A stretch of 62,005 bases of DNA, from assembly GCA_913777325.1 (NCBI GenBank), contig CAJYSA010000113.1:1-62005 (forward strand). Reading direction: 5' to 3'. The DNA is from an uncultured Sphingomonas sp. GTDB taxonomy: Bacteria > Pseudomonadota > Alphaproteobacteria > Sphingomonadales > Sphingomonadaceae. Numbering within the stretch: the first letter of the stretch is position 1; every line of letters begins with the position of its first letter. The notes under the pieces are model-generated. The model was not told the origin of the DNA. It was given only the letters and a program-made list of their open reading frames with translations, and searched no databases. The position numbers were made by a program, and so were the translations under genes. Positions 1 to 62,005 of this stretch are shown one piece after another.

Positions 1-321
1 CGGATCGCCCACGCCCGAGCGGATGCCCGGCGTCGCCGCGCTCGCGCCGCCCGCCTGATCGACCACGCCCGTCTCGCCCGCGCTGCGCGCCGCCGGCCCG
101 CCGAACAGCGCCTCGATCGCCTGCGCCTGCGGGTTGTTGCCCTGCGTGCGCGCCGCCCCCGGCTGCGGCGGGACCAACGCGAAGTCGGGCGGGATGATCA
201 GCGGCGCCTGCCGCGCCACCGCGAATTCGTCGGGGCGCGCGCGATCGTAGCCGCGCTTGCCGCAGCCGGCGAGCAGCCCCAGCGCCGCCATCCCGGCCAC
301 CACCACCACAGACTTACGCAT
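1..321 (-). CDS. DUF3035-type lipoprotein (partial, C-terminus outside window)
   Basis: The first 107 residues of a small lipoprotein are present; the 3' end runs off the window. A short hydrophobic signal is followed by a lipobox (LLAGC, Cys at about residue 20), so outer-membrane or periplasmic anchoring is expected. The body is Pro/Ala/Gln-rich and low complexity (IIPPDFALVPPQP and the segments after it), as in the DUF3035 proteins found next to lspA in sphingomonads; some members of that family are described as BAM-complex accessory subunits. The start overlaps the lspA stop by 8 bp, so the two are probably cotranslated. The role is inferred from family and position only. Confidence 0.75.
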   Translation of the reverse strand, partial: MRKSVVVVAGMAALGLLAGCGKRGYDRARPDEFAVARQAPLIIPPDFALVPPQPGAARTQGNNPQAQAIEALFGGPAARSAGETGVVDQAGGASAATPGIRSGVGDP

Positions 322-817
322 GGACATTCTCCGAAACATCGTCGCGCTTCTCGCGGATCAGGAGCGCGCGCACCAGCAGAATCAGCACCCCGATCGAGAT
401 CGCGGCATCGGCGACGTTGAACACCAGGAACGGACGCCATTCGCCGAAATGCAGGTCGGCGAAATCGATGACATAGCCCAGCCGGACGCGATCGACGATG
501 TTGCCGATCGCCCCGCCCAGCACCATCCCCAGCGCGAGCTGGTCGACGCGCTTCTTCTCGCGGAACATCCACACCGCCACCGCCGCCGCGATCGCGCCGG
601 TGAACGCCACCAGCAGCCAGCGTCCCGTGTCGGTCTCGGCGCGCAGCTTGCCGAACGACACGCCCTCGTTCTTGGTGAAGCGCAGGTCGAAGATCGGCAG
701 CAGCGTGCGATACGCCCCCAGGAAATCGATGTGCAGCGGCCCGGTGACCAGCCACTTCACGAGCTGGTCGAGCGCGAACACCGCCAGCGCGATCGACAAT
801 CCGGCGCGCGGCGTCAC
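314..817 (-). CDS. lspA: Signal peptidase II (prolipoprotein signal peptidase)
   Basis: Inner-membrane aspartyl protease that removes the signal peptide of lipid-modified prolipoproteins. The protein is 167 aa, normal for the family, with four membrane segments. The two catalytic-Asp motifs are visible: NIVDR (Asp about 109) and FNVAD (Asp about 137). I chose the GTG at 817 because it overlaps the TGA of ileS (GTGA), the usual arrangement of coupled genes; an in-frame ATG at 844 would add nine charged, unconserved residues inside ileS. It lies in the order ileS, lspA, DUF3035 lipoprotein, so an lspA client is encoded directly downstream. Confidence 0.96.
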   Translation of the reverse strand: MTPRAGLSIALAVFALDQLVKWLVTGPLHIDFLGAYRTLLPIFDLRFTKNEGVSFGKLRAETDTGRWLLVAFTGAIAAAVAVWMFREKKRVDQLALGMVLGGAIGNIVDRVRLGYVIDFADLHFGEWRPFLVFNVADAAISIGVLILLVRALLIREKRDDVSENVHA

Positions 818-3765
818 GCCGCCGTCCCCGTCACGTCGGCGCATCGCGCGCACAAGGCGCCGTCCACCGTCACCTCGGGCAGGTGGCGCCAGCAGCGCCC
901 GCACTTGTGATAATCGGTCCGCGTCACCTCGATGGTCGGCGCGGTCCCCACCTTCGCCACGATGAACACCTCCGCCAGCGCCGCGGCGTCCAGCGGCAGG
1001 TCGGGCACGGTCACTTCGGCTTCCAGGCTGGAGCGGATCGTCTTCTCGCGGCGCAGCGGCTCGATCGCCTCGGTCACGCGCTCGCGCAACTGCCGGATCG
1101 CCAGCCAGCGCTGCGACACGTCCTCGCCCGCCGGCGCGGGCAGTGCCGGCCATTCGAGCAGATGGACCGAGCTGTCCTCGGCGGGGAAGCGCGACTGCCA
1201 CACCTCCTCGGCGGTGAACACCAGCACCGGCGCGGCATAGCGGACCAGCGCGTGGAACAGCACGTCCAGCATCGTGCGATAGGCGCGGCGCGTCACGTCG
1301 CCCGCCGCGTCGCAATACAGCGAATCCTTGCGCACGTCGAAGAAGAACGCCGACAGATCCTCGTTGCAGAAGTCGGTCAGTCGCCGGACGTAGCGGTTGA
1401 ACTCATAGCCGTCCGCCGCCTCCTTCAGGTCGCGGTCGAGCGCGTGGAGCAGGTGGAGCATATAGCGCTCCAGCTCGGGCATCTCGGCGACCGGCACCCG
1501 CTCGGCATCGGTGAACCCGTCGAGCGCCCCCAGCAGGTAGCGGAAGGTGTTGCGCAGCTTGCGATACGCGTCCGACGACGTGGCCAGCACCTCCTTGCCG
1601 ATGCGCACATCGTCGAAATAGTCGGTCGACACCGCCCACAGCCGCAGGATGTCCGCGCCCGATTCGCCGATCACCTTCAGCGGATCGACGACATTGCCGA
1701 GCGACTTTGACATCTTGCGCCCCTGCCCGTCCAGCGCGAAGCCGTGCGTCAGCACCGCGTCATACGGCGCGCGCCCGCGCGTGCCGCAGCTTTCCAGCAG
1801 CGACGACTGGAACCAGCCGCGATGCTGGTCCGATCCCTCGACATACAGGTTCGCGCGCGTGCCCTCGCCATAGCGCGCCTCGACCACGAAGGCATGGGTC
1901 GAACCCGAATCGAACCACACGTCGAGGATGTCGTTGACCGGCTCGTAATCGGCCAGGTCATAGCGGTCGCCCAGCAGCGCCTGGTGATCGGCGGTGAACC
2001 ACGCGTCCGCGCCGCTGTCGCGGAAGGCGGCGATGATCCGCGCGTTGACGTCAGCATCATTCAGATACTGCCCGCTCTGCCGATGGACGTAGAGCGCGAT
2101 CGGCACGCCCCACGCACGCTGGCGGCTGATCACCCAGTCGGGACGCCCCTCGACCATCGCGCGGATGCGATTCTCGGCGCGCGCGGGGATCCATTGCGTG
2201 CGGCCGATCGCGTCGAGCGCAAGTTCGCGGAGGGTGGCCCCATTTCGCCCACTCCCCACCGGGGAGAGGGTTGGGTGAGGGGCCGGGGTCTCACCGAGAC
2301 CATCGCTCGCTGCGAGGCGCCGCCCCTCACCCAAACCCTCTCCCCGGAGGGGAGAGGGCTTCGAGTTGGCATCCCACGGCGCGCTTTGCGCGCCGACCTC
2401 CGCGGGCCGACCTGCCCCCGGCAGGTCCGCTTGTCCGCTACGGTCCATCGGGATGAACCATTGCGGGGTTGCGCGGAAGATCACCTTGGCCTTCGAGCGC
2501 CACGAATGCGGATAGCTGTGCGCGAAATCGTCGCTGGCAGACAGCAGGTTGCCCGTCGCGCGCAGGTCCGCACAGATCGGCCCCTCGGCGGCGACGAACT
2601 TCTTGTTGATGACGCTGCCCTGCCCGCCGAGCCATGCCCAGTCCGCGCGGTACATGCCCGCCCCGTCGACCGCGAAGACCGGATCGATCCCGTGCTTCTT
2701 GCACAGCAGGAAGTCGTCCTCGCCATGGTCGGGCGCCATGTGGACCAGTCCGGTGCCCGCATCGGTGGTGACGAACTCGCCCTCGAAGAACGGACGCGGC
2801 GTCGCGAAGAAACCGCCCAGGTGATGCATCGGATGCCGCGCGGTCGCGCCCTCCAGCACCGGTCCCTTGATCAGCGCGATGATCTTGCCCATCGGAATGC
2901 CGGTGCGCTTGGTGAAGGCGGGCATCAGCGGCTCGGCGACCAGATAGCGGCGGCCGTCATGCTCGAACTGCAGGTAATCGACCGCCGAACCGTAAGCGAG
3001 CGCCTGGTTGACCGGGATCGTCCACGGCGTGGTCGTCCAGATCACCGCCAGCGTGCCCGCCAGCCCCGGATATTCGGGGCAGTCGATCACCTCGAACCCG
3101 ACGTCGATCTGCGTCGAGACGATATCCTCATATTCGACCTCGGCCTCGGCCAGCGCGGTCTTTTCCACCGGGCTCCACATCACCGGCTTCGCGCCGCGAT
3201 ACAATTGCCCGCTCTCGGCGAACTTCAGCAACTCGCCCGCGATCACCGCCTCGGCCTCGAACTTCATGGTCAGGTACGGATCGGCCCAGTCGCCCATCAC
3301 CCCCAGCCGCTCGAACTCGCCCGCCTGCACCGCGACCCATTTCTCGGCATAGGCGCGGCATTCGGCGCGGAACTGCGCGACGGGCACCTGATCCTTGTCG
3401 AGCTTCTTGGCGCGATACGCCTCCTCGACCTTCCACTCGATGGGCAGGCCGTGGCAGTCCCAGCCGGGAACATAGGGCGCGTCATAGCCCATCAGGGTGC
3501 GGCTGCGGACGATCACGTCCTTCAGCACCTTGTTCATGGCATGGCCCATATGGATGTCGCCATTGGCATAGGGGGGGCCGTCGTGGAGGATGAAGCGCTC
3601 GCGCCCCAGCCGCTCGCGCCGCAGCCGGTCGTACAATCCGATCCGCTTCCACCGCTCCAGGATCGCGGGCTCCTTCTGCGCCAGCCCCGCCTTCATCGGG
3701 AAGTCGGTGCTGGGCAGGAAAACGGTGTCGCGCCAGTCGCGCGCGGTATCGGATGCGTCGGCCAT
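814..3765 (-). CDS. ileS: Isoleucyl-tRNA synthetase with an in-frame palindromic insertion
   Basis: Charges tRNA-Ile with isoleucine in the cytoplasm. Class I signatures are clear: a HIGH-type motif (HMGH near residue 70), the CP1 editing domain, GRKMSKSLGN, and a C-terminal zinc-binding domain with CGRCW and CARC cysteine pairs. The length is 983 aa against roughly 920-940 in relatives. The excess is one block at about residues 443-507 (nt 2245-2439), between the conserved PQWFIPMDR and NGATLREL segments. It is Pro/Gly-rich and encoded by an inverted-repeat element (separate entry). The ATG at 3765 has a GGCGGGGGG ribosome site just upstream; a GTG at 3792 is less likely. The frame is open throughout, so the enzyme should be functional. 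Confidence 0.97.
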   Translation of the reverse strand: MADASDTARDWRDTVFLPSTDFPMKAGLAQKEPAILERWKRIGLYDRLRRERLGRERFILHDGPPYANGDIHMGHAMNKVLKDVIVRSRTLMGYDAPYVPGWDCHGLPIEWKVEEAYRAKKLDKDQVPVAQFRAECRAYAEKWVAVQAGEFERLGVMGDWADPYLTMKFEAEAVIAGELLKFAESGQLYRGAKPVMWSPVEKTALAEAEVEYEDIVSTQIDVGFEVIDCPEYPGLAGTLAVIWTTTPWTIPVNQALAYGSAVDYLQFEHDGRRYLVAEPLMPAFTKRTGIPMGKIIALIKGPVLEGATARHPMHHLGGFFATPRPFFEGEFVTTDAGTGLVHMAPDHGEDDFLLCKKHGIDPVFAVDGAGMYRADWAWLGGQGSVINKKFVAAEGPICADLRATGNLLSASDDFAHSYPHSWRSKAKVIFRATPQWFIPMDRSGQADLPGAGRPAEVGAQSAPWDANSKPSPLRGEGLGEGRRLAASDGLGETPAPHPTLSPVGSGRNGATLRELALDAIGRTQWIPARAENRIRAMVEGRPDWVISRQRAWGVPIALYVHRQSGQYLNDADVNARIIAAFRDSGADAWFTADHQALLGDRYDLADYEPVNDILDVWFDSGSTHAFVVEARYGEGTRANLYVEGSDQHRGWFQSSLLESCGTRGRAPYDAVLTHGFALDGQGRKMSKSLGNVVDPLKVIGESGADILRLWAVSTDYFDDVRIGKEVLATSSDAYRKLRNTFRYLLGALDGFTDAERVPVAEMPELERYMLHLLHALDRDLKEAADGYEFNRYVRRLTDFCNEDLSAFFFDVRKDSLYCDAAGDVTRRAYRTMLDVLFHALVRYAAPVLVFTAEEVWQSRFPAEDSSVHLLEWPALPAPAGEDVSQRWLAIRQLRERVTEAIEPLRREKTIRSSLEAEVTVPDLPLDAAALAEVFIVAKVGTAPTIEVTRTDYHKCGRCWRHLPEVTVDGALCARCADVTGTAA
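2245..2439. repeat. Palindromic repeat element inserted in frame within ileS
   Basis: About 195 bp (65 codons) with no counterpart in typical IleRS. It has long inverted arms: 2261-2282 (GGGGAGAGGGTTGGGTGAGG...) pairs with 2323-2345, its reverse complement with one extra A. Each arm also contains a small hairpin (CTCCCC/GGGGAG around 2252-2266; CTCTCCCC/GGGGAGAG around 2338-2357). The rest (2360-2439) holds further short GC-rich palindromes. The reading frame crosses the element without a stop and encodes motifs such as PSPLRGEG and PHPTLSP. This resembles small intergenic palindromic repeats common in proteobacteria, here inside an essential gene, in the manner of Rickettsia palindromic elements. 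Exact borders are approximate. Confidence 0.85.
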
Positions 3766-3793
3766 ATGTCCCCCCGCCTTAACCATCATCACG

Positions 3794-4720
3794 TCAGCGC
3801 GCCAGCAACTCGCGGGCGCGCGCGCAGTCCTTGTCCATCTGCGCGATCAGCGCATCGAGGCTGTCGAACCTCGCCTCAGGCCGCAGCCATTCGATCAGCT
3901 CGACCGCGATCCGCTGACCGTACAGGTCGCTGGAGAAGTCGAAGAAATACGGCTCCAGCAGCTCCTTGGGCGGATCGAACGTCGGCCTGATCCCCAGGTT
4001 CGCGGCACCGGTCAGCATCGTCCCGTCCGGCAACCGCCCGCGCACCGCATAGATGCCGTAGGCGGGGCGCACGTAATTCCCCATGTCGATGTTCGCGGTG
4101 GGATAGCCGATCGTCCGCCCCACCTTGTCGCCATGCTGCACCACGCCCTCGATTGCGAAGGGCCGCGTCAGCAGCCGCGCCGCGCCGTGCATGTCGCCAC
4201 CGCGCAGCGCCGCTCGGACCCGCGTCGAGGACACGGGCTCGCCGTCCAGCATCACCGCGCCCACCGTATCCACCGAGAAGCCGGCGGCATCCCCGGCGCG
4301 GCGCAGCGTCGCGATATCGCCGCTCTTGGCGTGGCCGAACGTGAAATCCTCGCCGGTCACCACCCCGCCGACGCGCAGCGCGCCGACCAGTCGTTCCGCG
4401 ACGAAGGCGTCGGCGCTCAGCGCGGCCAGCGCGGCGTCGAAGTGGAACACCACCATCGCGTCCGCGCCGGCGTCCACGAACAGCCGCTCGCGCTGGTCGA
4501 GCGTGGTCAGCCGGAACGGCGCCGCGTCGGGGCGGAAATGGCGGACCGGATGCGGGTCGAACGTCGCGACCAGCGCGGGGCGTCCCTCCGCCCGCGCCCG
4601 CTCGACCGCGCGCGCGACCACCGCCTGATGGCCGAGATGGAACCCGTCGAAATTGCCGAGCGCGACGATCGCCCCCGCCAGCCGCGCGGGCACCGCCGAG
4701 CCGCCGTCAAGCCGCTGCAT
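3794..4720 (-). CDS. ribF: Bifunctional riboflavin kinase / FAD synthetase
   Basis: Makes FMN from riboflavin and FAD from FMN. The protein is 308 aa, typical length. The N-terminal nucleotidyltransferase domain carries GNFDGFHLGH (residues 22-31), the HIGH-like loop of FAD synthetases, then FTFGHAKSGD and SSTRVRAAL. The C-terminal riboflavin kinase domain (from about residue 180) has GYPTANI, the flavin/ATP-binding PTAN signature. It lies 28 bp upstream of ileS and downstream of folA on the same strand, so it is probably in the same transcript. Nothing unusual was seen. Confidence 0.97.
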   Translation of the reverse strand: MQRLDGGSAVPARLAGAIVALGNFDGFHLGHQAVVARAVERARAEGRPALVATFDPHPVRHFRPDAAPFRLTTLDQRERLFVDAGADAMVVFHFDAALAALSADAFVAERLVGALRVGGVVTGEDFTFGHAKSGDIATLRRAGDAAGFSVDTVGAVMLDGEPVSSTRVRAALRGGDMHGAARLLTRPFAIEGVVQHGDKVGRTIGYPTANIDMGNYVRPAYGIYAVRGRLPDGTMLTGAANLGIRPTFDPPKELLEPYFFDFSSDLYGQRIAVELIEWLRPEARFDSLDALIAQMDKDCARARELLAR

Positions 4721-4744
4721 CGGCGGCCCTTAGCGTCTGCCCCG

Positions 4745-5212
4745 TCATCGTACCAGCGTCACGAAATCGAACGCCGGCCGCTCGCCCTCGGCGGGGTGCG
4801 CCACGCGCGCGATCTCGCGCCAGCCGGTGAAGGCGGGCACCGCCGCGTCGCCGTCCGGCGCCAGATGCACCTCGGTCAGTTCGATGCGATCCGCGCGGTC
4901 GAGCAGCAGCGCGTAGATTTCGGCGCCCCCCACCACCGACAGCTCGCCGTCGCCCGCCAGCGCCAGCGCGCTGTCGACGTCGTGCGCCACCTCGGCACCC
5001 GGCGCGGACCAGCCGCGATCGCGCGTCAGCACGATGTGGCGCCGCCCCGGCAGCGGCGCGGGGAAGCTCTCGAAGGTCTTGCGCCCCATCAGCATCGGCT
5101 TGCCGATGGTCAGCGCCTTGAACCGCTTCAGGTCGGCGGGCAGCCGCCACGGCAGCCGGCCATCGACGCCGATGACGCCATTGTCGGCGCGGGCCAGAAC
5201 GAACACGATCAT
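4745..5212 (-). CDS. folA: Dihydrofolate reductase
   Basis: Reduces dihydrofolate to tetrahydrofolate with NADPH. From the ATG at 5212 the protein is 155 aa, normal size, and begins directly with the first beta strand (MIVFVLARADNGVIG). The substrate-binding acidic residue is Asp27 (ADLKRF), and the NADPH-binding segments GRKTFES and VVGGAEIY are present. An ATG at 5230 would add six residues; the downstream start fits the family better and has a GAGG just upstream. It is followed by ribF after a 24-bp gap and preceded by a metallophosphoesterase on the same strand. Confidence 0.95.
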   Translation of the reverse strand: MIVFVLARADNGVIGVDGRLPWRLPADLKRFKALTIGKPMLMGRKTFESFPAPLPGRRHIVLTRDRGWSAPGAEVAHDVDSALALAGDGELSVVGGAEIYALLLDRADRIELTEVHLAPDGDAAVPAFTGWREIARVAHPAEGERPAFDFVTLVR

Positions 5213-5255
5213 CCGCGCCTCGCTACGCACGATCGCCCGCGGAGGAAAGCGCGCA

Positions 5256-6023
5256 TCACGCCGGGTCGAGCCGGCTGGTCAGCGTCCACCGCGCCTCGCC
5301 CTCCAGCCCCAGCGCGGTCAGCCGGCCGGTGCGGTACGCGCCGGTGTCGATCGCGATGCGGTTGAAGCGATAATCGACCGCGGGCACGATCGTGTGGCCA
5401 TGGACCACCACGACGCCGTGATCGGCATGGCTTCTCAGGAATTCGCGCCGGATCCAGCGCAGGTCGCGCTGCGCCTGCCGGTCGAGCGGCACGCCAGGGC
5501 GGATCCCGGCGTGGACGAACAGATAATCGCCGATCCGCACCTGCTCCAGCATCGCGCGCATCAGCGCGACATGGCGCGGCGGGATCGCGATGCGCAGCGC
5601 CAGCGGCAACCCCTCGGGATCGTCCCAGAAGGGCGCGGCATCGACGCCGTAGCTCGCCAGCGTCTCCACCCCGCCATGGCGCAGCCAGTCGCTGGCGCCG
5701 CTGGCGTCGCCGTCATGGATCGCCAGCAGCATCTCCTCGTGGTTGCCGCACAGGATATGCCGCGCGCCCGGCACGTCGACGCCGATCGCCAGCAGGTCGA
5801 GCACCCCCGCCGATGCCGGGCCGCGATCGATCAGGTCGCCCAGGAACACGATGTGCACCTCCGCCGCCGCGCGCGTCGCGCTGTCCTGCGCGATCCAGCC
5901 GAGCAGCGGGCGCAGCAGGTCGAGGCGACCGTGCACGTCGCCAATCGCATAGACGCGCAGGCCGGGCGGCAGCGTCGCGTGGCGCCGGGGCGGCAACCCG
6001 ATCAGGTGGCGGAGCAATCCCAT
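5256..6023 (-). CDS. Metallophosphoesterase of the Ser/Thr phosphatase type
   Basis: A 255-aa cytoplasmic phosphatase of the calcineurin-like superfamily. All metal-binding blocks are visible in order: GDVHG (residues 28-32), GDLIDRGP (about 62-69), GNHEE (about 93-97), VHAGI, and HGHT near residue 212. This arrangement matches the bacterial PrpE/ApaH-like group that acts on phosphoproteins or dinucleoside polyphosphates; the substrate cannot be assigned from sequence. It is the first gene of the minus-strand housekeeping block, with about 180 bp of gene-free sequence upstream to the terminators of the PEP-CTERM gene. Confidence 0.88.
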   Translation of the reverse strand: MGLLRHLIGLPPRRHATLPPGLRVYAIGDVHGRLDLLRPLLGWIAQDSATRAAAEVHIVFLGDLIDRGPASAGVLDLLAIGVDVPGARHILCGNHEEMLLAIHDGDASGASDWLRHGGVETLASYGVDAAPFWDDPEGLPLALRIAIPPRHVALMRAMLEQVRIGDYLFVHAGIRPGVPLDRQAQRDLRWIRREFLRSHADHGVVVVHGHTIVPAVDYRFNRIAIDTGAYRTGRLTALGLEGEARWTLTSRLDPA

Positions 6024-6205
6024 CGATGCCCGCCCTAGCGCACCGCCGCCGCGCCGCGCGACCCCGCGCCGCGCCCGCGGTCGTCATCGCGCCCCGCGCG
6101 CACCGCGGATCGATTCGGCAGGGGGAAGCTCGACGTCACGGCCGCAACGATAGCATCGCGATCCTAACCGCGCCCTACCGTCCGGTACGCGGCGCGGCGC
6201 ATATG

Positions 6206-6237
6206 AAAACGGCGGCGCACCCATCGGGTACGCCGCC
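6206..6237 (-). terminator. Rho-independent terminator downstream of the PEP-CTERM gene
   Basis: On the minus strand a GC-rich stem (GGCGGCG-T-ACCC / GGGT-G-CGCCGCC, one mismatch, three-base loop) is followed by GTTTTC. This is the best-formed intrinsic terminator in the window. It is placed to end transcripts of the PEP-CTERM gene before the metallophosphoesterase. Confidence 0.8.
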
Positions 6238-6255
6238 GCCTTCACATGTCATCGT

Positions 6256-6287
6256 CATCGCCCCGGTGCCGAGGCACCGGGGCGATG
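6256..6287 (-). terminator. Perfect 15-bp hairpin just after the PEP-CTERM stop codon
   Basis: CATCGCCCCGGTGCC pairs perfectly with its reverse complement across a two-base GA spacer, 7 bp past the stop of the PEP-CTERM gene. No T-run follows on the minus strand. It probably works together with the second hairpin at 6206-6237, or stabilises the 3' end of the mRNA. Confidence 0.65.
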
Positions 6288-6293
6288 CCGCGA

Positions 6294-6821
6294 TCAGATC
6301 GCCTGCGCGAAACGGACCGAGGTGCGGCGACGCATCGCGTAGCCGACCACGCCGAAGCCCAGGATCATCAGCGCCCAGGTGCCCGGCTCGGGAACCGCCG
6401 AGCTGGTCCAGCTCACGGTGCCGGTTGCGCGGCCCACGTTCATCACGTCATAGTTGACGCGCAGCGTCTGCGGGTTGGCGATCGTCGCGACGTTGTTGAT
6501 CGCCGCGTCATAGGCCGAGCCGTCCGCACGCAGCGTCGCCAGTGCGGTGACGCCGTTGAGGACGATCGAGGTCAGCTTGATGCTGCTGTTCGTCGCCAGG
6601 CTGATCGTGGCGGTGCCCGACGCGCTGACGATGCCCGACGACGGCACGGTGAAGTAGTAATCAGCGAACTGGTTGGTCGCCGAGCCCAGGCCGGTGATCG
6701 TGAAATCGCCGAACTGAACCTGCGAACCCGTCGGCCCGAGAACGATTTCCGTCGCCGCCATCGCGGGGGTCGACATCGCAAACGCCGCCGCGACGACCGC
6801 GGCCCCAAAAATCTTCTTCAT
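6294..6821 (-). CDS. PEPxxWA-CTERM sorting-signal protein, secreted
   Basis: A 175-aa secreted protein of unknown function. It has a Sec signal peptide (residues 1-23, ending AMA-A), a Ser/Thr/Asn-rich domain of about 120 residues with a FADYYFTV segment, and a C-terminal tripartite sorting signal: PEPGTWA (144-150), a hydrophobic stretch, then RRR. By family knowledge this tail is recognised by an exosortase; the V-type exosortase at 19085-20008 is the obvious candidate. The ATG at 6821 has a GGGGAG upstream. The gene stands alone between 330 bp of upstream sequence and two hairpins, so it is probably transcribed separately. Confidence 0.92.
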   Translation of the reverse strand: MKKIFGAAVVAAAFAMSTPAMAATEIVLGPTGSQVQFGDFTITGLGSATNQFADYYFTVPSSGIVSASGTATISLATNSSIKLTSIVLNGVTALATLRADGSAYDAAINNVATIANPQTLRVNYDVMNVGRATGTVSWTSSAVPEPGTWALMILGFGVVGYAMRRRTSVRFAQAI

Positions 6822-7151
6822 ACTCGATACTCCCCTTGCACCCTGTTGACGTCCGTCCGTACCACTCACGCGACCCGCATTGATGGCGGTGGTGTACCGA
6901 TTGAACCGGCAACCGCTGAGTCGCTCTATCGCACCTTAACCGCTCGTAAACCATCGTTAATTTGCGATCGTCGGCAAACCGTCGAGAACTGTAAATTTTC
7001 ACTTTCGTGACGCTTTTCCAGTAGCGCGACGAGGGGGAAACGCTCTTTCCGCCCGATAGATGCGCCGCAACATGCACGCCAACGTCCAGAAACGGGACGC
7101 AACCGTCGAATTTCTCAGGGTGGCGTACGGTCAACCGCCGCCCCCGGTGGG
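6822..7151. other. Gene-free stretch upstream of the PEP-CTERM gene
   Basis: About 330 bp without a credible gene. The part from roughly 6930 to 7030 is clearly more AT-rich than its surroundings (runs such as TTAATTTGCG and AAATTTTCAC), as expected for a promoter region of the minus-strand PEP-CTERM gene. I could not identify a defined -35/-10 pair or operator. A short open frame at 7060-7284 (+) crosses into the end of the next gene and looks random. Confidence 0.4.
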
Positions 7152-7712
7152 TCAGAAGTCCAGGAAGCGCGCCCGCCGCACGTCGACGATCGCCGCGCCC
7201 AGGACGATCATGATCCCCGTCAGTTCGAAGATCGCGTTCCATTTGACCCCCGCCACCGACCGGTTGATGAAGAGGTCGACATGATGAAACGATGAAGCGC
7301 GCAAGAACACGTAAGTAAAGATGAAGACTATCCCGACGATCGCAACGCGCATGGTGCGCCGCAGCAACGATAGCCGTCGCAGCGCAAGCACGATCGATAT
7401 TACACCGATCGCCGCAACTCCGAAAATGAACGCCACCTGAAGCGCGCGACGTTGCTCATACCAGCCCCAACCGGTCACCGCATCGCGCGCCACCTGTGTG
7501 AACAACGACTGAACGTCCAGTTGCTTGTTGATTCCCAGCGCCAGCATCGTCGCCGCGACCATCGCCCAGAATCGCGCGCCGGTGCCGCCGCCCCGGTGCG
7601 ACTCGCGCCCGGCGGCGATCGCGCAGGCAACGGCGGCGGCCATATACGCCGCGACCGTGACCCAGCCCGTAACACCCGGATCGCCGATCCCCGGCGTCCA
7701 GCGCGGGGTCAC
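7152..7712 (-). CDS. Unknown multi-pass membrane protein coupled to the WecG-type transferase
   Basis: I do not recognise this 186-aa protein. It has a first hydrophobic segment around residues 12-30, another around 40-55 leading to LGINKQLDVQSLF, and further segments around 85-105, 115-135 and near the C-terminus, with conserved-looking polar patches (GWGWYEQRR, SSFHHVDLFINRSV, NAIFEL). The start is a GTG overlapping the TGA of the upstream transferase (GTGA), so the two are translationally coupled. The context (GumD-like transferase, WecG-type transferase, then this gene) suggests a role in assembly of a lipid-linked glycan. The embedded Glu and His residues could be catalytic, but this is inference. 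Confidence 0.8.
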   Translation of the reverse strand: MTPRWTPGIGDPGVTGWVTVAAYMAAAVACAIAAGRESHRGGGTGARFWAMVAATMLALGINKQLDVQSLFTQVARDAVTGWGWYEQRRALQVAFIFGVAAIGVISIVLALRRLSLLRRTMRVAIVGIVFIFTYVFLRASSFHHVDLFINRSVAGVKWNAIFELTGIMIVLGAAIVDVRRARFLDF

Positions 7713-8494
7713 CGTCCCCGGCCGCGATGCCAGGCGTGCGCCAGCCGGAAGATGCGCGGCCCATCGACCAGATAGCGCCGCCACAGCCGCCCGGGCTGCG
7801 AAGCGAGTCGATGCGCCCATTCCAGCCCCAGGCGCTGCACGACGCGCGGCGCGCGGCGCTGCCGCCCGACGATGAAGTCCAGCGACGCGCCGATGCACAG
7901 CGCGCAGCCGGTGGCGCCATCCGCCGCCGCGATTCGCGCCGCGAGCAGCTCCTGTTGCGGCGACCCGACGGCGATCAGCAGGAATCGCGCCCGCGACTCG
8001 CGCCCGAACGCCACCGCCGCCGCCAGCGCGGCGGGGTTGCGCAACATGCCCATCGGCGGGACGTGCTGGACGATATCGAGCGCGGGGAACCGCGCGCGCA
8101 ACGCGCCCAGCAGCGCGTCGTCGCCGCCGATGATCGCGATCCGGTCGCCCGGCTGCGCCACCGTGTCGAACAGCCGCACCGTCAGGTCGCTGCCCGGCGC
8201 CAGCGGCAGCGTGATGCCGTACAGCCGCGCGAGTCGCGCCAGCACGCGGCTGTCGCACAGCACCAGCGCCGCGCCGCGATATGCCTGCCACAGCTCGCGC
8301 CCGACCGGATCGTCCTGCCCCAGCGCGTCGAGTCGCACCAGGTGATCGACATTGGGGGTCACGACATAACGATAGCGATCGCCGGGCCGCACCCGCGACA
8401 GCCACGCCGCCGCCGCCTCGGTATCGAGCGGGTCGAAATCGATGCCGACGAACGCGCGACGCGACGTTGGCGCCACGACCGGATCAATAGGCAT
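7709..8494 (-). CDS. WecG/TagA/CpsF family glycosyltransferase
   Basis: A 261-aa GT26-type transferase that adds a sugar from a nucleotide donor to an undecaprenyl-linked intermediate at the inner face of the membrane. Family features seen are TPNVDHLVRLD near the N-terminus (catalytic-Asp region), the Rossmann segment IAIIGGDDALL, FLLIAVGSPQQELL, and GASLDFIVGRQRRAP, then a basic amphipathic C-terminus. The ATG at 8494 overlaps the end of the GumD-like gene by 11 bp. It directly follows the initiating transferase, so it probably adds the second sugar. Donor and acceptor cannot be read from the sequence. Confidence 0.92.
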   Translation of the reverse strand: MPIDPVVAPTSRRAFVGIDFDPLDTEAAAAWLSRVRPGDRYRYVVTPNVDHLVRLDALGQDDPVGRELWQAYRGAALVLCDSRVLARLARLYGITLPLAPGSDLTVRLFDTVAQPGDRIAIIGGDDALLGALRARFPALDIVQHVPPMGMLRNPAALAAAVAFGRESRARFLLIAVGSPQQELLAARIAAADGATGCALCIGASLDFIVGRQRRAPRVVQRLGLEWAHRLASQPGRLWRRYLVDGPRIFRLAHAWHRGRGR

Positions 8495-10001
8495 TCTTGT
8501 CGAACGCCAGATTGACGACCGTCTCCACCATGATGCGCAGGTCGAGGCCCAGCGACCAATGGTCGATATAATATCGGTCCAGTTCCACCCGGCGCTTGGC
8601 ACGCTCAATCGTCTGGATCTCGCCGCGCAGCCCGCGCACCTGCGCCAGCCCGGTGATGCCCGGCTTCACGCGGTGTCGCGCCGCATAGCCGCGCACCGCG
8701 TCGAAATAATAATGGTCCCCGACCTTCATATGCGTGGCGTGCGGGCGCGGGCCGACGATCGACATCTCGCCACGCAGGACGTTCCACAATTGCGGCAGCT
8801 CATCGATGCTCAGCTTGCGGATCCAGCGCCCCACCGGGGTCACGCGCGGGTCGCCCTTCGTGGTGCGCGCCGCGCCCGTCACGTCCTGCCGGTCGGTGTA
8901 CATCGACCGGAATTTCCACACCAGGATCTCGCGGTTGTTGAACCCGAAGCGCGGCTGCTTGAAGATCACCGGGCCGCGACTGGTCAGCTTGATCGCGAGC
9001 GCGGTCGCCAGCAGCAGCGGCGACAGGAACACCAGCGCCAGCGTGGCGATCACGAAGTCCTCGACATCCTTCACGATCGTGTTGCCGTCGCGCATCTGCC
9101 GCTGCCACAGCGTCAGCACCGGGATCTGCCCGACGAAGTTCACGCGGTAATCGGGCGCCAGCGCGATCGCCTCGCGCGGGATCAGCGACACGTCGATCGC
9201 CACCTCGCTCAATTTCTCGATGATCAGCTCGATCCGCTCGCGCGTCATGTCGGACAGCGCGATCAGCACCTGGTCCACCTGGCCCTCGCGCGCCATCGCC
9301 AGCAATTCGGGGAAGCCGCCGATGAACGGCAGGTTCCCCACCGGATCGCGCGTCTCGCTGCGGCTGTAATCGTCGGCGATCCCCACCAGCAGCAACTGCG
9401 GCAACGCCTGCAGGTCGAGCATCCGGCAGGTGCGCTCCACCGTGTCCTTGTCGGCGCCGTACAGCACCACGCGCTGGCGGATGCGCCCGCTATCCGCCAG
9501 CCGGCGCAGCGCTGCGCGCAGCACGAAGCGGCTGACGAACAGGGTCGTCGTGACCGATCCGACATAGGCCAGCGTCAGCCCGCGCGAGAATTCGTCGACC
9601 AGCCCGAACTGCCACACCACCGCACTGCTGAGCAGCGCCGACATCAGGTAATCGACCGCGACCGCGGTGTCGCCGGATTGCAGGACCGAGAACGACTGGC
9701 TGTATACCCCGCGCGACTGGCGGATCAGGAAGAAGGCGATGGCGGCGATGAAGCCCGCGGCGGTGTGGACGCCCGGCACCACCTCCTGCCGGAACACCAA
9801 AGTATACAGGATCACCGCCACCGGCACGCTGACCACCAGGCACAGCAGGTCGACCGTGAACACCAATGAGGGGATCACGTTCGACGTGAAGCGTCGACCC
9901 TGGACCGTCCGTGTCGCCGTCACCCGTGCCTGTCCCGTCGCTTCCCGTCCGGCGCCGTCGTCGATGCCATCGGCGGGGCCGCCGTCGCCCCGCGTCACCA
10001 T
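8484..10001 (-). CDS. Undecaprenyl-phosphate glucose phosphotransferase, GumD/SpsB-like
   Basis: A 505-aa polyisoprenyl-phosphate hexose-1-phosphate transferase that starts exopolysaccharide repeat synthesis. It has an N-terminal part with about four membrane segments (residues 45-170), a CoA-binding-like nucleotide fold around 175-310 (VVLYGADKDTVE), and a C-terminal sugar-transferase domain with a membrane hairpin near 320-345, FKQPRFGFNN, KFRSM, DELPQLWNVLRGEMSIVGPRP and PGITGLAQV. This matches GumD and the sphingan enzyme SpsB/GelB; the sugar is probably glucose by family but is not proven. The start at 10001 overlaps the end of the upstream TPR lipoprotein gene. Confidence 0.94.
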   Translation of the reverse strand: MVTRGDGGPADGIDDGAGREATGQARVTATRTVQGRRFTSNVIPSLVFTVDLLCLVVSVPVAVILYTLVFRQEVVPGVHTAAGFIAAIAFFLIRQSRGVYSQSFSVLQSGDTAVAVDYLMSALLSSAVVWQFGLVDEFSRGLTLAYVGSVTTTLFVSRFVLRAALRRLADSGRIRQRVVLYGADKDTVERTCRMLDLQALPQLLLVGIADDYSRSETRDPVGNLPFIGGFPELLAMAREGQVDQVLIALSDMTRERIELIIEKLSEVAIDVSLIPREAIALAPDYRVNFVGQIPVLTLWQRQMRDGNTIVKDVEDFVIATLALVFLSPLLLATALAIKLTSRGPVIFKQPRFGFNNREILVWKFRSMYTDRQDVTGAARTTKGDPRVTPVGRWIRKLSIDELPQLWNVLRGEMSIVGPRPHATHMKVGDHYYFDAVRGYAARHRVKPGITGLAQVRGLRGEIQTIERAKRRVELDRYYIDHWSLGLDLRIMVETVVNLAFDKNAY

Positions 10002-11422
10002 TGCGACCGTGCTAGCTGCTTTTTCTCAACAAATCGCTGATCCAGTGCGGGGAGTTCGTCGCGGCGACCCGCTTTGATCAGAAAGGCACGCAAGCCATTG
10101 AACAGCAACGGGTCCGCGCCGACGTCCTCGATGCCGGCACGATAGGTGTTCTCCGCCAGTTGCGGCTGCCCGGCCAGCGCATAGGCGCGCGCCAGGCGGA
10201 CGCGATCGTCGGCCGACCGCGGCTTGCTCGCCACCAGCCGCTGCGCGTCGAACACCGCCTGCCGCCCGCGCCCGGTGCGCAGATACACGTCGGCGCGCGC
10301 GCGGAGCGCCATGATATTGCCCTCGTCGAACGCCAGCACCTGGTCGAGCAGCGCCAGCGCCTCGCGATCGCGCCCCTGCATCGCCCGCGCCTGCGCCAGC
10401 AGCGCGAGCGGCGCGGCGTTGGCGGAGGTCACCGGCGGCGTCACCAGCGGCGCGATCAGCGCCTCCGCCTCGCCCGGCTGCCCGGCCATCATCAGGAAAT
10501 AGGCGTAGCGCATCTTGTCCGCGCTCGACGCCCCGGGCGCCAGCCGCCGCACATCCTCCAGCGCCTGCGCGCGCGGTTCGTATTGCAGCCACAGCCCCAG
10601 GATGTCGATCAACAGCCCGCCATGCTCGCCATTGCTCGCCATCGGATAGGTCAGGTCATGCGCCGCCGCCCGGTCGCCCAGCCGATAGAGCGTGCGCGCA
10701 TAGTTCACGCGCAGCTTCAGGTCGTTGGGGCGCATCTGCACTTCGTGCCCCTGCGCCTCCTTCTGCCCGGCCAAATTGCCGAACCGCCCCGACATGTCGC
10801 CCAGCGCGTCGAGCGCGGCGGCATCGCTCGGGTGTCCCGCGACATAATCGCGCAGCAGCGTCAGCGCCGCCTTGTCGTCGCCCTTCCCGGCCAGCGCACG
10901 CGCCTTCAGGATCGTCGCGTTCGCGTCGTCGACCCGCGCCGCCAGCACCGTCTCGGCCCGCTTCAGCGCGGCGTCATAGTCGCGGTTGCGCAGCGCGACG
11001 AAGCCCAGCGTCGTCTGCGGTGCCAGATCGTCGGGGCGCAGCACCAGCACCTGCTTGGCGTAACGCTGCGCCTCGTCGTTGTGGCCGCCGATCACCGCCA
11101 GATCGGCCAGCGCCTGCAACACCGTCGGGCGGCTGTGGTCCAGCTCGTTGGCGCGCAGATAGGCGTTATACGCCCCCGAATAATCGCCCATCGACAGCTG
11201 CACGACGCCCAGTTGCTGCCAATAGTCGGGGTTCGCGTCGTCGAACGCCACCGCCTGCTGCATCGCCAGCCGCGCCATCGCCGGATTGTTGTCGGCCATC
11301 GCGGATTCGTAGATCGCGGCGAACTTGGCCGCGCGCTCCTCGCGCGAATGGCACGCCGACAGCAGGGCGAGCGCCACCAGCGGCGCCAGCGTCAGCCGTC
11401 GCCGCGTTTCGACCCGCTTCAT
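9995..11422 (-). CDS. TPR-repeat lipoprotein of the exopolysaccharide locus
   Basis: A 475-aa lipoprotein: a signal peptide with lipobox LLSAC (Cys about 23), then tandem tetratricopeptide-like repeats over nearly the whole length (for example NPDYWQQLGVVQLSMGDYSGAY and the blocks after it every 34 residues or so). Such proteins in PEP-CTERM/EPS loci (PrsT-like) and in sphingan or alginate systems act as periplasmic scaffolds joining synthesis and export. ATGATG at 11425/11422 offers two starts. A much longer upstream frame is open but lacks coding character. It is the first gene of the minus-strand EPS operon and diverges from the export genes at 11606. Confidence 0.88.
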   Translation of the reverse strand: MKRVETRRRLTLAPLVALALLSACHSREERAAKFAAIYESAMADNNPAMARLAMQQAVAFDDANPDYWQQLGVVQLSMGDYSGAYNAYLRANELDHSRPTVLQALADLAVIGGHNDEAQRYAKQVLVLRPDDLAPQTTLGFVALRNRDYDAALKRAETVLAARVDDANATILKARALAGKGDDKAALTLLRDYVAGHPSDAAALDALGDMSGRFGNLAGQKEAQGHEVQMRPNDLKLRVNYARTLYRLGDRAAAHDLTYPMASNGEHGGLLIDILGLWLQYEPRAQALEDVRRLAPGASSADKMRYAYFLMMAGQPGEAEALIAPLVTPPVTSANAAPLALLAQARAMQGRDREALALLDQVLAFDEGNIMALRARADVYLRTGRGRQAVFDAQRLVASKPRSADDRVRLARAYALAGQPQLAENTYRAGIEDVGADPLLFNGLRAFLIKAGRRDELPALDQRFVEKKQLARSQW

Positions 11423-11425
11423 CAT

Positions 11426-11605
11426 CTGTGCACGCACAAGAATGCTGCCTACCCCCGACAATCTCGTACGTATTTCGTAAGGAAAATGCTGTATGGCACC
11501 TGACGGTCGGCGCTTTACCCGATAAGGGACGGGCTGGCAAACGATGGAAGAGCCGATGTGCAGGTCAGCACCGAAGGTGCGGGCAGGTCGGCATGGGGGA
11601 ACGAC
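11426..11605. promoter_or_regulatory. Divergent intergenic region between the two EPS transcription units
   Basis: 180 bp between the starts of the TPR lipoprotein (minus) and the OPX exporter (plus). Both operons must be driven from here. The stretch at 11458-11490 is comparatively AT-rich (CGTACGTATTTCGTAAGG), and a short palindrome TGTGCACGCACA lies near 11426. No recognised operator can be named. Confidence 0.45.
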
Positions 11606-12214
11606 ATGAAGACCAAGCTTCTCTGCGGCGCCTTCCTGCTGCTGGTCCAGGCGGCACCCGCGCTGGCGCAGCAGCAGGCGCGCGCGACGGCGCCCGCCGC
11701 CGCCACCGCGCTGACGCCATATCGCATCAATCCGGGTGACGAGCTTGACGTCTTCGTCTGGGGCGAGGAACGCCTCCAGCGGACGGTCCGCGTCCTGCCC
11801 GACGGCACCTTCTCCTTCCCGCTGGTCGGCAAGGTCGACGCGCTGAACGCGCTGCCCAGCGAGATCGAGGCGCGCATCACCAAGGGGCTCGAGTCGCAAT
11901 ATCGCACCGCGGTGCCGCAGGTGACGGTGTCGGTGAAGACCCCCGCCGGGCTGCAATTCTCGGTGCTCGGCAAGGTGCGCACCCCCGGGTCGTTCAATCC
12001 GGGCCGCTACGTCAACGTGCTCGAGGCGCTCAGCTTCGCCGGCGGACCGGCCGAGTTCGCGCAGCTCGGCAACGTCGTGATCATCCGCAAGACGCCGAAC
12101 GGCTCGCAGGCGATCCGCGTCAAGCTGAACGACATCCTGAAGGGCCAGGTCGCCGACGTGTCGAACGAAACGCTGCCGCTGGTGCGCGGCGGCGACACGG
12201 TCATCGTCCCGTGA
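11606..12214 (+). CDS. Polysaccharide export outer-membrane protein (OPX, Wza/GumB family)
   Basis: A 202-aa export channel component. It has a signal peptide (1-22, APALAQ), the Poly_export domain beginning YRINPGDELDVFVWG at about residue 38, and a SLBB-like segment (FSVLGKVRTPGSFNPGRY) from about 115. There is no lipobox and it is short, like GumB and sphingan GelD/SpsD-type proteins rather than E. coli Wza. The ATG at 11606 has a GGGGGA site; the upstream in-frame ATG at 11558 lacks one. It is followed by a beta-barrel gene through a GTGA overlap, then a co-polymerase and a kinase: the first of two export modules in this window. Confidence 0.93.
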   Translation: MKTKLLCGAFLLLVQAAPALAQQQARATAPAAATALTPYRINPGDELDVFVWGEERLQRTVRVLPDGTFSFPLVGKVDALNALPSEIEARITKGLESQYRTAVPQVTVSVKTPAGLQFSVLGKVRTPGSFNPGRYVNVLEALSFAGGPAEFAQLGNVVIIRKTPNGSQAIRVKLNDILKGQVADVSNETLPLVRGGDTVIVP

Positions 12215-13428
12215 GGCGCGCCGCGACGCTGGCGCGCGGCGCCTCCGCCCTGTTGCTGACCGGCACGCTCGCCGCGCTGCCGCTCGCGCCGCTCGACGCG
12301 CAGGAAACCCGCGCCGCGGTCGACGTGTCGGTGGGGGGCAGCTATTCGACCAATCCGTTCCTGATCCGGGGCGGCGGCGCGGGCGCCTTCGCCACCGAGC
12401 TGGCGGTCACCCCGCAGGTCACCTTCCTCGACGAACGCAGCGAGGCGACGATCCTCGCGCGCTATCGCCGCAGCGACTATCTGACCCGCTACAGCGCCGC
12501 CGAGGGGTACGGCGTGGCCGCGCAGGCGCGCCGCGCGATGACGCCGACGCTCACCGCGCGCGCCGACCTGTCGTTCGACAGCTCGATCATCGGGCAGAAC
12601 GGGCTGGGCGTCGTCGGAGTCGTCGATCCTACGTTGCAGCCGACGCCGGGCACGCCCGACATCGCGGTGATCGGGCTGAACCAGCGCCAGAACGCGATCG
12701 TCGCCGGGCTGGGCGCGGACTGGCGCGTCGGCCCGCGCGACACGCTGACCGCGCAGGGCAGCGTCAGCCGGATCACCTATGACGGCAATTCCGCCGCGCT
12801 CCTGTCGTCGCGCACCACCGCCGCGACCGTCGGCTACAGCCGCGCGCTGTCGGAGCGGACCAGCATCGGCGTGCAGGGCTCGGGATCGTGGATCAACTAT
12901 GATCGTCCCGGTTATTCGGGCCACACCTATTCGCCGCAGTTCACGCTCAATCGCCAGATCAGCCAGCAGATCCGCTTCTCGCTGGGCGCGGGCGTGATCT
13001 TCGTCTCGTCGACCACGCCGTTCGGCACCTCGAACGTCACCGGGCTGTCGGGCACGTTCAACGGCTGTCGCGAGGCGGGGCGCACGACGCAGTGCCTGCG
13101 CGCGTTCAGCGACGCGCAGCCGACCGGGCTGGGCGACGTCTCGCGGCGCTACGGCGGCACGTTCGACTATTCGTATCGCCTGCGCGAGAGCGACGTGGTG
13201 CGCGCGACGATCGACTATTCGCACCTGACCGCCACCTCGAACACCACGCTCCAGGTGCCGTCGGTCGGCTTCCTGGGCGGCTCGGTCAGCTACGAGCGCG
13301 GCTTCACGCGGCGGCTCTTCGCGGGCGCGTCGGTGGGTTATCGTCAGGCGACCGGCGACGGGTTCGGCAATCCGAACGACGTCACCTTCCGCCTTTTCCT
13401 GCGTACCAGATTGGGTGACCGTCGGTGA
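12211..13428 (+). CDS. Outer-membrane beta-barrel protein of the first EPS export module
   Basis: A 405-aa protein with a signal peptide (1-30, cleavage near LDAQ-E) and a body of alternating aromatic/polar strands ending in FRLFLRTRLGDRR, as in putative beta-barrel porins encoded in sphingan clusters (GelF-like). It probably forms or assists the outer-membrane exit for the polymer together with the upstream OPX protein. The GTG start overlaps the OPX stop (GTGA), and the stop overlaps the GTG of the next gene. No enzymatic motif was seen. Confidence 0.85.
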   Translation: MRRAATLARGASALLLTGTLAALPLAPLDAQETRAAVDVSVGGSYSTNPFLIRGGGAGAFATELAVTPQVTFLDERSEATILARYRRSDYLTRYSAAEGYGVAAQARRAMTPTLTARADLSFDSSIIGQNGLGVVGVVDPTLQPTPGTPDIAVIGLNQRQNAIVAGLGADWRVGPRDTLTAQGSVSRITYDGNSAALLSSRTTAATVGYSRALSERTSIGVQGSGSWINYDRPGYSGHTYSPQFTLNRQISQQIRFSLGAGVIFVSSTTPFGTSNVTGLSGTFNGCREAGRTTQCLRAFSDAQPTGLGDVSRRYGGTFDYSYRLRESDVVRATIDYSHLTATSNTTLQVPSVGFLGGSVSYERGFTRRLFAGASVGYRQATGDGFGNPNDVTFRLFLRTRLGDRR

Positions 13429-14900
13429 GTGACAGCGTAGACCTCGAAGAACCGTCCGCCGGGGGCGGCGGCTTCATCAATTACATCCCGCGCATCCTGT
13501 GGGAGCGCAAGTGGCTCGTGATCGTGCCGTTCGTGCTGCTGTCGGTGGCCGGGGTGGTCGCGGCATTCATGCTGCCGCGCATCTACCGCTCCAGCGCGAC
13601 CTTGCTGGTCGAATCGCAGGAGCTGCCCTCCGCGCTCGTCACCTCGCCGATGAACACGATCATCGACCAGCGGATCGCCAAGATCCGCGAGCAGGTGCTC
13701 AGCCGCGGCGATCTGATCGAGCTGATCGAGCAGAACAACCTGTACGAGGCGGACCGCCGGTCCAAGCCGCTGTCGTCGATCGTGACGAAGATGCAGGACG
13801 CGACGAAGCTCGACGCGGTCAGCGGCGATATCGGTGGCGGCGCGGCGGCGCCCTCGGGCGGCACGAACACGATCGCCTTCACGATGAGCTATGACTACGC
13901 CGATCCGGCCAAGGCGCAGGCGGTGATGCAGAGCTTCGTCAGCCGCTTCCTGGAGATCGACGCCACCACCATGGCGGCGCAGGCGAACAACACCGTCGAC
14001 TTCCTTCAGGATCAGTCGCGCAAGCTGACCGAGCAGATCAACGCCATCGAGGGGCAGATCACCGCGATCAAGGCCCGCAACGGCAGCGCGCTGGCGGTCG
14101 GCGGCATGGTGATGCCCGCCAACACCGGCACCTACAGCGCGCAGATCGCGCAGTTGCAGGGCGAGAACCGCCAGTTGATGGCGCAGATGCAGCGCAGCGG
14201 CGGCAAGGATCCGATGGTGCAGCAGGCCGAATCGGCGCTGATCGCGGCCCGCGCGGTCTTCGCCGAAAGCCACCCGGACGTCGTGCGGGCGAAGTCGCGG
14301 CTGCAACAGGCCAAGGAGATCGCCGCCTCGCAGGGCGCCGGCTCCGACGGCGCGCTGATCCAGAGTCAGATCCAAGCCAACAACGCGCAGATCGCGCAGC
14401 TTCAGCAATATCGCGCCTCCGACGAGGCCCGCGCCGCGGCCGGCATGGCGGCGCAGTCGCGCGGCCCCGCGCTGCAGGAGCAGGTCTCGCAGCTTGAGGC
14501 GCGGGCCGCCGGCCTGCGCGATCAACTCCGCGACGTGTCGGGCAACGTGCTGCGCGCGCAGAATTCGGCGCGCATGGCGCAGGAACAGAAGGGTGAGCGG
14601 CTGTCGGTCGTCGATCCGCCCTCGGCCCCGGACAAGCCGGTGTCGCCCAACCGCCTGCTGCTGATCGGCGGCGGGATCGGCGCGGGCCTTGGCCTGGGTA
14701 TCGTCCTGGCACTGGGGCTGGAGCTGCTGCTGCGCCCGATCCGTGGCGTCGCGCAGATCCAGGGGCTCGGGCTGGAGCCGCTGGCGCTGGTGCCCACCTT
14801 CGTCCCCGATCTGCCGGCGGGTGAGAAGCCGCGCCGCTTCGCCCGCCTGCTGCCGTGGCGCCGCCGCCGCCGCGCGGCCCAGCCGCAGGGGGCCATTTGA
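13425..14900 (+). CDS. Polysaccharide co-polymerase / chain-length regulator (Wzz-GumC type)
   Basis: A 491-aa inner-membrane protein. A Wzz domain spans the N-terminal part with TM1 at about residues 29-51, and a long periplasmic coiled-coil region (about 170-390; Gln/Ala-rich heptads such as QIAQLQGENRQLMAQMQ) leads to TM2 at about 412-434, preceded by the Pro-rich DPPSAPDKPVSPN motif typical of PCP-2 proteins. No kinase domain is fused; a separate ATPase gene follows with a TGATG overlap. The split resembles sphingan GelC/GelE. Its role is control of polymer length and coupling of the polymerase to the export channel. Confidence 0.92.
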   Translation: MSDSVDLEEPSAGGGGFINYIPRILWERKWLVIVPFVLLSVAGVVAAFMLPRIYRSSATLLVESQELPSALVTSPMNTIIDQRIAKIREQVLSRGDLIELIEQNNLYEADRRSKPLSSIVTKMQDATKLDAVSGDIGGGAAAPSGGTNTIAFTMSYDYADPAKAQAVMQSFVSRFLEIDATTMAAQANNTVDFLQDQSRKLTEQINAIEGQITAIKARNGSALAVGGMVMPANTGTYSAQIAQLQGENRQLMAQMQRSGGKDPMVQQAESALIAARAVFAESHPDVVRAKSRLQQAKEIAASQGAGSDGALIQSQIQANNAQIAQLQQYRASDEARAAAGMAAQSRGPALQEQVSQLEARAAGLRDQLRDVSGNVLRAQNSARMAQEQKGERLSVVDPPSAPDKPVSPNRLLLIGGGIGAGLGLGIVLALGLELLLRPIRGVAQIQGLGLEPLALVPTFVPDLPAGEKPRRFARLLPWRRRRRAAQPQGAI

Positions 14901-15700
14901 TGACCGAGGTAGTCATGACCAAGATCGCCAGCGACCTGCGCCCGGAGGCGCCGATCCCGTCGCTGCAGGAGGCGCGGCAGTTCGCCTGGTCGACCGCCGT
15001 CGCCAAGCAGCGCGGCATCTATGGCTTCGACAGCCGCGACGTGCGCTCGCGCCCGTTCAACATGCTGCGCTCGCGGTTGCTCAAGCTGCACCGGGCGAAG
15101 GGCTGGCGGCTGTTCGGGATCGTCTCGGCCACCCCGGCGGTCGGCAAGTCGTTCGTCGCCACCAACCTGTCGGCGGCGCTGTCCCGCACGCCGGGCATCG
15201 ACACGACGCTGGTCGATCTCGATCTGCGTCGCGGATCGATCGCCGCCAATTTCGGGCTGACCGTCGAGCACGGGATGCGCGACTTCCTCGAAGGCACCGT
15301 GCCGTCGCTGGAGACGCTGGCGGTGCATCCGGAGGGTGAGCGGCTGGTGATCCTGCCCACCGACAACGCACCCGCCCGCTCGGCGGAGCTGTTGTCGTCG
15401 CCGCGCATGGACGCGGTGGTCGCCGCGATGCGCGCGCGCCCGACGCACAGCCTGTTCCTGTGCGATCTGCCGCCGGTGTTCGCCAACGACGATGCCACGA
15501 TCGTCACCACGAAGCTGGACGCGTTCATCCTGGTCGTCGAAGAAGGCCGCACCACCCGCAAGCAAATCCAGGACGCGCTGCACGTCCTCGATCAGGCACC
15601 GTGCGCGGGCGTCGTCCTCAACCGCTTCGACGGCGGGTTGCTGACCGACAATTATGGCTACGGCTACGGCGCGGGCTACAGCGACTATTACAACAAGTAA
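14900..15700 (+). CDS. Stand-alone BY-kinase-like ATPase for EPS synthesis
   Basis: A 266-aa cytoplasmic P-loop protein of the bacterial tyrosine-kinase/MinD group. The Walker A is SATPAVGKS (Lys83), the Walker A' is LVDLDLRRG (Asp106/108), and Walker B lies around LFLCDLPPV. The C-terminal 16 residues hold six tyrosines (NYGYGYGAGYSDYYNK), the usual autophosphorylation cluster. It should act on or with the co-polymerase encoded immediately upstream (overlapping TGATG), as in the split CapA/CapB and GelC/GelE pairs. I chose the ATG at 14900 over an in-frame ATG at 14855 because of the overlap. The P-loop has Ala-Val where Gly-Glu is common. Confidence 0.9.
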   Translation: MTEVVMTKIASDLRPEAPIPSLQEARQFAWSTAVAKQRGIYGFDSRDVRSRPFNMLRSRLLKLHRAKGWRLFGIVSATPAVGKSFVATNLSAALSRTPGIDTTLVDLDLRRGSIAANFGLTVEHGMRDFLEGTVPSLETLAVHPEGERLVILPTDNAPARSAELLSSPRMDAVVAAMRARPTHSLFLCDLPPVFANDDATIVTTKLDAFILVVEEGRTTRKQIQDALHVLDQAPCAGVVLNRFDGGLLTDNYGYGYGAGYSDYYNK

Positions 15701-15707
15701 CCCCGGT

Positions 15708-15732
15708 GGCGGGGGCCGGCGCCGCCCCCGCC
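15708..15732 (+). terminator. GC-rich hairpin after the first EPS export operon
   Basis: GGCGGGGGC pairs with GCCCCCGCC across a seven-base loop, 8 bp past the kinase stop codon. No clear T-run follows (ATCTCTG), so it is a probable rather than textbook terminator. Confidence 0.6.
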
Positions 15733-15767
15733 ATCTCTGCCCCGTCGCACGCGGGCATGGGAGTCTG

Positions 15768-15807
15768 ATGACCTGCGGCGTCGTCAAATGACATGCGGCG
15801 TCGTCAA
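15768..15807. repeat. Two tandem copies of a 20-bp direct repeat
   Basis: ATGACCTGCGGCGTCGTCAA (15768-15787) is followed directly by ATGACATGCGGCGTCGTCAA (15788-15807), 19 of 20 bases identical. They abut a long inverted repeat and lie between convergent genes. No function is known. Confidence 0.85.
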
Positions 15808-15810
15808 ACT

Positions 15811-15887
15811 CGTCATTGCGAGCGCAGCGAAGCAATCCAGGGCCGGATCAGGACGTCCTGGATTGCTTCGCTGCGCTCGCAATGACG
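15811..15887. repeat. Long inverted repeat (31-bp arms), dispersed palindromic element
   Basis: The arms 15811-15841 and 15857-15887 are perfect reverse complements (core CATTGCGAGCGCAGCGAAGC) around a 15-base spacer. Half of the same element, with two changes, occurs at 23559-23588, so this is a dispersed family. Sequences of this type are common between genes in alphaproteobacteria. Here it sits between the convergent kinase gene and the DUF5694 gene and could end transcription from both sides. Confidence 0.9.
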
Positions 15888-15916
15888 ATCGCGGGTCAAG
15901 GTGACGTCGTCGCCGT

Positions 15917-17053
15917 CTAGCGCAGCACCTTCTCCGCATCGACCAGCCGCACGTCGTGCATCTGGTTCAGATACGCCTCGTAATATCCCTTGTGCGAGGC
16001 GCCGACGATCGCCAGCAGCCGCTTGCCCGGGTTCAGCCCCAGCACGTCGCGGATGTTCGCGACCATCCGCAGGTTGCGCGTCTCCCAATAGCCGACATAT
16101 TGCCGCCCGAACCGCTGCGCGGACGGCTCCATCAACGCCGCGCCGAAGTCGCTGCGGAACGCCAGTTCCTGCGCGCGCGGGGAATTGTACGCGCGATAGA
16201 TCGCGAGAATGCCGCCCGGCGCCGCGATCGCGTCCTCGAACGGCGTCATGAACGCCTTGCGTTCCCGTCCGGCGGGATTGTCCCACGCCCGCGCGATCGC
16301 CTCGCCGAACGCTTTCTCCAGCGCGGGCGGGTTTGCGGCATCGGCGGAATGATCGTCGACGCTGTAGAGGCGCTCCAGCCCCAGCCGCGCCGCCAGCGCC
16401 GCCGCCACCCACTCGCTCTCGCCGGGCCGGGCCCAGCGCCGCCCGATCTCGGCGGCCATCGCGGCATCCAGCCCGTCGCCCGCATGCCGCTCCCCTTCCG
16501 GCAGCCGCAGCCACTGCACCACCGCCGAATTCGGCTCGCCGGCGGCCAGGAACAGCGCCGCCAGCCGCCGCCGCTGCGCCGCCGTCGGCGCGGCCGGCCA
16601 GTCGGCCAGCATCCGCTCCGCCGCGCTGTGCGCCGCCGGCACGTCGAGGCCCAGCGCGACGCCCGCCACCCTCGGGTCCGGGCAATAGGTGTCGATGCTC
16701 TCGGCATAACGCTCGGGATGGCGGCGCATCGCGTCGCAGAGTCGTCCGGAGAGATCCTCGGTCGCGATCACCTCGGGGCGCCACGCGGCCAGCTTGTCGA
16801 GCAACGGCGTCACCGCCGCGCGCGGCAGCGTCTTGTAGGCGGACAGATGCGGGCTGCCGAGCACCAGCACCTGATTGGCCGGGCCGGGCGGCGGCCCCTT
16901 CAGGCGATCGGGATGGAAGGTGGGCACATAATCCTGTGCCCCCGCCCCCGCTCCCGCCCCCGCGTCGGCCCCTGCCGTGGCGGCGGCTGTCGTCATCAAC
17001 CCGCCGGCCAGCATCGCCGCGCGGCGCCGCATCGTTCCGAATCGCGACCGCAT
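15917..17053 (-). CDS. DUF5694-type (TraB/GumN-like) periplasmic protein
   Basis: A 378-aa protein with an N-terminal signal (Arg-rich start, hydrophobic AAMLAGGLMTTAAA) and an unusual ADAGAGAGAGA spacer. The mature part starts with a beta strand QVLVLGSPHLS and ends in an IVGASHKGYYEAYL block, the pattern of the DUF5694 family, which is related to TraB/GumN proteins. It has an absolute-looking HLS and GxSH pair but no assigned activity. The second ATG of ATGATG (17053) is best spaced from an AGGGGGAA site. Both neighbours are EPS or sorting genes, but it has a separate upstream gap and no overlap. Confidence 0.8.
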   Translation of the reverse strand: MRSRFGTMRRRAAMLAGGLMTTAAATAGADAGAGAGAGAQDYVPTFHPDRLKGPPPGPANQVLVLGSPHLSAYKTLPRAAVTPLLDKLAAWRPEVIATEDLSGRLCDAMRRHPERYAESIDTYCPDPRVAGVALGLDVPAAHSAAERMLADWPAAPTAAQRRRLAALFLAAGEPNSAVVQWLRLPEGERHAGDGLDAAMAAEIGRRWARPGESEWVAAALAARLGLERLYSVDDHSADAANPPALEKAFGEAIARAWDNPAGRERKAFMTPFEDAIAAPGGILAIYRAYNSPRAQELAFRSDFGAALMEPSAQRFGRQYVGYWETRNLRMVANIRDVLGLNPGKRLLAIVGASHKGYYEAYLNQMHDVRLVDAEKVLR

Positions 17054-17124
17054 CATTTCCCCCTGCATGTTCGGGGGTGTATTATGCAGATAGTACGCGT
17101 CGCCACAAGCATCGCAGTGGCGAC

Positions 17125-17149
17125 GGGGCCGGCGACGGGCGCCGGCCCC
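17125..17149 (-). terminator. Hairpin downstream of the EpsD-like gene
   Basis: GGGGCCGGC pairs with GCCGGCCCC across a seven-base loop, 10 bp beyond the stop of the prolyl isomerase gene on the minus strand. No strong T-run follows. Confidence 0.6.
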
Positions 17150-17158
17150 GCTTCGACG

Positions 17159-18010
17159 TTACTTCTTGGCCGCGCCCGCGGCCGGGGTGGCGCTGGCGAC
17201 CGGGGCGTAACCGGGCTGATACTCGATCTTCGCCTTGGCGCGCAGTTGCTTCAGCTCGCTGGCCAGCCCGTCGCGGGTCGTCTGCTGGCGCAGGCCCGCC
17301 ACCGCCGCCTTGCGCATGTCGTCCTGCGACATCTGCACCGGCTCGCGACCGACGATCACGTTGGCGTAGAGCTTGCCGTTGGCGGGCAGGACGAACGGCT
17401 CGGTCGGCGGCAGCGCGAAGATGCGCTTCAGCGCTTCGGGCGGCACGCTGGCGGTGTCCAGCTTGCCGTTCGTCCGCACGAACGGGATCTTCAGGCGCGT
17501 CAGCGTCGCGGCCACCGCGTCCATCGTATGCGCTTCGGCCAGCGGGGCCAGCGCCTTCGGGTCCGACGGCGGATCGATCGCGATCTGCTGCAGCGTCAGG
17601 ATCTGGCGCTGTCCGAACGCATAGGGGTTCTGCGCCAGGAACGCGTCGACCGCCGCCTGGTCCGGCAGCTTCTTGCTGCCCGCCTGCCGCTCGGCGTTCA
17701 TCGCGATCAACAGCTCGTCGGTCATGCGGCGCTGGCGGCTCAGGAACTCGGGCGACTTGTCGACGCCGTCCTTGCGCGCTTCCTGCGCCAGCAGGCGACG
17801 GTCGATCAGCCCCTGCAGCAATTGCTGGCGCGCCAGCTTCTGGTCGGCACCCGGCGGCACGTTCGCCTGTTGCAGGTCGCCGTTCAGCTCGCCCGCCGAG
17901 ATTTCCTCACCGTTGACGACCGCGACGCTCTGCCCGGTCGGCTTGCGATCGCACGCGGCGGTCGCCAGCGCCAGGCCGGTCATCGCCAGCAATGCACCAC
18001 GCTTCAACAT
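17159..18010 (-). CDS. EpsD-family peptidyl-prolyl cis-trans isomerase lipoprotein
   Basis: A 283-aa SurA-like folding factor. The lipobox is ATAAC (Cys about 20), followed by VAVVNGEEISAGELNGDL, the typical SurA/PrsA N-terminal segment, and a helical chaperone region with QQLLQGLIDRRLLAQEA. The parvulin-like part (about 125-230) is degenerate, so catalytic activity is uncertain. EpsD homologues occur in PEP-CTERM/EPS loci, and here the exosortase module follows within 1.1 kb. The ATG at 18010 has an AAGGGGGAA site. A Pro/Ala/Lys tail ends the protein. Confidence 0.88.
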   Translation of the reverse strand: MLKRGALLAMTGLALATAACDRKPTGQSVAVVNGEEISAGELNGDLQQANVPPGADQKLARQQLLQGLIDRRLLAQEARKDGVDKSPEFLSRQRRMTDELLIAMNAERQAGSKKLPDQAAVDAFLAQNPYAFGQRQILTLQQIAIDPPSDPKALAPLAEAHTMDAVAATLTRLKIPFVRTNGKLDTASVPPEALKRIFALPPTEPFVLPANGKLYANVIVGREPVQMSQDDMRKAAVAGLRQQTTRDGLASELKQLRAKAKIEYQPGYAPVASATPAAGAAKK

Positions 18011-18105
18011 GTCGTTCCCCCTTTGGATCACTTCGGTGTCGCACCGTTACTAGCACCGGCTGAACAAATCCTGTAGTGCCTCGGCGCGGGATATGGGAAC
18101 ATTGA

Positions 18106-18354
18106 ATGGAAACGGTCTACGATTGGGTCACTCTGGCCATCTTCGCCGGCCTCGTCGTGCTGTTTCTACAGCGATCGATGTCGGATGATCATCAGGATTC
18201 GATGATCGCCTATCTGGCGGGCGCCGCGATGTGTGCGCTGGCCAATTATCTCGGCAACGAAGGCCATGATCTGCTGGCCGCCGCGCTGATCGTCGCCAAT
18301 CTGGCGTTCATCGTGCTGGTGCTGAAGCCGATCGATCTGCCGCGCCGCTCCTGA
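18106..18354 (+). CDS. Small membrane protein, exosortase (XrtV-type) accessory
   Basis: An 82-aa protein with three hydrophobic segments (about residues 8-22, 34-48 and 57-74), beginning METVYDWVTLAIFAGLVVLFLQRS. I recognise it as the small accessory protein regularly encoded beside V-type exosortases in sphingomonads; its biochemical role is unknown. It faces the EpsI gene convergently, with a hairpin between them, and diverges from the EpsD-like gene. It is likely to act in the inner membrane with the exosortase. Confidence 0.8.
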   Translation: METVYDWVTLAIFAGLVVLFLQRSMSDDHQDSMIAYLAGAAMCALANYLGNEGHDLLAAALIVANLAFIVLVLKPIDLPRRS

Positions 18355-18362
18355 GCCCGGCC

Positions 18363-18383
18363 CCGGCGCGCGGGACGCGCCGG
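18363..18383. terminator. Bidirectional hairpin between the accessory gene and epsI
   Basis: CCGGCGCG pairs with CGCGCCGG across CGGGA, between two convergent genes that end at 18354 and 18397. Its position suggests termination from both sides; no T-run was seen. Confidence 0.5.
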
Positions 18384-18396
18384 CGCCCGCGCGGCG

Positions 18397-19095
18397 TCAG
18401 CGCGCGTCGATGTCCAGCATCCGGCGCACGTCGCTGGGCACCGATGCGAACATATCGCGCACGAACTGCGTCATCGCCGCCATGCCCGCCTCGCGGTCCG
18501 GGGTCAGCGTCGACACGCGCACCAGCACCGCGTCGGGCACGTCGCCCTTGATGTTGGCACGCGCCACCGACCAGCGCTGCTGCGCCCAGGTCAGCGGCAT
18601 GTCGTCGCCCACCCGCGTCCAGTACATCAATTGCTCGTTGCGATCGTCGGCGTGCGCGGAGATGGTCACCGCCTCCAGCGTGCTGCCCCCCGGCAGCGTC
18701 ACCGGCAGCACGCCCTTGTCGGACAGCGTGAAGCCGCCGGCCGGATAGCAATATTCGGGGCGGTGGACCTGCAGCACGCCGGTCTGCCCGCCGCTTTGCG
18801 CGATCAGCAGCATGATCGGCAGCGCGTCGGGCGCCAGATAGACGCGGGTCAGCAGCTGCGAATAGAGCGCGTCCTTCAACTGATCGGCGGGCGGCACCAC
18901 CAGCCCGCTCTTCGAATAGAAGCGCCACGGCCCGATCGCGGTCGGGATCAGCTTGTCCAGCTTGCGGTCGCCCAGCAGGTCGATGCGGTGACGCGGCACG
19001 CGCGCGGCGGCAAGGCCGGCGGTGCCCAGGAACGCCGCCCCCAGCACCGCCTGGCGGCGCGTGAGCAACGGGCCGTCGGCGCGATCAGTCGTCAT
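18397..19095 (-). CDS. epsI: Exosortase-associated protein EpsI (V-type)
   Basis: A 232-aa membrane-anchored periplasmic protein. The N-terminus has a twin-Arg-like TRRQAVLGAAFLGTAGLAAARV segment, then the EpsI domain: IGPWRF near residue 55, a Tyr-rich middle, and VHRPEYCYPAGGF around 110-122 with the conserved Cys, followed by EAVTISA and MYWTRVGDDM. It overlaps the exosortase gene by 11 bp, so the two are cotranslated. In some systems EpsI is fused to the exosortase C-terminus; here it is separate. By association it helps processing or surface transfer of PEP-CTERM proteins; the mechanism is unsettled. Confidence 0.93.
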   Translation of the reverse strand: MTTDRADGPLLTRRQAVLGAAFLGTAGLAAARVPRHRIDLLGDRKLDKLIPTAIGPWRFYSKSGLVVPPADQLKDALYSQLLTRVYLAPDALPIMLLIAQSGGQTGVLQVHRPEYCYPAGGFTLSDKGVLPVTLPGGSTLEAVTISAHADDRNEQLMYWTRVGDDMPLTWAQQRWSVARANIKGDVPDAVLVRVSTLTPDREAGMAAMTQFVRDMFASVPSDVRRMLDIDAR

Positions 19096-20008
19096 GGCCG
19101 TTCCCCAGCGCGCGGCGCAGCGGCGTGGCCAGCCCGTCCAGCGCGAAGATCGTGAGTACCGAGATCAGGAACATCACCAGCCCGGCGAAATCATGCGCGA
19201 AGCCCTGCGCCGCCGCATCGCCGAAATAATAGGTGATGAGGATCAGCAGGATCACGCGGACGAAATTGGCGAAGACCGCGATCGGGATGATCGTCAGCAT
19301 CAACAGCGCGGCATAGCGCCAGTTCGCGCGGTGTCGCACATAGATATAGAACAGGCAGATCGCGGTCAGGCTGATGATCGAGTTCAACCCCGCGCAGGCC
19401 GCCGCGACCAGAAGATCGTATTGCGCGATCTGGATCGACACGCCCGAGCTGCCGATCGGATAGCCCAGCGCATGGAGCAGGTTCACCGCCTGTTCGGAGA
19501 TCGCGATCTTGATCGGCTGGGTGATCACCGCCACCGCCTGGTCGGGCGGGGGGAACACGAACCCCAGGTAGAAGAGCGGGAACCACAATTCGCGCAGCAC
19601 CGGCCCGCCGAACAGCAGATAGCCCGTGCCCAGCAGCGCGCCGTAGAACGCGAATCCCTCGACCTCGATGATCCCGGTGATGTGCGCCGCGACATAGGCG
19701 AGCAGGCACAGCGCCACGAATCCCCAGCCCAGCAGCGGATGGCCCGCGCGACGCAGCCGCAGCGCCTCGGGCACCTCGCGCCACATCAGCCACAGGCCGG
19801 TCGCCAGCACCAGCGGGCCGTGCCCGCCCTGTTCGGTCGACCAGCTGACATGCGCGACGGTCAGCATCGTCGGCACGCCCAGCGCCGCGATCCCGGCGAT
19901 CAGCAGCCACGTCGCGGCGGACAGGGTGGGCCATTTGAGCGGCACGGCGCGCCGCCGGACCGGCGCGCGATCCGTGGCCTCCCATGTTCCGACGGCTTCG
20001 TTGTTCAC
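19085..20008 (-). CDS. xrtV: Exosortase (XrtV type), membrane cysteine transpeptidase
   Basis: A 307-aa multi-pass protease/transpeptidase of the exosortase/archaeosortase family that handles PEP-CTERM sorting signals. All catalytic residues are visible: Cys205 in AAACAGLNS, Arg251 in ANFVRVILL and His272 in FAHDFAGL, within about eight membrane segments. The pairing with a separate EpsI and with PEPxxWA clients supports the V type. The two clients visible here (6294-6821 and 52828-54321) lie 13 kb and 33 kb away. The symbol rests on family reasoning, not on a search. Confidence 0.93.
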   Translation of the reverse strand: MNNEAVGTWEATDRAPVRRRAVPLKWPTLSAATWLLIAGIAALGVPTMLTVAHVSWSTEQGGHGPLVLATGLWLMWREVPEALRLRRAGHPLLGWGFVALCLLAYVAAHITGIIEVEGFAFYGALLGTGYLLFGGPVLRELWFPLFYLGFVFPPPDQAVAVITQPIKIAISEQAVNLLHALGYPIGSSGVSIQIAQYDLLVAAACAGLNSIISLTAICLFYIYVRHRANWRYAALLMLTIIPIAVFANFVRVILLILITYYFGDAAAQGFAHDFAGLVMFLISVLTIFALDGLATPLRRALGNGHDD

Positions 20009-20259
20009 CTTGCTCGCTTCCGACGCGCGGGCACAATCCGACTTGGCACCGGCGCCCCATCCGGCCTGTTCCTTCTAGACACCACCGTCCCCCGCTGCAA
20101 CCGACGCGACATCCTTGCCCCGTGGCGAGCGCTCCCGCCGCGAGACACGTGCGGTATGCGCGGTGTTTCTCAAGTTCCGGTAAACCGTGCACATGGCATG
20201 GTCGCCGCACGCGACACCGCCTACACGCGAGCGGGGCGGAGCAGACGAAGGGAAATGAC

Positions 20260-21456
20260 GTGTCGGCAATCGGGGTGATCGCGACGATCGTGGCGGCGGC
20301 GGTGGCCGCGCCGCTGGTGGTGCTGACCGCGGCGTTCGCGATCGAGCTGCTCGCCGGCCTCCGCCCGCGCCCGGTGTCGGCCGGCACCCCCGCGCCCGTC
20401 CCCGCGCCTACCCCCGCGACCGTGATCGTGATGCCCGCCAATGACGAGGCGGCGGTGATCGCGCGCACGCTGGCGCTGCTGGGCGATGCGCTGCCCGATC
20501 GCGCCCGCGTGCTGGTGGTGGCGGACAATTGCACCGACGATACCGCCGCGATCGCCGCGCGGGCGGGCGCGCAGGTGCTGCGCCGCGACGATCCCGCACG
20601 GCGCGGCAAGGGCTATGCGCTGGCGCATGCGCGCGATCACCTCGCCGCCGAGGCGACCCCCTGCGACGTCGTGGTGGTGCTCGATGCCGATTGCACGATC
20701 GATCGCGAGTCGCTCGCCACGCTGATCGCCGCCGGGCACCGTGCCCCCGCGCAGGCCAGCTATCTGATGCAGCCCGAGCCCGGGGCCGCGCCGATGGTGC
20801 AGGTGTCGAACTTCGCCTTCGCGATCAAGAATCTGGTGCGCCAGCGCGGGCTGCAGCGGCTGGCCGGGCGCGTGAATCTGACCGGCACCGGCATGGCCTT
20901 CCCCTGGCCCGTCTATCGCGACGCGCCGCTGGCCACCGCCGACATCGTCGAGGATCTGGCGCTCGGGCTCGACCTCGCGCGCAAGGGCACGCCGCCGCAT
21001 TTCGCGGACGGCGCGACGGTCTGGAGCGCGGCCAGCAGCGCGGAGGGGACGCTCAAACAGCGCACCCGCTGGGAGGGCGGCTTCCTCGCCACCTCGCGCG
21101 CGCATGCGCTCCCGGCGCTCGCCGCCGGACTGCGCGCGGGGAACGGGCGCGCGATCTGGGCGGGGCTCAGCCTCGCGATCCCGCCGCTCACCCTGCTGCT
21201 GCTGCTCGATGGCGCCGCGCTGGCGCTCGTCGCGCTCCTGGCGCTCGCCGGCGCCTCCGCGCTCCCCGCGCTGCTGCTTGCGGTCGTCCTGGTCGCGGCG
21301 ATCGTCGCGCTCGTCATGGCATGGTCGCGCGTCGGGCGCCCGTTCCTGTCGGGCGCGGCGGCGGTGCGGCTGCCGCTCTACGTGCTGTGGAAGATCCCGC
21401 TCTACCTGGGGCTGGTGCGCCGCCGCCCTACCGACTGGCTGCGGGCCGGGCGCTGA
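20260..21456 (+). CDS. Family 2 glycosyltransferase with C-terminal membrane segments
   Basis: A 398-aa GT2 enzyme: an N-terminal membrane helix (about 4-27), a GT-A domain from VIVMPANDEAAVIARTL to about 290 with VVADNCTDD, the DxD-like VLDADC, and a QRTRWEGG block (equivalent to the Q/RxxRW acceptor motif of processive synthases), then three or so membrane helices. This places it near poly-N-acetylglucosamine or cellulose synthase-like transferases; the product is unknown. The GTG at 20260 has an AAGGGA site seven bases upstream; the long upstream open extension lacks coding character. Its 3' end overlaps the convergent acyltransferase gene by 29 bp. Confidence 0.9.
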   Translation: MSAIGVIATIVAAAVAAPLVVLTAAFAIELLAGLRPRPVSAGTPAPVPAPTPATVIVMPANDEAAVIARTLALLGDALPDRARVLVVADNCTDDTAAIAARAGAQVLRRDDPARRGKGYALAHARDHLAAEATPCDVVVVLDADCTIDRESLATLIAAGHRAPAQASYLMQPEPGAAPMVQVSNFAFAIKNLVRQRGLQRLAGRVNLTGTGMAFPWPVYRDAPLATADIVEDLALGLDLARKGTPPHFADGATVWSAASSAEGTLKQRTRWEGGFLATSRAHALPALAAGLRAGNGRAIWAGLSLAIPPLTLLLLLDGAALALVALLALAGASALPALLLAVVLVAAIVALVMAWSRVGRPFLSGAAAVRLPLYVLWKIPLYLGLVRRRPTDWLRAGR

Positions 21457-22417
21457 CCGCCCCGCGCCGCTCCAGCCGCTTGCCCAGCGCGATCATCGGA
21501 TGCTCGAACCGGAACGTCGACAGATGCGCCGCCGCGAAGGTCGCCGCGAACAGCAACGGGCGCTTGGCATAGCGCACCAGCGTGTCCCCGCTGCCCAGCC
21601 ATGTCGCGCTCAGCATCCCGTGGAAGACGTACAGCGCATAGGAGATATCGGCGACGTAGCGCGCGGGGCGTGACGCGAACGCCGCGCGCATCCACCCCGG
21701 CGCCGCAACGATCGAGGTGCCGACCGCCGCCGCCGCCAGATACGGGCGCAGGTAATTCAGCGCACCCGTCGCGCCATGCGCCGCCGCCACCGTCAGCGCC
21801 AGCAACACCAGCGGCAGCCACGCCGGCAGCGCCACCCGGCGCGGCCGGCGCAGGAAATGCGCGTGCAGCAGCGCGAGCGTCGCCCCCGCCAGGATCTCGT
21901 CGACGCGCTGCCAGGTATAGTTGCTCATCATCGCGCCCTGCACCGCGCGCCCGATCGTCACCGCGACGCACAGCACCGGCAGCACGCGCAGGCCGCGCGC
22001 CCCCGCCACCGCGACGATCAGCGCGACCGTGGCGTAGAATTGCACCTCGACGCACAGGCTCCACAGATGCTCGCCGCCATGCATCAGCCGCGTCGGCGGC
22101 AGGTTGGAGACGAACAGGAAATTGGCGAGCACCGTCGCCAGATCGGCGCGGGTCGCGATCGCCAGCACCGCCATCGCCGCCCAGGCCAGCGGCACGATGC
22201 GGAACAGCCGCCGGATCAGGAAGGCGCGCACGTCGGGCCGGTGCAGCATGAACTGCGTGATCAGGAAACCGGACAGCGTGAAGAATAGCGCCATGCCCGT
22301 GCCCGCCACCGCGACGTTCATCGCCCAGCTTCGCGGCCCGATCGGCAACAGATGCCCGGCCAGCACCATCAGGATGCTGAGCGCGCGCCAGCCGTCGAGG
22401 ATCGCGATCCGCTGCAT
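21428..22417 (-). CDS. Acyltransferase 3 family membrane protein (OafA-like)
   Basis: A 329-aa integral membrane acyltransferase with about ten hydrophobic segments. Family signatures are RIAILDGWRALSILMVLAGH at the N-terminus (the catalytic His of the family), GMALFFTLSGFLI, and FLIRRLFRIVPLAW. Such enzymes O-acetylate or O-acylate surface glycans. The ATG at 22417 has a GGAG site; an ATG at 22435 is possible. It stands alone on the minus strand inside the polysaccharide locus, convergent with a GT2 gene, so it is a candidate for acyl decoration of this polymer. Confidence 0.9.
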   Translation of the reverse strand: MQRIAILDGWRALSILMVLAGHLLPIGPRSWAMNVAVAGTGMALFFTLSGFLITQFMLHRPDVRAFLIRRLFRIVPLAWAAMAVLAIATRADLATVLANFLFVSNLPPTRLMHGGEHLWSLCVEVQFYATVALIVAVAGARGLRVLPVLCVAVTIGRAVQGAMMSNYTWQRVDEILAGATLALLHAHFLRRPRRVALPAWLPLVLLALTVAAAHGATGALNYLRPYLAAAAVGTSIVAAPGWMRAAFASRPARYVADISYALYVFHGMLSATWLGSGDTLVRYAKRPLLFAATFAAAHLSTFRFEHPMIALGKRLERRGAVSARPAASR

Positions 22418-22539
22418 GGGGCGGCTCCATAACAATGTTTGCGCCGGTCGTAACGCCTCCTTAGTAGCAACGACCTAACGCATTATGAGCGGGCGGCGGA
22501 CGCCCGTGACGGCGATACGGATCGGGGGACGGCAACGGC

Positions 22540-23496
22540 ATGGCGCGCAACTATCAGTCGCGGAAGCGTATTCTGGTTACCGGCGGTGCCGGGTTCCTCG
22601 GGTCGCACCTGATCGACCGGCTGCTCGATCGCGGCGACGAGGTGGTGTGCGTCGACAATCTGTTCACCGGCGCCAAGCGCAATATCGAACATCTGCACAG
22701 CAACCCGCGCTTCGAATTCATGCGCCACGACGTGTGCTTCCCGCTGTATGTCGAGGTGGACGAGATCTACAATCTCGCCTGCCCCGCCTCGCCGATCCAT
22801 TACCAGCACGATCCGGTGCAGACGACCAAGACCAGCGTGATCGGCGCGATCAACATGCTGGGGTTGGCCAAGCGGCTGAAGTGCAAGATCTTCCAGGCGT
22901 CGACCAGCGAGGTTTATGGCGACCCGCACGTCCATCCGCAGAAGGAGGATTATTGGGGCAACGTGAACCCGATCGGCATCCGCTCCTGCTATGACGAGGG
23001 CAAGCGCTGCGCCGAGACGTTGTTCTTCGACTATCATCGCCAGATGGGGCTGGAGGTGAAGGTCGCGCGCATCTTCAACACCTACGGTCCGCGGATGCAC
23101 CCGGCCGACGGGCGCGTCGTGTCGAACTTCATCATGCAGGCGCTGCGCAACGAACCGATCACCTTGTACGGCGACGGATCGCAGACGCGCAGCTTCTGCT
23201 ACCGCGACGATCTGGTCGAGGGCTTCCTGCGGCTGATGGACACCGCCCCCGATGTTCCCGGCCCGATCAACATCGGCAACCCCAACGAATTCACGATCCG
23301 CGAGCTGGCCGAGCTGGTGGTCGAGCTGACCGGTTCGTCCTCGACGCTCGACTATCGCCCGCTGCCGCAGGACGATCCGATGCAACGCCAGCCCGACATC
23401 ACCGTCGCGCGTGCGAAGCTGGGCTGGGAGCCCAAGGTGCAGTTGCGCGAGGGGTTGCAGCGCACGATCGAATATTTCCGCGACTTCGCGAACTGA
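22540..23496 (+). CDS. uxs: UDP-glucuronate decarboxylase (UDP-xylose synthase)
   Basis: A 318-aa NAD-dependent SDR enzyme converting UDP-glucuronate to UDP-xylose. The Rossmann motif is [10 protein letters not shown] (14-23); the catalytic YxxxK is in the diagnostic SCYDEGKR block (Tyr151, Lys155); [10 protein letters not shown] and [10 protein letters not shown] are also characteristic of UXS rather than of 4-epimerases. The substrate would be supplied by the UDP-glucose dehydrogenase at 57399-58700. It is a single-gene unit with a strong hairpin downstream. Confidence 0.94.
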
Positions 23497-23502
23497 TCCC
23501 AC

Positions 23503-23528
23503 CCGGGCGGGCCGCCGCGCCCGCCCGG
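23503..23528 (+). terminator. Strong hairpin after the UDP-xylose synthase gene
   Basis: CCGGGCGGGC pairs perfectly with GCCCGCCCGG around a six-base loop, starting 7 bp past the stop codon. There is no adjacent T-run. Confidence 0.65.
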
Positions 23529-23558
23529 ATCGCGCGACCAAAACCCCCGCCCCCTTCC

Positions 23559-23588
23559 GTCATTGCGAGCAAAGCGAAGCAATCCAGG
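23559..23588. repeat. Half copy of the dispersed palindromic element
   Basis: GTCATTGCGAGCAAAGCGAA and the following bases match the left arm of the inverted repeat at 15811-15887 with two substitutions. The opposite arm is absent. It lies between the convergent uxs and glycosyltransferase genes. Confidence 0.8.
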
Positions 23589-23624
23589 CCGCCGAACACC
23601 ACGCCTGTAAATCGCGCACCCCGC

Positions 23625-24713
23625 TCACGCCGCCGCGATCACCTCCGCGAAGAAATCACGATACTGCGCCGCCACGCGCGGCCAGGCGAAGTTCGCCGCG
23701 CGCGCCACGCCGCGCGGCACCAACGTGTCGCGGGCCGCGATCGCCTCGCCCAGCGCGCGCGCCACCGCCGCCGGGTCGCCGGTATCCAGCAGCACCGCAT
23801 CCTCGCCGACGATCCAGCGCAGTCGCGCCGAATCATGCCCGACCACCGGCGCGCCGCACCCCAGCGCCTCGATGAAGACGTTGCCGAACGATTCCTCCTT
23901 CGACAGGTGCAGGAACACGTCGGCGGAGCGGTACAGCGCGGGCATCTCGGTCGCCGCCACCGTCAGCCGCCGGAAGCGGCCGGGCAACAGCTCGCCCGCG
24001 AGCCGGTCGACCGCCTCGCGCTCCGGCCCGTCGCCCGCCACCACCAGTTGCGCCCCGGGCAGTTGCGCCACCGCGCGCACCCCGTCCGCGACGCGCTTGG
24101 TCGGGATCAGCGCGCTCACCATCAGCACGATCGGCCCCTGTTCGGGCAGGCCCAGCCGCGCGCGTTCCGCCGCGCCGGGGGTGAAGCGCGTCGCGTCGAT
24201 GCCGTTGGGGATCAGCGCGCAGCGCCAGCGATCGCTATTGTTCTCCAGATAATCGGGATTGGTGCACACCAGCCCCTCGCACCCGAAGGTGCGGAATTCC
24301 GCGTCGTTCGAGATCGCGGGCCATTCGCCGTTCTGCGTGACGAACACGTGCGGCGGGCGCCGTCCGCCCAGCACCGGGCGGCGCAACACCCAGTTGGTGA
24401 AGGGGAACGAGCAAGTGACCGTCACGTCATGGTCCTGCGGGCGATAGGCGCGCAGCAGGCCGGGCGCGAAGGTCGCCTCTTCCCAGCCGGTGTCGCTGCG
24501 CAACGCCGGCACGCGCGGCATCCGCTCCAGCCGCTCGCGCCGCACCGATCCGGCATGCAGGAAGCGATACGGCGTCCCGGCGTGCGGCTCCCCCGATCCG
24601 ATCACCGTCACCTGCTCGCCCGCGCGCCCCAATTCGGTGGCCAGCGATAGCAGCGCGATCTCCGCGCCGCGTTCGAATCGGTGGAAACCGGGCAGGGCGA
24701 ACAGAATGCGCAT
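23625..24713 (-). CDS. Family 4 glycosyltransferase
   Basis: A 362-aa GT-B enzyme that transfers a sugar from a nucleotide donor with retention. The N-terminal acceptor domain begins MRILFALPGFHRFERGAE. The C-terminal donor domain has LIPTKRVADGVRAV, VVAGDGPER, and the ESFGNVFIEALGCGAPVVGHD block with the conserved E-x7-E pair. The ATG at 24713 is seven bases from AAGGA, better spaced than the ATG at 24719. It diverges from the GT2 gene at 24859 and belongs to the group of transferases assembling the repeat unit. Confidence 0.9.
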   Translation of the reverse strand: MRILFALPGFHRFERGAEIALLSLATELGRAGEQVTVIGSGEPHAGTPYRFLHAGSVRRERLERMPRVPALRSDTGWEEATFAPGLLRAYRPQDHDVTVTCSFPFTNWVLRRPVLGGRRPPHVFVTQNGEWPAISNDAEFRTFGCEGLVCTNPDYLENNSDRWRCALIPNGIDATRFTPGAAERARLGLPEQGPIVLMVSALIPTKRVADGVRAVAQLPGAQLVVAGDGPEREAVDRLAGELLPGRFRRLTVAATEMPALYRSADVFLHLSKEESFGNVFIEALGCGAPVVGHDSARLRWIVGEDAVLLDTGDPAAVARALGEAIAARDTLVPRGVARAANFAWPRVAAQYRDFFAEVIAAA

Positions 24714-24858
24714 CGTCATGTCCTTATGTCGCGCCCGCACGTACCGCGTCCGGGCCGGCGGTGGTCCCTCGAATTTAACCTGTGCGATGCTACAGACTCG
24801 GGCGGTGGATCAATCCGGCTTGATTCGCAACGCTCCCTGGACGACCGCTTCGCCCCGC

Positions 24859-25836
24859 ATGACCTTTTCCTCCCCCCACGTGCCCACCCGGATCGGCATC
24901 GTCGCGATCGGCCGTAACGAGGGCGAGCGGCTGATGCGCTGCCTGCGCTCGCTCGACGGCAGCGGCGCGGCGGTCGTCTACGTCGATTCGGCCTCCACCG
25001 ACGGCAGCGCCGATCGTGCCCGTGCACTGGGCGCGCACGTCGTGGACCTCGACATGGCGCTGCCCTTCACCGCCGCGCGCGCGCGCAACGCCGGGCTGGC
25101 GGCGCTCCCCTCGGTCGAGCTGGTGCAGTTCGTCGACGGCGATTGCGAGCTGGATGCCGACTGGCTGCCGAAGGCGACCGCCTTTCTCGACGCGCACGCG
25201 GACGTCGCGGTCGTCTGCGGTCGTCGTCGCGAGCGCTTTCCGGACGCGTCGGTCTTCAACCGGCTGTGCGACATGGAATGGGACACGCCGGTCGGCGAGG
25301 CGGCGGCCTGCGGCGGGGACTCGCTGATGCGCGCCGACGCGGTCCGGGCGCTGGGCGGCTTTCGCGACACGCTCACCGCCGGCGAGGAGCCGGAGCTATG
25401 CGCGCGGCTGCGTGCCGCCGGCTGGCGCGTCTGGCGGATCAATGCGGAGATGACGCGCCACGACGCCGCGATGCTGCGCTTCCGGCAATGGTGGTGGCGC
25501 TCGGTGCGCACCGGCTTCGGCTATGCGCAGGCCGGCGACGCCACCGCCGCCCTGCCGCAGCCATTGTACCGGACCGAGGTGAAGCGCGCGATGCTGTGGG
25601 CCGGAACCCTGCCGTGCGTCGGGGTCGCGCTCGGGCTGCTCGTGCATCCGTTGTTCCTGCTGCTCCCGATCGTCGCTTTCGGCGTCCAGATCGCGCGAAT
25701 TGCGTGGCGGAATCGCGCCGGTGGCATGTATATTCGCCATGCCTGGTACACCATGCTGTCCAAATTCCCCGAATTGCAGGGCATTCTCCGCTACCGGCGC
25801 GCACGGCAGCATCGTTCGGCGATCACCTACAAATGA
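24859..25836 (+). CDS. Family 2 glycosyltransferase
   Basis: A 325-aa GT2 enzyme. The GT-A core starts with GIVAIGRNEGERLMRCL, followed by YVDSASTDGS and the metal-binding VDGDCELD; a GGFRDTLTAGEEPELCARL block follows, and one or two membrane segments lie near residues 240-275. The sugar is unknown. It heads a plus-strand operon: its TGA overlaps the ATG of the next transferase (ATGA), and three more genes follow with small or negative spacing up to the polymerase. Confidence 0.9.
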   Translation: MTFSSPHVPTRIGIVAIGRNEGERLMRCLRSLDGSGAAVVYVDSASTDGSADRARALGAHVVDLDMALPFTAARARNAGLAALPSVELVQFVDGDCELDADWLPKATAFLDAHADVAVVCGRRRERFPDASVFNRLCDMEWDTPVGEAAACGGDSLMRADAVRALGGFRDTLTAGEEPELCARLRAAGWRVWRINAEMTRHDAAMLRFRQWWWRSVRTGFGYAQAGDATAALPQPLYRTEVKRAMLWAGTLPCVGVALGLLVHPLFLLLPIVAFGVQIARIAWRNRAGGMYIRHAWYTMLSKFPELQGILRYRRARQHRSAITYK

Positions 25837-27026
25837 CGACACCGCGCATCGCCTATCTCGTCAGCCAGTATCCGGCCTCCTCGCACACCTTCATCCGGCG
25901 CGAGGTCGACAGCCTGCGCCGCCACGGCGTCGACATCCGCACCTACAGCATCCGCCGTCCCTCCCCCGCCGAGCTCAAGGCACCGGAAGACAAGGCTTCT
26001 TTCGCGGAAACGCGCTTCGTGCTGCCGCTGTCGCTACCGGCCTTGCTGGGCGCGCACCTGCGCGCGCTCGTCACGCGTCCGGCGGCGTGGTTCGGGCTGC
26101 TGCGGCTCGCGCTGCGCCACCGCGCGCCGGGCGCGAAGGCGCTGCTATGGTCGCTATTCCATTTTTCCGAGGCCGTGGTGCTGGCGAACATGTGGCGTAC
26201 CGACCAAATCACGCATGTTCACAATCACTTCGCCAATGCCGGCGCCACCGTCGGGATGCTCGCCGCGCGCTTCGCAGGGCTGCCGTGGAGCCTGACGCTG
26301 CACGGCATTTCCGAAACCGACTATCCCGCCGGCCTGACGCTGGGCTCCAAGCTGGAGGCCGCCGACTTCGCCGCCTGCGTCTCCTGGTTCGGGCGCGCGC
26401 AGGCGATGCGCGTCACCGCGCCCGCGCATTGGCACAAGTTCGCGCTGGTCCGCTGCGGCCTCGACCTCCCGTCCCTCCCCGCCGCTCCCGCACGCGGCGG
26501 ACCGCGCCGCGCGATCGTCTGCGTCGCACGATTATCGTCGGAAAAGGGGCACTTGGGCCTGTTGGAGGCGATCGCCCCGCTCGAGGCGACGCTGACGCTG
26601 GTCGGCGACGGGCCGATGCTGGCGGAGATCGAGGCGGCCGTCGCGCGGCTGGGACTGGTGGAGCGCGTGCGCTTCGTCGGGCGCCTGGACGAGGCCGCGA
26701 CGCTCGCGACGATCGCCAACGCCGATCTGCTGGTGCTGCCCAGCTTCATGGAAGGGCTGCCGATCGTGCTGATGGAGGCGATGGCCATCGGCGTGCCGGT
26801 GGTCGGCAGCCGGGTGGCGGGCGTTCCGGAACTGATCGGGGACGGCGAGGAAGGGCTGCTGTTCAACCCCGGTGACTGGGGCGACCTGCGCCGCCAGATC
26901 GCCCGGCTGCTGGACGATCCCGCCCTGGGCGACCGGCTGGCGCAAGCCGCGCGTGCCAAGGTGGCGGGCGAATTCGACATTGCGACCGCGGTCCTGCCGC
27001 TCGTCGCGCGCTTCGGCGGAAGGTAA
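25833..27026 (+). CDS. Family 4 glycosyltransferase
   Basis: A 397-aa GT-B enzyme. The N-terminal domain starts with RIAYLVSQYPASSHTFIRREV, a hallmark of colanic-acid/exopolysaccharide-type GT4 transferases that act in EPS repeat assembly. The C-terminal domain has ARLSSEKGHLGLLEA, LVGDGP, and PSFMEGLPIVLMEAMAIGVPVV with the E-x7-E motif. The ATG overlaps the upstream stop codon. It is the second gene of the 24859-29054 operon. Confidence 0.93.
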   Translation: MTTPRIAYLVSQYPASSHTFIRREVDSLRRHGVDIRTYSIRRPSPAELKAPEDKASFAETRFVLPLSLPALLGAHLRALVTRPAAWFGLLRLALRHRAPGAKALLWSLFHFSEAVVLANMWRTDQITHVHNHFANAGATVGMLAARFAGLPWSLTLHGISETDYPAGLTLGSKLEAADFAACVSWFGRAQAMRVTAPAHWHKFALVRCGLDLPSLPAAPARGGPRRAIVCVARLSSEKGHLGLLEAIAPLEATLTLVGDGPMLAEIEAAVARLGLVERVRFVGRLDEAATLATIANADLLVLPSFMEGLPIVLMEAMAIGVPVVGSRVAGVPELIGDGEEGLLFNPGDWGDLRRQIARLLDDPALGDRLAQAARAKVAGEFDIATAVLPLVARFGGR

Positions 27027-27030
27027 GGCG

Positions 27031-27699
27031 ATGTTGTTCGACCATTTCGACCAGGTCCGCATCATCAACCTGAAGCACCGCATCGATCGGCGCGCGCAGA
27101 TGCTCGGCGAGCTGCGCCGAATCGATGCCGCCGACGATCCGCGCGTCGCCTTCTTCGACGCCTGCCGCTTCGACGATGCCGGCTCCTTCACCTCGATCGG
27201 CGCGCGCGGCGTGTACCACAGCCATCTCGCGATCCTCGAAGAGGCGGCGGCGCATGGCGCCAGCGTGCTGATCCTGGAGGACGACGTCGACTTCACCCCC
27301 GCCGCGCGCGCCACCGTGCCGCCGACCGGGTGGCAGATTTTCTACGGCGGCCACTACGCGGCGCAGCCACACGATCTCGCCAACAGCGACATCATCGGCG
27401 CGCATTGCATGGGGTTCAGCGCGGATATCGTGCCGGCGCTCGCCCGCTACGTGCGCGGGCTGCTGGACCTCGACGATCACCCCCCGATCGACGGCGCTTA
27501 TGTCTGGTTCCGGCGTGCCCATCCCGCGATCGTCACGCATTTCGCCGTGCCGCCGATCGCCGACCAGCGGCCATCGCGCACCGATATCGCCGAGCTGCGT
27601 TTCTTCGATCGCTGGCCGGGACTGCGGCAGGCCGCGCAATGGGCGCGGCGGATCAAGCGGCACATCGCGCGCCGCAATACGGGGACGGCCGGCGCATGA
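27031..27699 (+). CDS. Family 25 glycosyltransferase (LPS/LOS type)
   Basis: A 222-aa GT25-like enzyme. RIINLKHRIDRR at residues 10-21 and VLILEDDVDF near 80-89 are the donor and metal-binding landmarks of the family, which includes LPS and collagen galactosyltransferases. The protein is basic at the C-terminus and lacks membrane segments. It starts 4 bp after the previous stop and overlaps the next gene (ATGA), so it is probably part of repeat-unit assembly; the sugar is not assignable. Confidence 0.85.
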   Translation: MLFDHFDQVRIINLKHRIDRRAQMLGELRRIDAADDPRVAFFDACRFDDAGSFTSIGARGVYHSHLAILEEAAAHGASVLILEDDVDFTPAARATVPPTGWQIFYGGHYAAQPHDLANSDIIGAHCMGFSADIVPALARYVRGLLDLDDHPPIDGAYVWFRRAHPAIVTHFAVPPIADQRPSRTDIAELRFFDRWPGLRQAAQWARRIKRHIARRNTGTAGA

Positions 27700-29054
27700 A
27701 GTGGATCGTCATCCTCGTCGTCCTGGGCCTGTTGCCAGTGGCGGTCGGCTGGCTCCGCAACAACCCGCGCGAATTGCCCAAGGTGATGTTCGCGCTGGGG
27801 GTGCTGCAATTCGTGGGCGGGCTGCTGCACCTGACGGTCGCGCCGATCTCCTGGGCCTATTGGCCGGGTTTTGCGAAGGGAGTCGAGCTATCGCTGGTCG
27901 ATGCGATTGCGGTCGCGCTGATCCTGGCGGCTCCGGCGCGCGCGCGCGTGGCGCATCTGCGCTGGCCGATCCTGTTCTACATCCTGTGCGTGCTGGTCAG
28001 CATGACCCAGGCCGACGAACCGCAGGCGGCGTTCTTCTATGCGTGGCAGCTGGCGCGCATGGCGCTGATGGTCACCGCGGTCGCGATCACGTGCCGCGAT
28101 CCACGCGTTCCCCCCGCGCTGATCCGCGGATTGATCTTCGGCATGGCGTTCCAGGCGATCATGTCGCTCAACGAACGCCTGCACGGCGCGACGCAGGCCG
28201 CCGGCACGCTCGGCCACCAGAATACCCTGGGGATGATGACGCACTTCGTCGTCTTCCCGTCGCTGGCGATCCTGCTGGCGACGAAGAAGGAAAAGTGGAT
28301 GTGGCTCGGCCCGGTCGCGGGCGGCCTGATCGCGATCATGACCGCGTCGCGGGCCACGCTGGGACTGGCCGGGGCCGGTGTCGTGCTGCTGCTGACGCTC
28401 TCGATCGCGCGCCGCCCGACCGCGCGCAAGCGAGCCGTCGCGGTCACCGGCGTGATCGCGCTCGCGCTCGCGGCGCCCCTGGCGATGCTGACGCTGGGCG
28501 AACGCTTCAAGGAGGCGCCGCTCGGCAGCTATGACGAGCGCGCCGCGTTCGAACGCGCGGCCAAGGCGATGCTCCACGATCATCCGCTGGGCGTCGGCGC
28601 GAACCAATATGTGCTGGTGGCCAACATCAAGGGCTATTCGAGCCGCGCGGGCGTGATCCCGACCTTCGGCAGCCGCGCCGCGCACGTCCACAACGCCTAT
28701 CTGCTGGCGGGGGCGGAAACCGGCTATGCCGGGTTCGCCGCGATCATCCTGATGCTGGTGTGGCCGGCGATCGTCGCGCTGCGCTGTTCATGGCGGTACA
28801 AGCGCGATCCCCGCGGAGAGCTGTTGCTGGGGCTGGCCACCGCGCTGCTGATCGTCGCGCTGCACTCGAAATTCGAATGGATCTTCGTCACCGCCAGCGT
28901 GCAATATTTCTACGCGCTGATCGCCGGGATGATCGCGGGGGTCGCACAGCAAATGGGCTATTGGACCAAGGCGCGCCGCCGGACCGTCCGTCGCCCCGAC
29001 GCGCCGGACGCCGAGGCGGAAACGCCGCCGGTGGCCGTGCCGCAGCCCGCATGA
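27696..29054 (+). CDS. O-antigen ligase / Wzy-like polymerase
   Basis: A 452-aa inner-membrane protein with about eleven hydrophobic segments. The periplasmic loop and flanks carry the ligase/polymerase features ATQAAGTLGHQNTLGMM and a later HDHPLGVGANQYV...HVHNAYLLAGAETG, as in the Wzy_C superfamily. It probably polymerises undecaprenyl-linked repeats on the periplasmic side. It is the last gene of the glycosyltransferase operon and the only polymerase-like protein I see in the window, although two flippases and two export modules are present. Confidence 0.88.
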   Translation: MKWIVILVVLGLLPVAVGWLRNNPRELPKVMFALGVLQFVGGLLHLTVAPISWAYWPGFAKGVELSLVDAIAVALILAAPARARVAHLRWPILFYILCVLVSMTQADEPQAAFFYAWQLARMALMVTAVAITCRDPRVPPALIRGLIFGMAFQAIMSLNERLHGATQAAGTLGHQNTLGMMTHFVVFPSLAILLATKKEKWMWLGPVAGGLIAIMTASRATLGLAGAGVVLLLTLSIARRPTARKRAVAVTGVIALALAAPLAMLTLGERFKEAPLGSYDERAAFERAAKAMLHDHPLGVGANQYVLVANIKGYSSRAGVIPTFGSRAAHVHNAYLLAGAETGYAGFAAIILMLVWPAIVALRCSWRYKRDPRGELLLGLATALLIVALHSKFEWIFVTASVQYFYALIAGMIAGVAQQMGYWTKARRRTVRRPDAPDAEAETPPVAVPQPA

Positions 29055-29181
29055 GCGCGACCGCCGCCGCAATGTTTACCAGCTTCTAACCATAGCGTTT
29101 CATCCGACCCTAACCACCCGGCGGTAGAAAGCGTCATCCCCACCGGACCTGATCCGGACATCCTGGGCATGGAGCTTTCAC

Positions 29182-30474
29182 ATGATGTCGTTGCTGCGCT
29201 GCGCGGCACCGGTGGCGCTGACGCGTCGCGCCGGCCGATCCCTGACGCTCGCCGCGGCCACGCTGGCGCTGGCGTCGTGTGGTGGCGGTGGCGGCAGCGG
29301 GGGCGGTGCGACGGGCAGCGCCTCGGATGCGCCGGTCGCGATCGCCCCGGCGCCCAGCCCCAGCCCGACCCCCGCGCCGGCACCCGCACCGACCCCGACG
29401 CCCTCCCCCACCACCAGCGCGATCAACCCGGGCAGCCTCGCGGTCGCGGACAGCTATGCGTCGATCCCCAGCAACTTCGATGTCGCCGCCGAGCTGGTAC
29501 CGTCGTGGGGCACCGGCGAACTGCCGAAGTCCGCGGCGCCCGACACGGTCGGCGCGTTCCGCTTCATCTGCAATCCCAGCCACGAGCTGCGCGACGACCC
29601 CGTGGTCTTCCCGGGCCAGCCGGGCCGGTCGCACCTGCACCAGTTCTTCGGCAACACCGGCGCCAACGCCAATTCCACCTATCAGAGCCTGCGCAGCTCG
29701 GGCGGGAGCACCTGCAACAGCCCGCTGAACCGCAGCGCCTACTGGATGCCGGCGATGCTGAACGGCAAGGGTCGCGTCGTGCGGCCGGACTACATCAGCA
29801 TCTATTACAAGAGCCATCCGCAGAACGATCCGGTGTGCCAGCGCATGGGCAAGGCGTGCGTCGACCTGCCGCGCGGGCTGCGCTTCGTGTTCGGCTATGA
29901 CATGATCAACGGCTCGCCGAAAACGGGCGCGGGCTATTACAACTGCCAGGGGCCGACCGGCACGTCGGGCCATTATGCCGACATTGTAGAGGCGGCGCGC
30001 AACTGCCCCGCCGGCAACCAGCTGGGCGCGGTGCTGAATGCGCCGACCTGCTGGGACGGCAAAAATCTGGACAGTGCCGACCACCGCTCGCACGTCGCCT
30101 ACACCAGCTACGGCAGCTGGGGGTATGAGAAGTGCCCGGACACGCACCCCTATGTCATCCCGGGGTTCACGCTGGCGGCGTGGTACACCACCGACGACGA
30201 TCTCGACACGTCGGGCAAGTGGGACGGCGGCACGTCGAGCTGGCATCTGGCGTCGGATGAGATGCCCGGCATGCCGACGATGCGCCCGGGCAGCACGCTG
30301 CATGCCGACTGGTTCGGCGCGTGGGACGATTCGGTCATGAAGATGTGGACCGACAATTGCATCAACAAGCTGTTGAACTGCAGCGGCGGCGATCTGGGCA
30401 ACGGCAAGCAGCTCAAGATGTTCGCCGGGTTCACCTGGACGGCCAAGCCGCACCTCGTGGCGCTGCCGGACTGA
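29182..30474 (+). CDS. DUF1996 lipoprotein with Pro-rich linker
   Basis: A 430-aa surface or periplasmic lipoprotein. The lipobox is LALASC (Cys about 33), followed by a Gly-rich patch and a Pro-Ser-Thr linker (about 50-78), then a DUF1996 domain to the C-terminus with [47 protein letters not shown] and [10 protein letters not shown]. His, Asp and paired Cys residues are well spaced for a metal site or disulfides, but no activity is established for the family. A second copy without linker or lipobox is at 37916-39130. An ATGATG start (29182) leaves a one-codon ambiguity. Confidence 0.88.
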
Positions 30475-30486
30475 CGCTGTGCGCGA

Positions 30487-30669
30487 TCACATCACCATGG
30501 CGACGATCGTGGCCCATAGCAGCAATGCCGAACCCAGCCCCAGGCAGATGCCGCGGGCTGGCGACAGCGGATCCTTCACCTCGGCCACGAACGGTCCGAT
30601 CAACCCGAATCGGTCGAAGACAAGCGGCACGCCGCTGGCGGCGAATTGTTCCGACCGGTCGAAGCGCAT
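30487..30669 (-). CDS. Small single-pass membrane protein
   Basis: A 60-aa protein not recognised from any family. The N-terminal 40 residues are soluble (FDRSEQFAASG, RFGLIGPFVAEVKDP), and the C-terminal helix is CLGLGSALLLWATIVAMVM. The ATG at 30669 has a very strong GGAGGGGG ribosome site, which argues that it is real; upstream ATGs at 30687 and 30717 are less well placed. Its C-terminal helix resembles the one ending the PilZ protein encoded divergently at 30829 (ALLLWA against SALLWA). It is convergent with the DUF1996 gene, 12 bp apart. Confidence 0.65.
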   Translation of the reverse strand: MRFDRSEQFAASGVPLVFDRFGLIGPFVAEVKDPLSPARGICLGLGSALLLWATIVAMVM

Positions 30670-30828
30670 TTCCCCCTCCATTTTCATCGTCGCCCCGGAA
30701 ACGTCCCGGAACGGCACAGAAAGCTTGCATTTAGATGAACGAACGCCGTCGCTGATGTTTCCGTGCCCGCTCGCGGGCGGCGCGTTAACGGGTTGGTAGC
30801 GTCGCGATCACTAAAAGCTTGAACATCA

Positions 30829-31314
30829 ATGAAAGGCGCGGCGATGCTGCTTCCGGCGATACTGCTACCCAGCGATTCTGACGACCGCCGCTCCGCCGAG
30901 CGGCAGCCGATCAATCAACCATCCACGTTGCGCGACCACGAAGCGCGGGCGACCGACGTCTATGTGCGCGAACTGTCCGAAACCGGCTTCAGCGTCGCCA
31001 CGGATGCGCGGCTCGAGATCGGCTCGACGGTGACGATCGGTCTGCCGGGGCGTGGTCGCGCCAGCGCGCGGGTCGTGCGTCAGGTGAGCGGCGGCTATGG
31101 CTGCGAGTTCGTCGAGGCGCTTGGTCGTGCCGAGGTGATGCAGACGTTCCGTGGCGGCACCGTGATCCAGCTGACCGCCAGCGCACCCTTCACGCCCGCG
31201 CTGCCGGAACCGGAGATCGCCCGGTTCCCCGGCGCGGTGCGGTTGGGGGTGATCGTCGGCGGCTCCGCGCTGTTGTGGGCCGGCATCATCAAGGCCATCG
31301 CCAGTCTGCTGTGA
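30829..31314 (+). CDS. PilZ-domain protein with C-terminal membrane anchor
   Basis: A 161-aa putative c-di-GMP receptor. The PilZ RxxxR motif is RSAER (residues 21-25); the second motif reads ELSETG (48-53), with Glu where Asp or Asn is usual, so ligand affinity is uncertain. The fold continues to about residue 105, followed by a linker and a membrane helix at the very C-terminus (about 141-160). Such proteins can link c-di-GMP to polysaccharide synthesis, and the following genes are an acyltransferase and an initiating sugar transferase. Confidence 0.85.
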   Translation: MKGAAMLLPAILLPSDSDDRRSAERQPINQPSTLRDHEARATDVYVRELSETGFSVATDARLEIGSTVTIGLPGRGRASARVVRQVSGGYGCEFVEALGRAEVMQTFRGGTVIQLTASAPFTPALPEPEIARFPGAVRLGVIVGGSALLWAGIIKAIASLL

Positions 31315-31391
31315 CGCCGCCGCCAAATCGCTTGCCGTGGCGCGCCCCTCACGTTTAGTGAGTTGAAAGGCTCGGCGAGGCGGAGAAACCG

Positions 31392-32495
31392 TTGCATTTG
31401 CAAGACAAGGTCCGCGCCGCGCCGCCCCGGTCGCTTCTTCCGCATATCCAATATCTGCGCGCGGTGGCGGCGTTTCTGGTCGTCCTGTATCATGCGCGGC
31501 TGCTGACTCCCATCGGGCGGATGTTGCCGTTCGACGTCGGTCGTGCCGGTGTCGACATCTTCTTCGTCATCAGCGGCTTCATCATCCAGCACGTCGCGGC
31601 GCGTGACGATAGCGGACGCCCCGGCGCGTTCATGCTAAAGCGGGCGATCCGCATCCTGCCGCTCTACTGGCTGCTGACGGTGGCGATCGGCCTTGCCGGA
31701 CAGGTCGTCCCCGCGCTGGCGGGCAGCGGCGGCGTGCCCGATGCCGGACGCATCCTGCGCTCCTTGCTGTTCCTGCCCTATTACGACGATGCCGGCGAGA
31801 TCCATCCGGTGCTGTTCCTGGGCTGGACGCTCAATTACGAGATGTTCTTCTACGTCGTGTTCGCGGCCGGGTTGCTAGTGGCGCGCCCCGTGATCCGGCT
31901 GGCGATCGTCAGCGGCGTTCTGCTGTTGCTGGTGCTTGCCGGCGTGATGCTGGAACCGCGTGGCGCGGCGGGCGTGACCTATACCAGCCCGTTGCTGCTG
32001 GAATTCGGCGCCGGCCTCTGGCTCAGCTATCTGTGGGAGCGTCGTCAGCGCCGTGGGGCCGCCGCCCTGTCGCGCGGCGCCGCATTGATCGCGATGGCGG
32101 CGGGGTTCGCGGCAATCCCACTGGGCGAGTCGCTTTGGCCGATGGTGCCGCAGGTGCTGCGCTGGGGAGTGCCCGCGATCGTGATCGTCGCCGCCGCGCT
32201 GGCGCTGGACCGCGGCCACGCCGGACGGGGGCGCCGCGTGGCGCTGCTGCTGGGTGAGGCGAGCTACGCGATCTACCTGACACATCCGTTCGTTATAAAG
32301 GCCGTATCGATCGTCTATGCGCGGCTCGGCGTCACGGCGCTGCCGCTACATGCGCTCACGCTGCTGGCCACGGTCGCGATCGTCGGGGCGATCGGAGTCG
32401 CCTTCCACCTCATCGTCGAGCGTCCGTTGGTGCGCGCGTTGCGGCATCGGCTGCTGCCCCGCGCACGCCCTGCCGTGGCCGCCGGCGAGGCGTGA
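31392..32495 (+). CDS. Acyltransferase 3 family membrane protein
   Basis: A 367-aa integral membrane acyltransferase, the second in this window. PHIQYLRAVAAFLVVLYHA carries the family's conserved Arg/His region, then GVDIFFVISGFII, and RAIRILPLYW. About ten membrane helices follow, ending in VAFHLIVERPLVRAL. It probably O-acetylates or otherwise acylates the polysaccharide. The best start is the TTG at 31392, with GGAG seven bases upstream; a TTG two codons later is possible. It follows the PilZ gene by 77 bp. Confidence 0.9.
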   Translation: MHLQDKVRAAPPRSLLPHIQYLRAVAAFLVVLYHARLLTPIGRMLPFDVGRAGVDIFFVISGFIIQHVAARDDSGRPGAFMLKRAIRILPLYWLLTVAIGLAGQVVPALAGSGGVPDAGRILRSLLFLPYYDDAGEIHPVLFLGWTLNYEMFFYVVFAAGLLVARPVIRLAIVSGVLLLLVLAGVMLEPRGAAGVTYTSPLLLEFGAGLWLSYLWERRQRRGAAALSRGAALIAMAAGFAAIPLGESLWPMVPQVLRWGVPAIVIVAAALALDRGHAGRGRRVALLLGEASYAIYLTHPFVIKAVSIVYARLGVTALPLHALTLLATVAIVGAIGVAFHLIVERPLVRALRHRLLPRARPAVAAGEA

Positions 32496-32650
32496 TCGGA
32501 ACCGAATTTCCTAACGATAATTTAACCTTCGCCACGGTGGGTCGCCATGCCTGCGGGGTGAGATGAACGAACCTGCTGATTCTTGCGGTTTCCATTCGTC
32601 TCCAAGTGCATTACATATTGCAATGCAGCGTAACGTCAGGGAGCGAAACC

Positions 32651-33343
32651 GTGCATGAGGCGGCCATGATGGCTGCGCCGGACTTGACCGGCGTAGAAAG
32701 CAGCACGATAGCACCGGATCGGTGGCAGCGTCTGGACGACGTCGCCAGCCGCTTGCTGGACGTGACGCTGGCGGTCACCGCACTGATCATCCTTGCTCCG
32801 CTGATGATGGTCGTCGCGGCGGTGATCTACATCCTTGATCCCGGCCCCGTGATCTTCGCGCATCAGCGGATCGGTCGTGGCGGACGCTCGTTTCCGTGCC
32901 TCAAGTTCCGCAGCATGGTGGTCGATGCGGATGCCCGGTTGCGGCACCTGCTGGAGACCAGCGCTGAGGCGCGGGCGGAGTGGGAACGCGACCACAAGCT
33001 TCGTGACGATCCGCGCGTGATCGGCATCGGTCGTTTCCTGCGCAAGACCAGCCTCGACGAGCTGCCGCAGCTCTGGAACGTGGTACGTGGCGACATGAGC
33101 CTGGTCGGCCCCCGCCCGATCGTGGTCGGCGAGATCAGCCGCTATGGCCGATATTTCGAGCATTATTGCCTGGTGCGTCCCGGCATCACGGGCTTGTGGC
33201 AGATCGGTGGACGCAACGACGTGTCGTATCGCCGCCGCGTCGCCTACGACGTAACGTACAGCCGGGCACGTTCCTGTGCGATGAACGTCAAGATCATCGC
33301 CTTCACCGTGCCGAGCGTGTTGTTCCAGCGAGGATCCTACTGA
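32651..33343 (+). CDS. ExoY-like initiating sugar transferase
   Basis: A 230-aa membrane-associated polyprenyl-phosphate hexose-1-phosphate transferase. Unlike the GumD-like enzyme at 8484-10001 it has only the catalytic domain: a membrane hairpin (about 40-65), FAHQRIGRGGRSFPCLKFRSM, DELPQLWNVVRGDMSLVGPRP and PGITGLWQI. This is the ExoY/WbaP type, often galactose-specific, but the donor cannot be read. The GTG at 32651 has GGGAGCG seven bases upstream. Two initiating enzymes in one locus suggest two glycans, or alternative starts of one. Confidence 0.92.
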   Translation: MHEAAMMAAPDLTGVESSTIAPDRWQRLDDVASRLLDVTLAVTALIILAPLMMVVAAVIYILDPGPVIFAHQRIGRGGRSFPCLKFRSMVVDADARLRHLLETSAEARAEWERDHKLRDDPRVIGIGRFLRKTSLDELPQLWNVVRGDMSLVGPRPIVVGEISRYGRYFEHYCLVRPGITGLWQIGGRNDVSYRRRVAYDVTYSRARSCAMNVKIIAFTVPSVLFQRGSY

Positions 33344-33346
33344 GCG

Positions 33347-33997
33347 TCAGCCTCCGCGCAATTGCATGCGCACGGTGACCAGTCGCTCGTTCGCGTAATT
33401 GCGGTCGGCGGTCACCTGCGCCATGATCTGCGCGCTCAACGCGTTCAGCGTGCGGCTCGCGATCGCCGCATCGCCCGTCACCTTCGCCGCCTGAATACGT
33501 AGCGACATGATCGCGGCATCCAGCGTACGCACCGCAGCGGTGTCACCCCGCGCCAGCGCGGCGCCGCGTTCGGCGTAGCTCTGCTCGACCTTGATCGACA
33601 GCACCGAGCGCTGCGATTCGCGCAAGTCCCGGTCGGCGCGCACCTCATCCATGCGGCGGATCACTCGATCGCGCCGCGTCTCCGCAGCGGTACGATCGGC
33701 CTGAACCTGCCGCTGGGCCTCGGCCAGTGCCGCCGCGACCGCGGGCTCGCCACGGCGGGCCTGCAACGCCGCCGGCACCTTGATCGTGGCCGCACCATTA
33801 GCCTCCGCCGCCCATCGCGCCTCCTGCGCCATCAGGCAGTCGGCGGCGATCCCCGCGACCGGCGGCGTGGAACGTACGGTGCACGCAATCGCGGCGACAC
33901 CCGCCAGTCCGAACAGTCCCGCAAAGCCGATCGCGCGGCGCAAAGCCGCCGCCGCATCGTCGTTTAGCGTGTCGTGACCGGTCGCTGCCGTCGGCAT
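33347..33997 (-). CDS. Unknown membrane-anchored coiled-coil protein
   Basis: A 216-aa protein of unknown function. A membrane helix at about residues 25-42 (GFAGLFGLAGVAAIACTV) is followed by an extended helical region rich in Ala, Arg, Glu and Gln (about 75-205, with RRDRVIRRMDEVRADRDLRE), probably a periplasmic coiled coil. Cys in the helix is not in a lipobox. The topology recalls the periplasmic stalks of co-polymerases or HlyD-like adaptors, but the length is too short to assign. The ATG at 33997 is preferred to a TTG at 34015. It is convergent with the ExoY-like gene and divergent from the DUF1800 gene. Confidence 0.7.
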   Translation of the reverse strand: MPTAATGHDTLNDDAAAALRRAIGFAGLFGLAGVAAIACTVRSTPPVAGIAADCLMAQEARWAAEANGAATIKVPAALQARRGEPAVAAALAEAQRQVQADRTAAETRRDRVIRRMDEVRADRDLRESQRSVLSIKVEQSYAERGAALARGDTAAVRTLDAAIMSLRIQAAKVTGDAAIASRTLNALSAQIMAQVTADRNYANERLVTVRMQLRGG

Positions 33998-34233
33998 GAT
34001 GTCGCCTGCCCTCAATCATCGAATCAGAGTGACGAAGGTAAGTCACAGGTCTTAACAAGATGTAAGCCACGCTTAACGGCTTGATCGCGCGTTCGTTACG
34101 CATCCACAACATGCGAAAACGCTCAACTTAAGCGGCTTTACTTTCCGGCAATTAACCTCGCCTTTAACCCGATCGCGTAGCTGCTGCTCATCCGCCGGAC
34201 TGGCGGTGGAAACATGGATTCGGGCAGCCCATC

Positions 34234-36459
34234 GTGTCGATTTCGCGGATACGTTCCCATCTTCTCGTGGCGACCGCGTCGCTCGCGCTGGCGAGCTGCG
34301 GCGGCGGCGGTGGAGGCGGCGGTAGCAGCTCGACCGCGCCGGCCGTCGTGGTGCCCGCCGCAACCCCGACGCCCGCCGCAACCCCGACGCCCAGCGCCAC
34401 GCCGACCCCGTCGGTCGGATCAGGTAGCGCCGGGCCGGGCGTCACTCCCACGCCATCGCCATCGCCGTCTTCGACCGACGGCGGGATCGTGATCGTCGCG
34501 CCAACGCCGACGCCGGCACCGTCGCCTACACCGACCCCCACGCCGATGCCGTCGCCCACGCCATCCGCCAGCCCATCCCCGGACGCGAGCCCCACGCCCG
34601 CCCCGACACCCACGCCGACCCCGGTGGTGATTGCGCCCACCCCCACTCCTACGCCCACACCGGTGGTGGTGCTGCCGACCCCCACGCCGACCCCGGTGGT
34701 CGTCGAGCTACCCGAGGAGGCCGCTCCCACTGACGGGTTTGCGTATCTCGCCGCGCGCGTCAGCGAGCTGGCGTCTTCGATCGTCGATGCGTTCTGGAAG
34801 TTCGTGGCGCTGTTCACCGCCAACGGCACCGGCACGCCATGGAGCGCGGGCCTGTCGATCTTCGCGCAGCCCGTCACCACCGTCAACGGCGCGGCGACGG
34901 TGCCGGTCGACGTGCTGCGCCTGGCGCGACAAGCGTCGTTCGGCCCGACGCCGCAGCTGGTGTCCCGGATCGCTGAACTGGGCGTACCCGGCTGGATCGA
35001 CGAGCAGTTCCGCGTCCGCGGCAGCACCTATGCCGATCTCGTGAAATGGGTGCCGAACGACTATTGCTCGGCGGACCGCACGATCCCGAACTGCTGGCAG
35101 AACAATTTCACGCGCGTGCCGGTCGCGGCGCGCTTCTACGCCGATGCCGCCTTGGCGCCCGATCAGCTTCGGCAGCGGGTCGCCTTCGCGCTGTCGCAGA
35201 TCCTCGTGGTGTCGGGAAACACCGTCAACAGCACCGCCGGGATCGCCGCCTATCAGCAATTGCTGCTCGACGGCGCGTTCGGCAACTATCGCGATCTGCT
35301 CGGCAAGGTGACGATGCACGGGTCGATGGGCCTGTATCTGTCGATGGCGGACAGCGCGCGCAGCGCCCCTTCCGAGAATTATGCGCGCGAGATGCTGCAA
35401 TTGTTCACGATGGGGCCGATGCAGCTCAACGCGGACGGTACGCCGGTGCTGGCCGGCAATGGTGCGCTCGTTCCCAACTATGGTCCCGACGATATCAAGG
35501 GACTGTCGCGCGCGCTGACCGGATGGACCTATGCGCGAAGCGGCGGGCGCACCAACTGGACAGGCAATGATTATTCGCTGCCGATGGTCGTGCGCAGCGG
35601 CAACTGGGCCTATGATACGCAGGCGAAGGCGTTCCTCGGCGCCACCGTCCCGGCAGGCGCCGCGCCCGCGGAGAGCGTGCGCATCGCGCTGGACGCCGCA
35701 TTCAACCATCCCAGCACGCCGCCACGCGTGGCCAAGCTGCTGATCCAGCATCTGGTGAAGGCGAACCCCTCGTCCGGCTATGTCACCCGGATCGGTGCGG
35801 TGTTCGCCGACAATGGCAAGGGCGTGCGCGGCGACCTGAAGGCGGTGGTCCGCGCGATCCTGCTCGATCCCGAGGCGCGCGGCGACGAACCGCGCGGGGG
35901 CGGGTTCGGCAAGGTGAAGGAGCCGGTGCTGGTGATGACCGCGCTGGTCCGCGCGATCGGGCTGCAGACCGATGGCGCCGCGATGACGATCCGCGACACC
36001 GCGCTGGGTCAGCCGGTGTTCCAGGCGCCGTCGGTCTTCAATTTCTACCCACCCGATTATCCGCTGGCGCGCAGCAGCGGGCTGGTCAGCCCGGCATCGA
36101 AGCTGTGGTCGGCGGGCGGCACCGTGGCGATCCATAATCTCGTCTACGACTGGACGATCAAGGGCGAGCCGAACCGCGGCGACTGGAACTTCAACAACGC
36201 GCTCGACAACACCAGCAGCTCGGCGAACTCCGCGCCGCTATGGGGCGGTTGGGAGGCGGTTGGCGGCGATGTCGACCGGCTCGTCGCGGTCGTGAACCTG
36301 CTGATGCTCAACAACTCCGCGACGGAGGCGCAGAAGCAGGCGCTGCGCAGCGCCGCACTGTCGATCACCAACACCGACGCGCAGAAGCAGGCGCGCCGAC
36401 GGGCGCAGGCGCTGCTCTACATCGCCGCCACCAGCCCCAATTTCCTCGTCGATCGCTGA
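34234..36459 (+). CDS. DUF1800 lipoprotein with long Pro/Thr-rich linker
   Basis: A 741-aa exported protein. The lipobox is LALASC (Cys about 22), followed by eight Gly residues and a low-complexity Pro-Thr-Ser linker from about 38 to 168 made of TPTPTP-like and TPTPVV units. The DUF1800 domain follows to the C-terminus: [67 protein letters not shown] and [11 protein letters not shown]. The family is always found next to DUF1501 genes, as here; its activity is unknown. The start is the GTG at 34234. The linker would let the domain extend from the membrane through the polysaccharide layer. Confidence 0.9.
34350..34720. repeat. Degenerate tandem repeats encoding the Pro/Thr-rich linker
   Basis: Repeated units of the kind CCGACGCC, CCCACGCCGACC and CCGGTGGT run through this stretch, encoding TPTP and TPTPVV peptides. 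GCCGACCCCGGTGGT-type units recur at 34613-34629 and 34686-34701. Slippage or recombination could change linker length. A shorter repeat of the same kind encodes the linker of the DUF1996 protein at about 29350-29415. Confidence 0.7.
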
Positions 36460-36471
36460 GGATCGCTCACC

Positions 36472-37839
36472 ATGACCCTGATGTCCCGCCGCCACTTCCA
36501 TCATATGGCGATGAGCGCCGGCGCCGCGGCCGCGCTCGGCATGTTCGGTCGCGGCGTCGCATATGGCGCACCCGGCAGCGGCTTTCGCGCGATGGTGGGC
36601 CTGTTCCTCTTCGGCGGCAACGACGGCTGGAACATGCTCGTGCCCACCGACACCGCGACTTACGCCGCCTATGTCGCGTCGCGCCAGACGGTGGCGCTGC
36701 CGCCGTCCGCAGTCACGCCGCTGGCGGGCAGCGGGCTGGGGCTGCACAAGGCGATGGCCAGCCTGGCACCGATCTGGGACAAGGGCGCGATGGCGCTGGT
36801 GCTCAACGCCGGCACGCTCGCCGCACCGCTCACCAAGGCGACATGGGCAAGCCGCCCCGATCTGCGCCCGTCCAACCTGATGAGCCACTCCGACGAGCAG
36901 GAACATTGGCAGGGGCTGCGCGCGCAGGGGGTCAACCGTGACGGCTTCATGGGCCGGCTGCACGATCGCATGGGGGTCGTCGGCGGGGTGCCCCCGGTCG
37001 TGTCGTTCGGGGGCAATAACGTCGCGCTCATCGGGCAGCAGGCGCAGCCGCTGGTCCTGCCGTCGCGGGCCGTCCTCACCCGCACCGCCACCGGGAACAG
37101 CGCGATCGACGCGGCGGTGAACAGCTTCGCCGGCGGCACCGGGCTGGACGATGTCACCGCCTCCACCGCGCAGACGCTCACCGACGCCTATGCGATGAGC
37201 GCGGCGACGAGCGCGGTGCTGAGCGCGACCGGTAGCGTCGACGGCTTCTTCGTCGATCCGGCCACCGGCAGCGCACTGACCTCCGACGTCGCGCAGCAAC
37301 TGAAGAAGGTCGCGCGCATGATCGAGGCGCGCTCCACCTTCGGGCACACGCGGCAGTCGTTCTTCGTCTCGCAGGGCGGTTATGACACGCACGACAATCA
37401 GGTGACCGGGGGCGACGTCGCCAGCGGGGTGCATGCCAATCTGCTGGGTGATCTCGCGCTGGCGCTGTCGGCCTTCTACAAGGCGATGGAGGCGCTGGGG
37501 CTGCAGGACAATGTCACCGCCTTCACGATGAGTGACTTCGGGCGCACCTATCGCGGCAATGCCCAATACGGCAGCGACCATGCGTGGGGGAACAACCATC
37601 TGGTGATCGGCGGCGGCGTCACGCCGAAGGGCGTGTTCGGGCGCTATCCCGATCCGACGCTGGGCGGCGCCGACGACATCAGCAACGAGGGCCGCTTCCT
37701 GCCGACGATGGCGCAGGAGGAGTATCTCGGCGCGATCCTGAAATGGCATGGCGTGGCGGATGCCGACATGGGCTATGTCGTCCCGAACTGGGGCACATGG
37801 TCGACCAACGGGCGCGGGCCGATCGGCCTCTACGGCTGA
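36472..37839 (+). CDS. DUF1501 protein, predicted exported
   Basis: A 455-aa protein of the DUF1501 family, related to the alkaline phosphatase/sulfatase fold. The N-terminus has MSRRHFHHMAMSAGAAAALGMF, a likely Tat or Sec signal. Family segments include VGLFLFGGNDGWNMLVP, SHSDEQEHWQ, SQGGYDTHDNQ, TMSDFGRTYRGN, GSDHAWGNNHLVIGG and YLGAILKWHGV. The many Asp/His residues (DTHD, SDFGRT, DHAWG) suit metal binding, but no substrate is known. It starts 12 bp after the DUF1800 gene, the conserved pairing. Confidence 0.93.
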   Translation: MTLMSRRHFHHMAMSAGAAAALGMFGRGVAYGAPGSGFRAMVGLFLFGGNDGWNMLVPTDTATYAAYVASRQTVALPPSAVTPLAGSGLGLHKAMASLAPIWDKGAMALVLNAGTLAAPLTKATWASRPDLRPSNLMSHSDEQEHWQGLRAQGVNRDGFMGRLHDRMGVVGGVPPVVSFGGNNVALIGQQAQPLVLPSRAVLTRTATGNSAIDAAVNSFAGGTGLDDVTASTAQTLTDAYAMSAATSAVLSATGSVDGFFVDPATGSALTSDVAQQLKKVARMIEARSTFGHTRQSFFVSQGGYDTHDNQVTGGDVASGVHANLLGDLALALSAFYKAMEALGLQDNVTAFTMSDFGRTYRGNAQYGSDHAWGNNHLVIGGGVTPKGVFGRYPDPTLGGADDISNEGRFLPTMAQEEYLGAILKWHGVADADMGYVVPNWGTWSTNGRGPIGLYG

Positions 37840-37915
37840 TGGCGACGCCGTCGCCGCGTTTGTCGGGGCGATGGCGCGCGCGTATAAGCGCGTTGCCTGC
37901 TGGAGACCGCCACCC

Positions 37916-39130
37916 GTGTACCGCCGCCTGATCTTCGCCACGATATTGCTCGCCTGCGCGGCGTCGACCCCGGCGCAGCGTGCGCAGTTGCGTGCCGACG
38001 ACGCGGTGTACGAATTGCGCTCGCCCCAGGAAGTGGCGATGGCGAAGAAGGACGGCCACTCGCACAACGTCGGCAGCGCCCACGGCGACATGGTCCGTCC
38101 CGAACTCAGCCACGACGTGCTGACGATGCCTGCGTCGATCCCCTCCACGGTGCGCCCCGACACGCTGATCGCGCGGATCGGCGTTCCGGCGAAGAGCGCC
38201 GCGCCCGATACGGTCGGCGCGTTCCGCTTTATGTGCGAGCCGGGCCAGATCAGCTACGACGATCCGATCGTCTACCCTGGGCAGCCGGGGAAGAGTCACC
38301 TCCACCAATGGTTCGGCAACACCGCCGCCGACGCGCATTCCACCTATGCCAGCCTGCGCACCAGCGGCGGCAGCACGTGCATGAACATCCTGAACCGCTC
38401 GGCCTATTGGATGCCGGCGATGCTGGACGGCAAGGGGCATGTCGTGCGCCCCGACTACGTGTCGATCTATTACAAGCGCCTGCCCGCCGACAGCGCGGAA
38501 TGCACGCGCCAGGCGAAGGATTGCGTGCCGCTGCCGCGCGGGCTGCGCTTCATCTTCGGCTACGACATGGTCAGCGGGCGGACCCCCACCGGCGGCACGT
38601 ATTTCGACTGCACCGGGCCGACCGCGACGCCCGGTCATTACAAGACGATCACCGAGGCGGCGGCGAACTGCCCCGCCGGCAACCGGCTGGGCGCGATCAT
38701 CGGCGCGCCGGGGTGCTGGGACGGCAAGCGGCTCGACAGTCCCAACCACCGCGATCACATGGCCAACCCCAGCTACGGCTCCTGGGGCTATCTGCGCTGC
38801 CCGCCGTCGCATCCGCATATCGTGCCCACCTTCACGCTCGGCGCCTGGTACACCGTGGACGAGCAGCGCGCCGACAGTTGGTATCTGTCGTCGGACGAGA
38901 TGCCGGGGATGGAGCGGATGCCGGCGGGCTCCACCTTCCACGCGGATTGGTTCGGAGCATGGGACGACGAGGTGATGGCGATGTGGACGCAGCATTGCAT
39001 CGAGGCGCTGCGCTCCTGCAACAGCGGCGATCTGGGCGACGGACGCCAGTTGAAGGAGTCGACGCCGTTCGTGTGGACGACGCCGAAGCGGCTGGTGCCG
39101 ATCCCGCCGCGCCCCGCCGCCGCGCCGTGA
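37916..39130 (+). CDS. DUF1996 protein, second copy
   Basis: A 404-aa exported protein. The signal peptide (LIFATILLACAASTPAQ) has no clear retained lipobox. An N-terminal extension with DGHSHNVGSAHGD is absent from the first copy; the DUF1996 domain then shares [58 protein letters not shown] and [13 protein letters not shown] with the protein at 29182-30474. The Pro-rich linker of that copy is missing. The start is uncertain: the GTG at 37916 gives the cleanest signal peptide, and an ATG at 37871 is in frame. It lies 76 bp after the DUF1501 gene and may be cotranscribed. Confidence 0.85.
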   Translation: MYRRLIFATILLACAASTPAQRAQLRADDAVYELRSPQEVAMAKKDGHSHNVGSAHGDMVRPELSHDVLTMPASIPSTVRPDTLIARIGVPAKSAAPDTVGAFRFMCEPGQISYDDPIVYPGQPGKSHLHQWFGNTAADAHSTYASLRTSGGSTCMNILNRSAYWMPAMLDGKGHVVRPDYVSIYYKRLPADSAECTRQAKDCVPLPRGLRFIFGYDMVSGRTPTGGTYFDCTGPTATPGHYKTITEAAANCPAGNRLGAIIGAPGCWDGKRLDSPNHRDHMANPSYGSWGYLRCPPSHPHIVPTFTLGAWYTVDEQRADSWYLSSDEMPGMERMPAGSTFHADWFGAWDDEVMAMWTQHCIEALRSCNSGDLGDGRQLKESTPFVWTTPKRLVPIPPRPAAAP

Positions 39131-39266
39131 TCCTCCCGAACGCGCACCCCATGCGCTGATCCCGCCGCATCCACGTGCTTCCCCGCCCCGCACCTTTGCG
39201 GTAGCGGTCGCCGCGCTGGCACGACGGGCCGCGCCGATCATCGCTCTTCCACGGATTACCGCCGAC

Positions 39267-40661
39267 ATGGCCGATACTTCCACGCTCCGGGCCAGGCTCT
39301 TCGCGCGCGTCCACGTGCCGGAGGCGCTGTTGAAGCGGCTGGGCTGGGCGACGTCCGGCTTCATGCTGGCGCAGATCATCCGCTTCGCCAGCAACCTGAT
39401 CCTCACGCGCATCCTCGCCCCCGAACTGTTCGGGATCATGGTGCTGCTGACCACGCTGCGCGTCGGGCTGGAGCTGTTCACCGATATCGGCATCGCGCAG
39501 AACGTCGTCAGCAGCCGCAACGCCACCGATCCGCGCTTCTACAACACCGCCTGGACGCTGCAGGTGCTGCGCGGCGTCATCCTGTCGCTGGTCTTCCTGC
39601 TCCTGCTGCCGGTCATCGGGCGGTTCTATGGCGATCCGGTGCTTCACCAGTTGCTGCCGTATGTGACCGTGTTCTTCATCCTCACCGGCTTCACCTCGAT
39701 CGGGCTTCCGCTGACGATCAAGGAGCTGGCGATGCACCGCACCGCCAAGGTGGAGGTCGCCGGCGCGCTGTCGGCCGCGCTGTCGCTGATCGTGGTCGCC
39801 TGGATCTGGCCGACGATCTGGGGGCTGATGTTCGGCAGCATCCTGGCCTCGGCCACGCATACCGCCATCTCCTACGCGACCATGCCGGGGCTGAAGCACC
39901 GGCTGATGATCGATACGCGTTATGCGCGGGAGATCGTCGGCTTCGGCAAATGGGTGTTCGTCGCGTCGGTGGTGTTCTTTCTGGCGACCAATTTCGACCG
40001 GCTCATCCTCGCCAAATACGTCAGCTTCGCCGCGCTCGGCATCTACGGCGTCGCCCGTTCCTTGGCGGACGTCTTCACCCAGTTCAGCGTCAAGCTCGGC
40101 GCCGAGGTCGTCTTCCCCAGCATCGCGGCGAGCGACCTGCGCGGCCACGAGCTGCAGCGCAAGCTGGCGCACCGCCGGTTGCAGTTCCAGGGACTGGCGC
40201 TGGTCGCGATCGCCGGGTTCATCGCGCTATCCGATTTCATCATCAACACCTTGTACGATCCGCGTTACCACACGGCGGCGCTGCTGGTGCCCTGGGTGGC
40301 GGTGTCCGCCTGGCTGATGATTCTCAGCACGTTGAACGAGAACCTGATGCTCGGGCTGGGCAAGCCGCATTACAGCGCGTTCGGCAGCGTGGCGAAGCTG
40401 GTCGGGCTGCTGATCTTCCTCCCGCTCGGGCTGGTGCGCTACGGGATCGTCGCGGCAGCCGGCGCGACGGTGCTGGCGGAGCTGATGCGCTATGCCTGTC
40501 TGCTGATCGGCCAGGCACGCGAGCGGGTCACGTTCGTGCGACAGGATGTGCTCGCCACCGCGACGATGATCGCGTTGGCCTATGCGATCCGCTGGGTCGC
40601 GTGGCAGCTCAACATGACCGGCGCCCCAGCGGAGCTGTTCCGGCTGGTGACGTACCGCTGA
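39267..40661 (+). CDS. Oligosaccharide flippase (Wzx-like, MOP superfamily)
   Basis: A 464-aa inner-membrane protein with about twelve hydrophobic segments. The N-terminus GWATSGFMLAQIIRFASNLILTRILAPELFG is typical of polysaccharide_synt/Wzx proteins that move undecaprenyl-linked repeats to the periplasm. It is one of two flippases in the window (the other at 47203-48501); they are not close copies. Its end is 10 bp from the end of the convergent epimerase gene. No upstream partner overlaps it. Confidence 0.9.
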   Translation: MADTSTLRARLFARVHVPEALLKRLGWATSGFMLAQIIRFASNLILTRILAPELFGIMVLLTTLRVGLELFTDIGIAQNVVSSRNATDPRFYNTAWTLQVLRGVILSLVFLLLLPVIGRFYGDPVLHQLLPYVTVFFILTGFTSIGLPLTIKELAMHRTAKVEVAGALSAALSLIVVAWIWPTIWGLMFGSILASATHTAISYATMPGLKHRLMIDTRYAREIVGFGKWVFVASVVFFLATNFDRLILAKYVSFAALGIYGVARSLADVFTQFSVKLGAEVVFPSIAASDLRGHELQRKLAHRRLQFQGLALVAIAGFIALSDFIINTLYDPRYHTAALLVPWVAVSAWLMILSTLNENLMLGLGKPHYSAFGSVAKLVGLLIFLPLGLVRYGIVAAAGATVLAELMRYACLLIGQARERVTFVRQDVLATATMIALAYAIRWVAWQLNMTGAPAELFRLVTYR

Positions 40662-40671
40662 CCCGCGCCGC

Positions 40672-41667
40672 TCAGGCGGCGGGGCCGTAATAGCCGCGAT
40701 ACCAGTCGGCGAACCGCTCCAGCCCTTCACGCAACATCACCTTGGGCTGATATCCGGTCAGCGCGTGCAGCTTCGACACGTCGGCATAGGTCGCGGTGAC
40801 GTCGCCGGGCTGCATCGGACGCATCACCTTCTCGGCCTTGTGCCCGATGGCATCCTCCAGCGCCTCGATCATCTCCATCAGGCCGACGGGATGGCTGTCG
40901 CCGATGTTGAGCACGCGGTGCTCGCCGGTCGCGGGCGGATGGTCCAGCGCCCCGACGATCCCGTCGACGATATCGTCGATATAGGTGAAGTCGCGCGCCA
41001 TCTTGCCCTCGCCGTAGACCTCGATCGCCTCGCCGCGCATGATCTTCTGCGTGAACGAGAAATAGGCCATGTCGGGCCGCCCCCACGGGCCATAGACCGT
41101 GAAGAAGCGCAAGCCGGTCTGCGGAAAGCCGTACAGCTTCGCATAGGATTGGCTCATCAGCTCGCACGCGCGCTTGGTCGCGGCATATAGCGAAACCGGA
41201 TCGACCGCCGCCTCGTCCTCGGTGAATCCTTCGCCGCCCATCGGCTTGTCGCCATAGACCGAGCTGGAGCTGGCGTAGACGAGATGCTCGAACCCCTCGG
41301 CATGGCGGCACGCCTCCATGATCGACAGGTGCCCGGCCAGGTTGGAGCGTTCGTAGGCGAACGGATTTTCGAGGCTGTAGCGCACGCCCGCCTGCGCGGC
41401 GAGGTGGACGACACGGCGCACGCCCTGGTCGCGGACGATCGTCGCCATCGCCTCGGCATCCGCAATATCGGCACGGTGGAACGCGAAGGTGTTGCGCCCC
41501 TGGAACGTCGCCAGCCGCGCCTCCTTCAGCGCGGGATCGTAGTAATCGTTGACGATATCGACGCCGATCACGCGCTCGCCACGATCGAGCAGCCGATGCG
41601 CGACGGCGTGGCCGATGAAGCCGGCGGTGCCGGTGACCAGGATCGGATCGGTGCGGCCGCTCATCAT
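40672..41667 (-). CDS. UDP-glucuronate 4-epimerase type NAD-dependent epimerase
   Basis: A 331-aa SDR enzyme. The NAD motif is TGTAGFIG near residue 12, the substrate loop YYDPALKEARL, HLAAQAGVRYSLENP, the catalytic Ser in SSSSVYG and the YAATK pair, and VYGPWGRPDMA. This set, especially AQAGVRYSLENP and GPWGRPDMA, is characteristic of bacterial UDP-GlcA 4-epimerases (LspL/CapI), giving UDP-galacturonate. Ugd at 57399-58700 would supply the substrate. ATGATG at 41667/41664 leaves a one-codon ambiguity. It follows the GT2 gene on the minus strand after 88 bp. Confidence 0.92.
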   Translation of the reverse strand: MMSGRTDPILVTGTAGFIGHAVAHRLLDRGERVIGVDIVNDYYDPALKEARLATFQGRNTFAFHRADIADAEAMATIVRDQGVRRVVHLAAQAGVRYSLENPFAYERSNLAGHLSIMEACRHAEGFEHLVYASSSSVYGDKPMGGEGFTEDEAAVDPVSLYAATKRACELMSQSYAKLYGFPQTGLRFFTVYGPWGRPDMAYFSFTQKIMRGEAIEVYGEGKMARDFTYIDDIVDGIVGALDHPPATGEHRVLNIGDSHPVGLMEMIEALEDAIGHKAEKVMRPMQPGDVTATYADVSKLHALTGYQPKVMLREGLERFADWYRGYYGPAA

Positions 41668-41755
41668 CTCATCCTTCGCTTGGCGCCGGGGCCGGCGCGT
41701 CCATGCTGCACCCGCGTCTAGAGCGACGCGCCGGTCACGGCAACTCGCGGACGTC

Positions 41756-42901
41756 TCAGTCGCGCACCGACTCAGCGGGCTGCCACACCGCATAAGTCTT
41801 TCCGCGCACGACCGAATCGATCACGCCCATCGCGACGCCGACCAGGCTGAGCAATGCGGCGACGATCCGCTGCGCCGGGCCGATGCGTAGCACATGACCG
41901 ACCGTCAGCGCGATCACCGCGCCGCCCGCCAGCGCCACCACCGCCTCCACGCCCAGCACCGCCGCCGCCACCGGCAGCGCGAACAGGCCCGCCCCCGCCA
42001 GCAGGAACGGCGTCATCCACTTCAGGATACGGTGCGAGGCATAGCCGTAGAGGGCCGGCCACGGCAGCCGCCGCAGTTCGGGCCACAGCGCGCGGTGGAC
42101 GTTGATCGCCTGGCACGCGATCCGCCGCTTGCGCACCAGTTCCTCTTCGGCGGCGGTGGCGCTGCGCTCGTAGACCAACGCGTCCGCAACGCTCACCAAT
42201 TGCCGGTGCTGCGTCAGCACCACCAGGCTCAGGTAGAGGTCATCGATCAGGTGCGGCGGCGGCGGGCGATGCAGTTCGCGGCGCAGCACGAACATCGCAC
42301 CGTCCACGCCGATCAGCCCGACGGTGCGGCTCTCGATCGCCTTGATCGACTCTTCCGCACGCCAGTACGCCGCGCCCGTCGCCGCCGCCGGGCTGTCGTC
42401 GGCATTCGAATAGACCAGCCGCGCACTGACGCATCCGACGTGCCGATCGGCGAACGGCGCAACCAGCGGCGCGATCACATCGGCGCCGTGCATCACATTG
42501 GCATCGGTGAACATCAACAGGTCCGAGGTCGATCGAGCGACCAGCTGGTTCATCCCGAACGTCTTGCCCTTGCGCTCTTCCGATACGACCAGATCGACCC
42601 GATCGGCGAATTCGCGCAGGATTTCGATCGTGCCGTCGCGTGGACCATCAGCATAGACGTGCACCGTGGCATTGCCATAGGCGTCGGCGGCCTCGATCAG
42701 CCGTTCCATACGACGGCGGATCGACCGCGCCTCGTTATAGGCGGACATGCAGATCGCCAGCGACGGCCGCTCCCCGGCCAGCGGCACGATGTCCACCGGC
42801 TCGCGGAATGGAAACAGCCGCAGCGTCAGCGGATAGATCACGAACGGATGGATCGCGAGCAGCGTGAGCAGCATGGCAGCGATGATGCACACCCAGATCA
42901 T
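41756..42901 (-). CDS. Family 2 glycosyltransferase, membrane-anchored at both ends
   Basis: A 381-aa GT2 enzyme. An N-terminal helix (residues 2-25) is followed by the GT-A core with LAICMSAYNEARSI, VYADGPRDGT, the DxD-like MFTDANVM, LIGVDGAMFVLRR and a KRRIACQAIN block, then three C-terminal helices. The layout resembles membrane GT2 synthases, and the (R/K)-rich acceptor segment suggests action on a lipid-linked glycan. The ATG at 42901 has GGGA upstream. It is divergent from the second export operon. Confidence 0.88.
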   Translation of the reverse strand: MIWVCIIAAMLLTLLAIHPFVIYPLTLRLFPFREPVDIVPLAGERPSLAICMSAYNEARSIRRRMERLIEAADAYGNATVHVYADGPRDGTIEILREFADRVDLVVSEERKGKTFGMNQLVARSTSDLLMFTDANVMHGADVIAPLVAPFADRHVGCVSARLVYSNADDSPAAATGAAYWRAEESIKAIESRTVGLIGVDGAMFVLRRELHRPPPPHLIDDLYLSLVVLTQHRQLVSVADALVYERSATAAEEELVRKRRIACQAINVHRALWPELRRLPWPALYGYASHRILKWMTPFLLAGAGLFALPVAAAVLGVEAVVALAGGAVIALTVGHVLRIGPAQRIVAALLSLVGVAMGVIDSVVRGKTYAVWQPAESVRD

Positions 42902-43123
42902 GCTCGTGTCCCGCCGCTCCCTTTCGCCCACGCCACCGCGGGCACCGTGCGCCGTCGATAGACCCTCGCCGCTGGCCCTAAGCCATAGCGAGTAAACACA
43001 TTCCTGCAAGGCAAGTCCGTCGACCTGTCCCATGCCCCACGGCGAGATAGCTTGCATTTGCAGCAACATCGCTTACCACACGCTGACTTCGCACGTGCGG
43101 CATACACCGGGGAACCCATCGAC
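42902..43123. promoter_or_regulatory. Divergent intergenic region ahead of the second export operon
   Basis: 222 bp between the GT2 gene (minus) and the OPX gene (plus). Promoters for both directions are expected here. I could not see a convincing sigma-70 pair or an operator palindrome, and open frames in it have no coding character. Confidence 0.35.
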
Positions 43124-43705
43124 ATGAGCAGGCTGGTGATGATTGTGTCGGCGATGGCGCTGCTGGCCGGATGCGCCGGCCGTGGCGGCGATCTGCCGCT
43201 GCAAAGCGCGTCGTCGCTCGGTCGGGACCAGGCGACGCCGGTCGACGCCACCTATCAATTGGGCGTCGGCGATCAGATCGCGCTTACCGTCTATGGCGAA
43301 ACCGATCTCACCCGCAATTACGCGATCAACCCGAACGGCACGATCGACGTGCCGCTGATCGGCACGGTGAAGGCGCAGGGGCGCACGGTCGGCGACGTCA
43401 GCACCGAGATCCGGCAGCGACTTTCGGACGGCTATCTCCGCAACCCGAGCGTCGCGGGGACGATCGTCACCTATCGTCCCTTCTATATTCTGGGCGAGGT
43501 CAACAAGCCCGGTCAGTATCCGTACCAGACCGGGATGACGCTGGAGGGCGCGGTCGCGCTGGCCGGCGGCTACAGCTATCGGGCGCAGCAGAACCACGTC
43601 TTTATCCGTCCGGAAACGGGCGGGGGCGAGGCGAAGGTCGAGGCGACGCCGGGGCTGGCGGTGCGCCCGGGTGACACGATCCGCGTCGCGGAGCGCTTCT
43701 TCTGA
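43124..43705 (+). CDS. Polysaccharide export lipoprotein (OPX), second module
   Basis: A 193-aa OPX protein with a lipobox (ALLAGC, Cys about 17), unlike the first-module OPX. The Poly_export domain starts YQLGVGDQIALTVYGE at about residue 44, with INPNGTIDVPLIGTV, and a SLBB segment FYILGEVNKPGQYPYQ near 123. It should act as an outer-membrane or periplasmic export component with the Wzc-type kinase encoded two genes downstream. The ATG at 43124 is the best start; an upstream ATG at 43052 would bury the signal peptide. Confidence 0.93.
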   Translation: MSRLVMIVSAMALLAGCAGRGGDLPLQSASSLGRDQATPVDATYQLGVGDQIALTVYGETDLTRNYAINPNGTIDVPLIGTVKAQGRTVGDVSTEIRQRLSDGYLRNPSVAGTIVTYRPFYILGEVNKPGQYPYQTGMTLEGAVALAGGYSYRAQQNHVFIRPETGGGEAKVEATPGLAVRPGDTIRVAERFF

Positions 43706-43713
43706 TATCGGCG

Positions 43714-45030
43714 ATGGCCAACGTGCGGTTCGCGACGGTCCGGCGGCACCTGCTCGCGCAGGCGCCGTTATTGGCGGCGATGATCGCCGCCACCCCGGCG
43801 GCACATGCGCAGACCGCACGGTCGGTGCTCGATACCGGCATTCCGTTCGATCTGCCGCAGACCGATCGCGTGACGGTGTTGCAGCGCCCGCATCCGGAAA
43901 TCGACGCGATCGGCGTTCACGCCGGTGCGTTCCTGGTCTTTCCGCAGGTCGATCTGGCCGCCAACGCCACCAGCAACGTCTTCGGTGCCACGCGTGACGC
44001 GGTGTCGGACGGCTATGCCATCCTCGCGCCGAAGCTGGATGCACGCAGCGAGTGGTCGCGGCATCAGCTACTGGCGCACGCGCGCGGCAACTTCCGCCGC
44101 TATCTCAACAATCCGATCAAGAACGAAGACGGCTACGATATCGGGGTCGAGGGCCGGCTCGATATCGTGGGCGAATCGAACGTGCGTGCGGCGTTCAATG
44201 CCGACCGCATCTACATCAACCAATTGTCGGGCGATTTCCCGCGCTTCGCCGCCGCGTCGGTGCCGCTCGATCGGCAGGTGGCGTCGCTGCGCGGCACATG
44301 GGGGTTCAACCGGCTGCAACTGATCGGCGACGTCAACGTCACCCGGCTGAACTACAGCGACACGCGCGCGCTGGACGGTACGCTGATCGATCAGGATTAT
44401 CTCGATCGCACCGCCACACGGCTGACCGCGCGTGCCGAATACAACGTCTCCCCGGTTACGTCGCTGTTCGTGCAGGGCATCTACACAATGCATGCCTACA
44501 AGAACCGCGGCTTCGATTTCGACCGTAGTGGCGACGAACTGCGCGTGATCGGCGGCGCGGCGTTCGATCTCACCCCGTTGATCCGCACCCGCCTGGGCGT
44601 CGGATACCTGACGCGTCAATATGACGCGCCGGGCGTTGCCAGCCTGAACGGCCTCGCGCTTGATGCGCAGGTCGATTACCTCATCACGCAGTTGACGACG
44701 ATCAGCCTGTCGGCGCGTCGCGACGTGCGCGACGCGATCATCTTCGGCTCGCCGGGCTACACCGCGGCGCGGTTCGCGGCCGAGGTCGATCACGAATTGC
44801 TGCGCAACCTGATCCTGGTGGCCCGTGCGGACATCGAGAACGACGACTTCTCGCGCATCGATCGTACCGACACCCTGTACCACGTCGGGGCGAGTGCGCT
44901 GTACACGCTCAATCGGCAGGTGGTGCTGACGCCGTCGATCGATTATTCCAACCGCGACAGCAGCGGTGCGCAGATCGGACAGCGATTCAACGAACTGCGC
45001 GCAGGGCTGAGCCTGACGCTCCGGCGTTGA
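43714..45030 (+). CDS. Outer-membrane beta-barrel protein, second export module
   Basis: A 438-aa protein with a signal peptide (ending PAAHAQ, about residue 33), then repeated amphipathic strands and a C-terminal ELRAGLSLTLRR strand. It fits the outer-membrane beta-barrel family found after OPX genes in alphaproteobacterial EPS operons, and corresponds in position to the barrel at 12211-13428, with which it shares little visible sequence. Its predicted role is outer-membrane passage or anchoring of the polymer. Confidence 0.85.
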   Translation: MANVRFATVRRHLLAQAPLLAAMIAATPAAHAQTARSVLDTGIPFDLPQTDRVTVLQRPHPEIDAIGVHAGAFLVFPQVDLAANATSNVFGATRDAVSDGYAILAPKLDARSEWSRHQLLAHARGNFRRYLNNPIKNEDGYDIGVEGRLDIVGESNVRAAFNADRIYINQLSGDFPRFAAASVPLDRQVASLRGTWGFNRLQLIGDVNVTRLNYSDTRALDGTLIDQDYLDRTATRLTARAEYNVSPVTSLFVQGIYTMHAYKNRGFDFDRSGDELRVIGGAAFDLTPLIRTRLGVGYLTRQYDAPGVASLNGLALDAQVDYLITQLTTISLSARRDVRDAIIFGSPGYTAARFAAEVDHELLRNLILVARADIENDDFSRIDRTDTLYHVGASALYTLNRQVVLTPSIDYSNRDSSGAQIGQRFNELRAGLSLTLRR

Positions 45031-45062
45031 GCCGGAACGCGGGCGAGTAAAAAGGGTAAGCG

Positions 45063-47180
45063 ATGGCGGATGCGACGAACATGCGGCCCGAAGAACGCCA
45101 GGATTTGGCCGGGTTGTTTTCCCGCCTGAAACGGCACCTGCCGATCATCCTGGCCTGCATGGTGGCGATGATCGTGCTCGCCTGGGGGGTCGGCAAGATC
45201 CTGCCCAAGCGCTACACCGCCGCGGCGCAGCTGGAATATACCCCGCAGGACGCGATCGCGGGCACGCCGCAGGCGCAGCTGTCGGATCTGGCGCGCGACG
45301 CCAAGATCGATGCCGAGGTGCAGACGATGAAGTCGCTGCCGGTGGCGGTGCGCGTCGTCGAACAGCTCAAGCTCGACCGTGACCCAGAACTGCGCGCCGC
45401 CGCGAAGGATTTCGTCACCGATGCGGCGACGGGCCGGCAGGCGATCGCCGGTGCGCTGCTCGCCAATCTGAGCGCCGCGCGCGTCGGCACCACCTCGCTG
45501 TTCGAGGTGGGTTATACCGACAAGAACCCGCTGAAGGCGATGCAGATCGCCAACGCCTTCGCGCAGGCCTTCATGGTCGAGGACATGCAGACCAAGGTCG
45601 CGCAGTTCCGCGACGTCGACGGGCGGCTGAACGGCCAGTTGGACGAACTGCGCCGCAAGCTGGAGCAGGCCGACGCCGCCGTCGCCGCGTTCCGCCTGCG
45701 CAACAACCTGCTCGGCCTTCCCGATTCAGTAACCGCCGAGCAGGAGATCGCCTCGATCCGCGGCCAGCTCGCTTCCGCGCGCGCCGAGGAAGCGGCGGCG
45801 CGTGCCCGCAGCAGCGCCAGCGGCTCGACGATTGTCGGCGGCGGCACCAACAGCCCGTACAGCACGCAGACAATGTCGACGCTGCGCCAGCAGCGCGCGC
45901 AGGTCGCGGCGCGCGTCGCATCGCTCCAGTCGCGCTATGGCGAGCGCTATCCGGCGCTGGCCGATGCCCGCAAGGAGCTCGACGCGATCGACGCGCAGCT
46001 TTCGCGCGAGATGCGCGACCTGTCGCGCTCGGCGGGCAACGCTACCCAGGCCGCCGGCTCGACCGCCGCCTCGCTGGAGGCGAGCCTCGCCGCCGCGCAG
46101 GCGCGCCTCGCCAATAACGTCCGTGCCTCGGTCGAACTCGCCGACCTGCAGCGTACCGCGCAGAACGCGCGCGACGCCTATCAGCAATTGCTGACCACCA
46201 GCACGCAGCAGAATGCGCAGCAATCGATCATGCGCCCCGACAGCCGCATCGCCGCACCCGCGACGCTGCCGCTGACCCCCAGCTCGCCGAACGTCCCCGT
46301 GCTGATGTTCATGGGCGCGGTCGCCGGCCTCGCGATCGGGCTGGGCATTGCCTACGTCCGCGAACGCTGGGTGCAGGGGCTGGATACGGTCGACGACATC
46401 GAGACGATGCTCGGCGTCGACTATTTCAACAGCGTCCCGACCCCAGCCTCGTCGATCGAAAAGCCGCGCACCAGCGATCCGGCGGAGGCGGCGCTGCTGC
46501 ACCCGCTGTCGGCCTATACCGAGGCCTATCGCAACCTGGCGACCAGCATGAGCTTCACGGTGGCGGGGGTGCCGGGCGGCAAGATCCTGGGCATCACCTC
46601 GGCGCTTCCCAAGGAGGGCAAGACCACGACGTCGACCTCGGTCGCGCGCGTGCTGGCAACCGGCGGCTCGCGCACGCTGTTGATGGACACCGATCTGCGC
46701 CGCCGCTCGGTATCGGTCGCGCTGGCGCCGCAGGCCCGCGTGGGGTTGGGCGAGGTGTTGGCCGGCACCGCGACGCTCGACGACGTGATCCTGCGCGAGG
46801 AGCAGACCGGGCTCGACGTGCTGCCGCTGGCACCGACCGTCGGCACCTCGTCGCACATCTTCGAGACGCCCGAGTTCACCGCGCTGATCGCCGAGCTGCG
46901 CCAGCGGTACGAGCATGTCGTGGTCGATACCGCGCCGGTGCTCGCGGTCGCCGACACGCGCGTCCTGGCGCATCATTTCGACGCGCTGGCGCTGCTCGTG
47001 CGCTGGCGGTCGACCCCGGCGCGCGCCGCCCGCGCCGCGCTGCACCAGATCACCTCGGTCGGTGCGGGCGTTACCGGCGTCGCGCTCACGATGGTCAACC
47101 TGAAGGTGCAGGCGCAGTCGGGCTTTGGCGATCCGTCCTACTACGCCGACTACATGAAGGACTATTACGCGAAGTCGTGA
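45063..47180 (+). CDS. Wzc-type tyrosine autokinase / co-polymerase
   Basis: A 705-aa fused protein: Wzz domain with TM1 at about 27-47, a periplasmic coiled coil (about 185-390), TM2 near 415-435, then a cytoplasmic BY-kinase domain. The Walker A is SALPKEGKT (Lys about 520), the Walker A' is LLMDTDLRR, the Walker B is VVVDTAPV, and the C-terminus has a Tyr cluster (SYYADYMKDYYAKS). Autophosphorylation cycles should control chain length and export. In the first module these functions are split into two genes, so the two modules are of different types. Confidence 0.95.
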   Translation: MADATNMRPEERQDLAGLFSRLKRHLPIILACMVAMIVLAWGVGKILPKRYTAAAQLEYTPQDAIAGTPQAQLSDLARDAKIDAEVQTMKSLPVAVRVVEQLKLDRDPELRAAAKDFVTDAATGRQAIAGALLANLSAARVGTTSLFEVGYTDKNPLKAMQIANAFAQAFMVEDMQTKVAQFRDVDGRLNGQLDELRRKLEQADAAVAAFRLRNNLLGLPDSVTAEQEIASIRGQLASARAEEAAARARSSASGSTIVGGGTNSPYSTQTMSTLRQQRAQVAARVASLQSRYGERYPALADARKELDAIDAQLSREMRDLSRSAGNATQAAGSTAASLEASLAAAQARLANNVRASVELADLQRTAQNARDAYQQLLTTSTQQNAQQSIMRPDSRIAAPATLPLTPSSPNVPVLMFMGAVAGLAIGLGIAYVRERWVQGLDTVDDIETMLGVDYFNSVPTPASSIEKPRTSDPAEAALLHPLSAYTEAYRNLATSMSFTVAGVPGGKILGITSALPKEGKTTTSTSVARVLATGGSRTLLMDTDLRRRSVSVALAPQARVGLGEVLAGTATLDDVILREEQTGLDVLPLAPTVGTSSHIFETPEFTALIAELRQRYEHVVVDTAPVLAVADTRVLAHHFDALALLVRWRSTPARAARAALHQITSVGAGVTGVALTMVNLKVQAQSGFGDPSYYADYMKDYYAKS

Positions 47181-47202
47181 TCCGGTCGCGACCGGCTCCG
47201 TG

Positions 47203-48501
47203 ATGGCGGCGTCCCAGCCCCTGCCCCTGGCGGCCCGCCTGCGCGACCGGCGGCTGGCCCGCGTGTTCGCGCTGGCCGATCAGGGTTTCCAGGGGCTGGG
47301 CAGTATCGCCGCCAGCGCGATCCTGGGACGCCACCTGCCCCCGGATGACTTCGGCGCGGTCGGCGTGGCGATCGGCGCATATTATTTTGTCGCCGGCTTT
47401 CACCGCTCGCTGATCACGCTGCCCTACGTCACCGAGCATCGCGATGCGCGCGATGCCGCCGACGATCGCCGCTATCATTCCGACTGGTGGTGGCTAAACG
47501 TCGCCGCCGCGCTGGCATTGGCGATCGCGCTGGTGGCAATCGCTGCTGCGGTGCAGGTCGCGCTCCCCGCGCAGCGCTGGCTGGCGCAACCACTGGCGCT
47601 GGGCGCCGCGATCACCCCGCCGCTGCTCGCCGCCGATTTCGTGCGCCGGTGGTTCTACAAGCATGAACGTGCCTGGGCGGCGGCGCTGGTCTCCACGTTG
47701 TTCTTCGTCGCGCTGATCGGCGGCGCCTTGCTTGCGGCGACGCTGCGCCCCGATGCGGTCGCGGGCGCGCTGGCCTGGGGCGCCGCCGCGACGCTCGCCA
47801 CAATTGCCGCGCTGGTCGTTCTCCGCCCCGCGCGCCCTGCCGCCGCCCGCGCCTGGAGCCGCTTCGCCCCGCATGGGCGCTTCGCGGGCTGGCTGGCGCT
47901 GAACATCTTCCCCTACACGGTCTACAGCACCGCGACGGTCGTGATCCTGATCGGCGCGCTGCTCGGGCCCGGCGCGGCGGCGGTCTTCACCGCGGCGCGC
48001 ACGCTCACCAATCCGGCGGTCAGCATCGTCTCGGCGATCGATTCCACCGACAAGCCCCGCGCCGCCGCCGCACTGGCGCAAGGCGGCACGCCCGGCCTGC
48101 GCCATGCGATCGGCGGCACGCGCCGCACGCTGATCGTGCTGACCGGCGGGTATCTGGCACTGGTCGCGCTATTCGCGCACCCGCTGATCGCGCTGGTCTT
48201 CCACGGCCAATATGCCGGGGTGGAACGTGACGTGCAGTTGCTGTGCGCCGCCTTCTTCCTGTTCTGCCTCAACCAGCCGTCGGAGACGCTGCTGATCGTC
48301 CTGCGCGCCAGCCGCACGATGTTCGTCACGCGCGCCGCCACCGCGCTGGTCACGCTCGCGGCGCTGGTGCTCGCGATCCCGCACGGCGTGGCAGGCATGG
48401 CGATCGCCATCGCAGTCAGCCAGCTTGCCAATATCCTGCTGCTGGCGCTGGCCGAGCGGCATGCGCTCACCCGTCACCGCCTGTCGGAGCCTTCGGCATG
48501 A
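47203..48501 (+). CDS. Polysaccharide flippase-like membrane protein (MOP superfamily)
   Basis: A 432-aa protein with about twelve hydrophobic segments; FALADQGFQGLGSIAASAILGRHLPPDDFGAVG at the N-terminus resembles Wzx/lipopolysaccharide flippases. It lies directly after the Wzc-type kinase and before a GT2 gene (ATGA overlap), so it most likely flips the repeat unit of the second module. An ATG at 47203 or a GTG at 47200 could start it; the ribosome site is weak. It is very Ala-rich and diverged, so the family call is less sure than for 39267-40661. Confidence 0.85.
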   Translation: MAASQPLPLAARLRDRRLARVFALADQGFQGLGSIAASAILGRHLPPDDFGAVGVAIGAYYFVAGFHRSLITLPYVTEHRDARDAADDRRYHSDWWWLNVAAALALAIALVAIAAAVQVALPAQRWLAQPLALGAAITPPLLAADFVRRWFYKHERAWAAALVSTLFFVALIGGALLAATLRPDAVAGALAWGAAATLATIAALVVLRPARPAAARAWSRFAPHGRFAGWLALNIFPYTVYSTATVVILIGALLGPGAAAVFTAARTLTNPAVSIVSAIDSTDKPRAAAALAQGGTPGLRHAIGGTRRTLIVLTGGYLALVALFAHPLIALVFHGQYAGVERDVQLLCAAFFLFCLNQPSETLLIVLRASRTMFVTRAATALVTLAALVLAIPHGVAGMAIAIAVSQLANILLLALAERHALTRHRLSEPSA

Positions 48502-49391
48502 CGATCCGCTTTTCCGTCGTGGTGCTCACCTATGCGCGCGACCAGATCCTCGCCGATACGCTAGCGCGCCTCCACGATCGCCTGGGTCCGCGCGACGACT
48601 ACGAGGTGATCCTGGTCGACAACAATGCCGCGCGCGACACGCGTGCGGCGCTGCTCGCCCCGTTCCCGCACCACCAATATCTGTTTTCCGGCGGGAACAA
48701 GGGCGTTCACGCGCGCAACGACGGGTTCGACGCGGCGCGCGGCGAGTACATCGTGCTGCTCGATGACGACGTGCTGGTCGAAACGCCCGCCATGCTCGAC
48801 CTGTTCGCGGCGCGGTTCGCCGAGGACGACCGGCTGGGCGCGATCACCATACGCAAGCATGTGCGTGGCGAGACGCGCAGGCGGGTGGACCTGATCCCGC
48901 ACACCGCCAAGGACGTCGATCTCACGCAGACCTTCCTCACCTTCCGCTTCGTCGGCGGGTGCGTCGCATTCCGCACCGCGTGCCTGCATCAGGTCGGCGG
49001 GTTCCTGCCCGATTTCTTCTACGGGCTGGAGGAGATCGAGCTGTCGTACCGGATCATCGATGCCGGGTGGCGGATCCGTTACGATCCGGCGGTCAGTTGC
49101 GAGGAACTGGAGCATCCCGCCGGACGCGACGCGAAGAAGCGGGTCCAGACGCAACGGCTGGCGAACAAATATATCATCAGCTACCTTCGGATGCCGTTTC
49201 CGGAGGTGTTGGTGAACGCCGCGCTGTTCACGCCCTATCTGCTGATCCGCCAGCGCGGCCAGGCCAGCGTGCTGGGTGCCGTGCGACAATTCCTCGCGTG
49301 GCGCGCGCGCCCGGGCCGGCCGCCGCGTCAGGCGATCTCGCGCGAAACCGCCGCCTATATCCGCGCCTGTGGCGGGTCGGTGTGGCGATGA
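48498..49391 (+). CDS. Family 2 glycosyltransferase
   Basis: A 297-aa GT2 enzyme. The core begins RFSVVVLTYARDQILADTL, then VDNNAARDTR, SGGNKGVHARNDG and the metal site VLLDDDV; a GGFLPDFFYGLEEIELSYRI block is the usual acceptor-side motif. The C-terminal part is basic with an amphipathic helix. No membrane segment is strong. The start overlaps the flippase stop and the end overlaps the GH16 gene (ATGA), so it belongs to the 43124-52730 operon. Confidence 0.9.
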   Translation: MTIRFSVVVLTYARDQILADTLARLHDRLGPRDDYEVILVDNNAARDTRAALLAPFPHHQYLFSGGNKGVHARNDGFDAARGEYIVLLDDDVLVETPAMLDLFAARFAEDDRLGAITIRKHVRGETRRRVDLIPHTAKDVDLTQTFLTFRFVGGCVAFRTACLHQVGGFLPDFFYGLEEIELSYRIIDAGWRIRYDPAVSCEELEHPAGRDAKKRVQTQRLANKYIISYLRMPFPEVLVNAALFTPYLLIRQRGQASVLGAVRQFLAWRARPGRPPRQAISRETAAYIRACGGSVWR

Positions 49392-50260
49392 TCGTGCGCG
49401 CGCTGCTGCTCGCCGCGGCGCTCTGGGCCGGCTGGTCCGCGTCCGGTGGCGCGACGCTCGATCGCGCCGCGCTCCGCCCGGTCTTCACGGACGATTTCGA
49501 TCGCGCGCCCGATTTCTGGGATGCGCAGAAGAACCCGCGTGGCCGATGGAAGACGAATTACTGGTTCGGCGTTCAGCCGACGCGCGCCGAAAAGGGCTGG
49601 GAGCCGCGTACGCTTACCCCCAATGGCGAGCTGCAATATTACGGCGATCCAGCGGCGGGCATGTCGGCGTTCGAATGGAAGCCCGGCACGCTGACGATCG
49701 CGGCGCGCCCCAATCCGTATCGCGCCGATCCGGCGACCAACCATCTGCCGTATCTGTCGGGCCTCATTACCACCGAACGGTCGTTCCACTTCACTTACGG
49801 CTATGTCGAGGCGCGGGTGGCGTTGCCGTCGGGCAAGGGACTGTGGCCCGCCTTCTGGCTGCTCCCCGTCCCGCAGGAGAAGGACGGGAAGCCGCAACAG
49901 CCGCCGCCCACCGAGATCGACGTGTTCGAATCGATCGGCGAACCGGGGAAGCTGTATTTCACCTGGTTCCCGAACTTACCCCAGCAACAGAAGAAGCCCG
50001 ACGGCATGGCCTGGGCGAGCGGCGCCGATCTGTCGCAATTCCACACCTACGGCATGATGGTCACGCCCAAGGAGCTGATATGGTATTTCGACGATCGCGC
50101 GGTGCGTCGCGTGCCCAATCGTGATTACCACCAGCCCCTCTATATGCTCCTGAATCTCGCGATCGGCGGCCATTGGCCCGGCGCGCCGGCGTCGGATCAG
50201 AAATGGCCGGCGCGGATGAAGATCGACTGGGTGCGCGGCTATCGGCTGACCGGCCGGTGA
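49388..50260 (+). CDS. Glycoside hydrolase family 16 protein, exported
   Basis: A 290-aa beta-glucanase-like enzyme. It has a signal peptide (1-22), a beta-jelly-roll body, and the catalytic ExDxxE motif as EIDVFE (Glu176, Asp178, Glu181). Aromatic residues before it (GLWPAFWLLP) form the usual substrate cleft. GH16 members cut or transglycosylate beta-1,3/1,4-glucans and related polymers. Inside an export operon it is likely to trim or release the polymer in the periplasm, comparable to ExoK/ExsH-type enzymes. It overlaps both neighbours. Confidence 0.93.
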   Translation: MIVRALLLAAALWAGWSASGGATLDRAALRPVFTDDFDRAPDFWDAQKNPRGRWKTNYWFGVQPTRAEKGWEPRTLTPNGELQYYGDPAAGMSAFEWKPGTLTIAARPNPYRADPATNHLPYLSGLITTERSFHFTYGYVEARVALPSGKGLWPAFWLLPVPQEKDGKPQQPPPTEIDVFESIGEPGKLYFTWFPNLPQQQKKPDGMAWASGADLSQFHTYGMMVTPKELIWYFDDRAVRRVPNRDYHQPLYMLLNLAIGGHWPGAPASDQKWPARMKIDWVRGYRLTGR

Positions 50261-51069
50261 GCGTCGTGTCGCGCCTGGGGTTGGGCGGCAGCAAGTTCGG
50301 TTCCTTCGCCAATCCCGCCCCCGCCGCCGACAGCGAGCGGCTGGTCCGTGCGGCGCTGGATCTGGGCGTCACCGTCCTCGATACTGCGAGCATCTATGGA
50401 CAGGGCGATAGCGAACGGATCATCGGACGCGCGATCGCCGCGCGCCGTGACGCCGCCTTCGTCGTCACCAAGGGCGGGCAGACCTTCTCCGCGAAATACC
50501 GGCTGCTGCGCACCGCGAAACCGGTGATCCGCGCGGTGCTGGCGCGACGCGGCGGCGCGGCCAACGTCGTCACCGCCAGCCGCGGCGATGCGGTGCGCGC
50601 CGACTGGCGCCCGCGTGCGATCATCGCCAGCCTGGAGGGATCGCTGAAGCGCCTGCGCACCGATCGGGTCGAGGCGTTCCTGCTCCACAGCCCACCCGCG
50701 CATGTCGCCGCCGATGCCGATCTTGCACTCGCGCTGGTGGCGGCGCGTGGCGCGGGCAAGGCGTTGCGGATCGGTGTGTCGTGTGACGATCTCGCCACCC
50801 TCGATGCCGCGCTGGATCAGCCGGGCTATGACGTGCTGGAACTGCCGTGGGACGTGTTGGCGACGCTCGGCCGCCGTGCCGAAGTGATCGCCAAACGCGG
50901 GCATCTGGTCATCGCGCGTGAGGTCGTGACGCTCCAGCCCACGCTCACCCCGGCGCAGGCGGTGGCGCGCGCGATCGCGCATCCGTCGGTCGATTGTACG
51001 GTCGTCGGCACCGGCAGGCCCGAACATCTGCGCGCGCTCGCCGCGATCGCGCGCGGGTCGGCGCGATGA
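50257..51069 (+). CDS. Aldo/keto reductase
   Basis: A 270-aa NAD(P)H-dependent oxidoreductase with a TIM-barrel pattern. The catalytic tetrad is visible: Asp and Tyr in DTASIYG (near 43-48), Lys in VVTKGG and His in LLHSPP. The C-terminal cofactor-binding segment is VVGTGRPEHL. The start is a GTG overlapping the GH16 stop (GTGA), and its TGA overlaps the ATG of the GMC oxidoreductase. The substrate is unknown; the context suggests a keto-sugar or lipid-linked sugar, possibly produced by the neighbouring oxidoreductase. Confidence 0.9.
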   Translation: MSVVSRLGLGGSKFGSFANPAPAADSERLVRAALDLGVTVLDTASIYGQGDSERIIGRAIAARRDAAFVVTKGGQTFSAKYRLLRTAKPVIRAVLARRGGAANVVTASRGDAVRADWRPRAIIASLEGSLKRLRTDRVEAFLLHSPPAHVAADADLALALVAARGAGKALRIGVSCDDLATLDAALDQPGYDVLELPWDVLATLGRRAEVIAKRGHLVIAREVVTLQPTLTPAQAVARAIAHPSVDCTVVGTGRPEHLRALAAIARGSAR

Positions 51070-52730
51070 TCATCGACGCGCGCCGTGCCGGGCTGCCGGA
51101 TCGGATCGAGGCTGATCTGGTGATCGTCGGTGCCGGTCCGGCCGGCATCACGCTGGCGCTGGCAATGCAGGATGCGGGCCGCGACGTGGTGCTGGTGGAG
51201 GCGGGCGGAGACCGCTTCGACAAGGCCGGGCAGGACATGCTGCGCGCGCAATCGGTGTCGCCATCCGCGCATTCGCCGGGCGAGATGTATCGTCGGCGTC
51301 AGCTTGGCGGCACCAGCGCGGTCTGGGGCGGCCGTTGCATCCCCTTCGATCCGATCGACATGGAGCATCGTCCATGGATGCCGCACGCCCGCTGGCCGAT
51401 CACGCACGCGGAGGTCGCGTGTTTCTATCCGCAGGCGATGGCGCTGGCGGAGGCGGGTGCCCCCGACGTCGATGCCGCCGCGGCCGATCCGTCACAGCCG
51501 CCCGCGCTTCCCGGCAGCGACGACGATGTGGTGACGGACCGGATCGAACGCTTCAGCCACCCCACCGATTTCGGTGGCTGGTATCGGCGCCAGATGGCGC
51601 AGGCGCCCCGGTTGCGCGTCCTCACCCACGCGCCGGTCGAACAGATCCTGACCGATGGCGCGCAGGCGACCGGGGTGCGGCTGCGCTTGCCCGGCGATGC
51701 CCGGGTCATCGTCGCCGCGCCGTGCGTCGTCGTCGCGGCGGGCGGGATCGAGACCGCGCGGCTGTTGCTCGCCAGCGACGAGGTACATCCCGCCGGGCTC
51801 GGCAATGCGCGCGACCTGGTCGGGCGTTTCTATCAATGCCATCTGGAGGGGACGCTGGGCACGATTGCGTTCCACCCGCCCGCCGGCCATGCCGCGTTCG
51901 ATTATTTCCGCTCGCGCGACGGCGTATACTGCCGCCGCTACCTGTGGCTGTCGCCGGCGGCGCAGCGGCGCGAGCGGCTGGCGGGGATGGTGCTGCGGCC
52001 CGCGCACCCGAGCATCGTCGATCCGGTGCATCGCCATCCCGTGCTGTCGGCGATGTACCTCGCCAAGAGCATGATCGTCCCCGAATACGCTCGCAAGATG
52101 ACCGCGCTGGAGCATGACGAGCGCGCGCGGCGCGGCGGATCGGCGGCGGCGTTCCATGCCGCCCACCTGCGCAACGTCGCGCTCGGTGCGCCCCGGCTGG
52201 CGCGGTTCGGCATGGACTGGACACGTCGGCGGATATTGGCGCGCCGCAAATTGCCGAGCGTGCTCCTGGCCGATCCCGCCGGCGTCTACCCGCTCGACCT
52301 GAACGGCGAGCAGGAGCCGCATTACGACAGCCGCGTGATGCTGGGGCACGAACGCGATGCGCTGGGGATCCGTCGCGCGGTCATCGACTGGCGCTGCACC
52401 GCCGCCGATCGCGCGCGGATGATCGCCGGCGTGCGCGTGATCGCGGCGGCGGTGAATCGCGGCGGCGACGCGACGATCACGCTCACCGACGAACAGGCAC
52501 AGGCGTGGAGCGACCATCCGGTGCCCGTCGGGGGCCACCATATCGGCACCGCGCGCATGGCGGACGATCCGTCCGAGGGCGTGTGCGACCGCGATGCGCA
52601 GGTATTCGGCACGCGCGGCCTGTATATCGCGGGCGCCGCCGCCTTCCCCACCTCCAGCTTCGCGAACCCCACGCTGACGCTGCTGGCACTGACGCTGCGG
52701 CTGGCGGAGCATCTGCGCCGTACCGGCTGA
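51066..52730 (+). CDS. GMC-family FAD oxidoreductase
   Basis: A 554-aa flavoprotein. The N-terminal FAD fold is DLVIVGAGPAGITLALAMQ (about 17-35), followed by RRRQLGGTSAVWGGRC, and VVAAGGIETARLLL in the middle. The C-terminal domain has GGHHIGTARM (catalytic His region), a GLYIAGAAAFPTSSFANPTLTLLAL block, and the Asn of FANPT. It belongs to the GMC_oxred_C group (glucose/choline/alcohol oxidase relatives, including bacterial sugar dehydrogenases). It is translationally coupled to the aldo/keto reductase and ends the second export operon. It probably oxidises a sugar hydroxyl; the acceptor is unknown. Confidence 0.9.
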   Translation: MIIDARRAGLPDRIEADLVIVGAGPAGITLALAMQDAGRDVVLVEAGGDRFDKAGQDMLRAQSVSPSAHSPGEMYRRRQLGGTSAVWGGRCIPFDPIDMEHRPWMPHARWPITHAEVACFYPQAMALAEAGAPDVDAAAADPSQPPALPGSDDDVVTDRIERFSHPTDFGGWYRRQMAQAPRLRVLTHAPVEQILTDGAQATGVRLRLPGDARVIVAAPCVVVAAGGIETARLLLASDEVHPAGLGNARDLVGRFYQCHLEGTLGTIAFHPPAGHAAFDYFRSRDGVYCRRYLWLSPAAQRRERLAGMVLRPAHPSIVDPVHRHPVLSAMYLAKSMIVPEYARKMTALEHDERARRGGSAAAFHAAHLRNVALGAPRLARFGMDWTRRRILARRKLPSVLLADPAGVYPLDLNGEQEPHYDSRVMLGHERDALGIRRAVIDWRCTAADRARMIAGVRVIAAAVNRGGDATITLTDEQAQAWSDHPVPVGGHHIGTARMADDPSEGVCDRDAQVFGTRGLYIAGAAAFPTSSFANPTLTLLALTLRLAEHLRRTG

Positions 52731-52827
52731 GCATGGATCGGCGCGGCTGTCGCATAACCGACGCACGAACGTCACGCGCCCGCAACAGCCACGCGCCAGA
52801 CACATCGGTTAACAGGGAGTTAATTCG

Positions 52828-54321
52828 ATGCGTCCATCCATGCTGTTCGCCACCGTCGCCGCCGTCGCGCTCGCCCCCGTGCCCGCCGGCGCGGTCGAGC
52901 TGATCTCCTCCTATGCCGTCGCGAACGGCACCGATCTGTCGGGGCTGTCGGGCACCGGCAACAACCGCTTCGGCGGGTTCGGGTCGGACCTCAGCTACGA
53001 TGCGGCGACCGGCACCTTCTGGAGCACCACCGATCGTGGCCCGGGGGGCGGCGTGCTGTCCTACGCGCCACGGCTGCAGGGCTTCACGCTCGACATCGAC
53101 AACGTCACCGGCAAGATCAACGGTTTCACGCTGACCAACACCGTCCTGTATCGCGACGGCGCCAACACGTTCAACGGCCTCAATCCGCAGTTGCTGAACG
53201 GCAGCGTCTCGGATCTCGGCCGCTCGCTCGATCCCGAGGGGCTGGCGCGCCTGCCCAACGGCAACTTCCTGGTGTCCGACGAATATGGCCCGTCGGTCTA
53301 TGAATTCGCCAAGGACGGCCAGTTCGTCCGCGCGTTCGAAGTGCCGTCGAACCTGGTCCCGCGCGACAGCAACGGCAACGTCGATTACGTCGGCGGTGCC
53401 GGCACGATCACCACCGGGCGGCAGGACAATCGCGGGTTCGAGGGGCTGACCGTCAGCCGCGACGGCAAGACCGCCTATGCGATCCTCCAGGATCCGCTGG
53501 TCAACGAAGGGCGCGCGCCCGACGGCTCGGCCAATGGCGCCTACAGCCGCAACACCCGCATCGTCGCGTTCGACGTCGCGACCGGCAAGCAGAGCGGGCA
53601 GTATATTTACCAACTCGAGTCGGTCGCCGACATCAACGCCGGCCTGTCGAAGAACCAGTTCGACGCCGACAAGCAGGGCCGCTCGATCGGCGTATCGTCG
53701 CTCCAGGCGGTCGGCGACAACAAGCTGCTGGTGCTGGAACGCGACAATCGCGGCTTCGGGGTCGACGATCCCAACGGCAAGAAGCCGGTCGGGTCGAAGC
53801 GCGTGTACGAGATCGATCTGACCAACGCCACCGACGTGACGAACGTCAGCCTGGCGGGCACCAACACCTTGCCGTCGGGGGTTGTCCCGGTGGCCAAGAG
53901 TGCGACCCCCTTCCTCGACATCGCCGCCGCGTTGAAGAAGATGGGACTGCCGGTGCCCGAGAAGATCGAGGGCTTCGCCTTCGGTCCGCGGCTGGCCGAC
54001 GGCAGCTATACGATGATCATCGTCACCGATAACGATTATTCGGTGACGCAATCGGGCAGCGGCCAGCAGTTCGACGTCTGCACCAGCGGCGTCGCCGGCA
54101 AGGGCACGAACGCGCAGGTCGCGCTGGGCGCGAGCTGCCCGGACGGCATGACGCTGCTGCCGAACATGGTCTACAGCTTCAAGGTCAGCGCCGCCGAATA
54201 TGCGCAGCTCACGGGCGCGGTGCCCGAGCCGGCGACCTGGGCGATGATGCTGACCGGCTTCGGCGTGGTCGGTGCCGCGCTGCGCCGCCGCCGCAAGGCG
54301 ACGGCCCGCGTGCTGGCGTGA
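52828..54321 (+). CDS. Esterase-like/phytase-family protein with PEPxxWA-CTERM signal
   Basis: A 497-aa secreted protein. The signal peptide (ending PAGA) is followed by a six-bladed beta-propeller type 'esterase-like activity of phytase' domain with DRGPGGG, RSLDPEGLARLPNGNFLVSDEYGPSVYEF and NRGFEGLTVSRDGK. The C-terminus is a sorting signal: PEPATWAMM, hydrophobic stretch, RRRRK. It is the second exosortase client in the window. The catalytic activity is a family prediction (phosphoesterase or phytase-like), not proven. It is a single-gene unit with a hairpin after it. Confidence 0.92.
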   Translation: MRPSMLFATVAAVALAPVPAGAVELISSYAVANGTDLSGLSGTGNNRFGGFGSDLSYDAATGTFWSTTDRGPGGGVLSYAPRLQGFTLDIDNVTGKINGFTLTNTVLYRDGANTFNGLNPQLLNGSVSDLGRSLDPEGLARLPNGNFLVSDEYGPSVYEFAKDGQFVRAFEVPSNLVPRDSNGNVDYVGGAGTITTGRQDNRGFEGLTVSRDGKTAYAILQDPLVNEGRAPDGSANGAYSRNTRIVAFDVATGKQSGQYIYQLESVADINAGLSKNQFDADKQGRSIGVSSLQAVGDNKLLVLERDNRGFGVDDPNGKKPVGSKRVYEIDLTNATDVTNVSLAGTNTLPSGVVPVAKSATPFLDIAAALKKMGLPVPEKIEGFAFGPRLADGSYTMIIVTDNDYSVTQSGSGQQFDVCTSGVAGKGTNAQVALGASCPDGMTLLPNMVYSFKVSAAEYAQLTGAVPEPATWAMMLTGFGVVGAALRRRRKATARVLA

Positions 54322-54330
54322 TCGCGATGT

Positions 54331-54353
54331 CCCCCGCTCGCCACGGGCGGGGG
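54331..54353 (+). terminator. Hairpin after the phytase-family PEP-CTERM gene
   Basis: CCCCCGC pairs with GCGGGGG across a nine-base loop that can itself partly pair, 10 bp past the stop codon. No T-run follows. Confidence 0.55.
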
Positions 54354-54415
54354 CCGGTCCGCCACTTCGCAACCGGGCACCTGTCGCGCCCTCGAGGCGC
54401 CCATGGTCAGGCGCG

Positions 54416-55768
54416 CTATCGCCGCCGATCCGGCATGATGCGCTCCACCCACGTGCCCAGCCGCCCGTGCGACCATGCCAGCGCGCGGTACAGCGCCAAC
54501 ACGCGACGCGCCCAACCGGTGTAGAGCGCCGGCCGCCGATAACGCAGTGCCACCCGCGCGAACCGGTGGCTGTCGCGCGCGATCATGTGCCGCATTCGAT
54601 AGATCAGCTTGCGCCGCAACGGCAGCGCGGCGGAGGGCGCGACGCGCTTCACCGCATGCACCCCTCGCCGGTGCCAGGTCAGCCGGTACGCCAGCCCCTC
54701 GCGCCGGTGGCGAAACCCGGCGGCCTGCGTCTCTTCCACGAACCGCGCGTCGACCGGCGTCAGCGCTAGCCGTCCATCGGCCACCGCCCCCTCGATCAAC
54801 GCGTGCATCGCCGCCGATCGCGCGATCACCACGTTCGTCCCGCGCCCGTCGGAGGCATAAGGCTCGACCCAGGCGTCACCGAACGCGACATCGGCGGTTT
54901 CCGCCACCACGTCGTCGCACCAGTCGCATGCCGGATTCTGGAAGAACCCCGCCCCCCAGTCGCCGTCCGCCAGATGCCACCAATCCTGGGCGCGCGCGCT
55001 GCCGTCGTCGAGCGTCAGGTGCGCGCGATACCAGTTCGCCGGGCGTCCCTCGTCCTTGATCCGGTAATCGACCGCGCGCACCCGCGCGATCGGCGCCTTT
55101 AGCTGCCATGCGAAACTGTCGACCATGCGCGCGCTCTTCTGGTGGCCGCAGAACAACCCCAACAGATGCGTCACGCGTTCCGCGATCACGGGATCGCTTT
55201 GCCGCAGCAGGTTCAGCGCCTTTGCGAAGCAAGGCACCGCGACCACCGCATAGCGCCCCGGCGTCGCGCGGATCGCCGCGATGATCGCCGACAGCTCGAC
55301 CGGGTAGTATCGCGACTTGGCCCCGCCCGCGATCTCCTCGCCGCTGCGCGACAATCGGTAACTGAAGAAGCGCCCGTGCTCGTGCGGCGCCGCCACCGGC
55401 GCGACATGCGCGACCGCATCGACCGCGCCGGTGCGCAGCAGTTCCGCCGCCACCCAGCTGACCATGCCGCCCGAGCTGCCAATGGCGCGAAACCCGCCCT
55501 CCGCGACATGCCCGACCCAGGTCGATTTATGCCGTCCCAACAGGTCGCTGTGCCGCGCCGCCGCCGGGAAGCGCGCCGCCGCGATCGCGTCCTCATCCGC
55601 CGCCGCTGGCGAGAAGGGACAGCGCGTCGCGAAGTCCGCCCCGCCGTCGCTGGCGGTGTCGGGCTTCCACAAGCCGTCGCGATCCATCGCCATCGCCGAT
55701 GCGCATCCCCCGCAGCCGATGCACAGGCCGGCGGCAACGACGTCGCGCGGGCGCAGGGCGTCAGCCAA
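54416..55768 (-). CDS. Coenzyme F420 hydrogenase/dehydrogenase beta-subunit-like FeS protein
   Basis: A 450-aa protein. An N-terminal CIGCGGC motif (near residue 17) is a partial [4Fe-4S] ferredoxin site; the following F420-type beta-subunit domains carry GSSGGMVSWVA, KSRYYPVELS, VVAVPCFAKALNLL and LGLFCGHQKS, with a second Cys pair (CDWCDD) near 300. The C-terminal 100 residues are Arg-rich. Such proteins occur next to polysaccharide pyruvyl transferases in EPS loci and are unlikely to use F420 here; a redox or flavin role in sugar modification is possible. The best start is a TTG at 55768, overlapping the pyruvyl transferase stop by 8 bp. Confidence 0.85.
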   Translation of the reverse strand: MADALRPRDVVAAGLCIGCGGCASAMAMDRDGLWKPDTASDGGADFATRCPFSPAAADEDAIAAARFPAAARHSDLLGRHKSTWVGHVAEGGFRAIGSSGGMVSWVAAELLRTGAVDAVAHVAPVAAPHEHGRFFSYRLSRSGEEIAGGAKSRYYPVELSAIIAAIRATPGRYAVVAVPCFAKALNLLRQSDPVIAERVTHLLGLFCGHQKSARMVDSFAWQLKAPIARVRAVDYRIKDEGRPANWYRAHLTLDDGSARAQDWWHLADGDWGAGFFQNPACDWCDDVVAETADVAFGDAWVEPYASDGRGTNVVIARSAAMHALIEGAVADGRLALTPVDARFVEETQAAGFRHRREGLAYRLTWHRRGVHAVKRVAPSAALPLRRKLIYRMRHMIARDSHRFARVALRYRRPALYTGWARRVLALYRALAWSHGRLGTWVERIMPDRRR

Positions 55769-56831
55769 GCGCGTCGGCCAGGAACCGCGTCGATCCGGCG
55801 CGCAGCTCCGCGATCCGCGCGCCGATCGCCGGGTCGTGCGGCGCGGCGAGCAACACGTCATATTCCGCCGCCGCCGTGGCGGGGGTGACGACGTGCCGCC
55901 TCGCGTCCAGCGCCACCGCCAGATCGCGGACCTTGTTGAAACGATAGGGCGAAGGCGCGGTGACGAACGGAGTGCCGTGGACCAGCGCGAAGACGCAGCC
56001 GTGGAAGAAATTGGTCACCAGCGCGCTCGCCCCCGCCACCCGCTCGGCGAATGCCGCCGGCCCGGCGTCGATCTCGTGCGTGTCCGCCCAATCGTTGCGA
56101 TAGCCGATGCTGTGCAGCCGTATGCCCGCGCGTGCGCTCCACCGCCGCATCGCTGCCGCCAGCCAGTCGGGCAGGCCATGGCCATAGACCAGTGCATATC
56201 GATCGCCGTCCGCTTCCCCTTGCGGCACATGGTCCGCGAACTGTAACACCGGATCCAGCACCAATGGCGGCGCCGTCCCGCGGGCGCGCTGCACCAGCAG
56301 TTGCGCATTGGCGTCGCGCACCGACACCGCCGAGAAGCGCCGCAGCCGTGCCGCCCAATCGTCGCTGATCCCGTCGGCGGCATCATGGTTGCCGAAGCTG
56401 GCGGCATAGGACAACAACCGCGCGTCGCGCACGCCATCGCCGAAGAACAGCGGCTTGCCGGCATACCAGGGGTGGCGGAAATTCCACACCTCGTCGCTGC
56501 CCACCACCACCGCGCGCACGTCCGGCACCGTCGTCGCATCGTCCAGCGCGAACGTGGGCGAGCGCGGCAGGGCGTCGACCGCAGAGACGAACCGCCGCGC
56601 CTTCGCCTTGTACGCCGGGAGGTCCGCCGCCGCAGTGCGCAGCGGCGCCGACGGCTGCAAGGCGCAGCGCCATTCCGCGCGCACCACCGCGTCGCTGTGA
56701 TGGTCGAGCAGCCGCGCGTCATGTCCCATCGCGCGCAACCCCTCCACTAGGCATCGCGCCTGCCAATAGGAGCCGTAGTTGACGGAACGGTGGAAGGTCA
56801 GGACGCCGACCGGCGCAGGCGATTCGTTCAT
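55761..56831 (-). CDS. Polysaccharide pyruvyl transferase family protein
   Basis: A 356-aa enzyme of the PS_pyruv_trans family, which adds ketal pyruvate from phosphoenolpyruvate to sugars. Features seen are GVLTFHRSVNYGSYWQARCL at the N-terminus, VVGSDEVWNF, SYAASFG, VSVRDANAQLLV, and VTNFFHGCVFALVHGTPFV with the conserved H-G pair. It is probably cytoplasmic, acting on lipid-linked intermediates. It overlaps the downstream FeS protein gene, a pairing known from other EPS clusters. A pyruvylated polymer would carry extra negative charge. Confidence 0.9.
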   Translation of the reverse strand: MNESPAPVGVLTFHRSVNYGSYWQARCLVEGLRAMGHDARLLDHHSDAVVRAEWRCALQPSAPLRTAAADLPAYKAKARRFVSAVDALPRSPTFALDDATTVPDVRAVVVGSDEVWNFRHPWYAGKPLFFGDGVRDARLLSYAASFGNHDAADGISDDWAARLRRFSAVSVRDANAQLLVQRARGTAPPLVLDPVLQFADHVPQGEADGDRYALVYGHGLPDWLAAAMRRWSARAGIRLHSIGYRNDWADTHEIDAGPAAFAERVAGASALVTNFFHGCVFALVHGTPFVTAPSPYRFNKVRDLAVALDARRHVVTPATAAAEYDVLLAAPHDPAIGARIAELRAGSTRFLADALG

Positions 56832-56927
56832 CGCCGCGACAATCGCCGGAAAAGCGCCTCGGTTCCAGCGGCTTGGCGTAGTCGGCGCGGTGACGCTTTC
56901 TCAACTTATCTGTGTTAACCATTGCCG

Positions 56928-57314
56928 ATGGATCTCGTGCATTCGTATAAGTCGCTGATCGACGTCATCGTCCTGCACGCGGGATCGGCGGCGCTGCTGC
57001 ACGTTCACGTCGGAATGGCGATCTACCTCGCGACGCTGATGATCGTGCGCCAGCGACGCGGCGGTATTATCGCGTTGCAGGTCGTGCTCGCCGCCGAGCT
57101 GGCGAACGAGGTGATGGACTGGCTGGCCGCCTCGCCGCGCTGGACGTGGGACGATACGATCTCCGACATCGTGCTGACGCTGATGTGGCCGATGGCGATC
57201 ACCGCGGTGAATGCGTGGCGCCGCCGGCGCTGGCGTCGCACCGTCGCGATGGGCGCGCGCGCGGCGACGATTTCACCTCCGGCAACGGGCCGTGCACCGA
57301 TTGCATCCACCTGA
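56928..57314 (+). CDS. Small multi-pass membrane protein of unknown function
   Basis: A 128-aa protein with three hydrophobic segments (about 8-18, 22-42 and 78-98) and an Arg-rich run (RRRRWRR) after the last, so the C-terminus is probably cytoplasmic. The AELANEVMDW and WDDTISDIVLTL segments place acidic residues within helices, loosely like VanZ-type proteins, but I do not assign it. No convincing ribosome site precedes the ATG at 56928, so it may be leaderless or start elsewhere (a TTG at 56922). It diverges from the pyruvyl transferase gene and precedes ugd. Confidence 0.6.
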   Translation: MDLVHSYKSLIDVIVLHAGSAALLHVHVGMAIYLATLMIVRQRRGGIIALQVVLAAELANEVMDWLAASPRWTWDDTISDIVLTLMWPMAITAVNAWRRRRWRRTVAMGARAATISPPATGRAPIAST

Positions 57315-57398
57315 ACGCTTGCCAGACGGGCGTGCGGGCCGCTAGCGCAAGTCACTGGGATGCCGCGCTGGCGCGGTTCATTCGAGGGAGCGACCGTC

Positions 57399-58700
57399 TT
57401 GCGCATTACCATGATCGGCTCGGGCTATGTCGGCCTGGTATCGGGCACCTGCTTTGCCGATTTCGGCCATGACGTGATCTGCGTCGACAAGGACAAGGGC
57501 AAGATCGACCGGCTGCTCGCCGGGAAGATGCCGATCTACGAGCCTGGCCTTGAGGATCTGGTCGCGCGCAACGTCGCGGCGGGTCGGCTGAAGTTCACCA
57601 CCGATCTGAAGGAAGCGGTCGCGGGGGCCGACGCGGTGTTCATCGGCGTCGGCACGCCGACCCGGCGCGGCGACGGCCATGCCGATCTGTCCTACGTCTA
57701 CGCCGCCGCCAAGGAGATCGGCGAGGCGCTGACCGGCTATACCGTGATCGTCACGAAGTCGACGGTGCCGGTCGGCACCGGCGACGAGGTGGAGCGGATC
57801 ATCCGCGAGGCCGCACCGAACGCCGAATTCGGCGTGGTGTCGAACCCGGAATTCCTGCGCGAGGGCGCGGCGATCGACGACTTCAAGCGTCCCGACCGGA
57901 TCGTGATCGGTTCGGGCGACGACCGCGCGACCGAGGTGATGCGCCAGGTCTATCGTCCGCTGTATCTCAACGCCGCGCCGATCCTGGTCACCGCGCGCCG
58001 CACCGCCGAGCTCATCAAATACGCCGGCAACGCGTTCCTTGCCACGAAGATCACCTTCATCAACGAGATTGCGGACCTGTGCGAAAAGGTCGGTGCGGAC
58101 GTGAAGGACGTCAGCCGCGGCATCGGGCTGGACAATCGCATCGGCTCCAAGTTCCTTCACGCCGGCCCCGGCTATGGCGGCTCGTGCTTCCCCAAGGACA
58201 CGCTGGCGCTGCTCAAGACCAGCCAGGATTATGACGCGCCGCAGCGGATCGTCGAGGCGGTGGTCGCGGTCAACGACAATCGCAAGCGTGCCATGGGCCG
58301 CAAGATCGTCCACGCGATGGGCGACGACGTGCGCGGCAAGACCATCGCGGTGCTGGGGCTGACGTTCAAGCCGAACACCGACGACATGCGCGATTCGCCC
58401 GCGATCGCGGTGATCCAGGCGCTGCAGGATGCTGGCGCGAAGGTGAAGGCGTTCGATCCGGAGGGCACCGAGCAGGCCAAGCTGGTGCTCGACAACGTCG
58501 AATATTGCGAGGGGCCGTACCAGGCGATTGAGGGCGCGGACGCGCTGGCGATCGTGACCGAGTGGGACGAATTCCGCGCGCTCGATCTGCCGCGCGTCAA
58601 GTCGCTCCTGAAGGAGCCGATCCTGATCGACCTGCGCAACATCTACACCCCCGCCGAGGTGAAGGCGGCGGGCTTCCACTACACCAGCATCGGCCGCTGA
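57399..58700 (+). CDS. ugd: UDP-glucose 6-dehydrogenase
   Basis: A 433-aa NAD-dependent enzyme oxidising UDP-glucose to UDP-glucuronate. The N-terminal NAD domain starts MRITMIGSGYVGLVSG; VGTPTRRGDGHADLSYV, KSTVPVGT, the catalytic Cys263 in GGSCFPKD, and LGLTFKPNTDDMRDSP follow. The start is a TTG at 57399 with GAGGGAG eight bases upstream; it reproduces the family's MRITMIG beginning, whereas the ATG at 57360 adds an unrelated leader. The product feeds the UDP-xylose synthase (22540-23496) and the UDP-GlcA 4-epimerase (40672-41667). A strong hairpin follows. Confidence 0.96.
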   Translation: MRITMIGSGYVGLVSGTCFADFGHDVICVDKDKGKIDRLLAGKMPIYEPGLEDLVARNVAAGRLKFTTDLKEAVAGADAVFIGVGTPTRRGDGHADLSYVYAAAKEIGEALTGYTVIVTKSTVPVGTGDEVERIIREAAPNAEFGVVSNPEFLREGAAIDDFKRPDRIVIGSGDDRATEVMRQVYRPLYLNAAPILVTARRTAELIKYAGNAFLATKITFINEIADLCEKVGADVKDVSRGIGLDNRIGSKFLHAGPGYGGSCFPKDTLALLKTSQDYDAPQRIVEAVVAVNDNRKRAMGRKIVHAMGDDVRGKTIAVLGLTFKPNTDDMRDSPAIAVIQALQDAGAKVKAFDPEGTEQAKLVLDNVEYCEGPYQAIEGADALAIVTEWDEFRALDLPRVKSLLKEPILIDLRNIYTPAEVKAAGFHYTSIGR

Positions 58701-58706
58701 GGTCGG

Positions 58707-58736
58707 GAACCGGCGCCGCGATCAAGGCGCCGGTTC
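58707..58736. terminator. Bidirectional hairpin between ugd and the convergent gene
   Basis: GAACCGGCGCC pairs perfectly with GGCGCCGGTTC around an eight-base loop, 7 bp after the ugd stop and 11 bp from the stop of the opposite gene. The location suits termination in both directions. Confidence 0.75.
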
Positions 58737-58746
58737 GCCCCGATGA

Positions 58747-59352
58747 CTATCCCGCGCCCGGCAGACAGGCGCGCTGCTGATCCACCCGATCCGCGCCGCC
58801 CGGCACGCGCGTCAGCACCGACAACGCCCGGCATGTCCGCGCGCCGTCCCGCTCCGGCTCCCCCGCCACGACGAAGCCGTGCACCTGTCCGGCGGTCTCA
58901 TACCATTCCTGCACCTCGCCGCTGCGCAGCGCCGCCGCGATCGCCTGTGCGCGGCTGCCCTCGTCACCGCGCACGTCCTCCACCACCGGCGTGGTCGCCT
59001 TCGTCGCGGCGACGGGGGTGCTGGCCACGGGCGGCGCGATCGTCGCGACGCGTGCCTTGGCGATCGGCTTGGCCGGCGCGATCGGCTGCTGCGGGACCGG
59101 CAGGCTTACCGAGTAGTGCGGCGCGCGCGGCGCAGGCATCCGGGTTGCCGCCATCGACAGGCCGCCCGCGCTCAGCGCCAATACGACACCCAGCGCGCCC
59201 GCGGCGCGCCAACCCGCCCCGCCGCGGGCACGCGGCGGCTCATAGAAGGGATAATTCGGCCCCGGCGCGGCACGGCGGTATTCCCGCGTGATCCTCAACG
59301 GCCCCAATTCGATCGTGGTGCGACACCACAGGTCACCGTCCGACACCGCCAC
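58747..59352 (-). CDS. Hypothetical single-pass membrane protein
   Basis: A 201-aa protein not recognised. The first 45 residues are soluble, with ITREYRRAAPGPNYPFYEPP; one membrane helix (about 47-68) follows; then a Pro/Ala linker (about 72-120) and a C-terminal domain of about 80 residues (SRAQAIAAALRSGEVQEWYETAGQVHG) ending with two Cys near residues 173 and 196, perhaps a disulfide in the periplasm. The start is uncertain: a GTG at 59352 is the longest. It is convergent with ugd. Confidence 0.65.
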   Translation of the reverse strand: MAVSDGDLWCRTTIELGPLRITREYRRAAPGPNYPFYEPPRARGGAGWRAAGALGVVLALSAGGLSMAATRMPAPRAPHYSVSLPVPQQPIAPAKPIAKARVATIAPPVASTPVAATKATTPVVEDVRGDEGSRAQAIAAALRSGEVQEWYETAGQVHGFVVAGEPERDGARTCRALSVLTRVPGGADRVDQQRACLPGAG

Positions 59353-59404
59353 CCCCGTTTACCACGTCCCTCATCGGCCAGCGCGACGCGATTGGCAAGA
59401 AGGC

Positions 59405-61009
59405 TCACCGCGCCATCGGCCCGCCGTACAACAGCCCGAAGTAATCGCCCTTGTTCCACACGGGTCGCTGCGGCGCATCGGCGATCTCGCGCGCGATCCG
59501 ATAGTTGGCATCGACGAAGCGCACGCCCTGATCCCATTGAATCGGCTGGCGAAGATCGTCGCATGGCTTGTGATAGCATTGGGCCATGAACGTCTCGACC
59601 GCCGCTTTTCCTGGCCCCTTGTAGCCCGGCCACAGAAAGACCGACGGCACACCTTTCTGCACGAAGCGATAATGATCCGATCGCACGAAGATCGCCTGCT
59701 CGGGCATCGGGTCCGGCGACAAACCCACGCCTATTCCCGCCACCGCGCGCGCGATGATCGGACCCAGCGTCGACCGATCGCCCCCGAACGCCACCATGTC
59801 CTCGAAACGATAGGTCAGGATCGGCATGTCCAGGTTCACATCCGCCACGATGTCGCGGACAGGCACCGGCGGGTGATTGGCGAAATAATCGCTTCCGATC
59901 AGCCCCTTCTCCTCGGCGGTTACCGCCAGGAAGATGATGTTGCGCTTGGGCGGCGGCGCAGTCTTGAAGCGCTTCGCGGCCTCGATCAGGCTCGCGATCC
60001 CGATCGCGTCGTCGAGCGCGCCGTTATAGATCGTGTCGCCATTCACCGCCGCACCGACTCCGACGTGATCGAGATGCGCGGACAGCACCACCGTTTCATT
60101 CCGCAACGCCGGGTCGCTCCCACGAAGCATGCCGACGACATTGGCGCTGGGGATCGCGCGAAAGGTGGTGCCCGTCGCCACCGAGAGGGCGCCGACACTG
60201 ATGGTCGGTCGTGTTTTCAAAACCTTGCGGGCCGCGCCTTTGGTCAACGCCGGCCACCGCGCGCCGAACAGCTTCGCGGCGCCCGCGGGGGACAAGGTGC
60301 CGAGCAGCGGGACGCCGGTGCTGCTTCCGGTGCCATCGGGGTGCGCCCAGGTGATGCGTTCGGCAGCGTGGCTCTTCATCACCGACGCGAACGACGGCGC
60401 GCCGCGCGCGGCCGGGCGAAGGTCCGCGATCGCGATCACGCCCACCGCGCCGTGACGGGCGGCCGCACTCTGTCGCGCCGCCGCGCTGCCGAAGGTCGCC
60501 GCCACTTCGCTCGGCAGGCCGGCGGGACTGCCGCCGACATAGGCGACGATCTTTCCGCGCACGTCGGTGCGGGCATAATCGTTCAGCCCGTAGGACGGAG
60601 CCTCCAGCCCGTAGCCGACGAAGACGACCGGCGCGGTGAGCGTGGTATGCCGTGCGGCCGGATTGGCGGACGGGGCATAATCCTTCCCGAAAACAAGCGC
60701 CTGACCCGCATTCCCGCCGTGAGCCCCGACCGTGAAACGCCCCTGCCCGTCCAGCTTGTAACCCGTCAGCGGCACCGTCTGCAGATACCCGCCGTCATCG
60801 CCCATCGGGGTGAGCCCGGCGGCGTAGAACTGTGCCGCAACATATTGAGCGGCAATGTCGAATTCGGGGTTGCCGACATCGCGGCCCTTCATCGCGTCCG
60901 ACGCCAGGAACATCACGTGCGACTTCATCGCCGCCTGGTCCGCCGGCAGCGTCTGCGCGATCGACGAGGTGGACAGCAGGAACAACGGAACAGCGAACGA
61001 ACGAAGCAT
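59405..61009 (-). CDS. M28-family metallopeptidase with PA domain, exported
   Basis: A 534-aa zinc peptidase. The signal peptide (LRSFAVPLFLLSTSSIAQ) is followed by a domain with an inserted protease-associated (PA) segment (about 130-280). The di-zinc ligands are visible in order: His in LSAHLDHVG, Asp in NGALDDAIG, Glu-Glu in TAEEKGLIGS, Asp in VNLDMP and His in CYHKPCDD. It probably acts as an aminopeptidase or glutamate-carboxypeptidase-like enzyme in the periplasm. The ATG at 61009 is preferred to 61042 because it begins the signal peptide. It diverges from pepN. Confidence 0.93.
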   Translation of the reverse strand: MLRSFAVPLFLLSTSSIAQTLPADQAAMKSHVMFLASDAMKGRDVGNPEFDIAAQYVAAQFYAAGLTPMGDDGGYLQTVPLTGYKLDGQGRFTVGAHGGNAGQALVFGKDYAPSANPAARHTTLTAPVVFVGYGLEAPSYGLNDYARTDVRGKIVAYVGGSPAGLPSEVAATFGSAAARQSAAARHGAVGVIAIADLRPAARGAPSFASVMKSHAAERITWAHPDGTGSSTGVPLLGTLSPAGAAKLFGARWPALTKGAARKVLKTRPTISVGALSVATGTTFRAIPSANVVGMLRGSDPALRNETVVLSAHLDHVGVGAAVNGDTIYNGALDDAIGIASLIEAAKRFKTAPPPKRNIIFLAVTAEEKGLIGSDYFANHPPVPVRDIVADVNLDMPILTYRFEDMVAFGGDRSTLGPIIARAVAGIGVGLSPDPMPEQAIFVRSDHYRFVQKGVPSVFLWPGYKGPGKAAVETFMAQCYHKPCDDLRQPIQWDQGVRFVDANYRIAREIADAPQRPVWNKGDYFGLLYGGPMAR

Positions 61010-61125
61010 GAAGGCGCCCGGACAATGCAAGAAAGTCCGCACCTTACGAGCAGGGATGGTTGCCGTCGAGACGATCGCGCGGCTTTCCCGATGGAACCAC
61101 GGGCGCGCTTTTGTATAGTCCCGTC

Positions 61126-62005
61126 ATGGCCGATGCACGCACCACGCCCGTCACGCCCGCGACCACGCACCGGAGCGATTATGCGCCACCCAAATGGCTG
61201 GTGGGACACGTTTCGCTCAATTTCGCGCTCGATCCGGTCGCCACCCGTGTCCGCGCACGGCTCAATATAACCCGCAACGGCGCGCATGGTGACCCGTTAC
61301 GGCTCGACGGTGCCGCGCAGGTGCCGCTTTCGGTGACGATCGACGGCGAACCGAGCGACGCATGGCGGATCGACGGCGAGCAGCTGGTGATACCGCTGAC
61401 GGGCGACGCACATGTCATCGAAACCGACGTGGAGATCGCGCCCGATCGCAACACGCAGTTGATGGGCCTGTACGCCTCGGGCGGGAATTTGTGCACGCAA
61501 TGCGAGGCCGAAGGGTTTCGCCGCATCACCTGGTTCCCCGACCGGCCCGACGTGCTCGCCACGTACCGGGTGACAATGACCGCCGACAAGGCGCGCTTCC
61601 CGATCCTGCTCGCCAACGGCGATCCGGTCGCGGCGGGCGACAACGACGACGGCACGCATTGGGCGGAGTGGCACGATCCCTGGCCCAAGCCGTCCTACCT
61701 GTTCGCGCTCGTGGCGGGCGACCTGTCGGTCAATCGCGGCACGTTCACGACCCGATCGGGCCGCACGGTGCAACTGGGCATCTGGGTGCGCGAGCAGGAC
61801 CTGCCCAAGACCGACCATGCGCTGGAGGCGCTGAAGCTGTCGATGGCGTGGGACGAGCGCGTCTATGGCCGCGAATACGACCTGGACGTGTTCAACATCG
61901 TCGCGGTCGACGATTTCAACTTCGGCGCGATGGAGAATAAGGGGCTGAATATCTTCAACAGCCGCTACATCCTGGCCGATCCCGACACCGCGACCGATTA
62001 CGATT
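61126..62005 (+). CDS. pepN: Aminopeptidase N, M1 family (partial, C-terminus outside window)
   Basis: The first 293 residues of an M1 zinc aminopeptidase are present and the frame is still open at the window edge. It has a beta-rich N-terminal domain with GNLCTQCEAEGFRRITWFPDRPDVLATY and ends in the GAMEN exopeptidase motif (NFGAMENKGLNIFN) at about residues 265-278. The HExxH zinc site should lie just outside the window. The PDRPDV segment matches the Proteobacterial PepN subfamily. The ATG at 61126 lacks a strong ribosome site; a TATAGT-like element is a few bases upstream. It is divergent from the M28 peptidase gene. Confidence 0.93.
   Translation, partial: MADARTTPVTPATTHRSDYAPPKWLVGHVSLNFALDPVATRVRARLNITRNGAHGDPLRLDGAAQVPLSVTIDGEPSDAWRIDGEQLVIPLTGDAHVIETDVEIAPDRNTQLMGLYASGGNLCTQCEAEGFRRITWFPDRPDVLATYRVTMTADKARFPILLANGDPVAAGDNDDGTHWAEWHDPWPKPSYLFALVAGDLSVNRGTFTTRSGRTVQLGIWVREQDLPKTDHALEALKLSMAWDERVYGREYDLDVFNIVAVDDFNFGAMENKGLNIFNSRYILADPDTATDYD

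Follow-up and report, generated by a model that had tools for sequence, protein, structure and literature searches.

How does an essential gene come to carry a long palindrome within its reading frame? ileS, which encodes isoleucyl-tRNA synthetase (IleRS), is such a gene, and in the stretch of DNA analyzed here (62,005 nucleotides, referred to as the window) it occupies positions 814 to 3792 of the minus strand as an open frame of 992 codons (GTG start; ATG at codon 10). Its identity was confirmed by matches to IleRS chains in PDB and by the Pfam domains tRNA-synt_1, Anticodon_1, and zf-FPG_IleRS. A first-pass annotation had reported an in-frame block at 2245 to 2439; these coordinates and the frame (open minus-strand ORF) were correct, and the residues given with them (443 to 507) fit if numbering begins at the codon-10 ATG. 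The block lies in a hypervariable linker (2245 to 2442, minus strand) of 66 residues (451 to 516), flanked by QWFIPMD and NGATLRELALDAI. It had further been said to split segments that adjoin in ordinary IleRS, and the best-matching solved IleRS bears this out: chain 8c9e_A aligned to query residues 19 to 448 and 521 to 988 (phmmer), with 72 query residues versus 3 chain residues (415 to 417) between the two halves. An intein was rejected, as the block measures 198 bp and Pfam found synthetase-type and zinc-finger domains only, with no splicing domain.

The block consists of two adjoining palindromic elements. The first-pass annotation had described a single one; its palindrome was found, at 2247 to 2359, but the remainder (~2377 to 2442) is a separate two-hairpin element, here termed family D (minus strand), which encodes about RSGQADLPGAGRPAEVGAQSAP and gave a match at 2377 to 2427. 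The palindrome is an inverted dimer of the BoxC/TM_ECO type (~113 bp, minus strand) encoding about residues 478 to 515. In coding order on the minus strand, it comprises arm 1 (2322 to 2359), a spacer (2284 to 2321) resembling, by eye, those of several other copies in the genome that holds the window (G000), and arm 2 (2247 to 2283), an imperfect copy of the motif. Arm 1 was read against the published BoxC pattern, and positions 2324 to 2358, reversed, fit CCCTCNCCC N3-6 GGGNGAGGG N3 GGGNGAGGG exactly (by eye). The palindrome stands far above chance level, with arms of 53 nt (2247 to 2299 and 2307 to 2359; 75% complementary) around a 16-nt core (2268 to 2283 and 2322 to 2337; 94% complementary). 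RNA of 2240 to 2365 (minus strand) folded at −97.1 kcal/mol (z, −8.29), and 0 of 200 shuffles did as well. A search against Rfam returned no family at gathering score; its 31 subthreshold matches, nearly all to microRNA families, scored far below the gathering scores and were therefore judged to reflect how easily a long hairpin is matched by chance. AlphaFold (run on the window and 39 of 80 named loci) yielded a low-confidence model of the window IleRS (mean pLDDT, 65.7; pTM, 0.53), with residues 451 to 510 in blocks at 25 to 33.

The source suggested in the first-pass annotation, a mostly intergenic dispersed repeat that tolerates coding insertion, is the best-supported one. A genome search with the arm sequence had been proposed there, and related palindromes were found at 21 other places in G000 (blastn with the window BoxC unit, E < 1e-5), 15 of them near full length by eye. 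The 13 arm-pattern matches in G000 correspond to 12 copies, namely, that in ileS and 11 others, of which 8 are intergenic, 1 is in valS, 1 is in glyS (at a contig end), and 1 joins murB to ddl (by eye). The exact BoxC pattern matched nine times in G000 and never in the reversed control, with 0 to 40 matches per genome across the genus and at least one in 67 of 101 genus genomes; the other arm pattern gave 13 matches in G000 versus 11 for its reversed control, which matches too because that pattern is nearly symmetric. Arm-to-arm distance was nearly constant (53 to 60 nt) in 11 dimers of G099 and 9 of G092, and the G099 ileS copy has exactly the same spacer as another copy, in G092; both results are what movement of the whole dimer as a unit would produce. 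For these two genomes, the notion that the spacer is invariably target DNA was rejected.

G059, one of the nearest relatives, and G060, which have 0 and 17 exact BoxC matches, respectively, provided a view of the same sites in other states. G059 does not have the BoxC part at its ileS site, again in line with the suggested source. When the flanks of 11 G000 copies were mapped in both genomes (ten loci aligned), G059 proved empty at valS (L104) and murB/ddl (L107), where G000 carries BoxC, so that occupied and unoccupied alleles both exist. It has a BoxC-like copy as well at L105b, whereas at L105a, L109, and L110 the gap is taken up by another inverted repeat, which is CGTC-like; the remaining four loci (L101, L103, L106, and L108) were rearranged or ambiguous. 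Empty, shared, and swapped sites together suggest that the genomes have slots in common as well as elements, with families replacing each other. In G059, the intergenic gaps L244, L246, and L247 contain an inverted repeat unlike the BoxC found there in G000 and G060. The ileS alleles of G000 and G059 differ beyond the insert, so that they defined no target-site duplication. At murB/ddl in G000 (contig C118; L107, 1061 to 3097, minus strand), the BoxC insertion unites the MurB and Ddl domains in a single open frame of 679 codons, within which Ddl could start at a TTG; G059 has two distinct, overlapping genes, and G060 has a BoxC insertion without fusion.

To view the ileS site across the genus, 100 loci were taken from 99 of 101 genus genomes (G069 and G094 left out) and 98 sites were parsed, the other two being the G093 loci, both of which end at the site. 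With 80 named loci from Sphingomonas and its kin, 178 of 180 were parsed, giving 150 distinct sites. Alignment with related IleRS, likewise proposed in the first-pass annotation, showed that linkers differ at this site and that the block is not present in all close relatives. BoxC hairpins occur at 39 of the 150 sites (0.6 expected from codon shuffling) and CGTC-type hairpins at 6 (0 expected); the motifs PVEG (7 versus 2.2), PVEG2 (12 versus 2.8), and DLPG (9 versus 4.2) stand out less clearly from codon shuffles, and the two families behind them rest also on peptides and further comparisons. A repeat of one of three recognized families (A, B, or C) was present at 63 sites; the other 87 include some minimal linkers and many longer ones. 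Linker repeats use all three codon phases, and related stems read in different phases yield the peptides PSPLRGEG, PSRLREG, SPLPQAGG, and PSPSGEG; other linker peptides are TPAKAGVS-ETPAFAGVT and STSLSTNG-ALSEVEG. Several families in several phases thus share one site.

The reading frame is kept at 149 of these 150 sites. The sole exception (L084) is in a genome that is 88% complete (G088), and its frame break is possibly a sequencing error. Frame conservation suggests that the linker insert is translated. An essential gene with GC-rich hairpins at a point where the solved enzyme has adjoining segments also calls to mind ribosomal bypassing, for which hairpins in some mitochondrial genes provide a precedent, or some other removal that would keep the insert out of the protein; neither would require the frame to be kept, and we consider this very improbable.

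Parsimony on a tree of the flanking protein required at least 25 gains or losses and 52 type changes, the tree being a quick maximum-likelihood one with 51 of 147 inner branches weak. Class A, labeled from DNA, comprised 47 rows with 24 changes; labels based on peptides (58 rows, 28 changes) took in some GEG peptides and were discarded as too loose. Class C, labeled from peptides, comprised 11 rows with 10 changes. Exchange of ileS alleles between species after few original insertions might produce much of this diversity, given that the flank tree has several weak forks and that, in some pairs, family D blocks show higher identity than the flanks do (L088/L059, 95% versus 77%; L088/L154, 91% versus 70%). 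Each exchange would still require an initial insertion, though, and several origins are needed to account for BoxC, CGTC, CTTGTCGAAG, and D types that occur in more than one phase. Over all 45 pairs, family D blocks were on average no closer than flanks (67% versus 78%, or 77% versus 78% when recalculated minus L171, in which a stretch other than this block was aligned). Exchange as the main source is therefore unlikely, although some shared linker types could have arisen by it rather than by new insertion.

Family D is itself dispersed in some relatives. In G000 it is single (one match; the best other blastn match in that part had an E value of 0.055), and matches at E ≤ 0.01, many of them weak, occur in 33 of 101 genus genomes. 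Copies outside ileS at E < 1e-5 were found in G003 (five), G073 and G091 (two each), and G055, G012, G096, G086, and G011 (one each). Across species, pairing in stem 1 is kept through double changes (CTG/CAG, CAT/ATG, CGT/ACG, and CAG/CTG); only stem 1 of the comparison is cited, and rows L337, L341, and L342 align poorly to the query.

Such compensatory changes, the very strong mRNA hairpin of the window, and the fact that three tRNA synthetase genes are affected could mean that the insert is kept for a function of its hairpin or peptide, such as slowing translation between domains or regulating the enzyme. A mobile palindrome that depends on its structure to be copied should show compensatory changes too, and the inserts differ widely in both peptide sequence and codon phase. 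Linkers with repeats had a mean fold z of −6.50 (n = 61), compared with −0.32 for linkers without repeats (n = 67) and −0.59 for upstream flanks (n = 128), and just 2 of the 67 repeat-free linkers fell below −2; the hairpin hence belongs to the element and not to ileS. Minimal linkers (41 to 47 residues from QWF to RPDW) exist, moreover, elsewhere in both the genus and the family. A functional insert is, on this evidence, decidedly unlikely.

No other span of IleRS varies as much in length as the linker (range, 84 residues; 38 lengths among 80 IleRS, comprising 79 named loci and the window), the next being residues 296 to 310 (range, 47) and 273 to 286 (range, 30). A second insertion region was seen in the part of CP1 with these two spans, where a CGTC-type motif occurs in L129, L134, L135, L147, and L183 (5 of 80 named loci, 8 of which were not parsed). 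In L171, the ileS linker has a short tandem peptide array (TSGAGVTSGAGM...) adjoining a CGTC-type insert.

Lengthened linkers extend beyond the genus. A linker was called lengthened when the match to a minimal-linker IleRS fragment split in two, which occurred in 12 of the 14 genomes from the genus itself and in 64 of the 99 from other genera of the same family (taken to be Sphingomonadaceae in the order-level comparison). Lengthening is thus indicated in 76 of 113 sampled family genomes versus 1 of 78 matched genomes in other families of the order, where 83 genomes gave 5 without a match, 1 split (G186), and 77 unsplit, with spans of 729 to 753 bp among the matches listed, except in G108 (831 bp). 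Among 20 split loci read from other genera, L300 has a CGTC-type and L309 a CTTGTCGAAG-type repeat, and L291, L294, L305, and L307 have inverted repeats of 11 to 15 nt; some, such as the RWENEGGA type, show no recognizable repeat. The first-pass annotation had viewed the insertion as a single notable case in a sphingomonad: the in-frame insertion stands, but the site is a recurrent hotspot, both within this genus and among further genera of its family.

valS and glyS show the same pattern as ileS. At valS, 31 loci were taken (the best-scoring 30, which are biased toward kin, and one picked for its BoxC pair), and the 26 that were parsed comprised 15 loops of 7 to 9 residues, 9 BoxC-type inserts, and 2 CTTGTCGAAG-type inserts. 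At glyS, 26 of the best-scoring 30 were parsed, with a segment of 30 to 94 residues whose long forms include BoxC-type, CGTC-type, and LPGTGRGTSEAGGGG-PPPLAGEE types. The glyS matches in G000, G090, G054, and G043 lie at contig starts. In G000 (contig C37, L102), positions 1 to 22 adjoin the broken glyS BoxC copy and resemble Illumina adapter sequence. A contig that ends inside a repeat beside such sequence, and draft contigs that stop at the ileS site (G093 at both halves, for example), might suggest that the inserts are assembly artifacts. Contig ends are expected at multicopy repeats, and inserts also lie inside single-contig assemblies, including G010 (L028), G021 (L095), and G026 (L010), and the frame stays open in assemblies made independently, so we give this explanation almost no credence.

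The reading that we prefer, with a probability of about 85%, is that dispersed repeats insert widely and that only in-frame, stop-free insertions in tolerant linkers survive and then decay. Short nonautonomous palindromes (BoxC dimers, CGTC-type, CTTGTCGAAG-type, and family D), scattered through sphingomonad genomes and mostly intergenic, would occasionally insert anew, presumably spreading by copying. The IleRS linker between the CP1/editing domain and the catalytic core would tolerate added residues, so that a stop-free, in-frame insertion may persist there, translated as a Pro/Gly/Ser-rich segment. Such inserts would be harmless, with purifying selection as the filter, and would later decay, be deleted, or gain neighbors, leaving lineage-specific inserts. 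Several observations count against this preferred reading, among them the lack of a definable target-site duplication at ileS, the rarity of the usual REP transposase, the 87 sites with no family A, B, or C repeat, and the out-of-frame L084 allele. In addition, six related loci (L159, L172, L161, L171, L154, and L087) share one short segment around GATCCGCTGCT, with BoxC arms on both sides in two, CGTC-type arms in two, one BoxC arm in one, and none in one, and simple insertion of a unit fails to account for the swapped arms. A further proposal, which we regard as doubtful, is that the IleRS, ValRS, and GlyRS beta linkers are privileged landing sites in the family, hit beyond what tolerance alone would give, either because a BoxC-dimer mobilizer favors translation genes with high expression or because turnover of the linker is beneficial.

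These loci offer a natural record of insertion tolerance in essential enzymes, with one linker, many repeats, several phases, and both minimal and occupied alleles, in which the cost of inserts can be tested in a single enzyme. They also mark a route by which dispersed noncoding repeats can turn into coding sequence, and point to a putative mobilizer of BoxC dimers. As a caution, repeats can be the cause where a synthetase linker is variable or a contig breaks within one of these genes.

Among known systems, a REP with its RAYT was rejected for the window element: the GTAG/CGTC tag is absent from its ends and from those of the G000 copies (by eye), and no Y1_Tnp transposase (PF01797) was found in G000. 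This transposase occurs in 11 of 101 genus genomes at E ≤ 0.001 (10 above the family cutoff), and, with its absence from G000 and rarity in the genus, the usual REP mobilizer provides no explanation. Our literature search, with most subscription papers outside its reach, listed no paper whose entry mentions an ileS hotspot. The passages of PMC3733652 on repeats in genes describe Rickettsia palindromic elements (RPE) in frame within genes of probably functional proteins, REPs inside genes, including those of tRNA synthetases, in X. oryzae, E. litoralis, and S. alaskensis, and different REPs at about one recB site in two Xanthomonas. The ileS block resembles RPE as an in-frame palindrome in a protein gene, and the comparison drawn in the first-pass annotation holds in that sense of working alike, not as membership; unlike RPE, one linker of one enzyme is struck repeatedly by several families. 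It resembles GTAG/CGTC REPs in that those repeats also lie within genes, tRNA synthetases among them, which is already known, but the section on REPs in genes leaves the synthetases unnamed and gives no common ileS/valS/glyS hotspot. In the passages of PMC4666352 on BoxC/TM_ECO, the element is an intrastrand triplex motif, dispersed and found as inverted pairs in E. coli, with 23 copies in MG1655 that are always intergenic. The window dimer is likewise multicopy and dispersed, with one arm an exact pattern match; unlike E. coli BoxC, copies here lie within the reading frames of ileS, valS, and glyS. New, then, are the recurrent multifamily hotspots and the coding BoxC copies: the ileS linker is a recurrent capture site for several families, larger than first described, and resembles a natural landing pad on which dispersed repeats turn coding.
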